Origin: Clostridia bacterium
GTDB lineage: Bacteria > Bacillota > Clostridia > Oscillospirales > CAG-272
Length of the DNA stretch: 49,938 bases
Direction of reading: 5' to 3'
Assembly (NCBI GenBank): GCA_017398585.1
Contig: JAFQFS010000103.1
Location: forward strand, 1 to 49,938
The translations under genes and the position numbers were made by a program. The notes beneath the pieces were generated by a model that worked only from the letters and a program-made list of their open reading frames with translations, did not search any database and was not told where the DNA came from. Below, piece by piece: positions 1 to 49,938 of this stretch. How positions within the stretch are numbered: position 1 is the first letter of the stretch; each line of letters begins with the position of its first letter.

Positions 1-127
1 ATACGGAAGGGTCGAGCGCTGAACAAAACGGAGTTTTGAGAAGTCGCTCCACTATTCCTCATGATCTTTATGACTCCACGTCAGCCGCCCGAACAAATTT
101 CAGCCGTACTCCACCGAAAATTCCTTT
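1..127. repeat. Dispersed repeat X, copy 1 (inverted relative to 47178-47300)
   Basis: The reverse complement of this stretch aligns along nearly its whole length with 47178-47300. It includes an identical core of over 40 nt around the GAGCG...CGCTC nested hairpin, whose inner stem is CAAAAC-TCC-GTTTTG. The middle third is diverged. No gene is seen. The two copies bracket about 47 kb in opposite orientation. The copy may extend beyond the window start. Confidence 0.85.
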
Positions 128-215
128 TTTCCCCCCACTAAATCATATCAGCCCCACAAACCGGCTATAACAGATTGAAGTTTTTGCGGAGCTTTTTTCA
201 AAAAGCGACCGTTTC
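128..215. repeat. Dispersed repeat Y, copy 1
   Basis: This aligns in direct orientation with about 47440-47575. Shared blocks in order are ACTAA, ATATC, ACAAA, GGCTA, AAGTT, TTTGC, the hairpin GCTTT...AAAGC, and GTTT-CCCTT. This copy lacks the extra AAGACAC-GAA-GTGTCTT hairpin found between TTTGC and GCTTT in copy 2. Both copies lie just upstream of a sigma-A promoter. No coding sequence is seen here. Confidence 0.7.
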
Positions 216-230
216 CCCTTTCCTCCACCC

Positions 231-259
231 TTGCAATCTCCCCACCCCTGTAGTATAAT
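231..259 (+). promoter_or_regulatory. Sigma-A promoter of the histidine phosphatase gene
   Basis: TTGCAA at 231-236, 17-bp spacer, TATAAT at 254-259. This is 36 bp before the start codon at 295, which has the ribosome site AGGAGGG. Confidence 0.8.
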
Positions 260-294
260 GGAGGCGAAACGATGGAAGCAGGAGGGAGAAACCG

Positions 295-888
295 ATGAAA
301 CTGTATGTGGTCCGGCATGGGCAGAGTGAGGATAATTTAGCGAAACGACACTCCGGGTGGGCGGAATGTTCGTTGACGGAAAAGGGGGAAGCAGACGCGC
401 GCCGCGCGGGAGAACTGCTGAAGGGAATTGCGTTTGACAAGGTTTATTCAAGTGATACGAAACGTGCGCGGCAGACGTGTGCGCTGGCATTGCCGGACGC
501 CGATCCGGAGTATACGCCGCTGATCCGCGAGACGAACGTCGGGTCGCTGACGGGGCTTGAGGTCGCGGAATGTCAGAGACGGTGGGGCGAAGAGTACGAC
601 GAACGGAGAAAGGCGCGCAATTTCTGTCCCTACGGCGGGGAGAATCTCGAGATGCATATGAAACGTGTGCGGGAGTTTATGGCTCTTGCCGCGGGCGGCG
701 GATGGAACACCGTGGCGGCGTTCTCACACGGCGGAAGCATCCACTGCATGCTCGATATTGTCATGGGAGAACCGCAGAACAAGGCGGATTACCCCTGTAC
801 GAACGGTGGTGTGTCCGTTTTTTCCTTCGAAAACGGGACGTGGACGCTTGAGGAATGGAATCGTCTCGAAGAAAAACAGGTGCAGTAA
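295..888 (+). CDS. Histidine phosphatase family protein (phosphoglycerate mutase-like)
   Basis: A 197-residue cytoplasmic protein of the histidine phosphatase superfamily. The N-terminus carries the RHG motif (VVRHGQSEDN, residues 6-15) whose histidine is phosphorylated during catalysis. Other family landmarks are YSSDTKRARQTC (about 56-67), the glutamate-rich ETNVGSLTGLE stretch, and FSHGGSI with the second catalytic histidine (about 144). The size fits the small single-domain GpmB/CobC-like branch, which dephosphorylates sugar phosphates, phosphoglycerate, nucleotides or adenosylcobalamin precursors. The substrate cannot be read from the sequence. The start is set by AGGAGGG about 8 bp upstream. 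It is a single-gene unit with its own promoter, and the stop codon lies in the loop of the terminator hairpin. Confidence 0.9.
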   Translation: MKLYVVRHGQSEDNLAKRHSGWAECSLTEKGEADARRAGELLKGIAFDKVYSSDTKRARQTCALALPDADPEYTPLIRETNVGSLTGLEVAECQRRWGEEYDERRKARNFCPYGGENLEMHMKRVREFMALAAGGGWNTVAAFSHGGSIHCMLDIVMGEPQNKADYPCTNGGVSVFSFENGTWTLEEWNRLEEKQVQ

Positions 889-902
889 AATGCACCTGTT
901 TT
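873..902. terminator. Bidirectional terminator
   Basis: Stem AAAACAGGTGCA (873-884) pairs with TGCACCTGTTTT (891-902). The loop contains the TAA stop of the phosphatase gene. A-run on one side and T-run on the other allow use in both directions, for the phosphatase gene and the convergent XRE gene at 912-1142. Confidence 0.8.
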
Positions 903-911
903 GACGTTGGG

Positions 912-1142
912 TTATAAAATTTTGTCATACGGTTTCGGATTATCCGTTAAACCAAGGAGGTAGTCGGTCGAGGTCTTGTAGAGAACCGCAAGGCGGATTA
1001 ATGAATGTACTGGAATTTCACATTGTCCGCTTTCATATCGGATGTATTGTGTTCGTCCTGCCTGAAGATACTGTGCAACCTGAAGTTGAGTCAGATCATG
1101 ATCTTCCCGTAAGTCGCGCAGTCTGCGGTAATGATATCCCAT
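912..1142 (-). CDS. Small XRE-family HTH regulator (module 1)
   Basis: A 76-residue protein that is essentially one Cro/C1-type helix-turn-helix followed by a short tail. Residues 5-33 hold RRLRDLREDHDLTQLQVAQYL, with TQ at the start of helix 2, then the recognition segment QAGRTQYIRYESG. The C-terminal YKTSTDYLLGLTDNPKP is almost identical to that of three paralogues at 32763-33482. It is divergent from a DUF6809-like gene and shares a conserved promoter/operator with it, so autoregulation and control of that neighbour are likely (inference). The start codon follows GGAGAAAA at a fairly long spacing. No other domain is present. Confidence 0.9.
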   Translation of the reverse strand: MGYHYRRLRDLREDHDLTQLQVAQYLQAGRTQYIRYESGQCEIPVHSLIRLAVLYKTSTDYLLGLTDNPKPYDKIL

Positions 1143-1170
1143 GTTTTGATTTTCTCCGTAAATTTATAGC

Positions 1171-1218
1171 ATTTTATATTGACATTATAGTATAATTCTC
1201 GTATAATATAATAAAAAT
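1171..1218. promoter_or_regulatory. Conserved divergent promoter/operator, module 1
   Basis: On the plus strand TTGACA (1179-1184), 17-bp spacer, TATAAT (1202-1207) is a perfect consensus promoter for the DUF6809-like gene. An inverted repeat TTATATT-N8-AGTATAA (one mismatch) covers the -35 box. About 39 of 46 positions match the region at 32694-32740 read on the minus strand, which lies in the equivalent place of module 2. Such conservation between non-coding regions suggests an operator for the adjacent XRE protein. Confidence 0.75.
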
Positions 1219-1254
1219 GTCTCTAAGTAGAGGCATTGTCTACAGGAGAAACCC

Positions 1255-1524
1255 ATGAAAATACTCGAAGAATTCTACTACGGCAACATCCGCGCATCCG
1301 ACCGGCCGTCCGCTTACCGTGAGGAGCGAGAGGAAGTTGATCGTCTTGTCCGGATGAACTACGAAAAACTCCTCGCCCTGCTGAACGACGAGCAGAAAGA
1401 CCGTCTTCACCGTCTCGAAGACTGTATCATGGAACAGGGCGCCATCGAGGAACGGTACGCCTTTCTGGCAGGATTCCGTCTCGGTGTCCGCATAACGGCG
1501 GAGTGTTTCGCGGACGAAACATGA
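1255..1524 (+). CDS. DUF6809-like small protein (module 1)
   Basis: An 89-residue acidic, probably all-helical cytoplasmic protein. It opens MKILEEFYYGNIRASDRP and ends FLAGFRLGVRITAECFADE, the pattern of the DUF6809 family of Firmicutes (family recognition by eye). A paralogue of the same length lies at 32387-32656, sharing the N-terminal xDRPxxYREExxxxDRL region and the C-terminal (G)FRxxxRxxxExFAD region. Function is unknown. It has its own perfect sigma-A promoter, overlapped by a putative operator, and the ribosome site AGGAGAAA. It lies divergent to an XRE gene, as its paralogue does. Confidence 0.85.
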   Translation: MKILEEFYYGNIRASDRPSAYREEREEVDRLVRMNYEKLLALLNDEQKDRLHRLEDCIMEQGAIEERYAFLAGFRLGVRITAECFADET

Positions 1525-1531
1525 TCCCTTC

Positions 1532-1560
1532 TTGACAAAATTCATCCTTCATGATAAGAT
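1532..1560 (+). promoter_or_regulatory. Sigma-A promoter of the GH3 gene
   Basis: TTGACA at 1532-1537, 17-bp spacer, TAAGAT at 1555-1560, starting just after the DUF6809-like stop codon. Confidence 0.75.
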
Positions 1561-1594
1561 AATACCAGTATTTTCATGAAGGAGAACTCCCGTT

Positions 1595-3697
1595 ATGACC
1601 AAAGAAAAAGCCAGAGAACTTGCCCGCGCCCTCGTCGGTCAGATGACCGTTGAAGAAAAGGCGTCCCAGCTCCTCTATAATTCCCCCGCCATCGAACGCC
1701 TCGGCATCCACGACTACAACTGGTGGAACGAAGCATCCCACGGCGTCGCACGTTCCGGTATGGCGACCGTATTCCCGCACGCGATCGGTCTCGCGTCCAC
1801 GTTCAACCCCGACCTCATCGGTGAAGTCGGCGAAGCCGTGTCCACCGAAGCCCGCGCGAAGTACAACAACAGCGTCGAATACAACGACTTCGATATCTAT
1901 AAGGGCCTCACCTACTGGACCCCGAACATCAACATCTTCCGTGACCCGAGATGGGGACGCGGACAGGAAACCTTCGGCGAAGACCCGTTCCTCACCGCAT
2001 CCCTCGCCGTTCCCTACATCAAGGGACTCCAGGGCGACGGTGAATTCCTCAAGTCCGCCGCATGTGCGAAGCATTTCGCCGTTCACTCCGGACCCGAAGC
2101 CGGACGCCACAGCTTCAACTCCGTCACGAATGCCCATGACCTCTGGGAAACCTATCTTCCCGCGTTCGAATGGTGCGTCAAGGAAGGCGGTGTTGCCGGT
2201 GTTATGGGTGCGTACAACCGTACCAACGGTCAGCCCTGCTGCGGTCACAGCGAACTGATCGGCGATATCCTCCTCGGTCAGTGGAACTTCGACGGCTATT
2301 TCGTTTCCGACTGCGGCGCGATCTACGACATCTGCAAGTTCCATCACTACACCGACACCATGGAAGAAGCGGCGGCGCTCGCGCTCAAGGCGGGCTGCAA
2401 CCTCAACTGCGGCGACGCGTACACGCACCTCATGGAAGCGTACGAACAGGACCTCATCACCGAGGACGACCTCACCGAAGCGGCGGTCAAGGTCTATACG
2501 ATCCGCTATCTCCTCGGCGAATTCGAAGAAAACCGTCCGTATTCCGATATCCCGTTCGACAAACTCGACTGCGATGAACACCGCGACCTCAACCTCCGTG
2601 CGGCGGAAGAATGCATGGTCCTCCTGAAGAACGACGGATTCCTCCCGCTCGACGCGGAAAAGGCTCACAAGATCGCCGTCATCGGCCCGAACGCAATGTC
2701 CCAGATCGCACTCGAAGGCAACTACAACGGCATGGCGTCCGAATACATCACCGTTGCCGACGGTGTGCGCCGCGTTTTCGCGAACTCTTCCGTCCGTGCG
2801 GCAAAGGGCGCGAACATTTTCGTTGACAACCGCAACGACTGTTCCGGCTTCACCAACATGATCAGCGAAGGCATCGCGTACGCGAAGAACGCCGACATCA
2901 CCGTCCTCGTCCTCGGTCTCGACTGCCACATCGAAGGCGAAGAAATCCGTGTCAAGAACGACTACTTCGAAGGCGGCGACCGCAAGCGTCTCCAGCTTCC
3001 GAAGACCCAGATGGATCTCGCGGAAGCGGTCTGCGAAGTCTGCGACAACGTCATCGTGGTTGTCCTCGCGGGCAGCGCGGTCGACCTCGGTGAAAAGCTG
3101 ACGAACCACGCCCACGCTGTTATTCACGGCTGGTATCCGGGTGCGGTCGGCGGACTTGCTGCGGCACGTCTCATCGCGGGCAAGTATTCCCCGAGCGCAA
3201 AGCTCCCGCTGACGTTCTACCACTCCTGCGATGACCTTCCGGCGTACGAAAACTACGACATGACCGGACGCACCTACCGTTACTTTACCGGCGACGTCCT
3301 CTATCCGTTCGGCTACGGTCTGTCCTACACCACGTTCGCGTACGACAACGTAACCATCGCGGCGGAAACCGACGATGAGTACGAAATTTCCATGACCGTT
3401 GCCAACACGGGCGACCGCGACGGCATCGAAAAGGTGCAGATCTACGCGTCCTACACCGACTCCCGCACCCCGACCCCGCTGTACCAGCTCTGCGGTGTGA
3501 AGGCGGTTGACGTGAAGGCAGGAGAAGCGGCAGACGTGACCGTGAAGGTGAACAAGTACTGGCTGAAGGCTGTCCTCGAAGACGGCACGAGAACCGAACC
3601 CGACGGAAAGCTCGAACTCTACGTCGGCGGACATCAGCCGGACAAGAAGAGCGCACAGCTCTGCGGAACCGACTGCGTGAAGCTCGTTATCCGATAA
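1595..3697 (+). CDS. Glycoside hydrolase family 3 (beta-glucosidase/beta-xylosidase type)
   Basis: A 700-residue retaining beta-glycosidase that releases non-reducing terminal sugars from oligosaccharides. The N-terminal TIM barrel includes RDPRWGRGQETFGEDP (117-131), the KHF motif (159-161) and the nucleophile loop GYFVSDCGAI with the catalytic Asp at about 239. The alpha/beta sandwich follows (KIAVIGPNA), with YPFGYGLSYTTF leading into a C-terminal fibronectin-III-like domain. The motifs resemble beta-xylosidase/alpha-arabinosidase-type GH3 enzymes, but specificity is not certain. There is no signal peptide, so action is intracellular. The ribosome site AAGGAGAA fixes the start. Codon use is strongly biased (CTC, GAA, CGC/CGT), suggesting high expression. 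It is monocistronic, ending at a bidirectional terminator. Confidence 0.93.
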   Translation: MTKEKARELARALVGQMTVEEKASQLLYNSPAIERLGIHDYNWWNEASHGVARSGMATVFPHAIGLASTFNPDLIGEVGEAVSTEARAKYNNSVEYNDFDIYKGLTYWTPNINIFRDPRWGRGQETFGEDPFLTASLAVPYIKGLQGDGEFLKSAACAKHFAVHSGPEAGRHSFNSVTNAHDLWETYLPAFEWCVKEGGVAGVMGAYNRTNGQPCCGHSELIGDILLGQWNFDGYFVSDCGAIYDICKFHHYTDTMEEAAALALKAGCNLNCGDAYTHLMEAYEQDLITEDDLTEAAVKVYTIRYLLGEFEENRPYSDIPFDKLDCDEHRDLNLRAAEECMVLLKNDGFLPLDAEKAHKIAVIGPNAMSQIALEGNYNGMASEYITVADGVRRVFANSSVRAAKGANIFVDNRNDCSGFTNMISEGIAYAKNADITVLVLGLDCHIEGEEIRVKNDYFEGGDRKRLQLPKTQMDLAEAVCEVCDNVIVVVLAGSAVDLGEKLTNHAHAVIHGWYPGAVGGLAAARLIAGKYSPSAKLPLTFYHSCDDLPAYENYDMTGRTYRYFTGDVLYPFGYGLSYTTFAYDNVTIAAETDDEYEISMTVANTGDRDGIEKVQIYASYTDSRTPTPLYQLCGVKAVDVKAGEAADVTVKVNKYWLKAVLEDGTRTEPDGKLELYVGGHQPDKKSAQLCGTDCVKLVIR

Positions 3698-3716
3698 AAC
3701 AACAGAAACATACCGA

Positions 3717-3755
3717 CAAAAAGGGATCCGGCATTGCCGGATCCCCTGTTTTTTA
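3717..3755. terminator. Bidirectional terminator between GH3 and GH32 genes
   Basis: GGGATCCGGC-ATT-GCCGGATCCC (3723-3745) with a T-run at 3749-3754 on the plus strand and CAAAAA at 3717-3722 giving a T-run on the minus strand. It lies between convergent genes. Confidence 0.85.
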
Positions 3756-3768
3756 TGCGTTTTTGAAA

Positions 3769-5253
3769 TTACATCGCAAGAACGTCCGCTCTGATCTGTA
3801 CGGCGTCGGAGGTGACGGTGAGCGGCTTGGTACGGTCCGCGATGGCACCCATCGTGGAGTAGACCAGACCGCCGTCCGCGAAGACCTCGATGCCGAGCGT
3901 ATCGAAGATCACGCGCATTTTTCGTTCGCCGGTGAATGTCAGCGGAGCGGTGCATCCGCCGTGGGTGTACGTACCGTTTTTCGGGCTGACCGCGATGTCC
4001 ATGCCGAAGCAGGACAGCGTGAAATCGCCGCAGTCGTCACCGATCTCAACGTAAACGTCTACCGCGCCGTCGGTGGTTTCACCGACGGCAAGGGTGCCCT
4101 TCTTCAGCAGTTCGGTTTCCTTCACGGGATACGAACCGAGACGGACGATGTCCCCGACCTTCGTTAAGAACATTTCCACGGGAAGTCCCATCTGAGAGTT
4201 GAACACCGCGCCGGGAGCGGAATTGCGTCCCCACGCGATCTTGATCCGGCGGTCGCCGGTGCCGGAGAAGGTCTGCGCGGCGTAGGACGTACCTCCTCTG
4301 TGGTAAATCTGGTACGGCTGTTCGGGAACGAACGTGCCGTCTTTGATTTCGCCGATGTAGTAGGTGTCGTGCGCCGCAACGAAGACCCAGCGGATTTCAT
4401 CGCCGAGCGGGAGCGGATAGAAGTCCGGGCATTCGTTGTCTTCCGGCATGTTGAGGTCACAGATGCGCGTCCAGTCGAGCAGATTGTCGGAAGTAAAGAT
4501 GGTGAAATCGTTGCCGTCGAGGTAGAGGGAGAGGGTGTATTTCTGCAGTTCGTCCGACCACTGTACCTTCGGGTCGCGGTTGGCGCCGACGATGTGCGGG
4601 ATGATCGGGTTCTTCTCGTACTTGGTGAAGGTCTCACCGCCGTCCGTGGAGTACGCGAGGCACTGGCTGAACGCCACTCCTCTCGACATTTCAGAATGGT
4701 CACCCGCTGCCGTATAGAACAGCAGGAGCGCGCCTTCACCGAAGCCCGCGACGTTTCGTTCGTCACAGACTGCGCTTCCGGAGAACATTGTGCCGAACTT
4801 GTCCGGATACAGTTCGTCTCCGATTTCATCCCAGTGGACGAGGTCGGAGGAAACGGCGTGTCCCCACGTCATGTTGCCCCAGTTCCAGCTCATCGGGTTG
4901 TGCTGATAGAACATGTGGTATTTGCCGTTGTGCAGGATCAGACCGTTCGGATCGTTTGTCCAGCCGAGGGTGGTGGTGAAGTGTGCCGCCGGACGGAGAT
5001 ACGTACCGTTTGGGAGATCTTCCTTCTTCGGGAGTTTGTCCGAGGTTTTATAAGGAACCGCCGCGCCGGTGTCGTCGGTCAGCGTGAACGGGGTATCGCC
5101 GAAGCGGGTCACATCGATGTACGCTTCAAATACCGGATGTTCCGCGTCGACGGAAGCCGTGAAGTCATTCAGGATGGTTTCGCCATTGCGGATGAAGTAC
5201 CGTTTCTGCGGCTGTGTGTCGTTGATCGGGAGTACGATGTAAGTTCGTTTCAT
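3769..5253 (-). CDS. Glycoside hydrolase family 32 (sucrose/fructan hydrolase)
   Basis: A 494-residue GH32 beta-fructosidase, hydrolysing terminal fructosyl bonds of sucrose, inulin or levan oligosaccharides. The five-blade propeller starts at about residue 95 with GWTNDPNG (nucleophile Asp about 101; the usual motif is WMNDPNG). It continues with FSGSAV, the RDP motif (226-228) and the EC motif (NECPDFYPL, acid/base Glu about 274). A C-terminal beta-sandwich follows. Residues 1-90 form an extra N-terminal beta-rich segment. No signal peptide is present. AGGAGG precedes the start. It is 42 bp downstream of the oxidoreductase gene on the same strand, with no promoter visible between, so the two are probably cotranscribed. 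Confidence 0.92.
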   Translation of the reverse strand: MKRTYIVLPINDTQPQKRYFIRNGETILNDFTASVDAEHPVFEAYIDVTRFGDTPFTLTDDTGAAVPYKTSDKLPKKEDLPNGTYLRPAAHFTTTLGWTNDPNGLILHNGKYHMFYQHNPMSWNWGNMTWGHAVSSDLVHWDEIGDELYPDKFGTMFSGSAVCDERNVAGFGEGALLLFYTAAGDHSEMSRGVAFSQCLAYSTDGGETFTKYEKNPIIPHIVGANRDPKVQWSDELQKYTLSLYLDGNDFTIFTSDNLLDWTRICDLNMPEDNECPDFYPLPLGDEIRWVFVAAHDTYYIGEIKDGTFVPEQPYQIYHRGGTSYAAQTFSGTGDRRIKIAWGRNSAPGAVFNSQMGLPVEMFLTKVGDIVRLGSYPVKETELLKKGTLAVGETTDGAVDVYVEIGDDCGDFTLSCFGMDIAVSPKNGTYTHGGCTAPLTFTGERKMRVIFDTLGIEVFADGGLVYSTMGAIADRTKPLTVTSDAVQIRADVLAM

Positions 5254-5295
5254 GGGATCCTCCTGTGAACGGAATATCGTTATGGATCGTGCGGA

Positions 5296-6543
5296 TTACC
5301 GGCCGAACAGGTCGAGATAGCACTGCATCTGTTCATCGGTGGGCTTGTAGTCCGGATGCGAGCAGACGGGAAGGTCGGGTTCCGAGCCGTCGGTGCCGTA
5401 GTAGGGCGTGTGGCGGTCGTTTTCGTACTGTTTTCTGGCTTCTTCCGTGTGGAAGTCCGGGATCTCGTACGGCTTGCCGCCTTCGAGCATCGAACGGTGC
5501 GCAAGGATGGCAACCGACGACATCGCAACGGCGGAGTGAACATGGAAGGGATGTTCGGGCTGATGTCCTTCGCGGATGCAGTCGAGGAACATGCGCGCGG
5601 TGATGTAGTCGGAACCGCCGTGTCCGCTGGCTGTAATCTTCTGTTCGTCCGGATCGTTCCAGCCCGGGTCGTACAGGTTGACTTCTTCCTTGTCTTCGGG
5701 CTTGGTCCAGGAATTGTAGCGGAGCATGATCTTCGCTCCCATGCCACGCAGGTTTTCGATCTGACCTTCCGTGCCGCAGATGCGGTACGCATTGTGATGC
5801 GCACCGAACGCCGCACAGCCGGTGATGCGGAAGATGGAGCCGTCGTCGTTCTGGGTGGTGATGATCGCCGCCCGGTCACCGGAGTAGCTGGCGTGCGGAA
5901 CCTTGCCTTCCACGGGAGCGAACGCGGCGAATGCAGTCACGGTCTTCGGAGTCGCGCCGGTCGCACGCATGACGGGACCGAGGGAGTGGGTGATATAGTA
6001 GGTGCGCGGGTTGAAGTTGCGCCAGTGCTTCGTGAAGTAGGTGTACGTCTTTTTGAAGCCGATGTCCATCGGGTCACCGGGATGGTTGTATTCGCCTTCC
6101 GCGTAGATGATCTTGCCGAGGGTGCCGCCTTTTACGACGCGCTGCATTTCCCGGTTGAAGATCATCTGCGGATAGTTTTCCGCGAGGAAGTAGACGACGT
6201 CCGGATATTTTTCGGACGCGCGGATCAGCTCGACGCCTTCCGCCATCGTCCCGTTGCTGATGCACTCGGAGAAGATGTGGATGCCCTTTTCCATGCAGCG
6301 GATTGCGTACGGCGCGTGCTCATGGAAGAAGTTCGCAAGAATGACGGCGTCCATGTCATGTTCGATAAACTCATCGAAGCTGCGGTACAGCGTGACGTCC
6401 CCGCCGATCCGCGCAGCCGCCTTCTGCAGACGTTCTTCGTGGAAGTCGCAGACCGCCGTGATCTCACAGCCGAGACGCTGGAAATTGCCCGCGAGGTCCG
6501 CACCGCGTCCTGCGCCGAATACACCGACTTTAATCGTTTTCAT
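5296..6543 (-). CDS. Gfo/Idh/MocA family oxidoreductase
   Basis: A 415-residue NAD(P)-dependent sugar/inositol-type oxidoreductase. The Rossmann fold opens immediately with VGVFGAGRGADLAGNF (residues 5-20), and CDFHEERLQKAA follows the second strand. The family EKG-like loop appears as MEKGIHIFSECI. The C-terminal part is the usual beta-sheet substrate domain. The start at 6543 is chosen over an upstream in-frame ATG at 6687 because AGGAGG (6551-6556) and a perfect promoter (6590-6618) lie between them. It is the first gene of a likely operon with GH32. The substrate is unknown; members act on many sugars, and some are glycosidases using NAD. Confidence 0.88.
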   Translation of the reverse strand: MKTIKVGVFGAGRGADLAGNFQRLGCEITAVCDFHEERLQKAAARIGGDVTLYRSFDEFIEHDMDAVILANFFHEHAPYAIRCMEKGIHIFSECISNGTMAEGVELIRASEKYPDVVYFLAENYPQMIFNREMQRVVKGGTLGKIIYAEGEYNHPGDPMDIGFKKTYTYFTKHWRNFNPRTYYITHSLGPVMRATGATPKTVTAFAAFAPVEGKVPHASYSGDRAAIITTQNDDGSIFRITGCAAFGAHHNAYRICGTEGQIENLRGMGAKIMLRYNSWTKPEDKEEVNLYDPGWNDPDEQKITASGHGGSDYITARMFLDCIREGHQPEHPFHVHSAVAMSSVAILAHRSMLEGGKPYEIPDFHTEEARKQYENDRHTPYYGTDGSEPDLPVCSHPDYKPTDEQMQCYLDLFGR

Positions 6544-6589
6544 AGTGGTTCCTCCTGTTATTTTATGGTTCGTTCCGGTTGGTGGTTTC

Positions 6590-6618
6590 ATTATATCATA
6601 GCGGGTTCGTCTTGTCAA
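6590..6618 (-). promoter_or_regulatory. Sigma-A promoter, oxidoreductase-GH32 operon
   Basis: On the minus strand TTGACA (6613-6618), 17-bp spacer, TATAAT (6590-6595): full consensus. Confidence 0.85.
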
Positions 6619-6644
6619 GAAATCCGCGTATATGTGGGAAGTGT

Positions 6645-6693
6645 CAAATTTCTGTGTCGGACGGTTGACAAATTTCTGCATATCCACTATACT
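6645..6693 (+). promoter_or_regulatory. Promoter of the GH28-like/URO-D operon with direct repeats
   Basis: TTGACA (6665-6670), 17-bp spacer, TATACT (6688-6693). The 10-mer CAAATTTCTG occurs at 6645-6654 and again at 6669-6678, with the second copy starting at the end of the -35 box. This may be a regulator site in the divergent intergenic region. Confidence 0.7.
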
Positions 6694-6729
6694 ATAGGCA
6701 GAAAATCACCGGAAACGAGGGAACTTCCC

Positions 6730-7833
6730 ATGACATTTTATAAAAACGGCGCTGCCTACTGGCAGACCATGATCGACAACGCCGTCAGTACCCTGGAACG
6801 GCAGGTCACGATCCGCGGAAACTGGGAGATCGAAAAAACCATCCGCATTCCGCCGGACTTCACCGTGTGTCTTGAGGACTGTCATCTCCGCATGGCGGAC
6901 GGTACGTACTGCAATATGTTCCGCAACGCGGGATACGAGCGTTCCGGCGGAAACACCGCGGACGGCGCGGATCACGGTATCCGTATTCTCGGACGCGGAC
7001 GCGCCATTCTTGACGGCGGAACGTACAACGGTCTCCACGAACGCAATTCCCTGAAGGACGGCAATCCGCATATTTCCGTCAACAATCTGATCCTGTTTGT
7101 CAACGTGGACGGATTCGAGATCTCGCACATCCATCTGCGGAATCAGCGCTGGTGGGCAATGAATTTTCTGTTCTGCCGCCACGGCTCCATCCGTCACATC
7201 GATTTCTGTTCCGAGGACGGTATCGCCGACCGCGACGGTTCCCGCATTCCCGGAAAAACGCTCGCGGACATCGGCGAATATCCCGGTCACGAAGCGTACA
7301 TCCGCAATTCGGACGGCATCGACCTCCGTGCCGGATGCCACGACATCCTCATCGGGGACATCACAGGCTTTACGCAGGATGACACCGTCGCCCTCACCGG
7401 ACTTCCCGGAAAACTCGAGGAAATGTACCGCGTCGAAGGACTTCCGACGGACATCCACAACGTTATCATCCGCAATGTGAACAGCGCGTCCTTCTGCACG
7501 AACATCCGCTTGCTGAATCAGGGCGGCATCCGCCTGTACAACATCCTCATCGACGGCATGATGGACGCGTCCGCGGGTTCGCCCCACATGGACCGCGGTA
7601 TCTACGGCGTGCGCGTCGGCGACAATCATATGTACGGTCCCCGTCACTCCACGCCCGACGAAACATTCAACATCACCATCCGCAACGTGTACTCCCGTGC
7701 GCGCTCGTCTGCTGTACAGCTCGCGGGATCGATCACAAACTGTGTTCTCGACAACATCAACACCTTCGACGGCTGTCCGAACGTCCTGCTGAATGACGCG
7801 AAGCTGTATCCCGAAAACGGAGGAACGGTATGA
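6730..7833 (+). CDS. GH28-like parallel beta-helix protein (polygalacturonase-type)
   Basis: A 367-residue protein with the repeated IRN/IxIxN pattern of right-handed parallel beta-helix enzymes. NSDGIDLRAGCHDILIGDI and TQDDTVALTG resemble the NTD and DD catalytic motifs of GH28 polygalacturonases and rhamnogalacturonases, so hydrolysis of uronic-acid-containing chains is plausible. The later GHG and RIK motifs are not clear, so the exact family is uncertain. There is no signal peptide. The reading frame is open far upstream (to 5356), but that part is antisense to the oxidoreductase gene; the start at 6730 follows the promoter at 6665-6693. It overlaps the next gene by 4 bp (ATGA). Confidence 0.8.
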   Translation: MTFYKNGAAYWQTMIDNAVSTLERQVTIRGNWEIEKTIRIPPDFTVCLEDCHLRMADGTYCNMFRNAGYERSGGNTADGADHGIRILGRGRAILDGGTYNGLHERNSLKDGNPHISVNNLILFVNVDGFEISHIHLRNQRWWAMNFLFCRHGSIRHIDFCSEDGIADRDGSRIPGKTLADIGEYPGHEAYIRNSDGIDLRAGCHDILIGDITGFTQDDTVALTGLPGKLEEMYRVEGLPTDIHNVIIRNVNSASFCTNIRLLNQGGIRLYNILIDGMMDASAGSPHMDRGIYGVRVGDNHMYGPRHSTPDETFNITIRNVYSRARSSAVQLAGSITNCVLDNINTFDGCPNVLLNDAKLYPENGGTV

Positions 7834-8864
7834 ATTCCCGCGAACGTATGCTTGCCGCCTGGCATTTCCGTGCGCCCGACAAGGTTCCGGTCGAATATTA
7901 CTGCGCTCCCGTCGGATTCTACGAACACGGCGAAAAGCTGAACGACCTGTACGAGGCACATCCCGGCGATTTTGCGCCGTACGTTCGTCAGCCGATCCCG
8001 GTCCTTGGACCCGAATGTTTTGACGAAAACGGACGTTATCACGAAATCCGCACCGACGCGTGGGGAACCGCGTGGGAATACCGTATTTTCGGTATCGCGG
8101 GAATCGAGTACCGCTACCCGCTCGACGACTGGGGCAAGCTCTCAGACTACCGGTTTCCCGGGCAGCCCGCGTGGGTCACCGACCGTGATGCGTTCAAACG
8201 CATGAAAGCGGCGGTGAAGCAGCATCAGCAGCAGTATTTCTACCGCGGCGGCGGATTCAGTCTGTTCGAGCGGCTGATCGCACTTCGTCCGTTCGAGGAC
8301 GTGCTCTGCGACCTGCTGACGGACGATCCGCACCTGATCGATTTGATGGACCGTCTGGTGGACTATTACGAACCGCAGATCGCCGCGCTGGTCGAAATGG
8401 GTGTGGACGCCATCCATTTCGGAGACGACTTCGGCACGCAGGAAGACCTCATCTTTTCGCCCGGACTGTTCCGGACCCATTTCAAGCCCCGCTATGACCG
8501 ACTGATGAAGCCGATCCGCGATGCGGGTGTCCTGATCGAATTCCATTCCTGCGGAAAGGTCGGGAAACTCTTTCCGGAATTCGAGGATCTCGGCGTAAAT
8601 TCCATCTGGCCGCAGCTCCCTGCGTATGATATGCAGTGGCTTGCGGATACGCTCCGCGATATGCGGATCGCCATCGCGATCCACACCGACCGCGGCGGCA
8701 CGATGACCTACGGTACCCCCGACGACGTTCGTGCACTCGTGCGGAAGGAATACGAAATTTTCCGTCCGGACAGGGGAGGCTCGTGGTTCTACATCGAACC
8801 GGACAACGGCATGCCGTTTGAAAACATCAAAGCCCTGATCGAACAGGTGTACGAATACCGATAA
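7830..8864 (+). CDS. Uroporphyrinogen decarboxylase superfamily protein
   Basis: A 344-residue protein of the URO-D/MtaA fold. FGDDFGTQEDLIFSPGLF (197-214), the FHSCG segment (His 239, Cys 241) and the following GVNSIWP resemble the corrinoid-methyltransferase side of the superfamily, where an H-x-C pair binds zinc. True haem-pathway HemE motifs are not seen. The gene is translationally coupled (ATGA) to the GH28-like gene, and the neighbours are glycosidases, so a role in sugar or methylated-sugar metabolism is a guess from context. Proteins of this type near glycosidases have no settled function that I can name. No cobalamin protein is encoded nearby. Confidence 0.8.
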   Translation: MNSRERMLAAWHFRAPDKVPVEYYCAPVGFYEHGEKLNDLYEAHPGDFAPYVRQPIPVLGPECFDENGRYHEIRTDAWGTAWEYRIFGIAGIEYRYPLDDWGKLSDYRFPGQPAWVTDRDAFKRMKAAVKQHQQQYFYRGGGFSLFERLIALRPFEDVLCDLLTDDPHLIDLMDRLVDYYEPQIAALVEMGVDAIHFGDDFGTQEDLIFSPGLFRTHFKPRYDRLMKPIRDAGVLIEFHSCGKVGKLFPEFEDLGVNSIWPQLPAYDMQWLADTLRDMRIAIAIHTDRGGTMTYGTPDDVRALVRKEYEIFRPDRGGSWFYIEPDNGMPFENIKALIEQVYEYR

Positions 8865-8873
8865 AACGCGGAC

Positions 8874-8902
8874 TTGTATTCTTCCGCACAATGTGCTAAA
8901 AT
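8874..8902 (+). promoter_or_regulatory. Promoter of the GH36 gene
   Basis: TTGTAT (8874-8879), 17-bp spacer, TAAAAT (8897-8902). A small hairpin ACCGCG-TTTT-CGCGGT (8910-8925) follows in the leader. Confidence 0.6.
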
Positions 8903-8962
8903 ATAGAAAACCGCGTTTTCGCGGTGCAATGCTTTGGAATTTACCCAGAAAAGGAGAATCCT

Positions 8963-11143
8963 ATGCCCATTTCCTTTACCAGAGAAACCAGCCTCTTCCG
9001 GCTGACCACGAAAAATACCCTTTACGCGTTCGATATCGCAAAGGGCAAGCTGATCCACCGTTACTACGGCAAAAAGGCCGGCGCGGACGTCAAGACCTTC
9101 GCGGACAACCCCGGCGACGTATGGTCCTTCGCACCGTATGCGAAGGAAGGCGAAGTTTACTTCTCGCTCGACACACAGCCGCTCGAATATTCCTGCTTCG
9201 GCAGCGGTGACTTCCGCACCACCGCGCTCCGTATCAAGAACGGCGCGGGCAACTCCGTTACCGGTTTCGATTACGTTTCCCACAAGATCCGTAAGGGGCG
9301 TGTGAACATCCCGGGCATTCCCTGCGGTCGTGCCGACGAACGCACCCAGACCCTCGACATCACCCTCCGCGACGCAGTGTCCGGATGTGAACTCCACCTC
9401 TACTACACCGTTTTCTACGACTGCGACGTGATCTCCCGCTATGCATCCGTTACCAACAAGAGCGGCGGCGACGTTGTCATCGAAAAGTGGATGAGCCTTT
9501 CGCTCGACCTGCCCGGTCACAATTACGACGTGATCTCCCTCGCCGGTGCGCACGCGTTCGAACGCATCTGGAACGAACGTACGCCCGTGTTCCGCGGGAA
9601 TCTCTCCATGTGCAGCCGCCGCGGTGCGTCCAGTCATCAGATGAACCCCTTCATGGCCGTCTGTGACCGCAAGGCGGACGAAAATCACGGCGACGTTTAC
9701 GGGTTCAACTTTGTCTACAGCGGCAGCTTCCTCAACGAAGTCGAAGGTGACCAGACCGGCAAGACTCGCGTGCAGGTGGGGCTTGGCGAAGAAAACTTCA
9801 ACTACCGTCTGAAGGACGGTGAAACCGTCTTCGCTCCCGAAGCGGTCATGACTTACTCCGCAAAGGGTCTCGGCACGATGAGCCGTAATTTCCATCACTT
9901 CACCAACAACCACATCGTTCCCGCACAGGCGAAGGAACGCCGTCCGGTTGTTCTCAACTCATGGGAAGCGTTCTATTTCGACATTGACGAAGATATCATG
10001 GTCGACTTCGCGGCAGCCGCTGCGGAATGCGGCATGGACATGGTCATTATGGACGACGGCTGGTTCGGCGCACGCGTGAACGACAAGGCGGGGCTTGGCG
10101 ACTGGTATGTCAACAAAAACCGCTTCAAGGAAGGCCTCGCTCCCTACGTGAACCGTGTGAAGAACACCGGCGTGAAGTTCGGCATCTGGGTCGAACCGGA
10201 AATGGTCAACCCCGACTCTGACCTCTTCCGTGCGCATCCCGACTGGTGCATCCGCTGCCCGGAACGTCCGATGTCCTACTCACGTTCCCAGTACGTCCTC
10301 GATATGGCAAATCCCGCCGTGGTCGAATACCTCAAGGGCATGTTTGAGGAAACCTTCCGCGGCGTGCCGATCGACTACTTTAAGTGGGACATGAACCGTC
10401 ACATTTCCGAACCCGGTTCGCTCTATCTTGATGCCGAGGATCAGGGCTCCATGGAATACCGTTACATGCAGGGTGTATACTCCCTGTTCCAGTGGTTCCG
10501 CGAAACCTATCCGGACGCAATGATCGAAAACTGCTCGGGCGGCGGCGGACGTTACGACCTCGCGATGATGGCGGTCTGCTCCCAGATCTGGACGAGCGAC
10601 AACACCAACGCGCGTACCCGCACGCTGATCCAGTATTCCTCCATGATGGCGTATCCGGCATCCGTCATGAGCTGCCACGTCTCCAACCCGCACGGCAACA
10701 TGCACGAACTTGACCTCAAGTACAAGGTAGCCGTCAACGGCGTCCTCGGCTACGAGTTCAACGTCCTCAAGACTCCCGAAGAAGTCAAGGAAGAGATCCG
10801 CCGGCAGGTGAAGGAATACCGTACCTTCGACCGCGTGATCACCGACGGTGAATACTACCGTCTGTCCTCCCCGTATGAATCCGACGTTTCCGCGTACTAC
10901 TTCGAACTGGATGACCAGATCCTTCTCAGCGCGGTTCTGACAAACGGCAAGGCCGTCATCGGAAAGAAGAAGCCGTGCAAGAAGCTTGCTGTACGCACCG
11001 CCGACGCAAAGGCGACCTACCGCGATACCCGTACCGGCATGACTGTGACCGGCGAACAGCTTCGCAAGGGCATCGAAATCGGTGAATTCGCACCCGACGA
11101 ATCCGGCTGGGACGCAAAGCTCTGGCACTTCGTCAAGGAATAA
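8963..11143 (+). CDS. Alpha-galactosidase, glycoside hydrolase family 36
   Basis: A 726-residue retaining alpha-galactosidase acting on melibiose, raffinose-family or galactomannan oligosaccharides. The N-terminal beta-sandwich (about 1-320) precedes a TIM barrel starting at LNSWEAFYFD (331-340). Active-site landmarks are MDDGWFGAR (363-371), YFKWDMNR with nucleophile Asp about 476, ENCSGGGGRYD (522-532) and SDNTNA with acid/base Asp about 546. A small C-terminal beta domain ends the protein. The start at 8963 has AGGAGA at good spacing; an in-frame ATG at 8924 lacks one. Length matches bacterial GH36 enzymes. No signal peptide. Strong codon bias suggests high expression. Confidence 0.95.
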   Translation: MPISFTRETSLFRLTTKNTLYAFDIAKGKLIHRYYGKKAGADVKTFADNPGDVWSFAPYAKEGEVYFSLDTQPLEYSCFGSGDFRTTALRIKNGAGNSVTGFDYVSHKIRKGRVNIPGIPCGRADERTQTLDITLRDAVSGCELHLYYTVFYDCDVISRYASVTNKSGGDVVIEKWMSLSLDLPGHNYDVISLAGAHAFERIWNERTPVFRGNLSMCSRRGASSHQMNPFMAVCDRKADENHGDVYGFNFVYSGSFLNEVEGDQTGKTRVQVGLGEENFNYRLKDGETVFAPEAVMTYSAKGLGTMSRNFHHFTNNHIVPAQAKERRPVVLNSWEAFYFDIDEDIMVDFAAAAAECGMDMVIMDDGWFGARVNDKAGLGDWYVNKNRFKEGLAPYVNRVKNTGVKFGIWVEPEMVNPDSDLFRAHPDWCIRCPERPMSYSRSQYVLDMANPAVVEYLKGMFEETFRGVPIDYFKWDMNRHISEPGSLYLDAEDQGSMEYRYMQGVYSLFQWFRETYPDAMIENCSGGGGRYDLAMMAVCSQIWTSDNTNARTRTLIQYSSMMAYPASVMSCHVSNPHGNMHELDLKYKVAVNGVLGYEFNVLKTPEEVKEEIRRQVKEYRTFDRVITDGEYYRLSSPYESDVSAYYFELDDQILLSAVLTNGKAVIGKKKPCKKLAVRTADAKATYRDTRTGMTVTGEQLRKGIEIGEFAPDESGWDAKLWHFVKE

Positions 11144-11158
11144 TCAACCGCAGACAAT

Positions 11159-11195
11159 CAAAAAAGCCTGAACGACAACCGTTCAGGCTTTTTTT
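11159..11195. terminator. Bidirectional terminator
   Basis: AAGCCTGAACG-ACAAC-CGTTCAGGCTT (11164-11190), followed by a T-run on the plus strand and preceded by an A-run. It sits between the convergent GH36 gene and the end of the molybdenum operon. Confidence 0.88.
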
Positions 11196-11765
11196 CTATA
11201 GATCTGTTTTTACGTCCACGTCGTCGAGCTCGCGCGGATCGCACGGCACGTCGATGTGTCCTTCTGGATGATGCCGCATGACGGCTTTTCCGCCGCGGTC
11301 ACCTTCCAGGGCGCAGAGTTCGTCCGCGAGAGATGCGGCAAACATCACCGGATTCCCGGACTGTTCCCCGTATGCGAGACAGGCCGTCACGGGGTGGAGT
11401 TTTGCTGTATCGAGCAGATGCGCGACCGTTTCTGCGGTCAGATGCGGTTGATCCGCCACCGCAAACACGAGATAATCCCCTCCGTAAAGCGGCTGAACGG
11501 CGGAAATTCCCGCGCGGATGGTATACGATACGCCGAGATGGCTGTCCGGACAGAGGATGCATCGGACACCGTCTTCCGTTACGGATGCTGCAATTTCGTC
11601 CCAGCAGGTCACGACGTTCAGCGTACAGTCCTCCCGTTCACGGATCGCTTCGCGGATGGCATCGAACCCGTGGCGATACAGCGGCTTTCCTTCGTACGAT
11701 GCCAGCAGCTTGTTCGAACCAAACCGCCTCGCCTGCCCGGCGGCGAGATAGAGAATATGGATCAT
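11196..11765 (-). CDS. MobA/MocA-like nucleotidyltransferase
   Basis: A 189-residue protein with the nucleotidyltransferase signature LAAGQARRFGSNKLL (residues 7-21), then FAVADQPHLTAETV and SGNPVMF, typical of the MobA-like NTP transferase family (MocA, MobA, CTP/GTP:molybdopterin transferases). In this setting, as last gene of a molybdenum hydroxylase operon with a 4-bp overlap, it most likely makes the dinucleotide (MCD) form of molybdopterin. CTP specificity is inferred from the hydroxylase family, not from residues I can assign. Dedicated cofactor biosynthesis genes (moaA, moeA types) are not in the window. Confidence 0.8.
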   Translation of the reverse strand: MIHILYLAAGQARRFGSNKLLASYEGKPLYRHGFDAIREAIREREDCTLNVVTCWDEIAASVTEDGVRCILCPDSHLGVSYTIRAGISAVQPLYGGDYLVFAVADQPHLTAETVAHLLDTAKLHPVTACLAYGEQSGNPVMFAASLADELCALEGDRGGKAVMRHHPEGHIDVPCDPRELDDVDVKTDL

Positions 11766-14074
11766 TCCGCCGCACCGTTTTCCGCGTCACGCGCAAGGTC
11801 GAGCGCGATCGTCTCCGGAAGGATCGGCAGTTCGCGGTACCAGTGACCCGTCGCGCGATGGATAGCGTGTGCCAGAGCCGGGGCGGGCGTGTTGATGACG
11901 ATCTCACCGATCGACTTCGCGCCGAACGGTCCGCTCTGTTCGTAGCTGGATGCAAATTCCACGTTCAGACGGCCGGTCTCGAGGCGGGTCGGGAGCTTGT
12001 ACTGCAGGAACGAATTCTCCGTCAGGTGTCCGCGGTCGTCGTAGCGGATGTTTTCGGTCAGCGTCATGCCGATGGCCTGCACGAGACCGCCCTCGGTCTG
12101 GATGCGCGCGAGGTTCGGGTTGATCGCCGTACCGCAGTCGACGACGGCGGTGTAATTGAGTACTTCGACCGCGCCCGTTTCGGGATCCAGTTCGATCTCC
12201 GCCATGCCTGCCATGAACGGCGGCGGGGAAATCGGTGACGAGTGGGACGAGGTTGCCTCAAGTGCGATATTGTTTCCGCACATGGATTTCGTCGCGATGT
12301 CCGCGAGGGACACCGATGCCGAACCGTCGGCTTTTTCGACTTCACGTCCGTGGAAGACGAGGTCGGATGCCGCGCATCCGAGCATTTCCGCAGCGACCGC
12401 ACAGATTTTTTCCTTCAGTTCCAGACACGCCTTTTCGACCGCGCGTCCGGTGACGTAGGTGGTGGAGGACGCATACGAACCGGAGTCGTACGGCGATGCG
12501 TCGGAGTCCGCGCCGAATACGGTCACGTCGTCCACGGAGCAGTCCATGCACTCGGCGGTCATCTGCGCGAGGATGGTGTCGCAGCCCGTCCCCATGTCGG
12601 CGGCGCCGATGCGGAGGACGTAGAAGCCGTCGTCGTTCAGCTTGACTGCGGCGGAACCGACGTCCACACCGGAAATGCCGGAGCCCTGCATCGCCATCGC
12701 AACGCCGGCGGCACGGATTTTGCCGTCGGGCATCCGTCGGACGGGGTATTTTTCCGCCCATCCGAACCGTTCGGCACAGCGGAGCATGCACTTGTCGAGC
12801 GCGCACGCGGACGCGGGTTCGTTGTAGTACGCGGGCATGATCTGCCCTTCACGCACCATATTTTTCATGCGGATGTCGACGGGATCCATCCCGAGCATGT
12901 CCGCGAGTTCGTTGACAACGGATTCGACCGCGAAAATCCCCTGCGTTGCGCCGTAACCGCGGTACGCACCGGCGGATTCCACGTTGGTGTAAACGACGTC
13001 GTAGGCAAAACGGAATGCCTCAAGCTCACCCGTATAGAGCGGGATCGACTTGTGTCCGGACAGCCCGACCGTGGTGGGGCCGTGTTCACCGAACGCACCG
13101 GTGTTCGAGAGGGTATGAACATCCAGCGCGCGGATGGTGCCGTCCCGGTTTGCGCCGATGCGGACGGTGACTTCCATTTCGTGGCGCGGGGAACCGGAGG
13201 TCTGGCATTCCTTGCGGGAATAGATCATTTTTGCGGGGCGTCCGGTCGTCCATGTGACGAACGCCGGATAAATTTCTGCGATGAGGGTCTGTTTTGCGCC
13301 GAAACCGCCGCCGATGCGGGGCTTTTCGACGTGAATTTTTGATTTCGGGATGTCGAGCGCGTGCGCGAGGATACGGCGTGCGTGGAACACGATCTGCGTC
13401 GAGCTGACGACGTGCAGACGTCCGTACGGGTCGATCTCCGTGTAGGTGCGGAAGGTCTCCATCATTGCCTGATGGCAGGCTTTGGTGTGGAACGTCCGCG
13501 TGAAGGTGATGTCGCAGTCTTCGATGACCGCGTCCACGTCGCCGTCGGATTCCATGCCCTGTGCGCAGAGATTCCGCTTGTTGTCTGCCCCGACGTCGCA
13601 GAGTGCTTTCCAGTTTTCTTCCGGATGAACGAGGATTTCGTTGTCGAGTGCTTCGTGGAAATCGAGCACGGCGGGGAGGACGTCGTACTGTACCTTGATG
13701 AGGCGGAGCGCCTTGTCGACGGCACGTTCGTCTTCCCCGGCAACGATGGCGACTGCGTCGCCGACAAAACGGACGCGCTGATCGAGGATGAGCCGGTCGT
13801 AGGGGGAGGGTTCGGGATACGTCTGTCCCGCCATGGTGAACCGCTTCTGCGGAACGTCTTTGTAGGTGAAAATTTCGGCGATGCCGGGGACTTTCTCCGC
13901 GACATCGGTCTTGATCTCGCGGATGAGGGCATGTGCATGGGGACTGCGCAGGACTTTTACGACCAGGCAGTCGGATGGTGTAACGTCGTCCACATAGGCG
14001 GGTTTGCCGAGGAGGAGCTGCATGGCGTCCTTCTTACGTACGCCCTTTCCGACGGATTTCAGTTCACGGTTCAC
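11762..14074 (-). CDS. Molybdenum hydroxylase, molybdopterin-binding subunit (xanthine dehydrogenase family)
   Basis: A 770-residue large subunit of the xanthine dehydrogenase/aldehyde oxidase family. The N-terminal a/b hammerhead domain (VRKKDAMQLLLGKPAYVDDV onward) is followed by cofactor motifs GGGFGAK, AYRGYGATQ and, near the C-terminus, GPFGAKSIGE, whose Glu at about 724 is the conserved catalytic base. It hydroxylates purines, aldehydes or other N-heterocycles with water as oxygen donor; which substrate is unknown. No in-frame TGA suggests selenocysteine. Genes before and after overlap by 4 bp, giving tight stoichiometry with the FeS and FAD subunits. Confidence 0.92.
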   Translation of the reverse strand: MNRELKSVGKGVRKKDAMQLLLGKPAYVDDVTPSDCLVVKVLRSPHAHALIREIKTDVAEKVPGIAEIFTYKDVPQKRFTMAGQTYPEPSPYDRLILDQRVRFVGDAVAIVAGEDERAVDKALRLIKVQYDVLPAVLDFHEALDNEILVHPEENWKALCDVGADNKRNLCAQGMESDGDVDAVIEDCDITFTRTFHTKACHQAMMETFRTYTEIDPYGRLHVVSSTQIVFHARRILAHALDIPKSKIHVEKPRIGGGFGAKQTLIAEIYPAFVTWTTGRPAKMIYSRKECQTSGSPRHEMEVTVRIGANRDGTIRALDVHTLSNTGAFGEHGPTTVGLSGHKSIPLYTGELEAFRFAYDVVYTNVESAGAYRGYGATQGIFAVESVVNELADMLGMDPVDIRMKNMVREGQIMPAYYNEPASACALDKCMLRCAERFGWAEKYPVRRMPDGKIRAAGVAMAMQGSGISGVDVGSAAVKLNDDGFYVLRIGAADMGTGCDTILAQMTAECMDCSVDDVTVFGADSDASPYDSGSYASSTTYVTGRAVEKACLELKEKICAVAAEMLGCAASDLVFHGREVEKADGSASVSLADIATKSMCGNNIALEATSSHSSPISPPPFMAGMAEIELDPETGAVEVLNYTAVVDCGTAINPNLARIQTEGGLVQAIGMTLTENIRYDDRGHLTENSFLQYKLPTRLETGRLNVEFASSYEQSGPFGAKSIGEIVINTPAPALAHAIHRATGHWYRELPILPETIALDLARDAENGAAE

Positions 14075-14538
14075 AGCAGTCCCTCCTTTTTTGCGTTGAG
14101 GTACGCGCGGATGCCGCGGGTCTGTCCCTCGTAACCCGAACAGCGGCAGAGGTTTCCGGCGAGATAGGCGCGGATCTCGTCGTCAGTCGGGTCGGGATGT
14201 TCGCGGAGAAGCGCGATGGTGTTCATGACGAAGCCGGGGTTGCAGAAGCCGCACTGTTCCGCACCCTGATCGGCGATGAATCCGACGAATTCGGACGCTT
14301 CCTCCTGCAGACCTTCGAGGGTCGTGACAGTATGTCCGTCCGCACGCACGGCGAGAACGGAGCAGGAGAGGACGGGCTTGCCGTCGAGTAGGACGGTACA
14401 CAGCCCGCAGGCGGAAGTTTCACAGCCGCACTTGACGCTGTAACAACCGTGATTCCGCAGAAAATCGAACAGCATGGTGTCGGGAGAGACCGACGCGGTG
14501 CGCTTTTTTCCGTTGAGGGTGAGGGTGATTTCCATCAT
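14071..14538 (-). CDS. Molybdenum hydroxylase, [2Fe-2S] subunit
   Basis: A 155-residue small subunit with two iron-sulfur domains. The plant-ferredoxin-type cluster is bound by C39-x4-C44-x2-C47-x11-C59 (CETSACGLC, then VLSC). The helical second domain has QCGFCNPGF and CRCSGY. It passes electrons from the molybdenum site to the FAD subunit. Two adjacent ATG codons exist: 14538 gives the ATGA overlap with the FAD gene, while 14535 has better spacing from the GGGAGG ribosome site. Both are possible. Confidence 0.93.
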   Translation of the reverse strand: MMEITLTLNGKKRTASVSPDTMLFDFLRNHGCYSVKCGCETSACGLCTVLLDGKPVLSCSVLAVRADGHTVTTLEGLQEEASEFVGFIADQGAEQCGFCNPGFVMNTIALLREHPDPTDDEIRAYLAGNLCRCSGYEGQTRGIRAYLNAKKEGLL

Positions 14539-15335
14539 TTTACCTCCCTGGCAGCCTTTGCGGCGGATTTTTCAAGGACATCGGTGACGGCACGGCGGAC
14601 GAGAACGCGGCAGAGATGCCGGCGGTAGTCCTCCGACGCACGGGTATTCGAGGCAAAAACGGTTTGTCCGGCAACGGTTTCAGCGATGTTCTCCGCAGAG
14701 ATGCCGGAATCTGTCGGGAAGCGGTACGGAACCGCTCTCAGCGGACGGGAGCCGACGGTGACGGTGAGAATGCCGTCGCACAGAGCGGCACAGGTGTTGA
14801 GGACGGGGAAGTCCGTTGCTGCGTTCCGGTGGGCGAGGTAGGACGCCGTGACGGGAGATTTCGGCAGAACGATGTGGGTCAGAATGTCGTTCACCCGTCC
14901 CATCGTGCAGAATTCCTCCAGGGTTACGGTGCCGGTTTTGTACAGCTCCACGGATGCGCCGAGCGCGAGGAAGGTCGTGACAACGTCGGAGAAGCCGAAG
15001 CGTCCGAAGATGCTGCCGCCGGCGGTCGCGAGATTGCGGAACTGCACGCCGACGATGGAGCAGAGCGAGTCGCGGACGGCGTGATCCGTAAGGATGTTCA
15101 GCCCTTCGTGGGTCTCGAGGGTGCGGAGCGTTGCGTACGCGCCGATGCGGTACGTGTCGCCGGTGTCCTCGATGCCGTCCGGAACGAGACCGGTGAGGTC
15201 GATGGCGGTGCCGATGCGGCGGTTCCCGAGACGGAGCCACAGCATCCCGCCGAGGATGACGCTGTTTTTCTTCTGCGCCGCCTCGTACGCCTCTTCCAGC
15301 GTGGCGGGACGCAGGTATTTGTCAATGGTCAGCAT
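14535..15335 (-). CDS. Molybdenum hydroxylase, FAD-binding subunit
   Basis: A 266-residue medium subunit of the CutM/CoxM/XdhB type. It opens with YLRPATLEEAYEAA, then NSVILGGMLWLRLG, and contains TAGGSIFGRFGFSDVVTT (about 105-122) in place of the usual AGGSIA-type FAD loop, a variant I associate with clostridial purine hydroxylases. A C-terminal CO-dehydrogenase flavoprotein-like domain follows. It transfers electrons to NAD or another acceptor. The start overlaps the transporter ATPase gene by 7 bp, placing uptake and enzyme genes in one transcript. Confidence 0.9.
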   Translation of the reverse strand: MLTIDKYLRPATLEEAYEAAQKKNSVILGGMLWLRLGNRRIGTAIDLTGLVPDGIEDTGDTYRIGAYATLRTLETHEGLNILTDHAVRDSLCSIVGVQFRNLATAGGSIFGRFGFSDVVTTFLALGASVELYKTGTVTLEEFCTMGRVNDILTHIVLPKSPVTASYLAHRNAATDFPVLNTCAALCDGILTVTVGSRPLRAVPYRFPTDSGISAENIAETVAGQTVFASNTRASEDYRRHLCRVLVRRAVTDVLEKSAAKAAREVK

Positions 15336-16123
15336 AATGTTGCTTCCTTATATGATGAAGTTTCGGTATAGCAGAACAGCGGATCGCGGTTCACGCGCAG
15401 ATCCGGATACAGCATCCGCAGGGATGCTTCTATTTTTTCATAATCCGGCATCCGGTTGTCGAGGATATCCTCTGTGGTGCCGTGTCCCATGCGGACGATT
15501 TTGGATGCGTACCGCAGGGCGAGCGAGGGGTCATGCAGGACGAGGAGAATGGTTTTTCCGTGCGCCGCCAGCCGTTTCAGCAGGACGAACAGCGCGCCGG
15601 TGTGGTTGAAGTCGAGGGCGGACGACGGTTCGTCGAGAAGCAGAACGGGCGTGTCCTGCACGGCGGCGCGGAGCAGGGAGATCATCTGCCGCTCGCCTGC
15701 GCTCATTTCAGAAAGATCACGTTCGAGCAGGTGCGCGATGCCGAATGACTCCGCGGAGGTGCGGATTTTTTCACGATCCGCCGCGGTCGGGGTTCCGAAC
15801 AGTCCGCGCGACGGGTAGAACGCCGTTTCGATCATGTCCATGCCCGTCAGTCCGGCGGCTGCCGGATGGTCCTGCGGCATCATCGTGACGAGTGCGGCGC
15901 GTTTCCGCGTGTTCAGCGAAGCCAGATCGGTTCCGTTCACGGCGACCGTTCCGGACTGCAGGGGGATGATCCCCTGGACCGCGCGGAGAAGGGTTGTTTT
16001 TCCGCTGCCGTTTTCGCCGAGGATCGCCACGATCTCTCCGGCGTCCGCCTGAAGGCTGACGTTTTCGAGAATACGGCGTTTTCCGTAGCCGGCAGTGAGA
16101 TTTTCAATATGAAGTGCACTCAT
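15329..16123 (-). CDS. ABC transporter ATP-binding protein (FecCD/BtuD type; probable molybdate/tungstate uptake)
   Basis: A 264-residue ATPase. Walker A is GENGSGKTT (about 36-44), the signature is LSEMSAGERQM, and Walker B is VLLLDEPSSALD. It energises the FecCD-type permease encoded just upstream (4-bp overlap). The start at 16123 is chosen because residues upstream of it in the open frame are antisense-like low-complexity sequence and ATGA coupling is present. Sequence alone suggests iron-siderophore or B12 transport, but the operon with a molybdenum enzyme favours a MolC-like role. Confidence 0.88.
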   Translation of the reverse strand: MSALHIENLTAGYGKRRILENVSLQADAGEIVAILGENGSGKTTLLRAVQGIIPLQSGTVAVNGTDLASLNTRKRAALVTMMPQDHPAAAGLTGMDMIETAFYPSRGLFGTPTAADREKIRTSAESFGIAHLLERDLSEMSAGERQMISLLRAAVQDTPVLLLDEPSSALDFNHTGALFVLLKRLAAHGKTILLVLHDPSLALRYASKIVRMGHGTTEDILDNRMPDYEKIEASLRMLYPDLRVNRDPLFCYTETSSYKEATLC

Positions 16124-17133
16124 GACGCGTCCTCCCGTTTGGTGCAGAGCAGAACGATCAGCACGGGAACGCCCGCCGCGACGGTGAAAATGCTGACGGG
16201 AAGTTCCGCTCCGTTTCCGAGCGAACGCGCCGCAAGGTCGGCGGCGAGCAGGATCGCTCCCCCGACGGCGGAGCATACCGCGAGGTATCCCCCGCTTCGT
16301 CTGCGGTACAGGAACCGTGCGATGTGCGGCGCGATGAGTCCGACAAATCCGATGACACCGGTGACGGCGGCGGATGCGGATACAGCGAGGGTGGCGAGTG
16401 AGAGCAGAAGCGTCCGCCAGAGGTTCGGGGAGAGTCCGGCAGCGAGACATTCATCCGTCCCGAGCGACAGCATGGTGACGGGGCGGCGGAACAGAAGAAT
16501 CAGCAGGACGGCGGGTAAGGTTATCCACGCCAACGGCACAGCTTTTTCCGACGAAACGGCGGCAAGCGAACCCATCGTCCAGAAGTCGATGGCGGCGAGC
16601 TGACGTTCGGGATCGGCGATGGTTTTGAGTACCATCAGTCCCGCGTCAGCGGAGGCGGAGATGACGATCCCCGCAAGGATGTACGTACTTTTCCGTTCTC
16701 CGCCCGCCGAACGGACGAGCAGAAGGACGAGAACGAGGGAGAACATCCCGCCGAGAAAGGCAAAACCGGTCCGTGCAAACGATCCGCCGATGCCCATGAC
16801 AATGGCAAGAGCCGCGCCGAACGACGCACCGGAGGCGATCCCGGTGAGGTCGGGCGAGGCAAGCGGACTGCCGAACAGCATCTGATACACCCCGCCGCAC
16901 AGACCGAGCGTGACGCCGGAGAGAAGCGCCGTCGCAGTGCGGGGGAAGCGGAGTCCCCAGAAAACACGCGTCGGCATGGACTGTGCGTCCCGCGGCAGGA
17001 ACAGCTCACGGACGGCGGTGACAAAATCATCCCCGTCAAGCGGATAGCTTCCGGTCGCAAGGGAAGTGAACATCAGGGCGGCGAGCAGGACCGCAAGGAG
17101 AACGGCGGTGCAGAAACTGCGTCCGCGCATCAC
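16120..17133 (-). CDS. FecCD-family ABC transporter permease (probable molybdate/tungstate uptake)
   Basis: A 337-residue polytopic membrane protein with about nine to ten hydrophobic segments. The family motif LRFPRTATALLSGVTLGLCG (about 61-80), then LFGSPLASPDLTGIASGASFGA and GVIGFVGLIAPHIAR, identifies the FecCD/BtuC fold. It forms the channel of a type II importer with the ATPase and the lipoprotein encoded beside it. By context it is MolB-like. Overlaps of 4 bp occur on both sides. Confidence 0.9.
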   Translation of the reverse strand: MMRGRSFCTAVLLAVLLAALMFTSLATGSYPLDGDDFVTAVRELFLPRDAQSMPTRVFWGLRFPRTATALLSGVTLGLCGGVYQMLFGSPLASPDLTGIASGASFGAALAIVMGIGGSFARTGFAFLGGMFSLVLVLLLVRSAGGERKSTYILAGIVISASADAGLMVLKTIADPERQLAAIDFWTMGSLAAVSSEKAVPLAWITLPAVLLILLFRRPVTMLSLGTDECLAAGLSPNLWRTLLLSLATLAVSASAAVTGVIGFVGLIAPHIARFLYRRRSGGYLAVCSAVGGAILLAADLAARSLGNGAELPVSIFTVAAGVPVLIVLLCTKREDAS

Positions 17134-18134
17134 TGCAGGAGAGCGGCGTCGGGAGTGAAGCCGTAGAAGGTTTCGTAGAAGGAGGTCGCGTCAGCTGTGA
17201 AGGTTTCCGCGGAGTAGAGATCGGGATGGAGAACAGAGGTCAGCCACATCGCGCCGAGGATACCGGACGGAATGGGGGAGTCCCATTCTTCGATTCCGGA
17301 CGGCATGGTATAGACCGCGCCGTTCTGAACAGCGGTGAGTGCGGACAGCTGCGTGTCGCCGGTGATATCGGCGGCGGTATAGTCCGCGCCGGAGGGGATG
17401 ACGATCACGTCGGGGTTATACGCGAGAATGGTTTCGTAGGAAACCTCAGTCCAGTAGTCGCCTTCAAGGTCTGCACCGGCATTGACGCCGCCCGCGAGGG
17501 CGATGAGGGAACTCTGGTACATGTCCGCCGGAGCGGTGGTGAGGTAGGAGGAATTGCCGCCCATGTAGACGGTGGGAGCGTCGGCCCCGGCAGTGAGGGC
17601 ATCGAGGGCGGTCATCTGTGCGTCGTAGTAGGCGATCAGTTCGTCTGCCTTGCCGGAGACGCCGCAGGCGTCGCCGATGAGGGAGAGCATGCCGCAGAGG
17701 TCTTCGTGATTTTCAGGATTGACGAGGAGGACGTCAAATCCGAGTCCGGTGAGGGTTTCGGCGGATTCCGCGAGCTTCTGAGGCATGATAACGAGATCGG
17801 GATCGAGAGACGCGATGAGCTCAACGTTCGATTCCTTCATCGTGCCGACGGCGGGAAGTTCCAGAAATTCCGGTGCGCTGAGCGCGTAGATCGGGCGGGT
17901 ATCGGCTTTGTTCTCGATCCCGACGAGGTTGTCGGACAGTCCGAGTGCCATCACGGCATACGAGGAAACGTAGTAACAGCTGACGATTTTTTCGGCCGGT
18001 GCGTCGAGCGTGACGGTACGCCCGGTCTGGTCGGTCAGCGTGACAGGACCGGCGGGGGTGTTGTTGCCGGAACATGCGGATGCGGAAAGCAGCAGGGGCA
18101 GCAGAAGTGCTGCTGCGGTAAGACGTTTTTTCAT
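17130..18134 (-). CDS. Lipoprotein substrate-binding protein of FecCD-type importer (MolA-like)
   Basis: A 334-residue lipoprotein. The signal peptide ends at lipobox LSASAC with the lipidated Cys at 21. The mature part has the TroA-like helical-backbone fold: LTDQTGRTVTLDAPAEKIV, then DLVIMPQ in lobe 1 and NPDVIVIPSG in lobe 2. The WDSPIPSGILGAMWL segment resembles MolA-type molybdate/tungstate binders and some siderophore binders. As first gene of an operon whose later genes encode a molybdenum hydroxylase, oxyanion uptake is the best guess. It follows a strong promoter at 18192-18220; the ribosome site is weak (AAAGAGA). Confidence 0.85.
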   Translation of the reverse strand: MKKRLTAAALLLPLLLSASACSGNNTPAGPVTLTDQTGRTVTLDAPAEKIVSCYYVSSYAVMALGLSDNLVGIENKADTRPIYALSAPEFLELPAVGTMKESNVELIASLDPDLVIMPQKLAESAETLTGLGFDVLLVNPENHEDLCGMLSLIGDACGVSGKADELIAYYDAQMTALDALTAGADAPTVYMGGNSSYLTTAPADMYQSSLIALAGGVNAGADLEGDYWTEVSYETILAYNPDVIVIPSGADYTAADITGDTQLSALTAVQNGAVYTMPSGIEEWDSPIPSGILGAMWLTSVLHPDLYSAETFTADATSFYETFYGFTPDAALLQ

Positions 18135-18191
18135 GATGTCGGTTCTCTTTCGGTTGGTGTGGGGACAAATTTACAGTTTTTATAATAACTT

Positions 18192-18220
18192 ATAATAACA
18201 CATCGCGGCGGATTTGTCAA
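18192..18220 (-). promoter_or_regulatory. Promoter of the seven-gene transporter-molybdenum hydroxylase operon
   Basis: Minus strand TTGACA (18215-18220), 17-bp spacer, TATTAT (18192-18197). The leader is about 55 nt, too short for a known Moco riboswitch. Confidence 0.8.
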
Positions 18221-18246
18221 ACGGTCCGCATGCACTTCCTCCGACA

Positions 18247-18273
18247 GAAAAAACTCCCGAAGAAACGGGAGTT
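18247..18273 (-). terminator. Terminator of the ECF sigma gene
   Basis: Minus strand AACTCCCG (266-273 end) loops to CGGGAGTT (252-259 end), followed by TTTTTT. It lies directly after the stop codon at 18282. Confidence 0.8.
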
Positions 18274-18281
18274 ATCCGGAA

Positions 18282-19940
18282 TCAGGTTTCGAATACCTTT
18301 GTGAATTCCGTGAGATTTGCGCTGTCCCCGCTGACGGCGAGAACCTCGTATTCCGTTGTGCCGGTGAAGCGTTCGTTGTGCAGATCGATCCGGTAGACCC
18401 AGCGGTTCCCGACGGCGAACGGCATCATGGTTCCGTCGTCCGCGGCCGCATAGTCGTGCAGGATGAGCGCGGAGTGTTCGGGATTGCGGCCGGTGCGTTC
18501 GATCTCCTCGCGGATAATCCCCGCGCCGCGTTTCCAGTATACGGCGGTGCGGATGTCCGAGGACTGCATCACCCATTCTTCGCAGCCCTTCATGATCCCG
18601 CCGTCCCAGGCGACGTCCAGACCCGCGCGGACGAAGGTGAGCGTGTAATCGCCCGTTTCGGAGGTCACGCGGTCGCCCGCCTTCATCGCACAGTCGTGGA
18701 GAAGATGCCCCACCAGTTCGTAATTATAGAACAGACCGCATGCCGCGTAGAACTGCAGATCGAAATTGTACATGTTGAAGCAGCGGTAATCGCCGGAGAG
18801 CAGTTCCGTCCCGCGGCGTTCGTAACCGTAGCCGCCGAAACTGGTGAAGCAGTGGTCGTGATCCGCATCCCGCAGGTCGTCGATCGCACGGATGCCGCCT
18901 TTTGCGATGCCGTGGCGGACGGTGTCCGCCGGTTCGTTTTCCGTCACACGCACGAAATACGCGCGCGCTTCGTCATATTCGCCGCAGTCGTGGAGCGCCT
19001 GCGCAAGGTCGAATTCGAGATCGGCGCGCAGATTTTTCCAGCCGTGCGCATCTGCGAAGGGGAGCAGTTCGTCCCGGATCTTTGTGACCCGTTCCGCGTC
19101 GCCGAGAAAGCGGTATTCCTCCTCACACAGGATGAAAAGCGATTCTTCGTCTCCGAGACGGACCGCGATTTCCTTCATTTCCGCGAGATTCTCCGGCGTT
19201 TTCAGTTCCGGATCGTAAAAATATCCACGGAATTTTGCGCGCAGAAGAAGAGCGTCGCGCTCTTCCGACGCGGCCATCGCTTCAATTTCCGCGATGATGT
19301 TGTCGTATTCCGGGCGGAAGTTTGTCATATCGTGACGGAAATACTTCCGCAGTGCCCGGATTTTTTCGTTGATGGTGCGGACGATTTCGTTGTTGATGTT
19401 GTTTTCTCTGTTCATCCCGTATTCCTTTCTGAGGCGGTTCCGCGCCTCACTGAGCCGCCATTTGACCGTCCCTTCGGATACGCCCGTCCTCGCGGCGATC
19501 TCCTTCACGGAGTAGCCGTCGAAGTAGTGGAGCGTGACCGTTTCGCGGAACGGTGCGGACAGCGTACCGACGGTCATACGGAGGGTTTCCTCCGCGTCGG
19601 AATCCGTTCCGCCTCCCATGTTTTCTCCGATGGTTTCGCATAATTCCTCGAACGAAACGCGGTCGGGGGCGTTCATGACGAGCTTTTTGGCCTTGTTTTT
19701 CGTGATCCGGCAGACCCATGCGCCGAATTTTGACGGTTCGCGCAGGGTGTCGAGCTTCAGCCATGCGGCGATGAACGCATCCTGCACGGCGTCTTCGGCG
19801 TCGGCGGGAGAGGAAACCGTCCGGTATGCGGCGGCGAGCGCCATCCGGTGATAGCGGACGACCAGTTCCTCAAACGCTTCGCAGTCGTCACGGCGTGACG
19901 CCTCGACCAGCCCGGTGTCAGTCATTTCACTGTATCGCAT
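18282..19940 (-). CDS. ECF-type sigma factor with about 377-residue C-terminal extension
   Basis: A 552-residue protein. Residues 1-175 are a complete ECF sigma factor: sigma-2 with DAEDAVQDAFIAAWLKLDTL (48-66) and KFGAWVCRITKNKAKK, then sigma-4 with FRETVTLHYFDGYSVKEIAA and the HTH GVSEGTVKWRLSEARNRL. The remaining 377 residues are unrecognised. They begin with helices (about 180-340) including a TPR-like LAQALHDCGEYDEARAYF, pass a Tyr/Phe-rich stretch (FGGYGYERRG), and end in a beta-rich segment (NRWVYRIDLHNERFTGTTEYEV). No transmembrane segment is seen. Typical ECF factors have 160-200 residues, so the extension may act as a built-in sensor or anti-sigma domain (inference). The start at 19940 has AAAGGAA; an upstream in-frame ATG lies in promoter-like sequence. 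Confidence 0.88.
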   Translation of the reverse strand: MRYSEMTDTGLVEASRRDDCEAFEELVVRYHRMALAAAYRTVSSPADAEDAVQDAFIAAWLKLDTLREPSKFGAWVCRITKNKAKKLVMNAPDRVSFEELCETIGENMGGGTDSDAEETLRMTVGTLSAPFRETVTLHYFDGYSVKEIAARTGVSEGTVKWRLSEARNRLRKEYGMNRENNINNEIVRTINEKIRALRKYFRHDMTNFRPEYDNIIAEIEAMAASEERDALLLRAKFRGYFYDPELKTPENLAEMKEIAVRLGDEESLFILCEEEYRFLGDAERVTKIRDELLPFADAHGWKNLRADLEFDLAQALHDCGEYDEARAYFVRVTENEPADTVRHGIAKGGIRAIDDLRDADHDHCFTSFGGYGYERRGTELLSGDYRCFNMYNFDLQFYAACGLFYNYELVGHLLHDCAMKAGDRVTSETGDYTLTFVRAGLDVAWDGGIMKGCEEWVMQSSDIRTAVYWKRGAGIIREEIERTGRNPEHSALILHDYAAADDGTMMPFAVGNRWVYRIDLHNERFTGTTEYEVLAVSGDSANLTEFTKVFET

Positions 19941-19984
19941 GAGAATTCCTTTCTGCTCTGTTGGTTTGCAGCTGCTGTACATAG

Positions 19985-20008
19985 GAGTCGTTCTGCGGCG
20001 GAAAGGTT
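19985..20008 (-). promoter_or_regulatory. Possible ECF-type promoter for the sigma gene
   Basis: On the minus strand CAACCTTT (about 20002-20009) is followed at about 16 nt from AAC by GACTCCTATGTA. The AAC-N16-G[TA]C layout resembles ECF promoters, and no sigma-A promoter is visible, so autoregulation is possible. Weak evidence. Confidence 0.35.
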
Positions 20009-20034
20009 GGGGGATGAAAAAATTTTTGGAAAAA

Positions 20035-21063
20035 TTACCGAAGAAGTCCGGTGAAATACCGGAACGCAGTCGGGATTGCGTACGTTTCAAGGATCGTTTC
20101 CGCGTCCGCCCACGTCAGCGAGGGATCCTCCGACGCGACGCTGATTTCGTATCCGATCATGTGCCACTCGACGTGGCTGAAGATGTGCTTCGCTGTCCCG
20201 ACGGGACGGATTTCACGGATTTCCGGGGAAAGTCCGAAGTTTTCCACAGCTTCTTTTCCTGTGATATGTCCGGAGACGTTCGGGAATTCCCACATCCCGG
20301 CGAGCATGCCGGAGGTGTCCCGCTTCCGGATGCCGTAACGATCCCCGCAGCGGAGGAGCAGGACGGTTCGTTCCGCGATCCGGCGGGACTTTTTTGCGCT
20401 TTTTACCGGAAAATCGTCCGTGCGTCCCTGAAGGTACGCCTGACAGTGCCCGTGTACCGGACAGTCCGCGCATTTCGGAGCACCGTTCGGGAGACAGACC
20501 GTTTCTCCCAGCTCCATCAGTCCTTCCGTCAGCAGACCCGCTTCCCGTCCGGATGGATAGACCTCACGGAGTCGTTCGCGGACGGCTTTTTTCGTTTTTT
20601 CAAGGGCGATGTCCTCGTCCGACGCGGTGATGCGGCTGACGATGCGCAGGACGTTTCCGTCCACGGCGGGTTCGGGTTGTCCGTACGCGATGGACGCGAC
20701 CGCGCCGGCGGTGTAGTCTCCGATGCCGGGGAGGTTCCGCAGTTCGTCCGCTGTACGAGGAAGTTCGCCTCCGCATTCGTTCACGATCACCTGTGCCGCC
20801 TTCTTGAGATTCCGCGCGCGGCTGTAGTAGCCGAGTCCTTCCCAGAGTTTCATGAGCCGGTCGTCGTCTGCGGCGGCAAGGTCGTATACGGTCGGAAGTT
20901 CGGCGAGAAACCGGCGGTAATAGGGGATGACGGCTTCGATGCGTGTCTGCTGGAGCATGATTTCGGAGATCCAGACGTGGTACGGCGTCGGCGACTCCCG
21001 CCATGGCAGCGGCTTGCGCACCGTTTCGTACCAGCGGATGATGAGGGGGATGATTTCGTTCAC
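20035..21063 (-). CDS. mutY: A/G-specific adenine glycosylase
   Basis: A 342-residue DNA repair enzyme that removes adenine mispaired with 8-oxoguanine. The catalytic Glu lies in WISEIMLQQT (about 34), the helix-hairpin-helix is LPGIGDYTAG (111-120), and the catalytic Asp is in AVDGNV (about 135). The [4Fe-4S] ligands are C190-x7-C198-x2-C201-x5-C207. A C-terminal NUDIX-like domain (ERTVLLLRCGDRYGIRKR onward) reads 8-oxoG. A GTG at 21063 is preferred as start: it has CGAGGAAT at proper spacing, whereas the upstream in-frame ATG at 21096 overlaps the -10 box itself and so cannot be translated from this promoter. Confidence 0.93.
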   Translation of the reverse strand: MNEIIPLIIRWYETVRKPLPWRESPTPYHVWISEIMLQQTRIEAVIPYYRRFLAELPTVYDLAAADDDRLMKLWEGLGYYSRARNLKKAAQVIVNECGGELPRTADELRNLPGIGDYTAGAVASIAYGQPEPAVDGNVLRIVSRITASDEDIALEKTKKAVRERLREVYPSGREAGLLTEGLMELGETVCLPNGAPKCADCPVHGHCQAYLQGRTDDFPVKSAKKSRRIAERTVLLLRCGDRYGIRKRDTSGMLAGMWEFPNVSGHITGKEAVENFGLSPEIREIRPVGTAKHIFSHVEWHMIGYEISVASEDPSLTWADAETILETYAIPTAFRYFTGLLR

Positions 21064-21094
21064 GGTATTCCTCGTTTGAAGTGAAGTTTGCTTC

Positions 21095-21123
21095 ATTATA
21101 GCACGGACGTGCGGAGATTGCAA
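21095..21123 (-). promoter_or_regulatory. mutY promoter
   Basis: Minus strand TTGCAA (21118-21123), 17-bp spacer, TATAAT (21095-21100). It lies back to back with the plus-strand promoter at 21139-21167; the two -35 boxes are 15 bp apart. Confidence 0.8.
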
Positions 21124-21138
21124 GGCGGCTTCCCGCGA

Positions 21139-21167
21139 TTGCATTTTTTGGAGAACTATGGTATAAT
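21139..21167 (+). promoter_or_regulatory. Promoter of the large XRE-type regulator
   Basis: TTGCAT (21139-21144), 17-bp spacer, TATAAT (21162-21167), about 33 bp before the start codon. Confidence 0.78.
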
Positions 21168-21200
21168 CATGGACATCATGAAACGGAAGAGGGATGTATA

Positions 21201-22655
21201 ATGCTGTACAATACCGCAGGATTTGCCGAATATCTGAAACGGATCATGAAGAGCCGCGGGCTTTCCACGGGAGAGCTGGCTGATCTTCTCGGTCTGAAAA
21301 GCAAAACGACCGTCGTCCGCGTCCTGCAGAACAACGCGGGGGAAAAGGCGGTCATGAGTTTCCGGAATCTGCTTGTCAGCAGCAGGGAGCTTGCGCTGAC
21401 CGCGGAGGAAGTGCAGATGCTGGACGATTCGGTCTCCAGTCAGAAGAAAGAGAGTTCGTACAATTTTATTTTCAGCGAACTCTGGGCATTGCTGTACCGC
21501 CGGAAGACTCCGCGCGGGGAAGTACAGCTGATCGGTACGGAGCCCTATGCGACACTGACGGAATTCGGTGACATGCTGCTGCAGATCCCGGTGGAATGCC
21601 GGATCATAAACTGTGGATTTCATTCTCTTGTGGAAGCAGCACTGGAATTTCTGGACAAACACGAGCATCCGGTTTCCGTGTCCCAGTATTTCTTCAATAC
21701 GGACGGGTATCCAAGACGGCTGGTGCAGATGATCGGACGGATTGTGCCCGTTCTGGCGTTCGACAATTACATGGCCTACACCGTCAGTCAGGAGGCAGGG
21801 GAAAGCTGGTTTGATCTGAACGTGATCGCGATCCGCTGCGGTTCCGGTGAGGAGTACGAACTGCTGTTCTGCAGTGAAAAAACGGCGATCCTCACGAAAG
21901 GGGAGGGGCTGTACCGGAAATGGGAGATGTTTCTTGATTCGTTCCGCAAAACGCCCGTCAAGAGCGTGAAGGATCCCGGAACGTACAATCTCATCGGATT
22001 TATGGACCGTTACCGCCGGCTGGAGGAGAAACATGACGTTTACAAATTCCGTCCGGATCTGTGCTTCAACTGCATCCATGTGGATATCATGAAGGAGGCG
22101 CTGGTGGACGGCTGTGAAGCGAACGGCGTACCGCTTTCGAAGGAGACCCTTGCCTCTCTGGTCAGTCTTCAGAGGAAACGTTACAGCAATACCCATTCCA
22201 GTCACCAGACGACTCATCTGATTGTATCGGAAAACGCGATGCGGAAATTCGCGGAAACGGGGTATCTTTCGGACCACATGTACGCCATGCGTGCCTTTAC
22301 TCCGGAGGAACGGATCCGTATTCTGAACGACTGCATCCGGCAGATGGAATCCGGACGCGCGACGGGACTTCACATCCATCTGCTGAACCGCGAGGACGAG
22401 GAGCGCATTTACGCAAACGAGTACCCGATCGAGATGGTCTGCTACGACGGCAGCTGTGTCCAGCTGACCCCCGCGATGACGGACTACAACTTCCAGAAAG
22501 GACATTCTGAAATTTTCATCGGACAGGAATTGTTCCGTAGTCTGTTCGTGGAGTTTTTTATGAACGATCTTATCCAGTACCACACTCATCCGGAAGAAGC
22601 GGCGGCGGAACTGTTCCGCGAACTGGTACGGGGGCTGGAAAACCGTATCGGATAA
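21201..22655 (+). CDS. HTH-type regulator with large unrecognised C-terminal domain
   Basis: A 484-residue cytoplasmic protein. Residues 7-60 form a lambda-repressor-like HTH (FAEYLKRIMKSRGLSTGELA, then GLKSKTTVVRVLQN). The remaining 420 residues are not recognised. They alternate helices and strands with no transmembrane segment, and contain a Cys-His patch (RPDLCFNCIHVDI, about 290) and the His-rich SHQTTHLIV stretch. The size suggests a ligand- or partner-sensing regulator rather than a phage repressor. It has its own promoter, divergent from mutY. The DUF3800 gene follows after 129 bp with its own promoter, so it may be a regulated partner (inference from position only). Confidence 0.7.
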   Translation: MLYNTAGFAEYLKRIMKSRGLSTGELADLLGLKSKTTVVRVLQNNAGEKAVMSFRNLLVSSRELALTAEEVQMLDDSVSSQKKESSYNFIFSELWALLYRRKTPRGEVQLIGTEPYATLTEFGDMLLQIPVECRIINCGFHSLVEAALEFLDKHEHPVSVSQYFFNTDGYPRRLVQMIGRIVPVLAFDNYMAYTVSQEAGESWFDLNVIAIRCGSGEEYELLFCSEKTAILTKGEGLYRKWEMFLDSFRKTPVKSVKDPGTYNLIGFMDRYRRLEEKHDVYKFRPDLCFNCIHVDIMKEALVDGCEANGVPLSKETLASLVSLQRKRYSNTHSSHQTTHLIVSENAMRKFAETGYLSDHMYAMRAFTPEERIRILNDCIRQMESGRATGLHIHLLNREDEERIYANEYPIEMVCYDGSCVQLTPAMTDYNFQKGHSEIFIGQELFRSLFVEFFMNDLIQYHTHPEEAAAELFRELVRGLENRIG

Positions 22656-22717
22656 ACAGAAAATCCGGACAAATGCCGCTTCCTTCTGCCGAATTCGAAA
22701 AAATTCGCGGAGGGACG

Positions 22718-22746
22718 TTGTAATTGGCTTTTGAACATGTTATAAT
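22718..22746 (+). promoter_or_regulatory. Promoter of the DUF3800 gene
   Basis: TTGTAA (22718-22723), 17-bp spacer, TATAAT (22741-22746). Confidence 0.7.
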
Positions 22747-22784
22747 AAACGGAAGCAAAACAATTTTCACGAGGTGAATCCGAC

Positions 22785-23984
22785 ATGGTTCCGAGCTACC
22801 AGATGACGTTTGACGATATGGAGTTTCAGAGTATCGCCGATTCTCAGCCCGGGAGAACGGCTTATATTGACGAATGCGGCAGCTTCGGGTTTGATTTTAC
22901 GACCGAAGGTGCGTCCAAATACTATATTTTATGTGCCGTAATCGTGGAGGACCGGTATCTTCCGCAGCTTCACGAAGAGGTCGAGGAGATCAAGAAAAGC
23001 AACGGATTTGCCAGGACGGAGATGAAATCCTGCAAGATCAGCGACGACGTGAACCGCCGCAACCGGATCATTTCGCAGATCCTTCCGCTCGATTTCCGCG
23101 TGGTTCTGATGATCGCGGACAAGCAGGAGTTTGTGCGGGGAACGCCGCTGACGGAGCACAAGAAATCCTTTATCAAGTACATGCACAAGCGGCTGTACGA
23201 TCTTTTGTACCATGTATATCCGAAACTGAAGATCATCGAGGACGAGGTCGGCACGACGGAATTTCAGGAGTCGTTCAAGCAGTACGTACGGGACAACCGT
23301 CCGCAGTACAATATTCTGAACGAATACGATTTCGACTACTGCAACAGCAAGGACGAGATCCTTGTGCAGCTGGCAGACATTATCGGCGGATCGATCAACC
23401 GTGCGCTGATTGATGAAACCTGCCCGAACTATCTGGAAATGCTGAAAAGCAAGATTCTCATCGAAGACCGGTTCCCGAGCCCCAGAGAACCGTATTTCGG
23501 AGAAGTTTCGTCGGAATACCGGTTCGATCAGGACATCTACGCGCTGGCGGTGAAGTGTGCGCGGGACTACATAGAGAAGTACAGAGAAGACGAGGCACTC
23601 GAAAAGCGGGCGCAGATCGCGTTTCTGTGGCATATTTTATTCCAGGTGCAGAACGTGAATCCGTTCCGGTACATTCCCTCGGATCAGATTTTAAGTGTGC
23701 TGCGGGAATATACGCAGCAGAAGATCACGAAGAATTTCCTTTACCGGAGGGTGGTTGCGCCGCTTCGTGACGAGGGAGTTATTATTGCGAGTTCCGTGAA
23801 CGGGTACAAGATCCCCGTTTCGGTGGATGATATTATCACGTATCTGAATCAGACGCACGCGATTGTATCGCCGATGATGTCGCGGATCGGGGTCTGCCGG
23901 AGGCTGATCCAGCAGCAGACGGGAAATTCGCTCGATATTCTGGATGATCCGGCGTTTCTGAGATATAAGAAGTATTTTGACTGA
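22785..23984 (+). CDS. DUF3800 domain-containing protein
   Basis: A 399-residue protein. AYIDECGSFGF (26-36) and LVQLADIIGGSINRAL (about 198-213) are the two landmark motifs of DUF3800, a family with an RNase H-like fold and conserved acidic residues that suggest nuclease activity. After about residue 285 a winged-helix-like region (ILSVLREYTQQKITKNFLYR, then APLRDEGVIIASSVNGYKIP) may bind nucleic acid or regulate the enzyme. The family is often found in mobile or defence-linked loci, but no phage or plasmid gene is seen here. The ribosome site is GAGGTG. Its function is unproven. Confidence 0.8.
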   Translation: MVPSYQMTFDDMEFQSIADSQPGRTAYIDECGSFGFDFTTEGASKYYILCAVIVEDRYLPQLHEEVEEIKKSNGFARTEMKSCKISDDVNRRNRIISQILPLDFRVVLMIADKQEFVRGTPLTEHKKSFIKYMHKRLYDLLYHVYPKLKIIEDEVGTTEFQESFKQYVRDNRPQYNILNEYDFDYCNSKDEILVQLADIIGGSINRALIDETCPNYLEMLKSKILIEDRFPSPREPYFGEVSSEYRFDQDIYALAVKCARDYIEKYREDEALEKRAQIAFLWHILFQVQNVNPFRYIPSDQILSVLREYTQQKITKNFLYRRVVAPLRDEGVIIASSVNGYKIPVSVDDIITYLNQTHAIVSPMMSRIGVCRRLIQQQTGNSLDILDDPAFLRYKKYFD

Positions 23985-24008
23985 GAGATAGAATACCAAG
24001 TTTATTCT

Positions 24009-24185
24009 CTACTTTTTCTCCTTTATCGAGGAGAAAAAGTAGCAATAAGAGGAACTCCTTGGAAGTCCAGAGAATTTCGCCGTCTGCGGACGGCGACCAC
24101 TGGAGAACCGAAGGTTCTCCCGGAGGAACTTCATTCCTCCGCGGGACAGCTGTCCCTTGACCCTGCGACCTTTCGGGAAAGGTCG
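24009..24185. repeat. Array of six consecutive hairpins
   Basis: Perfect stems follow one another: CTACTTTTTCTCC (24009-24021) with 24030-24042; TCGCCGTC-TGCG-GACGGCGA (24077-24096); GGAGAACC-GAA-GGTTCTCC (24102-24120); CGGAGGAA-CTTCA-TTCCTCCG (24121-24141); GGGACA-GC-TGTCCC (24143-24156); CGACCTTTC-GG-GAAAGGTCG (24166-24185). It fills the 250-bp gap between the DUF3800 and sialidase genes. No gene and no clear sialidase promoter is visible inside. The 10-mer TGACCCTGCG (24158-24167) recurs at 33601-33610. Confidence 0.85.
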
Positions 24186-24234
24186 ATCAAAGCTTTTCAT
24201 CTGACAACGTGCAGCTGAAATTTGGAGGATTATC

Positions 24235-25422
24235 ATGTACGTGAATGACAACCTTTTATTCGCGTCGGGCGGACGTTCCAACTACCGCATCCCGAGCATC
24301 GTTGTGACCGGCGACGGCACAGTCCTTGCCTTCTGCAACGACCGCAAGGATTCCGTCATCGACCATGCCGAAGAAGTCGCGGTCGTCTGTGCCCGCAAAC
24401 TTCCAGACGGCACATGGACGGAGATCCGTACCCTTGCCGGCATCCCCGGCTGGACGTGCATGATCGGCAGCGCGGTTTACGATTCCGTCACCGGCACGGT
24501 TTTCTGCTCCTCCGGACGCAATCCCGTCGCACGCAATGAATTCGGCAAATACACCGACGAAGACCTCGCCGCGATGGAAAAAGAAGCGGAAGAACGTGCC
24601 AAATCCCTCGGTATCTGCCGCGGACCGTTCCTTCTTTCCAGCAGTGACGGCGGCGAAACGTGGACGGAGCGCCCGTTTGTCGTCGAAGGCAGACCCTTTG
24701 TCCGTCCGTACGACGGTGTCGAAGTCACCCTCGGCGGAAGCTGTCACGGATCGGCGCACGGAATTCAGCTCCGTCACGGCGAACACGCGGGACGCCTGCT
24801 CTGTCCCTCGCGCGTTGCTGTCGGACGCTACGATACATGGGACGGACTGCGCACCCGTTCCTACAACAATTCCGTCTACAGCGACGACCACGGTATGACG
24901 TGGAAGGCGAGCGCGCCCGTACAGCCGGCAACTGGAGAGGGAACCCTTATCGAACGCGGCGACGGCACGGTTTTATACAATTCCCGCGCGTATTTCGGCG
25001 ACCAGAAGCGGTATCTCGCGGTCAGCACGGACGGCGGTGAAACCTACGGTGACTTCCGCGCGGACGATTTCCTGATCGAAGAAAAGTCGCTCGGCTGCAA
25101 CGCGTCGTTCCTGCGCATCGAGCGGGACGATCTTCCGGAAGACGCACGGAATCTGCTGCCGGACGGTGCGGATTCCGTGACGGTTTTCGTCAATCCCCGC
25201 TCGGAAAAGCGGAACACCATGACCGCGTGCATCAGCTTCGACAGCGGAGATACATGGGAAAAAACGAAGCTCATCTGGAAAGACGCGTGCGCGTATTCGA
25301 GTCTCGATTATTCGAAAACGGACGGACATTTCTACCTTCTGTACGAACGCGGGGAGGACAATCCCCACGGACACGGCATCGCGGTGCGGGAATTCGACCT
25401 CGAATGGCTTCTTGCGGAATAA
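24235..25422 (+). CDS. Sialidase/BNR-repeat exo-glycosidase (GH33-like)
   Basis: A 395-residue six-bladed propeller enzyme. The N-terminal YRIP motif (17-20) carries the first of the arginines that bind sialic acid carboxylate. Four Asp-box repeats mark the blades: SDGGETW (about 137), SDDHGMTW (about 217), STDGGETY (about 262) and SFDSGDTW (about 335). It would release terminal sialic acids from glycans. There is no signal peptide, unlike most secreted sialidases, so it may act on imported sialyl-oligosaccharides or on a different acid sugar. AGGAGG-like GGAGGATT precedes the start. It ends in a terminator-like hairpin before the radical SAM gene. Confidence 0.87.
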   Translation: MYVNDNLLFASGGRSNYRIPSIVVTGDGTVLAFCNDRKDSVIDHAEEVAVVCARKLPDGTWTEIRTLAGIPGWTCMIGSAVYDSVTGTVFCSSGRNPVARNEFGKYTDEDLAAMEKEAEERAKSLGICRGPFLLSSSDGGETWTERPFVVEGRPFVRPYDGVEVTLGGSCHGSAHGIQLRHGEHAGRLLCPSRVAVGRYDTWDGLRTRSYNNSVYSDDHGMTWKASAPVQPATGEGTLIERGDGTVLYNSRAYFGDQKRYLAVSTDGGETYGDFRADDFLIEEKSLGCNASFLRIERDDLPEDARNLLPDGADSVTVFVNPRSEKRNTMTACISFDSGDTWEKTKLIWKDACAYSSLDYSKTDGHFYLLYERGEDNPHGHGIAVREFDLEWLLAE

Positions 25423-25428
25423 AAAGAG

Positions 25429-25466
25429 TGCCGCAGTTACGAAAAAACGTAACTGCGGCATATTTT
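25429..25466 (+). terminator. Terminator of the sialidase gene
   Basis: A 13-bp stem TGCCGCAGTTACG (25429-25441) with CGTAACTGCGGCA (25448-25460), then TATTTT. Confidence 0.75.
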
Positions 25467-25495
25467 GCATGCGTTTCTTTGAGCAAAGAACGCCC

Positions 25496-25524
25496 TTGAA
25501 AAACACGCGTCTGTCGTGTATAAT
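25496..25524 (+). promoter_or_regulatory. Promoter of the radical SAM-GH5-like operon
   Basis: TTGAAA (25496-25501), 17-bp spacer, TATAAT (25519-25524). Confidence 0.78.
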
Positions 25525-25557
25525 GAAACCAGCACAACCGAACGAAAAGGAGCACCC

Positions 25558-26394
25558 ATGCCGAACAAAGCCTTTCTTGAGATCACCAACGCCTGCAACC
25601 TGTCGTGCAGCTTCTGCCACGGCACCAAACGCCCGATCCGGTACATCAGCCGTGAGGAATTCACCCGTGCGGCGACGGAACTGCGCAGTTTTGCGGATTA
25701 CCTGTATTTTCATCTGATGGGAGAACCCCTTCTGCATCCCGATCTGCCGGCATTTTTCGAAATCGCCGGCGGACTGGGGTTCAAAGTCATCCTCACGACC
25801 AACGGAACCCTGCTGAAAAAGCGCACGGACGTTCTTCTTTCCGCGCCGTCGCTCTTCAAAGTCAGCGTGTCTCTGCATTCGTATGAGGCGAACACCCTGT
25901 CCATCACGCCGGAGCAGTATCTGGACGAATGTTTCGATTTCTGCGAACGTGCGTCCGCACAGGGGATCGTTTCCGTCATGCGTCTGTGGAACATCGGCGG
26001 GGAAGATTCGCTGAACGCACAGATCCTCGACCGGATGCACGCACGGTTCCCCGAAGAATGGCGGACGATCTTCAGCGGATATAAGATCCGCCACAAACTT
26101 TTTCTGGAATGGGGCGAAAAATTTGAGTGGCCGGACCCGGAAGCGGACTACTGCGGGGATTCGCATACCTGCTTTGGACTGGTCGATCAGATCGGTGTTC
26201 TCAGCGACGGAACGGTGGTTCCGTGCTGCCTGGATGCGGACGGCGTCATTGCCCTCGGCAATCTGTTTGAAACGCCGCTTTCCGACATTCTGTCCTGCAA
26301 GCGTGCCGTCCGGATGCGGAAGGCATTCGCGAAACGCTGTATCACCGAGCCGCTGTGTCAGAGGTGCGGCTTTGCCCATATGAAAAATCCATGA
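25558..26394 (+). CDS. Radical SAM protein with SPASM-like C-terminal cysteines
   Basis: A 278-residue radical SAM enzyme. C13-x3-C17-x2-C20 (NACNLSCSFC) binds the [4Fe-4S] cluster that cleaves S-adenosylmethionine, followed by the GxPLLHP loop (MGEPLLHPDL) and TTNGTLL. The C-terminal third has further cysteines: HTCFGLVDQIG, VVPCCLDADG and LCQRCGF, the arrangement of an auxiliary-cluster (SPASM/twitch) domain. The start at 25558 has AAAGGAG; an earlier in-frame ATG at 25516 overlaps the promoter. Its substrate is unknown. It is cotranscribed with the GH5-like gene (13-bp gap). It is shorter than typical anaerobic sulfatase-maturing enzymes. Confidence 0.85.
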   Translation: MPNKAFLEITNACNLSCSFCHGTKRPIRYISREEFTRAATELRSFADYLYFHLMGEPLLHPDLPAFFEIAGGLGFKVILTTNGTLLKKRTDVLLSAPSLFKVSVSLHSYEANTLSITPEQYLDECFDFCERASAQGIVSVMRLWNIGGEDSLNAQILDRMHARFPEEWRTIFSGYKIRHKLFLEWGEKFEWPDPEADYCGDSHTCFGLVDQIGVLSDGTVVPCCLDADGVIALGNLFETPLSDILSCKRAVRMRKAFAKRCITEPLCQRCGFAHMKNP

Positions 26395-26407
26395 AAGGAA
26401 TGATATC

Positions 26408-27403
26408 ATGAAAGTCTGGACATCTGAACAAGCGAACCAATGGTACGAAAAAACCGCATGGCAGGTCGGGATGAACTATCTCCCCTCCACGGCGGTCAAC
26501 TCCACGGAAATGTGGCAGAAGGAATCCTTTGACGAGGCGACGATCCGGCGCGAACTCGCGTGGGCGGCGGACTGCGGCTACAACAGTGTGCGCGTCTTCC
26601 TGCCGTTCATCGTCTGGGAGGCTGAGGGGGACACTTTCCTTGAAACGTTCGAAACCTTCCTCCGGATTGCGGCGGAAAACGGGCTGTCCGTTCTGCCCAT
26701 CCTGTTCGACGACTGCGCGTTCGATCAGGGACACGATCCCTTCCCCGGAAAACAGCTCGATCCCGTTCCCGGTCTGCACAACGGGCGCTGGACACCCTCG
26801 CCGGGATTCCGGAACGCCGACGATCCCGCAAAGCAGTCCGCGCTCCGCGGTTACGTCCATGCCGTCGTCGGTGTGCACCGGAACGATGCCCGCATCGTCG
26901 CATGGGATCTCTTCAACGAACCCGGCAATACGAACCGCGGAAACGAATCCCTGCCGCTGCTCGTGAACTGTTTCCGCTGGGCGAGGGAATGCGGTCCGGA
27001 ACAGCCGCTGACCACCGGCGTATGGCGCACCGACCTGCACGATTCCGTGAACTGCGCGATGCTCGAACTTTCCGACGTTATCAGTTTCCATTCGTACCAG
27101 CCGATCGCAAAGACGAAGGAATTTGTTGACTCTGTCAGATCCTTCGGCAAGCCGTTGTTTGTTACGGAATGGCTCTGCCGTGAGCATGACAACGGGTTTG
27201 AGGATCACCTCCCCTACTTCGCGGAAGAGAAGATTTCCTGCTGGCACTGGGGATTTGTCGTAGGACGTACCCAGACGAACCTCTGGTGGGGCAGAAACGA
27301 CCCGAACCCGCCGGTATGGCAGCACGACGTCCTCCATCCCGACGGAACCCCGTACCGTGCGGAGGAGATGGAACTGCTGCGGAACCTGCGGGGTTTGAAC
27401 TGA
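26408..27403 (+). CDS. GH5-like clan GH-A glycoside hydrolase
   Basis: A 331-residue single TIM-barrel enzyme. The acid/base is Glu 171 in AWDLFNEPGN and the nucleophile is Glu 254 in LFVTEWLCR, the strand-4 and strand-7 glutamates of clan GH-A. Similar proteins are usually labelled cellulase-family or 1,4-beta-xylanase. Substrate cannot be assigned. There is no signal peptide or carbohydrate-binding module, so intracellular action on oligosaccharides is likely. AAGGAATG precedes the start, 13 bp after the radical SAM gene. Confidence 0.85.
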   Translation: MKVWTSEQANQWYEKTAWQVGMNYLPSTAVNSTEMWQKESFDEATIRRELAWAADCGYNSVRVFLPFIVWEAEGDTFLETFETFLRIAAENGLSVLPILFDDCAFDQGHDPFPGKQLDPVPGLHNGRWTPSPGFRNADDPAKQSALRGYVHAVVGVHRNDARIVAWDLFNEPGNTNRGNESLPLLVNCFRWARECGPEQPLTTGVWRTDLHDSVNCAMLELSDVISFHSYQPIAKTKEFVDSVRSFGKPLFVTEWLCREHDNGFEDHLPYFAEEKISCWHWGFVVGRTQTNLWWGRNDPNPPVWQHDVLHPDGTPYRAEEMELLRNLRGLN

Positions 27404-27407
27404 ACAC

Positions 27408-27439
27408 AAAAAACGACTGTCCCGCGGACAGTCGTTTTT
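27408..27439. terminator. Bidirectional terminator
   Basis: AAAAACGACTGTCC-CGC-GGACAGTCGTTTTT between the convergent GH5-like and lipoprotein genes. A- and T-runs flank both sides. Confidence 0.85.
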
Positions 27440-27451
27440 CTGTATGTTGTT

Positions 27452-28945
27452 TTATTCGCCGAGAAGGGACTCGGTAAGTTTTTCGATCATCTTGCTGAGC
27501 GGCTTTTCGTTGGACTTGACGGTGGACGCCCAGTTGGTGTTCTGGTTGACGATTGCGGTGCGGAAGAGGGAATAGGTCATGCCGTTCAGGTCGTTGTTGA
27601 ATACGCGGCCGAAGTCGAAGGAGACGGTGGATCGGATCAGGTCGTACATGAGGGAGGACTGTTCGTCCTGTGCGTACTTGACCTTGAATGCGTTTTCAAA
27701 CAGAGCCGGAGATACGGTGCGGTAGCTTTCGGACGCCATTGCTTCCATAACGGCGGAGGACATGGAGGGATTCTTTGCGTCCATCGGGATGCCGTAGAGG
27801 GTGTACGGGAAGGAGGTGATGGTCACGTAGTTTGCCTGATCTTCGTCGTACTTCGGGTAGGGAACGATGCCGTAAGTGAATTCAACGTCGCGGAGATGGT
27901 TGACCGCGAAGGTGAGTTCGTGAGAGGTGAAGAGACCGCGGCCTTCCTTGAAGACGTTGTGGGAAGGTTCGATCTGTTCCGCGCCGTTGCCGACCAGGGA
28001 GCCTTCGGCACTCGTGAACGCAACGACTTTTTCAACGACGCTGTGCGCCTTTTCGCCGCCGAATTCCGCAGAGAGGAACGGGATATCGTTTTCATCCTTT
28101 TCGGTGGTGTGGAGACCGCAGCTGAAGAAGTACGGGTCAACGTAAATGGAGTAGGTGATGTAGCCGAGACGGTCTTCGAAACCCTTGACGCCGTCGCCGT
28201 TGAGGTCAATGTAAACGCCCGCGGACATTTCGCTCATCTTGTCGAGAGTCCATGTGCCGCCCTGTACGAGGTCATAGGGATTTTCGAGGTCATGTTCGGT
28301 GAGAATGTCCTGGTTGAAGTAGACGCCGTACAGATAGTAGATCATGTACGTGGAGATGTCACCGGAGCAGAAATACAGCTTGCCGCCGCAGGTCGCTTCG
28401 TCAAGAAGGGATGCCGGCCACCACGGTTTGTCAAAGTCGAGGTATTCCTGATCGGTCAGCGGGAGACACATGCCCTTGGAAGCGAGGGACGCACCCGCCA
28501 TAGAGTAGCCCGCGGAGATATCGTATGCGCCGTCACCTGCGGTAATGCTGCTGGAAAGAGCCTGTACCCAGGTGTTTCTCTGGTCGAACGCACCGGGTTC
28601 GAGGTGATATTCGAGTTCGATGTTCAGACGTTCTTCAACAGCAAGGTTGCGCGCGAAGATGGCGTCGTTGACGACTTCACCGTTCTGTTCTTCGACGTAG
28701 AATTCCACGAGAACCGGACCGGACCAGCCGAAGGTGGTGACGGTATTTCCGCTGTAGTCAAGGGTATCCGGCAGATCGTCGGGGAGATACATGGTTTCTT
28801 CTTCCGTTTCGACGGTTTCCACGGCTTCCGCGGACGCGGTCGGATCGGTCGTGTCGGTTTCTTCCGCCGCGGGAGCGTCGCTGCATCCGGCGAATGCGGA
28901 GAGCATCATCGCGAGGAGAAGAAGGATGGAAATATGTTTTTTCAT
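27452..28945 (-). CDS. Extracellular solute-binding lipoprotein (sugar ABC type)
   Basis: A 497-residue lipoprotein. The signal peptide ends at lipobox LSAFAGC with lipid-Cys 21, followed by an acidic Thr/Glu-rich linker (22-50). The mature domain has LPDTLDYSGNTVTTFGWSG and NGEVVNDAIFARNLAVEERLNIE, the pattern of a large family-1 type solute-binding group expanded in gut Clostridia. It would capture oligosaccharides for an ABC importer. No permease or ATPase is adjacent; the nearest sugar permease is at 48817. The start at 28945 is set by AAGGAAG and a perfect promoter; an in-frame ATG at 29044 lies inside pflA. Confidence 0.87.
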   Translation of the reverse strand: MKKHISILLLLAMMLSAFAGCSDAPAAEETDTTDPTASAEAVETVETEEETMYLPDDLPDTLDYSGNTVTTFGWSGPVLVEFYVEEQNGEVVNDAIFARNLAVEERLNIELEYHLEPGAFDQRNTWVQALSSSITAGDGAYDISAGYSMAGASLASKGMCLPLTDQEYLDFDKPWWPASLLDEATCGGKLYFCSGDISTYMIYYLYGVYFNQDILTEHDLENPYDLVQGGTWTLDKMSEMSAGVYIDLNGDGVKGFEDRLGYITYSIYVDPYFFSCGLHTTEKDENDIPFLSAEFGGEKAHSVVEKVVAFTSAEGSLVGNGAEQIEPSHNVFKEGRGLFTSHELTFAVNHLRDVEFTYGIVPYPKYDEDQANYVTITSFPYTLYGIPMDAKNPSMSSAVMEAMASESYRTVSPALFENAFKVKYAQDEQSSLMYDLIRSTVSFDFGRVFNNDLNGMTYSLFRTAIVNQNTNWASTVKSNEKPLSKMIEKLTESLLGE

Positions 28946-28984
28946 AACCTGTTCTTCCTTTTTGTGTTGGAGGGATTTGAGTTC

Positions 28985-29013
28985 ATTATAACAACTGCGG
29001 AAGGATTTGTCAA
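28985..29013 (-). promoter_or_regulatory. Promoter of the solute-binding lipoprotein gene
   Basis: Minus strand TTGACA (29008-29013), 17-bp spacer, TATAAT (28985-28990): full consensus. The -35 box overlaps the stop codon of pflA. Confidence 0.85.
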
Positions 29014-29726
29014 GCGTTTCCCGCAGAGCGCAGGACCTTCTCAAGTTCCGCCATCCGTTCCTTTGACGGTTCCGGCAGATGTCCGAAGGGGAAGCGGATC
29101 CCCATTTTGTCGTACTTCACCTGACAGATTTTCCGGAACGGCAGCAGCTCGGTCCTGTCGACGCACGGATACCGTACCGCGATCGCTTTCAGTGCACGGA
29201 TGCCGTCCTCCGTATCGTTCAGTGTCGGGATGATGACCTGCCGCAGGGTCACGGGGATCTTTTTTTCGTCCAGATACGCGAGAAAGGCGAGCGGTTTTTC
29301 GATGGAACATCCGACGTGCGTCCGGTAAAGCGTGTCGTCGGTGTACTTGATGTCCAGCAGAACGCGGTCGGTCACGGAAAGAAGCGCTTCTACGTCCGGA
29401 TTCCATACGCTTCCGGAGGTGTCGAGGCAGGTGTTCAGTCCCGCCTCGTGACAGCGTTCGAAGATTTCCCGAGCAAACGCCGCCTGCAGAAGCGGTTCCC
29501 CGCCGGAGAGGGTGACGCCGCCATCCTTGCCGAAGTATTCGCGATAGCGGACAGCTTTTTTTACAAGCTCTTCCGCCGTCGTTTCGGTGCCTGCTGCGCA
29601 GTCCCACGTGTCGGGATTGTGGCAGCATCCGCAGCGGAGACTGCATCCCTGCAGAAACACAACAAAGCGAACCCCGGGACCGTCGAGTGTCCCGAGACTT
29701 TGGATCGAATGAATACGTCCGGTCAT
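29010..29726 (-). CDS. pflA: Pyruvate formate-lyase activating enzyme
   Basis: A 238-residue radical SAM enzyme that installs the glycyl radical on PflB. C28-x3-C32-x2-C35 (QGCSLRCGCC) ligates the [4Fe-4S] cluster, GGVTLSGGEPLLQ is the SAM-binding GGE motif, and DIKYTDDTLYRTHVG is typical of PFL activases. The N-terminal GRIHSIQSLGTLDGPGVRFV is also characteristic. The start at 29726 has GGAG about 8 bp upstream; a longer in-frame start lacks support. It lies 163 bp downstream of pflB on the same strand, with a palindromic repeat between them. Confidence 0.93.
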   Translation of the reverse strand: MTGRIHSIQSLGTLDGPGVRFVVFLQGCSLRCGCCHNPDTWDCAAGTETTAEELVKKAVRYREYFGKDGGVTLSGGEPLLQAAFAREIFERCHEAGLNTCLDTSGSVWNPDVEALLSVTDRVLLDIKYTDDTLYRTHVGCSIEKPLAFLAYLDEKKIPVTLRQVIIPTLNDTEDGIRALKAIAVRYPCVDRTELLPFRKICQVKYDKMGIRFPFGHLPEPSKERMAELEKVLRSAGNA

Positions 29727-29815
29727 AAAATAAATCTCCGTAAAAAAAATTTGATCGTCTTCCGCAGACAATGATTCTCCAAGTCTGCACATACTTCGAT
29801 ATCCTTTTCAGATGA

Positions 29816-29870
29816 AAGCTTTTTGAAAGGGGTTCGGGGAAAACTTTTTCTCGAAAAAGTTTTCCCCGAA
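29816..29870. repeat. Palindromic repeat family P, solo end (copy A)
   Basis: The sequence CTTTTTGAAAGGGG is followed by a 17-bp perfect stem TTCGGGGAAAACTTTTT (29833-29849) / 29854-29870. It matches the right end of the elements at 36910-37124 and 49722-49938. It lies between pflB and pflA and could attenuate pflA expression. Confidence 0.8.
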
Positions 29871-29889
29871 AAACACTATTTCTTAAACA

Positions 29890-32121
29890 TTAAACACTTT
29901 CGTGGAAGGTACGGCTGATGACTTCGCGCTGCTGTTCGCGGGAAAGTTTGCTGAAGTTAACGGCGTAACCGGAGACACGGATGGTGAGGTTCGGGTACGC
30001 TTCGGGATTTTCGTATGCTTTCATGAGAGTCTCGCGGTTCATGACGTTGACATTGATGTGATGCGCCATCTTTGCAAAATAACCGTCGAGAATGGTGACG
30101 AGATTGCCGGTGCGTTCGTCTTCCGTACGTCCGAGGGCTTCCGGGGTGATCGAGAAGGTGTTCGAGATGCCGTCGCGGCAGTCGTCGTAGCTGATCTTTG
30201 CAACCGAGTTGAGGGACGCGAGCGCGCCGTTTTCTTCGCGGTTGTGCATCGGGTTTGCGCCCGGTGCGAACGGTGCGGATGCTTCGCGGCCGTCCGGAGT
30301 TGCGCCCGTGTGCTTGCCGTACGCCACGTTCGAGGTGATCGTCAGAACGGACAGCGTGTGGATCGCGTCGCGGTAGGTCGGGGTCTTGCGGAGTTCGGTG
30401 ATCATGCGGTGCGCCATGTCCTTCGCGATGAGGTCAACGCGGTCATCGTCGTTGCCGTACTTCGGGAAGTTGCCGGTGGTGACAAAATCGGTGATGAAGC
30501 CTTCGGCGTTCTTCACCGGAGCGACGTTTGCGAACTTGATCGCGCTGAGGGAGTCTGCGACAACGGAAAGTCCCGCGATGCCGAACGCCATGAAGCGTTC
30601 CACATTGGTGTCGTGCAGTGCCATCTGGGTCTTTTCGTACGCGTACTTGTCGTGCATGTAGTGAATGACGTTCATCGTGTTGACGTAGAGGTGGCTCAGC
30701 CATTCGATGTAGATCTGGTAGCGTTCCATGACTTCGTCAAAGTCGAGCTTTTCGACGTCCATGACCGGCATCTGTGGACCGATGTGGATGCCGCTCGTGG
30801 TGTCGTAGCCGCCGTTGATCGCGATCAGCAGGAGCTTCGCGAGGTTGCAGCGCGCGCCGAAGAACTGCATCTGCTTTCCGACCTTCATTGCGGAAACGCA
30901 GCACGCGATCGCGTAGTCGTCACCGTAGATCGGACGCATGAGGTCGTCGTTTTCATACTGAATGGAATCGGTGTCGGCGGAAACCTTCGCGCAGAAACGC
31001 TTGAAGTTTTCCGGAAGTTCCTTCGACCAGAGGATGGTCAGGTTCGGTTCCGGAGAGGAACCGAGCGTGTACAGCGTGTTCAGTACACGGAAGCTGTTCC
31101 TCGTTACGAGGGTGCGTCCGTCTTCGCCCACGCCGCCGACGGCTTCGGTGATCCACATCGGGTCGCCGCCGAAGAGTTCGTTGTATTCGGGCGTACGGAG
31201 GTGACGTGCCATACGGAGCTTCATGACGAAGTCGTCCATGAGTTCCTGCGCGCCTTCTTCCGTGAGGATGCCCGCTTCGAGGTCACGTTCGATGTAAATG
31301 TCAAAGAAAGTGCTGACTCTGCCGAGGGACATTGCCGCGCCGTTCTGTTCCTTGATGGCGCCGAGGTACGCGAAATACGTCCACTGGATCGCTTCACGGG
31401 CATTGGATGCCGGTTCGCTAATGTCGCAACCGTACATTGCCGCCATTTCCTTCATATAGCCGAGGAAGGCGATCTGCTGGTAGAGTTCCTCTTCCTGACG
31501 TACCTGATCGGCAAGGAGGATGTTTGCGCCGATCTGTGCCTTGTCCTTTTTCTTTTCTGCGATCAGACGGTCCACACCGTAGAGGGCAACGCGGCGGTAG
31601 TCGCCGATGATGCGGCCGCGTCCGTAAGCGTCCGGAAGACCGGTGATGACGTGGCTGCGGCGCGCGAGACGCATTTCATCCGTGTATGCGCGGAATACAC
31701 CGTCGTTATGGGTGGTGCGGTACTGGAATTCTTCTTCGATTTTTGCGCTGAGCTTGTAGCCGTATGCTTCGCATGCCTGACGTGCCATGCGGATGCCGCC
31801 GAACGGGTTGACGCCGCGCTTGAGGGGACGGTTGGTCTGAAGACCGACGATCAGTTCGTTTTCCTTGTCCAGGTATCCGGGGGAGTAGCTGGTCAGAGAG
31901 GAAACGGTGGTGGTGTCGATGTCGAGTACACCGCCGAACTGGCGTTCGATCGTGAACAGCGCCTGGAGCTTTTTCATGAGAGCTTTGGTTCTGGGGGTAG
32001 CCTCGGCGAGGAAAGCGGCGTCCCCGGTATATTCTCTGTAGTTTTTCTGGATGAAGTCGCGCACGTTGATCTCATCCTGCCATGCGCCTCCGATAAATCC
32101 ATTCCAATTCTTATGTTCCAT
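29890..32121 (-). CDS. pflB: Formate C-acetyltransferase (pyruvate formate-lyase)
   Basis: A 743-residue glycyl-radical enzyme converting pyruvate and CoA to acetyl-CoA and formate. The adjacent catalytic cysteines are in AIACCVSAM, and the radical-bearing Gly (about 718) is in RVSGYAV near the C-terminus. Length and the full sequence of [20 protein letters not shown]-type motifs fit the PflB branch rather than diol dehydratases. The start at 32121 has AGGAGGT. Expression appears controlled by a ZTP riboswitch with an intrinsic terminator in the leader. The formate it makes feeds 10-formyl-tetrahydrofolate, giving the riboswitch metabolic sense. Confidence 0.96.
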
Positions 32122-32162
32122 TGGGGTTACCTCCTGTAAGTTGGATGATATACGATAAGTAT

Positions 32163-32202
32163 AGAAAAAGGGCAAGTCAGCTTCTCGGAAACTGATTTGC
32201 CC
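32163..32202 (-). terminator. Expression-platform terminator of the pflB leader
   Basis: Minus strand GGGCAAATCAG (32192-32202) pairs with CTGACTTGCCC (32170-32180), one mismatch, followed by TTTTT (32165-32169). Its 5' arm shares GGGCA with the conserved 3' end of the ZTP aptamer, so aptamer folding and terminator formation exclude each other. Confidence 0.8.
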
Positions 32203-32275
32203 AGACGGTCGGCATAATGGCTTCTGCATTCCCTTGCGGTGCTCCGCAAAATCCGTCAGTTATGTAGAAGCTGTA
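32198..32275 (-). ncRNA. ZTP riboswitch (pfl motif) upstream of pflB
   Basis: On the minus strand stem P1 pairs GCTTCT (32266-32271) with AGAAGC. P2 is TTGCGG-AGCA-CCGCAA and is preceded by the conserved ACTGACGGA. The 3' conserved block CCGTCTGGGCA (32198-32208) follows, whose CCGTC can pair with GACGG as the pseudoknot. This order and these blocks match the known ZTP/pfl riboswitch consensus, which senses the purine intermediate AICAR phosphates (ZMP/ZTP). Ligand binding would free pflB from the overlapping terminator, giving an ON switch (inference from architecture). Confidence 0.8.
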
Positions 32276-32280
32276 ACTTT

Positions 32281-32309
32281 ATTATACACAAAATGTTGTG
32301 GTTTGTCAA
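32281..32309 (-). promoter_or_regulatory. pflB promoter
   Basis: Minus strand TTGACA (32304-32309), 17-bp spacer, TATAAT (32281-32286): full consensus, immediately before the riboswitch. Confidence 0.88.
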
Positions 32310-32386
32310 TTCCAAATCACAAGAAAATGTGGTGGAAAGAAATTGCGGTTTGTATGGAAATTCTGTGTTTTTTGACGGAAGGGGCG

Positions 32387-32656
32387 TCATGCGTCATCCG
32401 CGAAGGATTCCGTCATGAGGCGGACGGCGGATCGGAATCCGAGGAGGAAGGCACAGCGTTCGTCGAGTTCGCTCCGTTCGCGGGCACAGCGTTCGATGGT
32501 ACGGAAGAGTTTTTTCTGATGATCGGTGAGCCCGGCGAGAAGTTCACCGGTGCGGCGGTTTTTGAGCCGGTCGATGTCGCGGCATTCTTCGCGATACCAC
32601 GCGGGACGGTCAGTGGCGGAGAGGTCACAGGTGTACAGTTCTTCGATGAGTTTCAT
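32387..32656 (-). CDS. DUF6809-like small protein (module 2)
   Basis: An 89-residue paralogue of the protein at 1255-1524: same length, same xDRPxWYREExxDIDRL N-terminal third, same ERCAFLLGFRSAVRLMTESFADD C-terminus with an Asp tail. Probably all-helical and cytoplasmic; function unknown. The start at 32656 has GAGGTAT; an in-frame ATG at 32713 lies in the promoter region. Its promoter on the minus strand (32705-32733) is a perfect TTGACA-17-TATAAT and is nearly identical in sequence to that of module 1. It is divergent to three tandem XRE genes. Confidence 0.85.
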   Translation of the reverse strand: MKLIEELYTCDLSATDRPAWYREECRDIDRLKNRRTGELLAGLTDHQKKLFRTIERCARERSELDERCAFLLGFRSAVRLMTESFADDA

Positions 32657-32693
32657 GGGATACCTCGGTTTTTTCGTAACTCCGTTTGGAGTT

Positions 32694-32740
32694 ATTTTTG
32701 GTATATTATACACAACTTATATTATAATGTCAATATAAAA
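32694..32740. promoter_or_regulatory. Conserved divergent promoter/operator, module 2
   Basis: Minus strand TTGACA (32728-32733), 17-bp spacer, TATAAT (32705-32710) drives the DUF6809-like gene. The perfect inverted repeat TTATATT-GACATTAT-AATATAA overlaps the -35 box. It aligns with 1171-1218 with about 39 of 46 identities. On the plus strand a TATAAT (32723-32728) could serve the XRE genes. Confidence 0.75.
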
Positions 32741-32762
32741 AATGAAAATTTGAGGCTAAACA

Positions 32763-32996
32763 ATGAAGTATCTATATCGCCGCATACGTGATTTGCGGGA
32801 AGATCATGACATGACACAGGCACAGATTGCAAAATATCTTGGCGCGGGATTGACGCAATATGCACGATATGAACGCGGAGAACGGGCGATTCCGGTAAAT
32901 ATGCTGGCTATGCTTGCAGTTTTATATAAAACCTCGACGGACTATCTCCTCGGACTGACGAACAACCCGAAACCGCCGGAGGATTTATTGGAGTAA
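32763..32996 (+). CDS. Small XRE-family HTH regulator (module 2, first of three)
   Basis: A 77-residue single-domain HTH protein. LYRRIRDLREDHDMTQAQIA forms helices 1-2; the recognition segment GAGLTQYARYERG is closest to that of the module 1 protein (QAGRTQYIRYESG). The tail YKTSTDYLLGLTNNPKPPED is nearly invariant among the four paralogues. GAGG precedes the start. It is the promoter-proximal member and the one facing the conserved operator, so it is the best candidate to bind it (inference). Confidence 0.9.
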   Translation: MKYLYRRIRDLREDHDMTQAQIAKYLGAGLTQYARYERGERAIPVNMLAMLAVLYKTSTDYLLGLTNNPKPPEDLLE

Positions 32997-33000
32997 AAAT

Positions 33001-33234
33001 ATGGACTACTATTACCGCAGACTGCGTGACCTGCGGGAAGACCACGATCTGACACAGGTACAGGTCGCGGAATACCTTGAGATGAAACAACCGCAGTATC
33101 TTCGTTATGAAAAAGGGCAGCAGGACATTCCGACTCCTGTATTGATCCGACTTGCACGGCTATACAAAACCTCGACAGACTATCTCCTCGGGCTGACGAA
33201 CAACCCGAAGCCGCCGGAGAACTTGCCGGAATGA
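33001..33234 (+). CDS. Small XRE-family HTH regulator (module 2, second of three)
   Basis: A 77-residue paralogue, only 4 bp after the previous stop. The framework (YYRRLRDLREDHDLTQVQVA, and tail YKTSTDYLLGLTNNPKPPEN) is conserved, but the recognition segment is EMKQPQYLRYEKG, unlike its neighbours. A GGAG lies inside the end of the previous gene, so translation is probably coupled. No promoter of its own is seen. Confidence 0.9.
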   Translation: MDYYYRRLRDLREDHDLTQVQVAEYLEMKQPQYLRYEKGQQDIPTPVLIRLARLYKTSTDYLLGLTNNPKPPENLPE

Positions 33235-33251
33235 TTTAGAGGAGAGCAGGG

Positions 33252-33482
33252 ATGGAATACTACTACCGCAGACTGCGGGATTTACGGGAAGACCACGACT
33301 TATATCAGAAAGATGTAGCGGAATTCCTCGGAATTCATCCGGTGCAGTATCTCAAATATGAAAAGGGTCAGCGGGAAATTCCGGTGCACCTGCTGGTGCG
33401 TCTTGCAGAATTCTATAAAACTTCGACAGACTACCTTCTCGGACGAACGAATGATCCGAAACCGCCGGAGGACCTGCCGTAG
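33252..33482 (+). CDS. Small XRE-family HTH regulator (module 2, third of three)
   Basis: A 76-residue paralogue, 17 bp after the second. It keeps YYRRLRDLREDHDL, but the TQ that starts helix 2 is YQ, and the recognition segment is GIHPVQYLKYEKG. The tail is YKTSTDYLLGRTNDPKPPED. The ribosome site GAGGAGAG is stronger than those of the two upstream genes. Cotranscription with them is likely. A structured repeat follows. Confidence 0.9.
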   Translation: MEYYYRRLRDLREDHDLYQKDVAEFLGIHPVQYLKYEKGQREIPVHLLVRLAEFYKTSTDYLLGRTNDPKPPEDLP

Positions 33483-33532
33483 ATTACAGCCGCACGCCTT
33501 CGGCAGTGAGCTGAAGTCATTTGTACCGCGGT

Positions 33533-33592
33533 CTCCCTCAGTCACAACGAGGACGTTCCGTCCTCCGTGACAGCATTGCCTCCCGGAGGGAG
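33533..33592. repeat. Structured intergenic repeat (long-stem hairpin type)
   Basis: Outer stem CTCCCTC (33533-33539) / GAGGGAG (33586-33592) encloses GTCAC-aac-GAGGAC-gttcc-GTCCTC-c-GTGAC (33541-33571). The layout resembles hairpin repeats common in gut Oscillospiraceae genomes (recognition by eye). The tail TGACCCTGCG (33601-33610) also occurs at 24158-24167. It may serve as terminator of the XRE operon. Confidence 0.7.
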
Positions 33593-33654
33593 CCTTTATA
33601 TGACCCTGCGTATTATTTTAACAACATACACATCATCCAAAACAGGAGGTTCCC

Positions 33655-34680
33655 ATGAACGATTTTGAAACCACAAAGTCCGGTTATGTCGTCGTCACCG
33701 ACACGATCCCAAACGACGGTTCCGCGGACGTGTCCGACGCGATCCAGAAGCTGATCGACGACAACCCGAACCGCACGATCTACTTCCCGGATGGCACGTA
33801 CATCCTCGGAAAACCGATCCTCACTCCCGCGCATCCGAAAAAGAGCGTCGCGCTGAAGCTCTCGACTTATGCGGTGCTCAAGGCGGCGGACGGCTGGGAC
33901 AGCGACGAAGCCATGGTGCGTCTCGGCGCGTCGCATCCCGCAAACGACATCTACACCATCGGCAGCAACTACTCCTTCACCGGCGGCATCGTGGACGGCA
34001 GCGGCGTTGCAAAGGGCATTTCCATTGACGGCGGACGCGAAACCATGATCCGCGACGTGTCGATCAAGCATGTGAAGATCGGCATCCACATCAAATACGG
34101 TGCGAACAGCGGCTCGTCCGACGCGGATATCTTTGGCGTGAACATCATCGGCAACGGTGCGATCGATTCGGTCGGCGTTCTGCTCGAAGGCTACGACAAC
34201 ACGCTGACGAATATGCGGATCGCGCGCGTATTCACTGGCATTGAGCTTCGTTCCGCGGGCAACAGTATGCGAAACCTGCACCCTCTGTACACCTGCGACT
34301 ACACGGATTACGGCAATTCCTGCGGCTTCCTCGATTACGCGGGGAACAACTGGTACAATTTCTGCTACAGCGACCATTTCGGCATCGGCTTCCGTACGGC
34401 AAGCACCGAGCGCAACCGCAACGTCCGCAACATCTATGACAGCTGCTTCACGATGTGGTACGCGGCACGCGGGGACGTTCACACGGCGTTCCGCGCGGAC
34501 GGAAAATTCAACTCGGTTCTGACGAACTTCAACATCGGCTTCCATCATCAGCAGGAAAAGAACGTCGTTCTGTCCGTGGGCGAACCCGGCGGACGCGGCG
34601 TCTTCAACCGTCTGTCGGTGAATCCGAAGAAATGCACGGACGACACGTACAAGGAATATCTCGAAGGCGGACTGTTCTGA
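33655..34680 (+). CDS. Pectate-lyase-superfamily (parallel beta-helix) protein
   Basis: A 341-residue right-handed beta-helix protein. The start TDTIPNDGSADVSDAIQKLI, then RTIYFPDGTYILGKPI (39-54), is the classic opening of the pectate lyase 3 / GH55-like superfamily. Coils follow with repeated GI/GV-x-L/I patterns (GGIVDGSGVAKGISIDGG, VKIGIHIKYG, GVLLEGYDNTL). The catalytic class, lyase or hydrolase, cannot be assigned. No signal peptide. AGGAGGTT precedes the start. No clear promoter is seen in the 170 bp upstream. Confidence 0.78.
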   Translation: MNDFETTKSGYVVVTDTIPNDGSADVSDAIQKLIDDNPNRTIYFPDGTYILGKPILTPAHPKKSVALKLSTYAVLKAADGWDSDEAMVRLGASHPANDIYTIGSNYSFTGGIVDGSGVAKGISIDGGRETMIRDVSIKHVKIGIHIKYGANSGSSDADIFGVNIIGNGAIDSVGVLLEGYDNTLTNMRIARVFTGIELRSAGNSMRNLHPLYTCDYTDYGNSCGFLDYAGNNWYNFCYSDHFGIGFRTASTERNRNVRNIYDSCFTMWYAARGDVHTAFRADGKFNSVLTNFNIGFHHQQEKNVVLSVGEPGGRGVFNRLSVNPKKCTDDTYKEYLEGGLF

Positions 34681-34689
34681 GGATTTCTT

Positions 34690-34800
34690 GGGGAGGAACT
34701 TTTTGCAAAAAGTTCCTCCCCAAACCCCTCTTCAAAAAACTTTAAACGAATGTAAAAATAAAGTACAGTGCAGATTTGCAAAAATTTGCACTGTACTTTT
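34690..34800. repeat. Palindromic repeat family P, left part with inner hairpin (copy B)
   Basis: A 15-bp stem GGGGAGGAACTTTTT (34690-34704) / 34707-34721 is followed by CAAACCCCTCTTCAAAAAACTTTAAAC, the same tail as other copies, written here in full as a motif. An inner hairpin AAAGTACAGTGCA / TGCACTGTACTTT (34761-34799) follows. The right terminal repeat is missing. It lies just after the beta-helix gene and may terminate it. Confidence 0.8.
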
Positions 34801-34861
34801 ATGGTTGGACTTATTATAGCAGAAAGATGTTAAAAAATCCAGAAATACGTGACCTGCGGAA

Positions 34862-34890
34862 TTGACAATCCTGCCGAAATATGCTACCAT
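34862..34890 (+). promoter_or_regulatory. Promoter of the GH43 gene
   Basis: TTGACA (34862-34867), 17-bp spacer, TACCAT (34885-34890). Confidence 0.65.
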
Positions 34891-34925
34891 GAATTATCAC
34901 TTTATTGTAATGAAGGAGAAACCAT

Positions 34926-35816
34926 ATGATCATCACCGACATCACCCGGATCGGCGACCCGCAGATTCTGCTTTACGAAGGCAAATACTACAATTACGCC
35001 ACCAGCAGCGGCGAGGGCTTCCTCGTCTGGGAAAGCGAAGACCTCGTCCACTGGAGTGAACCGACACTCTGCTTCCGTGCCATCGATTTCTGGGGCAAGT
35101 CCCACTTCTGGGCCCCGGAAGTTGTGTACTACAACGGCAAATTCGTCATGCACTACACCGCGCAGAGCCGCGAGCTTGATTCCCTCCGTATCGGCGTTGC
35201 GGTCGCGGACGATCCGAAGGGACCCTTTACCGATGTTCACGGCAAGCCGCTGTTCGATTTCGGCTACGCGGCGATCGACGGTTCCGTCCTCGTCTGCGGC
35301 GAAGGAAACTACTTCTACTACTCCCGTGACTGTTCCGAAAACATCATTAACGGCGTGAAGACCAGCCAGCTTTACTGCATTCAGCTTGACGATACCCTTA
35401 CGAATGTCGTCGGCGAAGCGAAGCTCATGACCACGCCGGATAAGGAATTCGAGTTCAAATCCCTCAACATCAATCACCTCTGGAACGAAGGTCCGTGCGT
35501 CATTTTCCGTGACGGGAAGTACATCATGAACTATTCCGCGAACTGCTACGCAACGAACGATTACGCCATCTGCGTGGCGACGGCGGATCATCCGATGGGA
35601 CCGTGGACGAAGTCCGTGAACAATCCGGTGCTGTCCTGCCGGGAAGACCTGTTCGGCGCGGGACACAACGCGTTCTTCACCGGGAAGGACGGTGAACTGT
35701 ACACGTCCTTCCACATCCAGACGAATCCACAGAAGCCGTCCGGCAACCGCCGTACGGTCGTCGGCAAGGTTACCTTCGGCGAAAAGAACGGCGAAATTTA
35801 CCAGACGATCGAGTAA
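34926..35816 (+). CDS. Glycoside hydrolase family 43
   Basis: A 296-residue five-bladed propeller enzyme of GH43, an inverting family of beta-xylosidases and alpha-arabinofuranosidases. The catalytic base is Asp 11 (IGDPQIL), the pKa-modulating Asp is 118 (AAIDGS), and the acid Glu is 188 (WNEGPCVIFRDGKY). No accessory domain is present. No signal peptide, so arabinoxylo-oligosaccharides would be cleaved inside the cell. GAAGGAG precedes the start. Monocistronic. Confidence 0.93.
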   Translation: MIITDITRIGDPQILLYEGKYYNYATSSGEGFLVWESEDLVHWSEPTLCFRAIDFWGKSHFWAPEVVYYNGKFVMHYTAQSRELDSLRIGVAVADDPKGPFTDVHGKPLFDFGYAAIDGSVLVCGEGNYFYYSRDCSENIINGVKTSQLYCIQLDDTLTNVVGEAKLMTTPDKEFEFKSLNINHLWNEGPCVIFRDGKYIMNYSANCYATNDYAICVATADHPMGPWTKSVNNPVLSCREDLFGAGHNAFFTGKDGELYTSFHIQTNPQKPSGNRRTVVGKVTFGEKNGEIYQTIE

Positions 35817-35840
35817 AACCGGAAAAATCCGCCGAAACGC

Positions 35841-35869
35841 TTGCAATGCAGAAGGAGATATGGTATACT
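35841..35869 (+). promoter_or_regulatory. cysK promoter
   Basis: TTGCAA (35841-35846), 17-bp spacer, TATACT (35864-35869). The leader is about 60 nt with no visible riboswitch. Confidence 0.72.
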
Positions 35870-35934
35870 TATCAGGATATTCTGCATATATTTCATTTAT
35901 ATACTGTAAAGAAGTCCACTGAGGTTACTGTATC

Positions 35935-36861
35935 ATGATATACAACAATATTCTTGAAGCGATGGGACATACCCCCATCATCCGTCTGCAGCGTCTTGCC
36001 GATCCAGAAGGCGCGGAGATCCTCGTAAAGTTCGAAGGTCTGAACGTCGGCGGTTCCATCAAGACCCGCACCGCGTTCAACATGATCCGTGACGCGGAAG
36101 CAAAGGGACTCATCGGCCCCGACACCATCATCGTCGAGCCCACCAGCGGCAACCAGGGCATCGGTCTTGCGCTCGTCGGTGCGGTACGCGGCTACAAAAC
36201 GAAGATCATCATGCCCGACTCCGTCAGCATGGAACGCCGCCTTCTCGTCGAACACTACGGCGCGGAAGTCATCCTGATCCACGACGCGGGAAACATCGGG
36301 CTGTGCATTGAAGAATGTCTGAATCTCGCGCTCCGCATGAAGGAAGAAGACCCGAACGTGTTCGTTCCCCAGCAGTTTGAAAATCCGGCGAACCCGGCGA
36401 TCCAGCGCTGCCAGACCGCGCAGGAAATCCTCGACGATGTTGCCGGTCCGATCCACGGCTTCTGCTCCGGCATCGGTACGGGCGGCACGATCACCGGCAT
36501 CGGCGAAGCGCTCAAGGAAGCGAATCCGGACATGACCATCTGGGCGGTCGAACCGGAAAATGCGGCGATCCTCTCCGGCGGCTCCATCGGCACCCACGTT
36601 CAGATGGGCATCGGCGACGGCGTCATTCCGGTGATCCTCAACCAGACCATCTACGACGACATCTGCATCGTCCGCGACGACGAAGCGATCCGCGTATCGA
36701 AGGAACTCGCGCTCAAGGAAGGCATCCTCTGCGGCATCAGCAGCGGCACCAACGTTGCGGCGGCGATCAAGCTGGCGAAGGTTCTCGGAAAGGGAAAGAC
36801 GGTCGTGACCGTTCTTCCGGACACCGCGGAACGCTATTTCTCCACTCCTTTATTTGAATAA
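35935..36861 (+). CDS. cysK: Cysteine synthase (O-acetylserine sulfhydrylase)
   Basis: A 308-residue PLP enzyme making cysteine from O-acetylserine and sulfide. Lys 43 in GGSIKTR forms the Schiff base, the substrate loop is PTSGNQG (69-75; usually SGNTG), and GIGTGGTITG binds the PLP phosphate. SSGTN, just before AAAIKLAKVL, completes the set. Length fits CysK. The ribosome site (GAGG) is distant, and the gene has its own promoter and a strong terminator. A cystathionine beta-synthase-like specificity cannot be excluded. Confidence 0.92.
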   Translation: MIYNNILEAMGHTPIIRLQRLADPEGAEILVKFEGLNVGGSIKTRTAFNMIRDAEAKGLIGPDTIIVEPTSGNQGIGLALVGAVRGYKTKIIMPDSVSMERRLLVEHYGAEVILIHDAGNIGLCIEECLNLALRMKEEDPNVFVPQQFENPANPAIQRCQTAQEILDDVAGPIHGFCSGIGTGGTITGIGEALKEANPDMTIWAVEPENAAILSGGSIGTHVQMGIGDGVIPVILNQTIYDDICIVRDDEAIRVSKELALKEGILCGISSGTNVAAAIKLAKVLGKGKTVVTVLPDTAERYFSTPLFE

Positions 36862-36867
36862 AAACAA

Positions 36868-36908
36868 TCCGGGGAACCCTCTGATCAATGGGTTCCCCGG
36901 ACTTTTTT
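36868..36908 (+). terminator. cysK terminator
   Basis: TCCGGGGAACCC (36868-36879) / GGGTTCCCCGGA (36890-36901), then CTTTTTT. Confidence 0.9.
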
Positions 36909-36909
36909 G

Positions 36910-37124
36910 CGGGAATTTTTTGAAAAAAGTTTCCGAGTTTGCGAAGTAAACTCGTCCAAACCCCACCTCAAAAACTTTAAACAAGCAGGATAACAAAGTG
37001 CAGTGTAAATCCAACAAAAAAACCAGACAAACTTTGTCATTTTATCCAGTTTAAAATTTTTTGAAAGGGGTTACAAGTTGCTGTGCAACTTGAGGAAAAC
37101 TTTTTTGAAAAAAAAGTTTTCCCC
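36910..37124. mobile_element. MITE-like palindromic element P, full length (copy C)
   Basis: About 215 bp with terminal inverted repeats. Left end: a degenerate GGGAATTTTTT hairpin, then ACCCCACCTCAAAAACTTT. Right end: TTTTTTGAAAGGGG, then GGAAAACTTTTTT (37094-37106) / 37110-37122. Inner arms also pair: TTTAAAC (36976-36982) with GTTTAAA (37049-37055), GGATAA (36988-36993) with TTATCC (37042-37047). Each terminal repeat carries an extra small hairpin: GAGTTT-GCGAAGT-AAACTC on the left and CAAGTTG-CTGTG-CAACTTG on the right. No coding capacity. It fills the gap between cysK and the MATE gene. Confidence 0.7.
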
Positions 37125-37145
37125 GAGAACTCCATCGAACTCACA

Positions 37146-38534
37146 TTATTTCAGTGCCTTGGTCTTCCACTTGCCGCGGGCATAGAAGATCGCGGTGAGA
37201 AGCGCGCCGATCAGCCAGGAGCAGAGGAGGGAAATCTGGATACATTCCTGACGGCCGTGCGGGAGTTCGGCGGTTCTGGTGAGGAAGGAGATGGTATAGG
37301 CGATCGGTACACGGATCGCAACGGTGGTGATAAGCGAGATCCACATCGGGGTCATCGTGTCGCCCGCACCGCGCATGATGCCGGAAAGGCTCTGCGTGAC
37401 GGCAACGGCGATGTAGCCGAGCGCGAGAATCTTCATGAGATTGTAGCTGAGGTCAACGAGCGCCTGCGTTTCGGTGAAGATACCCATCAGCCCCTTGCCG
37501 AAGAGAAGGATCGCGCCGGTGATGACGGTGGAGGTGGCAACGGCCATGAGCGTGCCCTGCTTTGCGCCCTTGGTGACGCGGTCGTACAGACCCGCGCCGA
37601 CGTTCTGTCCGGCGTAGGTGGTGAGCGCGGTGCCGAAGGAGAAGTTCGGCATCATCGCGAAGCCGTCGACACGCATGATAACGACGTTGGCGGCGATGAA
37701 CTGTTCACCGAACTGGTTCGTCAGGGACTGAACGATGATCATCGCGGAGGAGAAGATTGCCTGCGTCAGACCGGAGGGAAGTCCGAGACGGACGACGGTC
37801 TTTACGTAAGTGCTGACCGGCTTGAGATACTTCGCGCCGAAGTCAAAATACTGGCGCATTTTCGCGAGCTTGATGAGACAGAGGATCGAGGAGATCATCT
37901 GCGCGATCACGGTTGCGAGCGCAACGCCGCCGACGCCCATCTGGACAACAGCAACAAAGAAAATGTCGAGAACGATGTTGATCACGGTTGCGATGAGGAG
38001 GTAAACCAGCGCAGAGAAGGAGTCGCCCAGTCCGCGGAGCATCCCGCTGAGGATGTTGTAGTACGCAAGCCCCGCCATGCCGACGAGACAGATCATGAGG
38101 TAGGACGCACATCCGTCAAGGATGGATACCGGTGTGTTCAGTGCCGTGAGAATCGGGCGGATGAACGGTGACATGAGAAGGATCAGCCCCGCACAGCAGA
38201 TCGCCGTGACGGTGATGCAGTTGCCGATGGTGTAGGACAGTGCTTCCCGGTTTTTTGCTCCGAAATACTGGGAAACCATGATGCTCGCACCGGCGGAAAT
38301 GCCGATAAACAGGACGAGCAGCATGTTGAGGATCGGTCCCGAGCTTCCGACCGCGGCGAGTGCATTGTCGCCGATGTACTTGCCGACGACGATGCTGTCG
38401 ACGGTGTTGTACAGCTGCTGCGCGATGTTCCCGATCAGCATGGGGATGGTGAACGAAAGAATGCTCTTCCACGGTGTCCCGACGGTCATGTCCGTGGGAG
38501 CGTTGAGGCTTCTGAATGCGGTTCGTTTTGCCAC
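37146..38534 (-). CDS. MATE family efflux transporter (first)
   Basis: A 462-residue, twelve-helix multidrug/toxic compound extrusion protein. The N-terminal half has MLIGNIAQQLYNTVDSIVVG and the second half repeats the fold with LGLPSGLTQAIFSSAMIIVQ. Function is cation-coupled export; substrate unknown. The start codon is GTG (38532-38534) with AAAGGAGT upstream. It has its own promoter and is divergent from the GH39 operon. Confidence 0.92.
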   Translation of the reverse strand: MAKRTAFRSLNAPTDMTVGTPWKSILSFTIPMLIGNIAQQLYNTVDSIVVGKYIGDNALAAVGSSGPILNMLLVLFIGISAGASIMVSQYFGAKNREALSYTIGNCITVTAICCAGLILLMSPFIRPILTALNTPVSILDGCASYLMICLVGMAGLAYYNILSGMLRGLGDSFSALVYLLIATVINIVLDIFFVAVVQMGVGGVALATVIAQMISSILCLIKLAKMRQYFDFGAKYLKPVSTYVKTVVRLGLPSGLTQAIFSSAMIIVQSLTNQFGEQFIAANVVIMRVDGFAMMPNFSFGTALTTYAGQNVGAGLYDRVTKGAKQGTLMAVATSTVITGAILLFGKGLMGIFTETQALVDLSYNLMKILALGYIAVAVTQSLSGIMRGAGDTMTPMWISLITTVAIRVPIAYTISFLTRTAELPHGRQECIQISLLCSWLIGALLTAIFYARGKWKTKALK

Positions 38535-38586
38535 AATGTTACTCCTTTGTTGATGTCTGATGATGTCCGAAATTAACTCATTTTAC

Positions 38587-38615
38587 AGTATATCATAAAA
38601 CGGTACGGATTTCAA
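38587..38615 (-). promoter_or_regulatory. Promoter of the first MATE gene
   Basis: Minus strand TTGAAA (38610-38615), 17-bp spacer, TATACT (38587-38592). Confidence 0.75.
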
Positions 38616-38744
38616 GCGGACGGATTGTAAAATCAAAATATCCGGAATTGTTCACAAAATTATACTTATATATCGGATTCTGCCGTTATATAATCTATTA
38701 TAAGATCAATCTTGATGCAGAATTACCAAAAAGGAGGAACTTGT

Positions 38745-40031
38745 ATGGCATTTATCCGGATCGACTGGAACGAACCGGTCGGGAAGATCAAGCCCATGCA
38801 CGCGGTCAACAACGGTGTCGCAAAGGGAAGAATGTGCAATTTTGACGACTATGGCGCTGCGGGATTCCCGTATATGCGCAACCACGACGCATCCTACTGC
38901 GAGGAGTACGGCAGCGAGCACTGCGTCGATATCACTGCGATTTTCCCGGATTTTGACGCGGATCCCGATGATCCCGCATCCTACGATTTCACCGAAACCG
39001 ATGCGTACCTCGGCGGTACGCTCGAAACCGGCACGAAGCTGTTCTATCGCCTCGGTCAGAGGATCGAGCATACGATCAAAAAGTACAACGTCCACCCGCC
39101 GAAGGACTTTCACAAATGGGCGGTCATCTGTGAACACATCATCCGCCACTACAACGAAGGCTGGGCGGACGGCCATCACTGGAACATCGAATACTGGGAG
39201 ATCTGGAACGAACCGGACGTCACGCCGCTCTGCTGGACGGGGACGGTCGAGGAATTCTGTGACTTCTTTGTGAAGACGATCGTGCATCTGAAAAACTGTT
39301 TCCCTCATCTCAAGATCGGCGGGCCTGCGCTCGGCGGCAGCTACAGCATGTACTTTATGAAATATCTGCTCGGCGTACTGACTTCACTCGACGAACCGCT
39401 CCCGCTCGACTTTTTCTCGTGGCATCTCTATACGACCGATCCGCACACCGCCGCGAAGGAGGCCGTCCTCTTCCGCGAAACGCTCGACAGCGCCGGATAT
39501 ACCCACACTGAAAGCATCCTCAACGAGTGGAACTACATCGAAGGATTCTTCGACGAACCGTTCCGCCGTTCGGTCGAGACGATCATCGGCATGAAGGGTG
39601 CGGCGTTCTCGGCGGCATTCATGTGTGAGGGGCAGAACAGTCCCGTCGACATGCTCATGTACTACGATGCGCGCCCGAGCTTCTATAACGGTCTGTTTGA
39701 TTTTTACACCCTCCGCCCGCTGAAGGGGTATTACGCCTTTACGATGTTCAACGATCTCTACCGGATGGGGATGCAGGTGAAGTCTTCCTCGAACGACGAT
39801 GAGATCTACACCGTCTGCGCGAAGGACGGCGACGGAAACCGCGCGGCGTACGTTGTGTACTTCACGAACCGTCCGGACGCGGAGGAAAAAACGATCGGGA
39901 TCGAAGCGGAAGGGACGTTTGACGTGTATACCCTCGATGAAGCACACAATAAGGAAAAAACCGGTACGGTCACGCTGCCGGGAATGATTGCAATGCAGCC
40001 GAACACCGTCGTTCTGCTGAAAAACGCCTGA
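38745..40031 (+). CDS. GH39-like beta-xylosidase
   Basis: A 428-residue retaining glycosidase of clan GH-A. Acid/base Glu 156 is in EIWNEPDV and nucleophile Glu 261 in SILNEWNYIEG, with SWHLYTTDPH between, the GH39 layout. A small C-terminal beta-sandwich (about 350-428) follows the barrel. GH39 members are mainly beta-xylosidases. No signal peptide. AAGGAGGAAC sets the start at 38745. It is first in a three-gene operon with the clan GH-A protein (27-bp gap) and the serine hydrolase (12-bp gap). Confidence 0.87.
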   Translation: MAFIRIDWNEPVGKIKPMHAVNNGVAKGRMCNFDDYGAAGFPYMRNHDASYCEEYGSEHCVDITAIFPDFDADPDDPASYDFTETDAYLGGTLETGTKLFYRLGQRIEHTIKKYNVHPPKDFHKWAVICEHIIRHYNEGWADGHHWNIEYWEIWNEPDVTPLCWTGTVEEFCDFFVKTIVHLKNCFPHLKIGGPALGGSYSMYFMKYLLGVLTSLDEPLPLDFFSWHLYTTDPHTAAKEAVLFRETLDSAGYTHTESILNEWNYIEGFFDEPFRRSVETIIGMKGAAFSAAFMCEGQNSPVDMLMYYDARPSFYNGLFDFYTLRPLKGYYAFTMFNDLYRMGMQVKSSSNDDEIYTVCAKDGDGNRAAYVVYFTNRPDAEEKTIGIEAEGTFDVYTLDEAHNKEKTGTVTLPGMIAMQPNTVVLLKNA

Positions 40032-40058
40032 ATCTATAGTTCAAAAGGAGGATTTCCC

Positions 40059-41075
40059 ATGAAAATCGAAGCAAAAGACAAGATACGCGGGATTGTGTAC
40101 GCCTATACTCCGCAGAAACGCTACGATCTCGTGCATGAACTCGGCGTGGACTGGATCCGTCTGAACATTCCCTTCCCGTGGACGGACAAAATCAACGGCA
40201 CCGTCAGCGAACACTGGACACGCATCAAGGCCGAATTTGAGGAAGCCGTCGCCGCCGGACTGCACGTCATGCCGTCCACACCGACCATTTTCGGTTTCCG
40301 GGAGGAGATCTGCGGGACCTACGGGACGGAAGAATTTTATAAAAACGTCCGCCGTGCCGCGCAGTTCATGTGTGAAGACCTCGGTACTCTCGCACATTCG
40401 CTCTGGCAGTGTATGAACGAACTTGACATACCCACCTTCTCCGGAAATGTCCCGCTCGACATCTGCATCGAGACCTGCCGGCAGACCGCACTCGGCATCC
40501 GCGATGTGAATCCGGACGCCGCCTGCGGGACGAACTTTGCATCGTGGAATCCGCGCAGCCGCGAGATCGGACACAAGCTGTTCTCCGGCGACCATCCGTT
40601 CAGCTATGTCGGCGACGATCAGTATTACGGTTCGTGGCAGGGCGGTACCATCGAGGACTGGTGGACGACCCTCGACGAAATGTGGGACGCGTATCACCTG
40701 CCGATCCTCGTCAACGAATGGGGATACTCCAGCCGCGGCGCGACTCTGACGGCCGAAGAACTGCATCGCTGCCCCGACAATACGGAAAACCTCGAGCCGG
40801 TCTGCTACCATAAAGCGTGGTGCAACGAAATGCCCGGCGGACACAACGAAGAGGTACAGGCGGCGTACATGCGGCGCGGGCTTGAAATTTTCGCGGAACA
40901 TCCGCATGTAATGGGGAACTTCATGTTCTGCTTCTCTGACGCGAAGACCTGCTGGCACTGCCACAAGGAAGACTGCCCCGCGGAATGTTACTGGGGACTC
41001 TGCGATTACGACTGCAATCCGAAGCCGGCGTTCTACGCGGCGAAGGAAGCGATTCACGAATTGTATCTGAAATAA
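40059..41075 (+). CDS. Clan GH-A glycoside hydrolase with cysteine-rich C-terminus
   Basis: A 338-residue TIM barrel. Acid/base Glu 121 is in WQCMNELDI and nucleophile Glu 220 in PILVNEWGYSS, so a retaining clan GH-A mechanism is expected. The family is not clear to me. The C-terminal region packs seven cysteines in 29 residues (291, 298, 301, 306, 310, 315, 319), with CWHCHKEDC, which looks like a metal-binding loop rather than disulfides in a cytoplasmic enzyme. Second gene of the GH39 operon, AAAGGAGG ribosome site. Confidence 0.78.
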   Translation: MKIEAKDKIRGIVYAYTPQKRYDLVHELGVDWIRLNIPFPWTDKINGTVSEHWTRIKAEFEEAVAAGLHVMPSTPTIFGFREEICGTYGTEEFYKNVRRAAQFMCEDLGTLAHSLWQCMNELDIPTFSGNVPLDICIETCRQTALGIRDVNPDAACGTNFASWNPRSREIGHKLFSGDHPFSYVGDDQYYGSWQGGTIEDWWTTLDEMWDAYHLPILVNEWGYSSRGATLTAEELHRCPDNTENLEPVCYHKAWCNEMPGGHNEEVQAAYMRRGLEIFAEHPHVMGNFMFCFSDAKTCWHCHKEDCPAECYWGLCDYDCNPKPAFYAAKEAIHELYLK

Positions 41076-41087
41076 AGGAGAGTTTGT

Positions 41088-42290
41088 ATGATGAATATCT
41101 TTTACCCGTATGCGTCCCCCGAAACGGTCGGGCTTGATGCCGGTCTGACCGACGCCGTTGACCGCATGGCGGCGGACGATCTCGCGGACGGGCTCGTCAC
41201 CTGCGCGGCGGTGCAGATCGTCTGCAGGGGAAAAACCGTTTATAAAAAGAACCACGGCTTTGCGGACGCGGCAAAGAACGTCCTGCTGAACGATTCGCAC
41301 CTGTTCCGCATGGCGTCGATGACCAAACCGGTCACGGCGGTCTGCACGATGATCCAGGTCGAACACGGCAAGCTGTCGCTCGATGATCCGGCGAGCAAGT
41401 ATCTGCCGCAGCTTTCCGGAATGCAGGTTGCGGAAGTCGACCGTGAAGGGAACCTCACAGGGACGCACCCCGCACCGTACGATTTTACTGTGCGCGATCT
41501 GCTGACGCATTCGTCGGGGCTCGGTTCCGGACCGTGGTTCGGAAAATTCTGCCGTGACGCGGGCTTCGCGGACGGCGTGACCCTCGCGGACAAAATCGAC
41601 GACTGGGCACACTCGTATCTCGAATTTGATCCGTCGACCGCGTTTTCGTACAGCGGGCTGGTTGGATTCGACGTTCTCGCGCATCTGGTCGAGGTCACCT
41701 CGGGCATGACATACGCGGAATTCGCGAAGAAAAACCTGTTCGATCCGCTTGACATGAAGGACACGTGCTATCTGCCGTCGGAAGAGCAGCGGAGTCGGCT
41801 GGTGCAGATGCACGCGACCGTGGAAAAAGGAAAAACCGCCCCGGTCGATATGGGACGGTTCGTCTTCGGTTCATGCCCGACCACGTATCATTCGGGCGGC
41901 GCGGGACTGGTTTCGTGCCTTGCGGACTACACGCGTTTCGCACATATGCTCCTTTCGGACGGCGAAAGCGGCGGTATACGGATCCTGTCGGAGGAGACGG
42001 TGCGTCAGATGCGTACCCGTCAGCTCCGTCCGATGGTTCCGGGAACGGACGCGACGTATTCGTGGGGACTCAGTATGCGCGTTGTTCTCGCGGATAACGG
42101 TTCACAGCGTCCGCTGCGTACGGGAGCGTACGGCTGGTCGGGTGCATACGGTACACATTTCTGGTGCGATCCGGTGCGGGATCTCTGCGCGGTTTACCTG
42201 TCGAACATGACGACGGCGGGAGGTTCCGGCGCATTGACGGCCAGACACATCGAAAAAGCGGTGATGGAACATCTCGGGGAACTTGAATAA
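41088..42290 (+). CDS. Serine hydrolase, beta-lactamase class C / esterase family
   Basis: A 400-residue protein with the penicillin-binding fold. The nucleophile Ser 77 and Lys 80 are in MASMTK (S-x-x-K), and FSYSGLVGFD carries the Tyr of the second motif. HFWCDP near the C-terminus takes the place of the KTG-type box. Members are esterases, peptidases or lactamases. In an operon with GH39, a carbohydrate esterase role is possible (inference). No signal peptide, which argues against a secreted beta-lactamase. Two adjacent ATG codons occur at the start. Confidence 0.87.
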   Translation: MMNIFYPYASPETVGLDAGLTDAVDRMAADDLADGLVTCAAVQIVCRGKTVYKKNHGFADAAKNVLLNDSHLFRMASMTKPVTAVCTMIQVEHGKLSLDDPASKYLPQLSGMQVAEVDREGNLTGTHPAPYDFTVRDLLTHSSGLGSGPWFGKFCRDAGFADGVTLADKIDDWAHSYLEFDPSTAFSYSGLVGFDVLAHLVEVTSGMTYAEFAKKNLFDPLDMKDTCYLPSEEQRSRLVQMHATVEKGKTAPVDMGRFVFGSCPTTYHSGGAGLVSCLADYTRFAHMLLSDGESGGIRILSEETVRQMRTRQLRPMVPGTDATYSWGLSMRVVLADNGSQRPLRTGAYGWSGAYGTHFWCDPVRDLCAVYLSNMTTAGGSGALTARHIEKAVMEHLGELE

Positions 42291-42296
42291 TTGAAT

Positions 42297-42941
42297 TTAC
42301 AGCAGCGGTGCACCGGCGAACGTGGAAAAATACCGGTCCGCCGCTGTTTTCATTTCTTCTGTGAAGTCCTCGCCGGACGGATCGTATACCCCGACGGTGT
42401 ACAGACCGGCTTCACGTGCGGTTTTCACAGCGTGGATGTTGTCGTCGAAGAAGACGGTACCGGCGATGTCCGCACCGATCCGCCGGACCGCTTCGATATA
42501 GATCTGCGGATCGGATTTGGTCGTGCCGAAGTCGTCGCAGCTCCAGACGTTGCCGAACCAGCCGAAAATCCCGAGCCGCTTCAGACACGGGTCGACCATT
42601 TTGTGCGGGCTTGCCGTGAGGACGTGCAGGCTGCATCCGTGTTCGCGGAGCATTGTCAGGTAATTGCGCACGCCTTCTTTCAGTCCGATGATATCGCGGT
42701 ATTTCGGCAGGGCATAGTCGTCCATCATCGCGAACATTTCGTCAAGTGTGAGCGGAACGTGCAGCTCATCGCGGAAATATTTCGCCGTGCCGATGTCGCC
42801 GAGCGGGGTGATCCGCTTGATGACGTCGGCGGGATAGGGGGTGTTTGTTGTGCGGAGGATGTTCAGCATTTTCTCCGACCAGTGCGGCATGGAGTCGACG
42901 AGGGTGCCGTCGAAATCGAACATATAGACAGAATGATTCAT
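42297..42941 (-). CDS. HAD superfamily phosphatase
   Basis: A 214-residue HAD hydrolase of the beta-phosphoglucomutase/phosphoglycolate type. Motif I is FDFDGTLVDS with the nucleophile Asp near residue 9, motif II is LTASPH (Thr/Ser), and motif IV is VFFDDNIHA. A helical cap lies between I and II. Substrate is probably a sugar phosphate. The start at 42941 is preferred because the in-frame extension is antisense to the MATE gene. It follows the MATE gene by 22 bp, so cotranscription is likely; AAAGGAT serves as ribosome site. It is convergent with the serine hydrolase gene, 6 bp away. Confidence 0.88.
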   Translation of the reverse strand: MNHSVYMFDFDGTLVDSMPHWSEKMLNILRTTNTPYPADVIKRITPLGDIGTAKYFRDELHVPLTLDEMFAMMDDYALPKYRDIIGLKEGVRNYLTMLREHGCSLHVLTASPHKMVDPCLKRLGIFGWFGNVWSCDDFGTTKSDPQIYIEAVRRIGADIAGTVFFDDNIHAVKTAREAGLYTVGVYDPSGEDFTEEMKTAADRYFSTFAGAPLL

Positions 42942-42963
42942 AAAAATCCTTTCAGAAAAGGCA

Positions 42964-44379
42964 TCATACCTTCTTTTTGTACCACTGGTCGCCGCGGTAG
43001 CGGAACATGGTGAAGCCGAAGCGGGTGAGCTGGTCGATGAGGAGGGAGATCCACGCGCCGTAGACACCGAGTCCCATCGGGTAACAGAGAACGAACGTCA
43101 GGATCGGACGCACGAGCGCAATGGAAACAAACGATACCAGCGCCGTGTAGCGGGTGTCGCCGGCACCGTTGAGACAGCCGCGGCAGATGACCTGCGCGAC
43201 CTGGAAGGGGGCAGTTACGGCAACGATGTACAGAAGATGCCGTCCTACGCGGATGACCTCGGGATCGTCCGAGAAGAGCCGGACGAGAAGTCCGCCGCCG
43301 AACGTGAAGATCAGGACGAGAAGCACGCTGATGCACGCGCCGAACCGCTGACCGATCCGTCCGTAGACGATCGACATGTCCGGGCGTTTCCGGCCGAGGT
43401 TCTGTCCGACGAGGGCGGAGGATGCCGTACCGAGACCGTCGCCGACCGTGAACGACAGCGTGATAATGCTCATGACGATCTGATGCGTTGCGAATTCCAT
43501 CGTACCGAGTTCCGCGACGAGCTTTGCGTAGGAGAAGAACCCGAACCGCATGAAGACCTGTTCGACAAGGGAGCCGCTGCCGATCGAGAAGACGGTTTTC
43601 AGCTGGTCGGTGTCCCATTTCAGCATATCGGCGGGACGCAGGAAGAGGAAGCGGTCTTTGATGCAGACGGAGCGGATGGAGATCACTGCCGACGCGAAGT
43701 TGCCGAGCATGGTCGCGATTGCCGCGCCGATGACGCCGAGTTTCGGGAAAAACAGCAGACCGTTGATGAGAACGGCGTTGAAGACGAGGTTGACCACGTT
43801 CGCGGACAGGTTGGTTGTCATGGAAATGCGCGTGTTGCCGCAGCCGCGCTGTGCGGCGTTGATGATGAGCGAGATGACCGTGAAGTTCATCCCGACCATG
43901 CAGATGCGGAAATACGGGATCGCGAGGTCGATCGTGTCCTCCTGCGCCCCGGCGAACAGAAGCAGCGGACGCGACACCGCAAAGGCGATTACGGTGAAGA
44001 CCGCGCACAAGATGAACGCCAGCGGCAGAACCATTGCAAGGCAGCGGTTCGCGCCTTCCTGATTTTTCTCACCGAAGCGCCGGCTGACCATTGCGTTGAC
44101 GGCGATGCTGAGGGACAGAAAGATTGCATAGAACAACAGTCTCGGCTGATTCGTCAGACCGACCGCCGCGACGGCGGTTTCCCCGACAGTGGAGACCATT
44201 ACGGAGTCTATGAACGAGATCAGACCGATCAGGACGGATTCCATCAGAGCGGGCCATGCGATGCGGACAAAGCTGCGGTACATTTCCCCGGCGGGATAGT
44301 CGTCGCCGAGCTTCTGATCCGGACGCACCATGTATTCCGGCAGAAGGAGCTTGCGGAGGGGTTGTGGTATGGGAATCAT
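42964..44379 (-). CDS. MATE family efflux transporter (second)
   Basis: A 471-residue, twelve-helix MATE exporter. LMESVLIGLISFIDSVMVS and GLTNQPRLLFYAIFLSLSIA lie in the N-terminal bundle and IGSGSLVEQVFMRFG in the C-terminal bundle. It belongs to a different subgroup from the first MATE in this window. Substrate unknown. The start at 44379 is chosen over 44454 because the promoter (44443-44471) lies between. The ribosome site is weak. First gene of a unit with the HAD phosphatase. Confidence 0.92.
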   Translation of the reverse strand: MIPIPQPLRKLLLPEYMVRPDQKLGDDYPAGEMYRSFVRIAWPALMESVLIGLISFIDSVMVSTVGETAVAAVGLTNQPRLLFYAIFLSLSIAVNAMVSRRFGEKNQEGANRCLAMVLPLAFILCAVFTVIAFAVSRPLLLFAGAQEDTIDLAIPYFRICMVGMNFTVISLIINAAQRGCGNTRISMTTNLSANVVNLVFNAVLINGLLFFPKLGVIGAAIATMLGNFASAVISIRSVCIKDRFLFLRPADMLKWDTDQLKTVFSIGSGSLVEQVFMRFGFFSYAKLVAELGTMEFATHQIVMSIITLSFTVGDGLGTASSALVGQNLGRKRPDMSIVYGRIGQRFGACISVLLVLIFTFGGGLLVRLFSDDPEVIRVGRHLLYIVAVTAPFQVAQVICRGCLNGAGDTRYTALVSFVSIALVRPILTFVLCYPMGLGVYGAWISLLIDQLTRFGFTMFRYRGDQWYKKKV

Positions 44380-44442
44380 TGTCGTTCTCTTTTCCTTGAA
44401 AAATGAGGCTTGTCTTGATTCAGAGAAGCGTTTCTGGTATGG

Positions 44443-44471
44443 ATTATAGCACACATCCGGAGGTAAATCAA
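44443..44471 (-). promoter_or_regulatory. Promoter of the MATE-HAD unit
   Basis: Minus strand TTGATT (44466-44471), 17-bp spacer, TATAAT (44443-44448). Confidence 0.75.
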
Positions 44472-44501
44472 CCGGACGCTCAAAAAAATCGCCAATTTCT
44501 C

Positions 44502-44530
44502 TTGTGTTTTTGAGATCAATATTGTATAAT
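44502..44530 (+). promoter_or_regulatory. Promoter of the PHP gene
   Basis: TTGTGT (44502-44507), 17-bp spacer, TATAAT (44525-44530). Confidence 0.65.
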
Positions 44531-44587
44531 GTCCATACAGGTCACAGACCGATTTCGTGAAAATTATCTTTGAAAGGAAGTAACATT

Positions 44588-45508
44588 ATGAAACAGCAGC
44601 AGGCATTCGGCGGAAACGAAAAAATGCTGAAAGGCGGTCTTCACTGCCATACCACACGTTCGGACGGACGCGGAACTCCGGAAGAGGTCATCCGTCTACA
44701 CTACGAAAACGGATACGATTTTCTTGCGCTGACCGACCATCGGTACTACAACTACACCAATTTTGCACCGGATGTGCCGATCACGATCCTTCCCGGCATG
44801 GAATACGACAATACGTTTGAACGCGGCAAGGGCTTCCGCTGCTTCCACACCGTCTGCATCGGTCCCGCGAAGGAGGACGGCAACGGCTACGAACAGGACG
44901 AACGTCTCGAATCCGGCAAGGCGAAGAATCAGGAAGAATACCAGCCCTATCTCGACGAGATCCACGCGAAGAACAACATGACCGTGTACTGCCATCCCGA
45001 ATGGAGCTCCACACCCGCGCGTTACTTCGAAAAGCTCGAAGGCAACTTCGCGATGGAGATCTGGAACAGCGGCTGCGTGATCGAAGACGACATGGATACC
45101 GACGCGGCATACTGGGATGAACTGCTCGGTCAGGGCAAGCGCATCTACGGCGTTGCGACCGACGACGGCCACGGCATGAACCATCACTGCAAGGGCTGGG
45201 TCAGAGTCCGTGCGGAAAACAACATCAACTCCATCCTCGCGGCGCTGAAGGAAGGCAAGTTCTACTCCTCCTGCGGTCCCGAGATCTACAATTTCTACTT
45301 CGATGAGGGTGTTGCCGTGGTCGAATGTTCTGCGGCGTGCAAGATCCGCCTCCACAGCGACATGCATCCGACCCGCATCGTCCGCTCCGCCGACGGTGAA
45401 CTCACCCGTGCCGAATTCAAGATCGGCGACGGTTACGACTACATCCGCGCCGTTGTCATCGACAAGGACGGCAAGTACGCATGGACGAACCCGATTTTTC
45501 TGGATTGA
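44588..45508 (+). CDS. PHP domain metal-dependent phosphoesterase-like protein
   Basis: A 306-residue protein of the PHP family. LHCHTTRSDGRGTPEEVI (metal-binding HCH), FLALTDHR (Asp-His) and the later VYCHPEW and GVATDDGHG supply the metal ligands of a distorted TIM barrel. Such proteins hydrolyse phosphoesters, often at unknown substrates. A short C-terminal beta-rich segment follows (about 240-306). GAAAGGAAG sets the start at 44588. Codon use is strongly biased like GH3, GH36 and pflB. A palindromic repeat and then the sulfatase gene follow in the same direction. Confidence 0.87.
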   Translation: MKQQQAFGGNEKMLKGGLHCHTTRSDGRGTPEEVIRLHYENGYDFLALTDHRYYNYTNFAPDVPITILPGMEYDNTFERGKGFRCFHTVCIGPAKEDGNGYEQDERLESGKAKNQEEYQPYLDEIHAKNNMTVYCHPEWSSTPARYFEKLEGNFAMEIWNSGCVIEDDMDTDAAYWDELLGQGKRIYGVATDDGHGMNHHCKGWVRVRAENNINSILAALKEGKFYSSCGPEIYNFYFDEGVAVVECSAACKIRLHSDMHPTRIVRSADGELTRAEFKIGDGYDYIRAVVIDKDGKYAWTNPIFLD

Positions 45509-45520
45509 ATAATGTTTTCG

Positions 45521-45578
45521 CGGGGAACCTTTTTTAAGGAAAAAGGTTCCCCGTACCCCTCCAAAAACCTTTTGAAAC
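45521..45578. repeat. Palindromic repeat family P, solo left end (copy D)
   Basis: Stem CGGGGAACCTTTTT (45521-45534) / AAAAAGGTTCCCCG (45540-45553), then TACCCCTCCAAAAACCTTTT. Compared with other copies the stem changes AAAC/GTTT to AACC/GGTT on both arms, keeping pairing. It separates the PHP and sulfatase genes and may limit read-through. Confidence 0.8.
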
Positions 45579-45595
45579 TGGGTGGAAGATAAAAT

Positions 45596-47083
45596 ATGGA
45601 AAAATGCAAACCGAATGTTGTGATTATTTATGCGGATGACCTCGGATACGGGGATCTCGGGTGCTACGGAGCGCAGGAGATTGCGACGCCGAACGTGGAC
45701 GCGCTGGCGGCAGAAGGGCTGCGCTTCACACAGGCGTATTCGACCTCGCCGGTGTGTACGCCCGCGCGCTATTCGCTGATGACCGGACGCTATCCTTCCA
45801 GACGGCAGGGGGTACACATCCTTCCCGGAGATGCCGCGTGCATTATTGACGAGGGGGTGTACACGCTTCCGCAGCTCTTCCGTGACAGCGGCTACCGGAC
45901 GGCAGTTGTTGGAAAATGGCATCTGGGGCTGAGCGACGGCTCCGCGCCCATCGACTGGAACCGTCCCGTTGACCGGACGCCGCTGGACGTAGGCTTTGAC
46001 GAATGCTTCATTTTCCCTGCGACCGCCGACCGGGTACCGTGCGTATACTTCGACGGACGGAACGTGCTGAACCTCGATCCGGACGATCCGATCACCGTCC
46101 TGTACGATGTTCCGCAGAATCCGTTCCCGGAAGTACCGACCGGGCGGGACAATCCGGAACTTCTGAAAATGAAGGCGTCGCACGGGCATGACATGACGAT
46201 CGTGAACGGCATCGGGCGCATCGGCTACATGCGCGGCGGAACGGCGGCGCTCTGGCGGGACGAGGATCTCGCGGAGACCTTCCTCGAGAGGGCGAAAACG
46301 TTTGTAAACGAGAACCGGGACCGTCCGTTCTTCCTGTATTACGCTCTGCATCAGCCGCACGTGCCGCGCCTGCCTTCGAAACGCTTCGAGGGTGTGACCG
46401 GACTCGGTCCGCGCGGGGACGTCATTGCGGAGATGGACTGGTGCGTCGGCGAGATTATGGACTGTCTGCGGGAAAACGGACTGCTTGAAAACACAATCGT
46501 GATCTTCTCGAGCGACAACGGTCCCGTTCTCGACGACGGCTACATCGACCGCGCGGTCGATCTGAACGGCGAACACCGTCCGGCGGGACCCCTGCGCGGC
46601 GGCAAGTACAGCCGGTTCGAAGGCGGCATCCGCATCCCGTTCCTCGCAAGCTGGCCGGGACACATCCGACCGGGTGTGAGCTACGCGCTCCTGTCGCAGG
46701 TCGACCTGCTCGCGTCGTTCGCGGACATGCTCGGCGCGGATATCCCCGCATGCGACAGCGTGAACCTGTTCGGTGCGCTGACCGGTGAGGACGGCTTCGG
46801 ACGGAACGAAATCTACGCGGAAGGCACGCGCACGGGCAAAGTCCTCCGTCGCGGAAAGTGGCTTTACATCGAGCCGGACGACGGGATACCGTTCCAGCGT
46901 CTGACGTCAACCGAGACCGCGAATTCCCGTGATCCCCAGCTTTACAACCTCGACTACGACATCGGCGAAACCCGCAATCTGGCGTACCGCTATCCGAAAA
47001 TTGTGTCGGCGATGCAGGCGCGGATCGGCGAGATCAAGTGCGGAAACGTGGAGGAAAAATCGGAGGAATTCCGGTTGTTCTGA
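45596..47083 (+). CDS. Sulfatase (Cys-type, S1 family-like)
   Basis: A 495-residue sulfatase hydrolysing sulfate esters. The signature CTPARYSLMTGRYP holds Cys 54, which must be converted to formylglycine; anaerobes do this with a radical SAM maturase. Metal ligands are in IYADDLGYGDLG (11-22) and IFSSDNGP, and ALHQPHVP adds the His motif. The C-terminal region (ELYNLDYDIGETRNL-type) is typical of S1 sulfatases. There is no signal peptide, so sulfated oligosaccharides would have to be imported. A ribosome site GGTGGAAG precedes the start. Substrate unknown. Confidence 0.92.
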   Translation: MEKCKPNVVIIYADDLGYGDLGCYGAQEIATPNVDALAAEGLRFTQAYSTSPVCTPARYSLMTGRYPSRRQGVHILPGDAACIIDEGVYTLPQLFRDSGYRTAVVGKWHLGLSDGSAPIDWNRPVDRTPLDVGFDECFIFPATADRVPCVYFDGRNVLNLDPDDPITVLYDVPQNPFPEVPTGRDNPELLKMKASHGHDMTIVNGIGRIGYMRGGTAALWRDEDLAETFLERAKTFVNENRDRPFFLYYALHQPHVPRLPSKRFEGVTGLGPRGDVIAEMDWCVGEIMDCLRENGLLENTIVIFSSDNGPVLDDGYIDRAVDLNGEHRPAGPLRGGKYSRFEGGIRIPFLASWPGHIRPGVSYALLSQVDLLASFADMLGADIPACDSVNLFGALTGEDGFGRNEIYAEGTRTGKVLRRGKWLYIEPDDGIPFQRLTSTETANSRDPQLYNLDYDIGETRNLAYRYPKIVSAMQARIGEIKCGNVEEKSEEFRLF

Positions 47084-47114
47084 CAGTATTGTTGTGTGTG
47101 CAGGGCGTTTGTTC

Positions 47115-47175
47115 TTGAGAGGAACCTTTTCAGAGGAAAGGTTCCTCTCAAACTCTCCTCCAAACCTCTTAAATA
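47115..47175. repeat. Palindromic repeat family P, solo left end (copy E)
   Basis: Stem TTGAGAGGAACCTTT (47115-47129) / AAAGGTTCCTCTCAA (47137-47151), then ACTCTCCTCCAAACCTCTTAAA, a diverged version of the shared tail. It lies just after the sulfatase gene and could terminate it. It runs directly into repeat X. Confidence 0.75.
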
Positions 47176-47177
47176 AG

Positions 47178-47300
47178 GGGATTTTCGGTGGAGTACGGCT
47201 AAAATTGTTCGATCCGTAGCCATATAGTAATAAAAATCATGGGGAATAGTGGAGCGACTTCTCAAAACTCCGTTTTGTTCAGCGCTCGGCACTTCCGTAT
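47178..47300. repeat. Dispersed repeat X, copy 2
   Basis: Inverted counterpart of 1-127, with an identical core of over 40 nt at its right half and a diverged middle. Contains the nested hairpin GAGCG...CAAAAC-TCC-GTTTTG...CGCTC. This and the following repeats fill the 615-bp gap between sulfatase and ABC ATPase genes; short open frames here are not credible genes. Confidence 0.85.
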
Positions 47301-47353
47301 ACTGGATTCAGTGCGCCCTTGTAGAATTCAGCTACTGTAAGTATAACACCGCT

Positions 47354-47372
47354 CGAGTTGCAAAGCAACTCG
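47354..47372. repeat. Small hairpin between repeats X and Y
   Basis: CGAGTTGC-AAA-GCAACTCG, an 8-bp perfect stem. It is similar in size to, and partly matches, the hairpins inserted in copy C of family P (GAGTT core). The flanks (47301-47353 and 47373-47439) show nothing recognisable. Confidence 0.7.
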
Positions 47373-47439
47373 TCTTGGCATGCCGCCGTTCGTGCTTTGC
47401 GTTTGTTGAGACTTAAAGTCAGCTGATAGACCCATCCAA

Positions 47440-47575
47440 AATCCCCCTTTTACTAACCCATATCCACTATACAAATCGGCTACCGCAGTATAAAGTTCTT
47501 TGCCTAAGACACGAAGTGTCTTGTGCTTTCTTTCAAGAAAGCGCGTTTTCCCTTCACGAACGCTTCGCACTCTCT
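47440..47575. repeat. Dispersed repeat Y, copy 2, with extra hairpin
   Basis: Direct counterpart of 128-215. It contains AAGACAC-GAA-GTGTCTT (47506-47522), absent from copy 1, followed by the shared hairpin GCTTTCTT-TC-AAGAAAGC (47525-47542) and GTTTTCCCTT. It lies 46 bp before the ABC operon promoter. Confidence 0.7.
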
Positions 47576-47620
47576 CTATTTTGTCCCCAAAAAGAGATGC
47601 GGGCGTTTTTTTCGGTTCTC

Positions 47621-47649
47621 TTGAATATTGGGGGAAATGGTGTTATAAT
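47621..47649 (+). promoter_or_regulatory. Promoter of the sugar ABC operon
   Basis: TTGAAT (47621-47626), 17-bp spacer, TATAAT (47644-47649). Confidence 0.78.
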
Positions 47650-47698
47650 TGAAGCGTAAATTCCAATCTTTATCCATGTCAATCAAAGGAAAAAGACC

Positions 47699-48799
47699 AT
47701 GAAACTTGTATTACAGAATCTGACGAAAAAATTTCCCAACCGGAACCGGAAGGTGAAGGAAGACGTCGTTGCGGTGGATAATTTCACGTTTGAGATCCCC
47801 GACGGCGAACTGATCGGGCTGCTCGGCCCGTCCGGATGCGGCAAGAGTACCACACTGAATCTCATCTGCGGTCTGCAGAAACCCACATCCGGTAAAATTT
47901 TCTTCGGTGACGACGACGTCACCGACCTGCCTCCCGAAAACCGCGGTGTCGGGCTGGTGTTCCAGAACTACGCCCTGTACCCGCATCTTACCGTTCTCCA
48001 GAATATCATGTTCCCGCTCGAGAACCTGCGCGGAGCGGACAAAATGACCAGGCCGCAGATGGTCGAAAAGGCGACACAGATCGCGAAGCTCGTCCAGATC
48101 GACGGACTGCTTGACCGTAAGCCGAGCGAACTTTCCGGCGGTCAGCAGCAGCGCGTTGCCATTGCACGTGCACTCGTCAAGATGCCGCGCGTCCTCCTGC
48201 TTGACGAACCGCTCTCCAACCTCGATGCGCGTCTTCGTCTGCAGACCCGCGAGGAGATCAAGCGTATCCAACGCGAAACCGGCATCACGACCGTGTTTGT
48301 TACCCACGACCAGGACGAAGCCATGAGCATTTCCGACCGCATCGTCGTCATGAAGGACGGCGTCGTCCAGCAGATCGGCAAGCCTCAGGACGTGTACGAC
48401 GATCCAGTGAATCTGTTTGTCGCGAAATTCCTCGGTACGCCCCCGATCAATGTCTTCGAAGGCTCCGTGAAGAACGGAAAACTCATCATCGGCGCGGATA
48501 CCGTGCTTGATGTGAAGGGTGTCCCCGATCAGGAGGTCTGGGTCGGCATCCGTCCGGAAGGATTTGTCCTCGACGACGGCGGCGCGATGAGCTGCAGGCT
48601 CTCCGCTCTTGAGGTCATGGGCCGAGACGTCAGCATCGTTTCGACAAACGAATGCTCCGCAAATCCGACCGTCCGCTCGATTATCAGTGCGGAAAACAAG
48701 GTCGACCTTGCGGCGGATACCGTCCGCTTTGCCCTCAAGCCGAAAAAGGTCTTCCTTTTCCATAAGAAGACCGAAGAGCGCATCCGTTTTGATGCCTGA
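47699..48799 (+). CDS. Sugar ABC transporter ATP-binding protein (MsmK/UgpC type)
   Basis: A 366-residue CUT1-type ATPase. Walker A is GPSGCGKSTT (43-52), the signature LSGGQQQRVAIARAL, Walker B VLLLDEPLSNLD, and the switch histidine is in FVTHDQDEAMS. The C-terminal 110 residues form the OB/TOBE regulatory domain, though shortened and diverged. Such ATPases can energise several sugar importers in one cell. AAAGGA precedes the start. The permease gene follows after 17 bp. Confidence 0.93.
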   Translation: MKLVLQNLTKKFPNRNRKVKEDVVAVDNFTFEIPDGELIGLLGPSGCGKSTTLNLICGLQKPTSGKIFFGDDDVTDLPPENRGVGLVFQNYALYPHLTVLQNIMFPLENLRGADKMTRPQMVEKATQIAKLVQIDGLLDRKPSELSGGQQQRVAIARALVKMPRVLLLDEPLSNLDARLRLQTREEIKRIQRETGITTVFVTHDQDEAMSISDRIVVMKDGVVQQIGKPQDVYDDPVNLFVAKFLGTPPINVFEGSVKNGKLIIGADTVLDVKGVPDQEVWVGIRPEGFVLDDGGAMSCRLSALEVMGRDVSIVSTNECSANPTVRSIISAENKVDLAADTVRFALKPKKVFLFHKKTEERIRFDA

Positions 48800-48816
48800 A
48801 CACGCAGGAGGTCTTT

Positions 48817-49707
48817 ATGGATAACCGAAATTCCAAAGCATGGCTGTACCTGCTGCCGGCGATCCTGTTTCTCGGGGTGTTCATGGTCTATCCGCTCGTC
48901 GACGTGTTCATCTACTCGTTTGAGGAAGGCTACAACTCCGCGTCCCAGACGTTCTTCGGCGTGGGCGGTTACAACTATTCGTACGTTCTGCACGATCCCT
49001 ACTTCCTGCAGGCGGTGAAGAATACGTTCATCCTCGTTATCATCACTGTTCCGCTGTCCACGGGGATCGCTTTGCTGATCTCGCTCGGACTCAGCTCCAT
49101 CAAACCGCTCAAAAACCTGTTCCAGACCGTGTATTTCCTGCCGTACGTTACCAATACGCTTGCGGTGGGCTTAGTCTTCATGATCCTCTTCAAGAAAACG
49201 CCGTACACGGACGGGCTTGCGAATCTCATCCTGAGTCTGTTCTCAGCCGGTCCGATCGACTTCATTGACGGTCCGTACTGGGCGAAGATGTTCGTCCTCT
49301 GCTTCTATACCGTCTGGGTCGTCATGCCGTTCAAGATTCTGATCCTGACAAGCGCCCTCGCGTCGGTCAAGCAGGACTATTACAACGCCGCCAAGATCGA
49401 CGGCACCCCGCGTTTCCGTGTCTTCACGAAGATCACGCTCCCGATGATCTCCCCGATGCTGTTCTACCTCATCATCACCGGTTTCATCGGCGCATTCAAG
49501 GCGTACAGCGACGCGGTCGCCCTGTTCGGCACGAACCTCAACGCCGCTGAAATGAACACCATCGTCGGCTATGTCTACGATATGCTTTACGGCGACAGCG
49601 GCGGATATCCGTCGTACGCGTCTGCGGCGGCGATCATCCTGTTCGTTATCGTCCTGACCATCACGTGCATCAACCTGCTCGTCAGCAAAAAGCACGTCCA
49701 TTATTAA
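48817..49707 (+). CDS. Sugar ABC transporter permease (MalF/UgpA type)
   Basis: A 296-residue, six-helix inner-membrane permease. The EAA loop that contacts the ATPase reads YYNAAKIDGTPRFRVFTKIT, with the family-typical LPMISP following. Usually a second permease (MalG/UgpE type) and a binding protein accompany it; neither is present before the window ends, where a repeat element begins. AGGAGGTC sets the start. Confidence 0.92.
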   Translation: MDNRNSKAWLYLLPAILFLGVFMVYPLVDVFIYSFEEGYNSASQTFFGVGGYNYSYVLHDPYFLQAVKNTFILVIITVPLSTGIALLISLGLSSIKPLKNLFQTVYFLPYVTNTLAVGLVFMILFKKTPYTDGLANLILSLFSAGPIDFIDGPYWAKMFVLCFYTVWVVMPFKILILTSALASVKQDYYNAAKIDGTPRFRVFTKITLPMISPMLFYLIITGFIGAFKAYSDAVALFGTNLNAAEMNTIVGYVYDMLYGDSGGYPSYASAAAIILFVIVLTITCINLLVSKKHVHY

Positions 49708-49721
49708 AAAATTGAATAATC

Positions 49722-49938
49722 GGGGAGAAACTTTTTGAAAAAAGTTTCTCCCCGAACCCCACTTCAAAAACTTTTGAACGAATAGAGCGGCAAGGTACAG
49801 TGTAGATTCGGAATACCTTGATTTTGTACAGTTTACAAAATCTAATTTTCCGAACGATTTGTATTTACTCTGTCACTCTATATAGTATAAAGTTTTTTGA
49901 AAGGGGTTCGGGGAAAACTTTTTTTCAAAAAAGTTTTC
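49722..49938. mobile_element. MITE-like palindromic element P (copy F, reaches window end)
   Basis: The left end is a 15-bp stem GGGGAGAAACTTTTT (49722-49736) / 49739-49753 plus CGAACCCCACTTCAAAAACTT. The right end (from about 49889) reads AAAGTTTTTTGAAAGGGGTT, then CGGGGAAAACTTTTTTT, the inverted complement of the left. Inner sequence includes GGTACAGTGTAGATT, similar to AGTGCAGTGTAAAT in copy C and AGTACAGTGCAGATT in copy B. No coding capacity. It is cut by the window end. Confidence 0.72.

What the first reader, a model, noticed from the sequence alone, without database searches (positions are those of the whole stretch)
912..1524. Repeated divergent XRE/DUF6809 module with a conserved promoter-operator
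Seen: a small XRE gene divergent from a DUF6809-like gene occurs twice, 31 kb apart (912-1524 and 32387-33482). The intergenic regions 1171-1218 and 32694-32740 (opposite strands) share about 39 of 46 positions, including TTGACA-17-TATAAT and the inverted repeat TTATATT-N8-AATATAA over the -35 box. The XRE proteins facing this site share A-G-x-T-Q-Y in the recognition segment. Inference: each XRE protein represses the DUF6809-like gene and itself, possibly with cross-talk, forming a small regulatory or toxin-antitoxin-like module of unknown output.
Basis: partly seen in the sequence, partly recalled or inferred. Interest (0 to 1): 0.7.

Follow-up and report, generated by a model that had tools for sequence, protein, structure and literature searches.

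The report
Repressor-operator cassettes guarding DUF6809 genes
Two places in this gut-bacterial DNA carry a small repressor gene facing a strong promoter for a protein of unknown function, and comparison with relatives suggests that the repressor and its landing site change specificity together.

Summary
In detail: two divergent XRE/DUF6809 loci share a promoter block (40 of 47 positions). I prefer another operator. In nine loci of this type the -35 to -10 block is 85% identical whatever the XRE recognition helix, while the 34 nt after the -10 are 39% identical yet carry a 7-4-7 palindrome: 1218-1235 and 32677-32694 here. Across 99 loci, XREs with like recognition residues share palindromic half-sites far more often than others.

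Of 39 genus DUF6809 loci, 17 have a divergent XRE and 3 a divergent HTH_26. A near-consensus promoter occurs in 14 of 19 XRE-facing loci and in 0 of 18 genus loci where I found no local XRE or HTH_26. At two syntenic sites the cassette is more diverged than the neighbouring downstream genes, and P0005 matches a repressor that faces DUF6809 in a relative.

Most likely: a local single-gene repressor switch whose specificity changes fast. DUF6809's role is unknown; no paper found. Toxin-antitoxin is not supported. No binding was measured.

The parts
912..1142 (-). XRE repressor of locus 1 (P0001, 76 aa, recognition segment AGRTQY)
1184..1212 (-). predicted weak promoter of XRE 1 (-35 ATTATA, -10 TATAAT); its -10 abuts the -35 of the DUF6809 promoter
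   Evidence: consensus score 9 of 12; inferred
1179..1207 (+). DUF6809 promoter 1, TTGACA-N17-TATAAT
   Evidence: score 12 of 12
1218..1235 (.). predicted operator 1, TGTCTCT-AAGT-AGAGGCA (6 of 7 arm matches)
   Evidence: binding not tested
1255..1524 (+). DUF6809 gene 1 (P0002, 89 aa)
32387..32656 (-). DUF6809 gene 2 (P0003, 89 aa)
32677..32694 (.). predicted operator 2, TAACTCC-AAAC-GGAGTTA; the only such site in the held genome at up to 2 mismatches
   Evidence: binding not tested
32705..32733 (-). DUF6809 promoter 2, TTGACA-N17-TATAAT
32700..32728 (+). predicted weak promoter of the XRE genes at locus 2 (-10 TATAAT at 32723-32728)
   Evidence: consensus score 8 of 12; another candidate nearby scores 9; inferred
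32763..32996 (+). facing XRE of locus 2 (P0004, AGLTQY)
33001..33234 (+). second XRE (P0005, MKQPQY); 94% identical to the facing XRE at the syntenic site L117
33252..33482 (+). third XRE (P0006, IHPVQY)

Best explanation
Each locus is a self-contained single-gene switch. A dimer of the ~76-residue XRE protein binds a 7-4-7 palindrome placed about +3 to +20 of a near-consensus promoter and blocks transcription of the DUF6809 gene. The weaker XRE promoter lies head-on against it, so blocking the strong promoter should favour the XRE promoter and help hold the off state. Loss of the repressor, or an unknown signal, would give a burst of DUF6809. Specificity sits in recognition-helix residues around 28-34, which change together with the operator, so cassettes are largely insulated from each other. 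At fixed chromosomal sites cassettes are replaced or rewired over time; at locus 2 the older repressor P0005 seems to remain behind a newer one, P0004. Shown by comparison only: the architecture, the helix-operator association over the wider XRE family, the promoter-repressor association and the excess divergence of the cassette. Inferred: binding, direction of regulation, feedback, and that unrepressed DUF6809 expression is costly. DUF6809's biochemical role is not established; my leading guess is a small conditional effector kept silent by default.
For: All 39 genus DUF6809 matches were fetched: 17 have a divergent XRE (one, L123, of another type), 3 a divergent HTH_26. In the own genome the 5 best matches to P0005 all lie beside DUF6809. 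Nine loci: promoter block 85% identical, next 34 nt 39%; 7-4-7 score there 56 of 63, shuffle mean 36.5, maximum 44 in 2000. Over 99 loci after removing duplicates (DUF-DUF pairs left out), pairs sharing at least 5 of 6 recognition residues share a palindromic half-site in 162 of 476, others in 98 of 4204, 0 of 1000 permutations; without the MSQTG group 22 of 125 against 21 of 2260, permutation mean 2.4, maximum 11. Promoter score at least 11 of 12: 14 of 19 with divergent XRE, 3 of 3 with HTH_26, 0 of 18 genus loci without either, 0 of 25 tnpV loci. Syntenic sites: DUF dS 0.77-1.22 and dN 0.17-0.37, against dS 0.33-0.52 and dN 0.02-0.03 for the downstream genes; P0005 against the L117 XRE dS 0.63. 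Similar pairings in XREs facing unrelated genes.
Against: No binding or expression data. Within the DUF loci alone the helix-operator link is weak: a hand-placed Mantel test gave r 0.67, but with half-sites taken by rule it is 0.20 over 15 loci (211 of 5000 permutations reach it), 0.35 over the nine (77 of 5000) and 0.31 over eleven (96 of 5000); the rule missed the CACCT sites in L118, L144 and L147. Two of nine palindromes are poor: L115 4 of 7, L117 5 of 7. The pairing is not obligatory: outside the genus 4 of 64 DUF6809 loci have a divergent XRE; 4 of 80 related XREs have DUF6809 within 2 kb, two of them query rows; in the genus 8 of 30 XRE matches other than the query rows adjoin DUF6809. 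For XRE pairs under 50% identical outside the helix, 0 of 6 like-helix pairs share a half-site. Permutations do not model phylogeny. No P0005 operator was found in the held genome (73.6% complete): 10 places at 2 mismatches, control 11.
Confidence: 0.65

Rival explanations
1. One reading: the inverted repeat over the -35 is the operator, and both XREs bind it, with cross-talk.
For: The block is 40 of 47 identical between the loci; the facing XREs share AGxTQY; over nine loci the 7-8-7 repeat is above chance (best-anywhere sum 50, shuffle mean 43.3, 5 of 2000 reach it; at its own place 48 of 63 against 20.5).
Against: The nine loci share one conserved promoter, so they are not independent. The left arm takes seven forms while the right arm stays nearly the same, with no matching change. 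The block is equally conserved next to XREs with quite different helices.
Confidence: 0.18
2. A toxin-antitoxin-like module with DUF6809 as toxin and the XRE as antitoxin or sole silencer.
For: A strong promoter is seen only where a local repressor gene was found; small paired genes; several copies per genome.
Against: Divergent rather than operonic; no toxin family for P0002 or P0003 in Pfam, NCBIfam or PADLOC; 18 genus loci have DUF6809 with no XRE or HTH_26 found, including syntenic sites L114 and L125; DUF6809 also lies behind tnpV.
Confidence: 0.15
3. DUF6809 is a partner protein (anti-repressor or co-regulator) of DNA-binding proteins, so that the pair forms a feedback loop.
For: DUF6809 lies beside several types: HTH_3 XRE, HTH_26, and TnpV, for which PMC3158075 reports a proposed Xis-like role.
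Against: 76 of 80 related XREs have no DUF6809 within 2 kb; 50 of 102 DUF6809 loci show none of these neighbours within 500 bp by the clusters (four of the 50 do have a divergent XRE).
Confidence: 0.25
4. The downstream palindromes are RNA hairpins in the 5' leader rather than operators.
For: They lie in the transcribed leader and could form stem-loops; not folded here.
Against: In L112, L146, L147, L166 and L170 palindromes also lie over or upstream of the promoter, and half-sites go with XRE recognition residues across unrelated genes.
Confidence: 0.07

Closest known systems
RstR of phage CTXphi (NCBIfam NF041951)
   Same: Small XRE repressor; divergent alleles repress only their own type, the basis of heteroimmunity (passages of PMC7326730).
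   Different: The window XREs score 45-53 bits against a cut-off of 80; the output is DUF6809, not rstA. Phage genes around the window loci were not systematically looked for.
Controller (C) proteins of restriction-modification systems
   Same: Small HTH dimers on palindromes, classed by operator motif, with recognition-helix residues proposed to contact particular bases (passages of PMC3115060).
   Different: PADLOC Control_protein hits are weak (E 0.0004); restriction genes around the window loci were not systematically looked for.
ICEBs1 Xre regulator (PDB 7t8i; the name ImmR and its divergent excision gene are recalled)
   Same: Closest solved structure to the XRE profile, E 3e-13.
   Different: Sequence likeness only; no integrative element was looked for around the window loci.
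PF20648 DUF6809
   Same: P0002 and P0003 are members over the cut-off.
   Different: No function known; the papers library has no mention. In 25 analysed loci the gene follows tnpV instead.

Membership tests
DUF6809 (PF20648) | Pfam gathering score 27 bits | tested here: met
   P0002 70 bits, P0003 44.3 bits
XRE / HTH_3 (PF01381) | Pfam gathering score 23 bits | tested here: met
   33.6 to 48.2 bits for four proteins
RstR family (NF041951) | curated cut-off 80 bits | tested here: not met
   45.1 to 53.5 bits
Type II toxin-antitoxin module | recognisable toxin family | tested here: not met
   no toxin family for P0002 or P0003
Type II toxin-antitoxin module | co-operonic antitoxin and toxin | tested here: not met
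   the genes are divergent
Type II toxin-antitoxin module | growth inhibition neutralised by the partner | not testable with these tools
   needs an expression test
R-M controller protein | neighbouring restriction or methylase genes | not tested
   the window's flanking genes were not scanned against family libraries
Insulated local repressor | operator follows recognition helix | tested here: inconclusive
   strong over the wider XRE family (0 of 1000 permutations); weak within the DUF loci alone (r 0.20-0.35 by rule)
Insulated local repressor | protein binds the palindrome | not testable with these tools
   needs EMSA or footprint

The most novel reading that the evidence does not exclude
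XRE-operator-DUF6809 cassettes behave like incompatibility or immunity groups at fixed chromosomal sites: a resident repressor silences incoming cassettes of the same specificity, which selects for new helix-operator pairs, while displaced repressors such as P0005 and P0006 are kept behind as immunity against older types.
Probability: 0.18. Interest if true: 0.68.

Novelty: new variant of a known kind. Interest (0 to 1): 0.46.

Why it matters
It gives an uncharacterised protein family a regulatory setting and a testable prediction, and it offers a natural series of small repressors whose DNA target may be read from a few residues. Such a series is useful for studying how repressor-operator pairs change together and for building orthogonal switches. 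The syntenic alleles may let one watch repressor replacement at a fixed site.

Tried and rejected
A GTDB search with the DUF alignment could not run because no stretch was conserved enough. DUF6809 as a phage gene: 2 of 50,697 phage records and 1 of 72,556 plasmid records match at E 0.01; in viral contigs 4 stretches matched a pattern and none was confirmed. A wider regulon for operator 2: one site in the held genome at up to 2 mismatches, control 10. Operator 1 has one further 1-mismatch site and others at 2 mismatches, in all 18 per strand against 54 in the control. No operator for P0005. The promoter pattern with up to 3 mismatches over 98 genomes mostly hits other promoters; the 8 genus matches with 0 or 1 mismatch are all DUF6809 modules, but the pattern was made from such loci; one 1-mismatch match outside the genus (G049:C1) is not at a PF20648 match. 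I dropped as circular a claim that the 11 best XRE matches adjoin DUF6809: they are the 11 rows of the query alignment. The hand-placed Mantel test weakened when half-sites were taken by rule. The five columns (P 0.0006) were picked after seeing their entropy; the six set beforehand give 1.81 against 0.73, P 0.0041, and several other columns vary as much. The DNA identity profile of L125 failed to align on its left flank.

Full report
What is there. Locus 1 has XRE P0001 (912-1142, -) divergent from DUF6809 P0002 (1255-1524, +). Locus 2 has DUF6809 P0003 (32387-32656, -) divergent from P0004 (32763-32996, +), followed by P0005 and P0006 on the same strand. Family assignments are firm. The shared block is 40 of 47 identical against a shuffle maximum of 31.

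How general is it. PF20648 is found in 50 of 98 relatives at E 0.001, 48 over the cut-off. Of the 124 matches in that call (my addition of its match column) I analysed 103 distinct loci, including all 39 of the genus listed. Twenty-one of the 103 have an XRE divergent within 600 bp: 17 of 39 in the genus and 4 of 64 outside. Two of the 21 (L123, L149) carry XREs of another type and were dropped from the later tests. Three more genus loci have a divergent HTH_26 gene. In the own genome the 5 best matches to P0005 (P0005 itself among them) all lie beside DUF6809, and the next ones do not. In the genus, of 41 XRE matches at E 1e-10, 11 are the query rows themselves; of the other 30, 8 adjoin DUF6809. 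Of 80 related XREs drawn from GTDB only 4 have DUF6809 within 2 kb, and two of those four are query rows. So the XRE type is broad, and DUF6809 is one of several outputs.

Where the operator is. In nine loci with the same layout the -35 to -10 block averages 85% identity and its 17-nt spacer 75%, while the next 34 nt average 39%. Yet those 34 nt carry a 7-4-7 palindrome at a nearly fixed place: 56 of 63 arm matches, against a shuffle mean of 36.5 and a maximum of 44 in 2000. Two of the nine are weak: L115 (4 of 7) and L117 (5 of 7). In the window the sites are 1218-1235 (TGTCTCT-AAGT-AGAGGCA) and 32677-32694 (TAACTCC-AAAC-GGAGTTA); they share a CTC core. Site 2 is unique in the held genome at up to 2 mismatches.

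Tested, it has 48 of 63 arm matches at its own place (shuffle mean 20.5, a place chosen beforehand because it matched), and the best 7-8-7 anywhere in the region sums to 50 (shuffle mean 43.3, 5 of 2000 reach it). It is perfect in one of nine loci. Since the nine share one conserved promoter, they are not independent; the left arm takes seven forms without matching change in the right arm, unlike the downstream palindromes, where both arms change together. I therefore prefer the downstream site, with less certainty than at first.

The helix and the site. XREs with MSQTG in the recognition helix face TAACC half-sites in 18 of 28 loci. In one search, 6 of the 9 printed MKQPQY loci have a TATAAC(C)...GGTTATA-type palindrome. 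MPQSQY (L215) has TGATATCC-N4-GGATATCA and L115 (IPQSQY) the half-site GATATCC. TTRQQV or TTKQQV XREs have CACCTT-type sites. Over 103 XRE loci, with DUF-DUF pairs left out, pairs sharing at least 5 of 6 recognition residues share a half-site in 183 of 512, the rest in 106 of 4570. After removal of near-duplicates and of two DUF-bearing loci from the other set (99 kept): 162 of 476 against 98 of 4204, and without MSQTG 22 of 125 against 21 of 2260, permutation mean 2.4, maximum 11; 0 of 1000 in both. By identity outside the helix: 111 of 314 against 12 of 573 (60-75%), 19 of 55 against 51 of 1779 (50-60%), 0 of 6 against 14 of 1166 (under 50%). Within the DUF loci alone the link is weak: hand-placed r 0.67, by rule 0.20 over 15 (211 of 5000), 0.35 over nine (77 of 5000) and 0.31 over eleven (96 of 5000). 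L119, L133, L138 and L166 were left out of these because their sites have another format. Phylogeny was not modelled. The six pre-set recognition columns are more variable than the rest of the domain (1.81 against 0.73, P 0.0041), but seven columns outside that set also have entropy of 2 or more.

Promoter and repressor go together. In the 110 nt before the DUF start, scores of at least 11 of 12 to TTGACA/TATAAT occur in 14 of 19 loci with a divergent XRE, 3 of 3 with divergent HTH_26, 0 of 18 genus loci where neither was found (L122 of these has tnpV; the fragment L148 was dropped) and 0 of 25 tnpV loci. A strong promoter for DUF6809 may be tolerated only under a repressor; or an inducible strong promoter may simply have no use without one.

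Turnover at fixed sites. The gene after locus 1 (1595-3697) is 96% identical in L115 and 97% over 239 residues in L125. The gene after DUF6809 at locus 2 is 94-95% identical in L117 and L114. On the other side the picture is mixed: the 295-888 protein is 76% identical in L125 and not found in the L115 stretch; the 33655-34680 protein is 98% identical in L114 and not found in the L117 stretch. Inside, DUF6809 proteins are 50-76% identical, with dS 0.77-1.22 against 0.33-0.52 for the downstream genes and dN 0.17-0.37 against 0.02-0.03. L125 and L114 have no XRE; L114 carries a repeat there. P0005 is 94% identical to the facing XRE of L117 with dS 0.63, near the downstream-gene value, while P0004 is 68% identical to it (dS 0.82), and the palindromes differ. 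This reads as replacement of the working repressor with the older one retained; other recombination histories would fit too.

DUF6809 elsewhere. In 25 analysed loci a TnpV-like gene ends within 30 nt of the DUF6809 start on the same strand; the one scanned is PF14198. Five of these loci also have HTH_26 130-185 nt downstream. Of 32 genes within 3 kb downstream, from 22 of the 25 loci, 31 were scanned; single or paired matches were to restriction, methylase, Schlafen, integrase and transposase families, with no control set. PMC3158075 (passages only) says TnpV of Tn4451 was proposed to act in excision by likeness to lambda Xis.

Other outputs. Of 61 first genes facing related XREs, 39 have a promoter score of at least 11, and 20 of these have a hydrophobic N-terminal stretch. 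Pfam matches among the 39 are scattered. Gene starts come from a simple ORF rule and some are doubtful; L204 and L287 look like one locus held twice.

Verdict. The unit is a new variant of a known kind, a local XRE repressor with diversified specificity, comparable to RstR alleles and C-protein classes. The role of DUF6809 is open. No paper on DUF6809 was found in this library; two searches on XRE helix-operator co-change listed one paper each, neither on this family by its title (listings only).

Noticed in passing
window 32192-32273 (-): ZMP/ZTP riboswitch (RF01750, 63.6 bits) between the DUF6809 gene and the next gene on that strand, so that gene probably has its own control.
   Followed up: no
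L125 and L129, upstream of DUF6809: DUF6809 genes with no XRE found share a palindrome-like site, TAGTACC-AAAT-GGTACTG, nearly perfect in L125 and partial in L129, with a weak promoter.
   Followed up: no
L113, L114, L116, upstream of DUF6809: A shared repeat of MITE-like look (GATTCCTCGGACAAGAAC) sits where the XRE and promoter would be; twice in L114, not in the window at up to 3 mismatches.
   Followed up: partly
L096, L102, L106, L109: tnpV-DUF6809 pairs beside genes that look like restriction, Schlafen or DNA methylase genes by my reading; only the Schlafen hit of L106 is tied to its locus in the output.
   Followed up: partly
L203-L281: A broad family of small Clostridia XREs faces varied genes, about half with a hydrophobic N-terminus, many through near-consensus promoters and palindromes.
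   Followed up: partly
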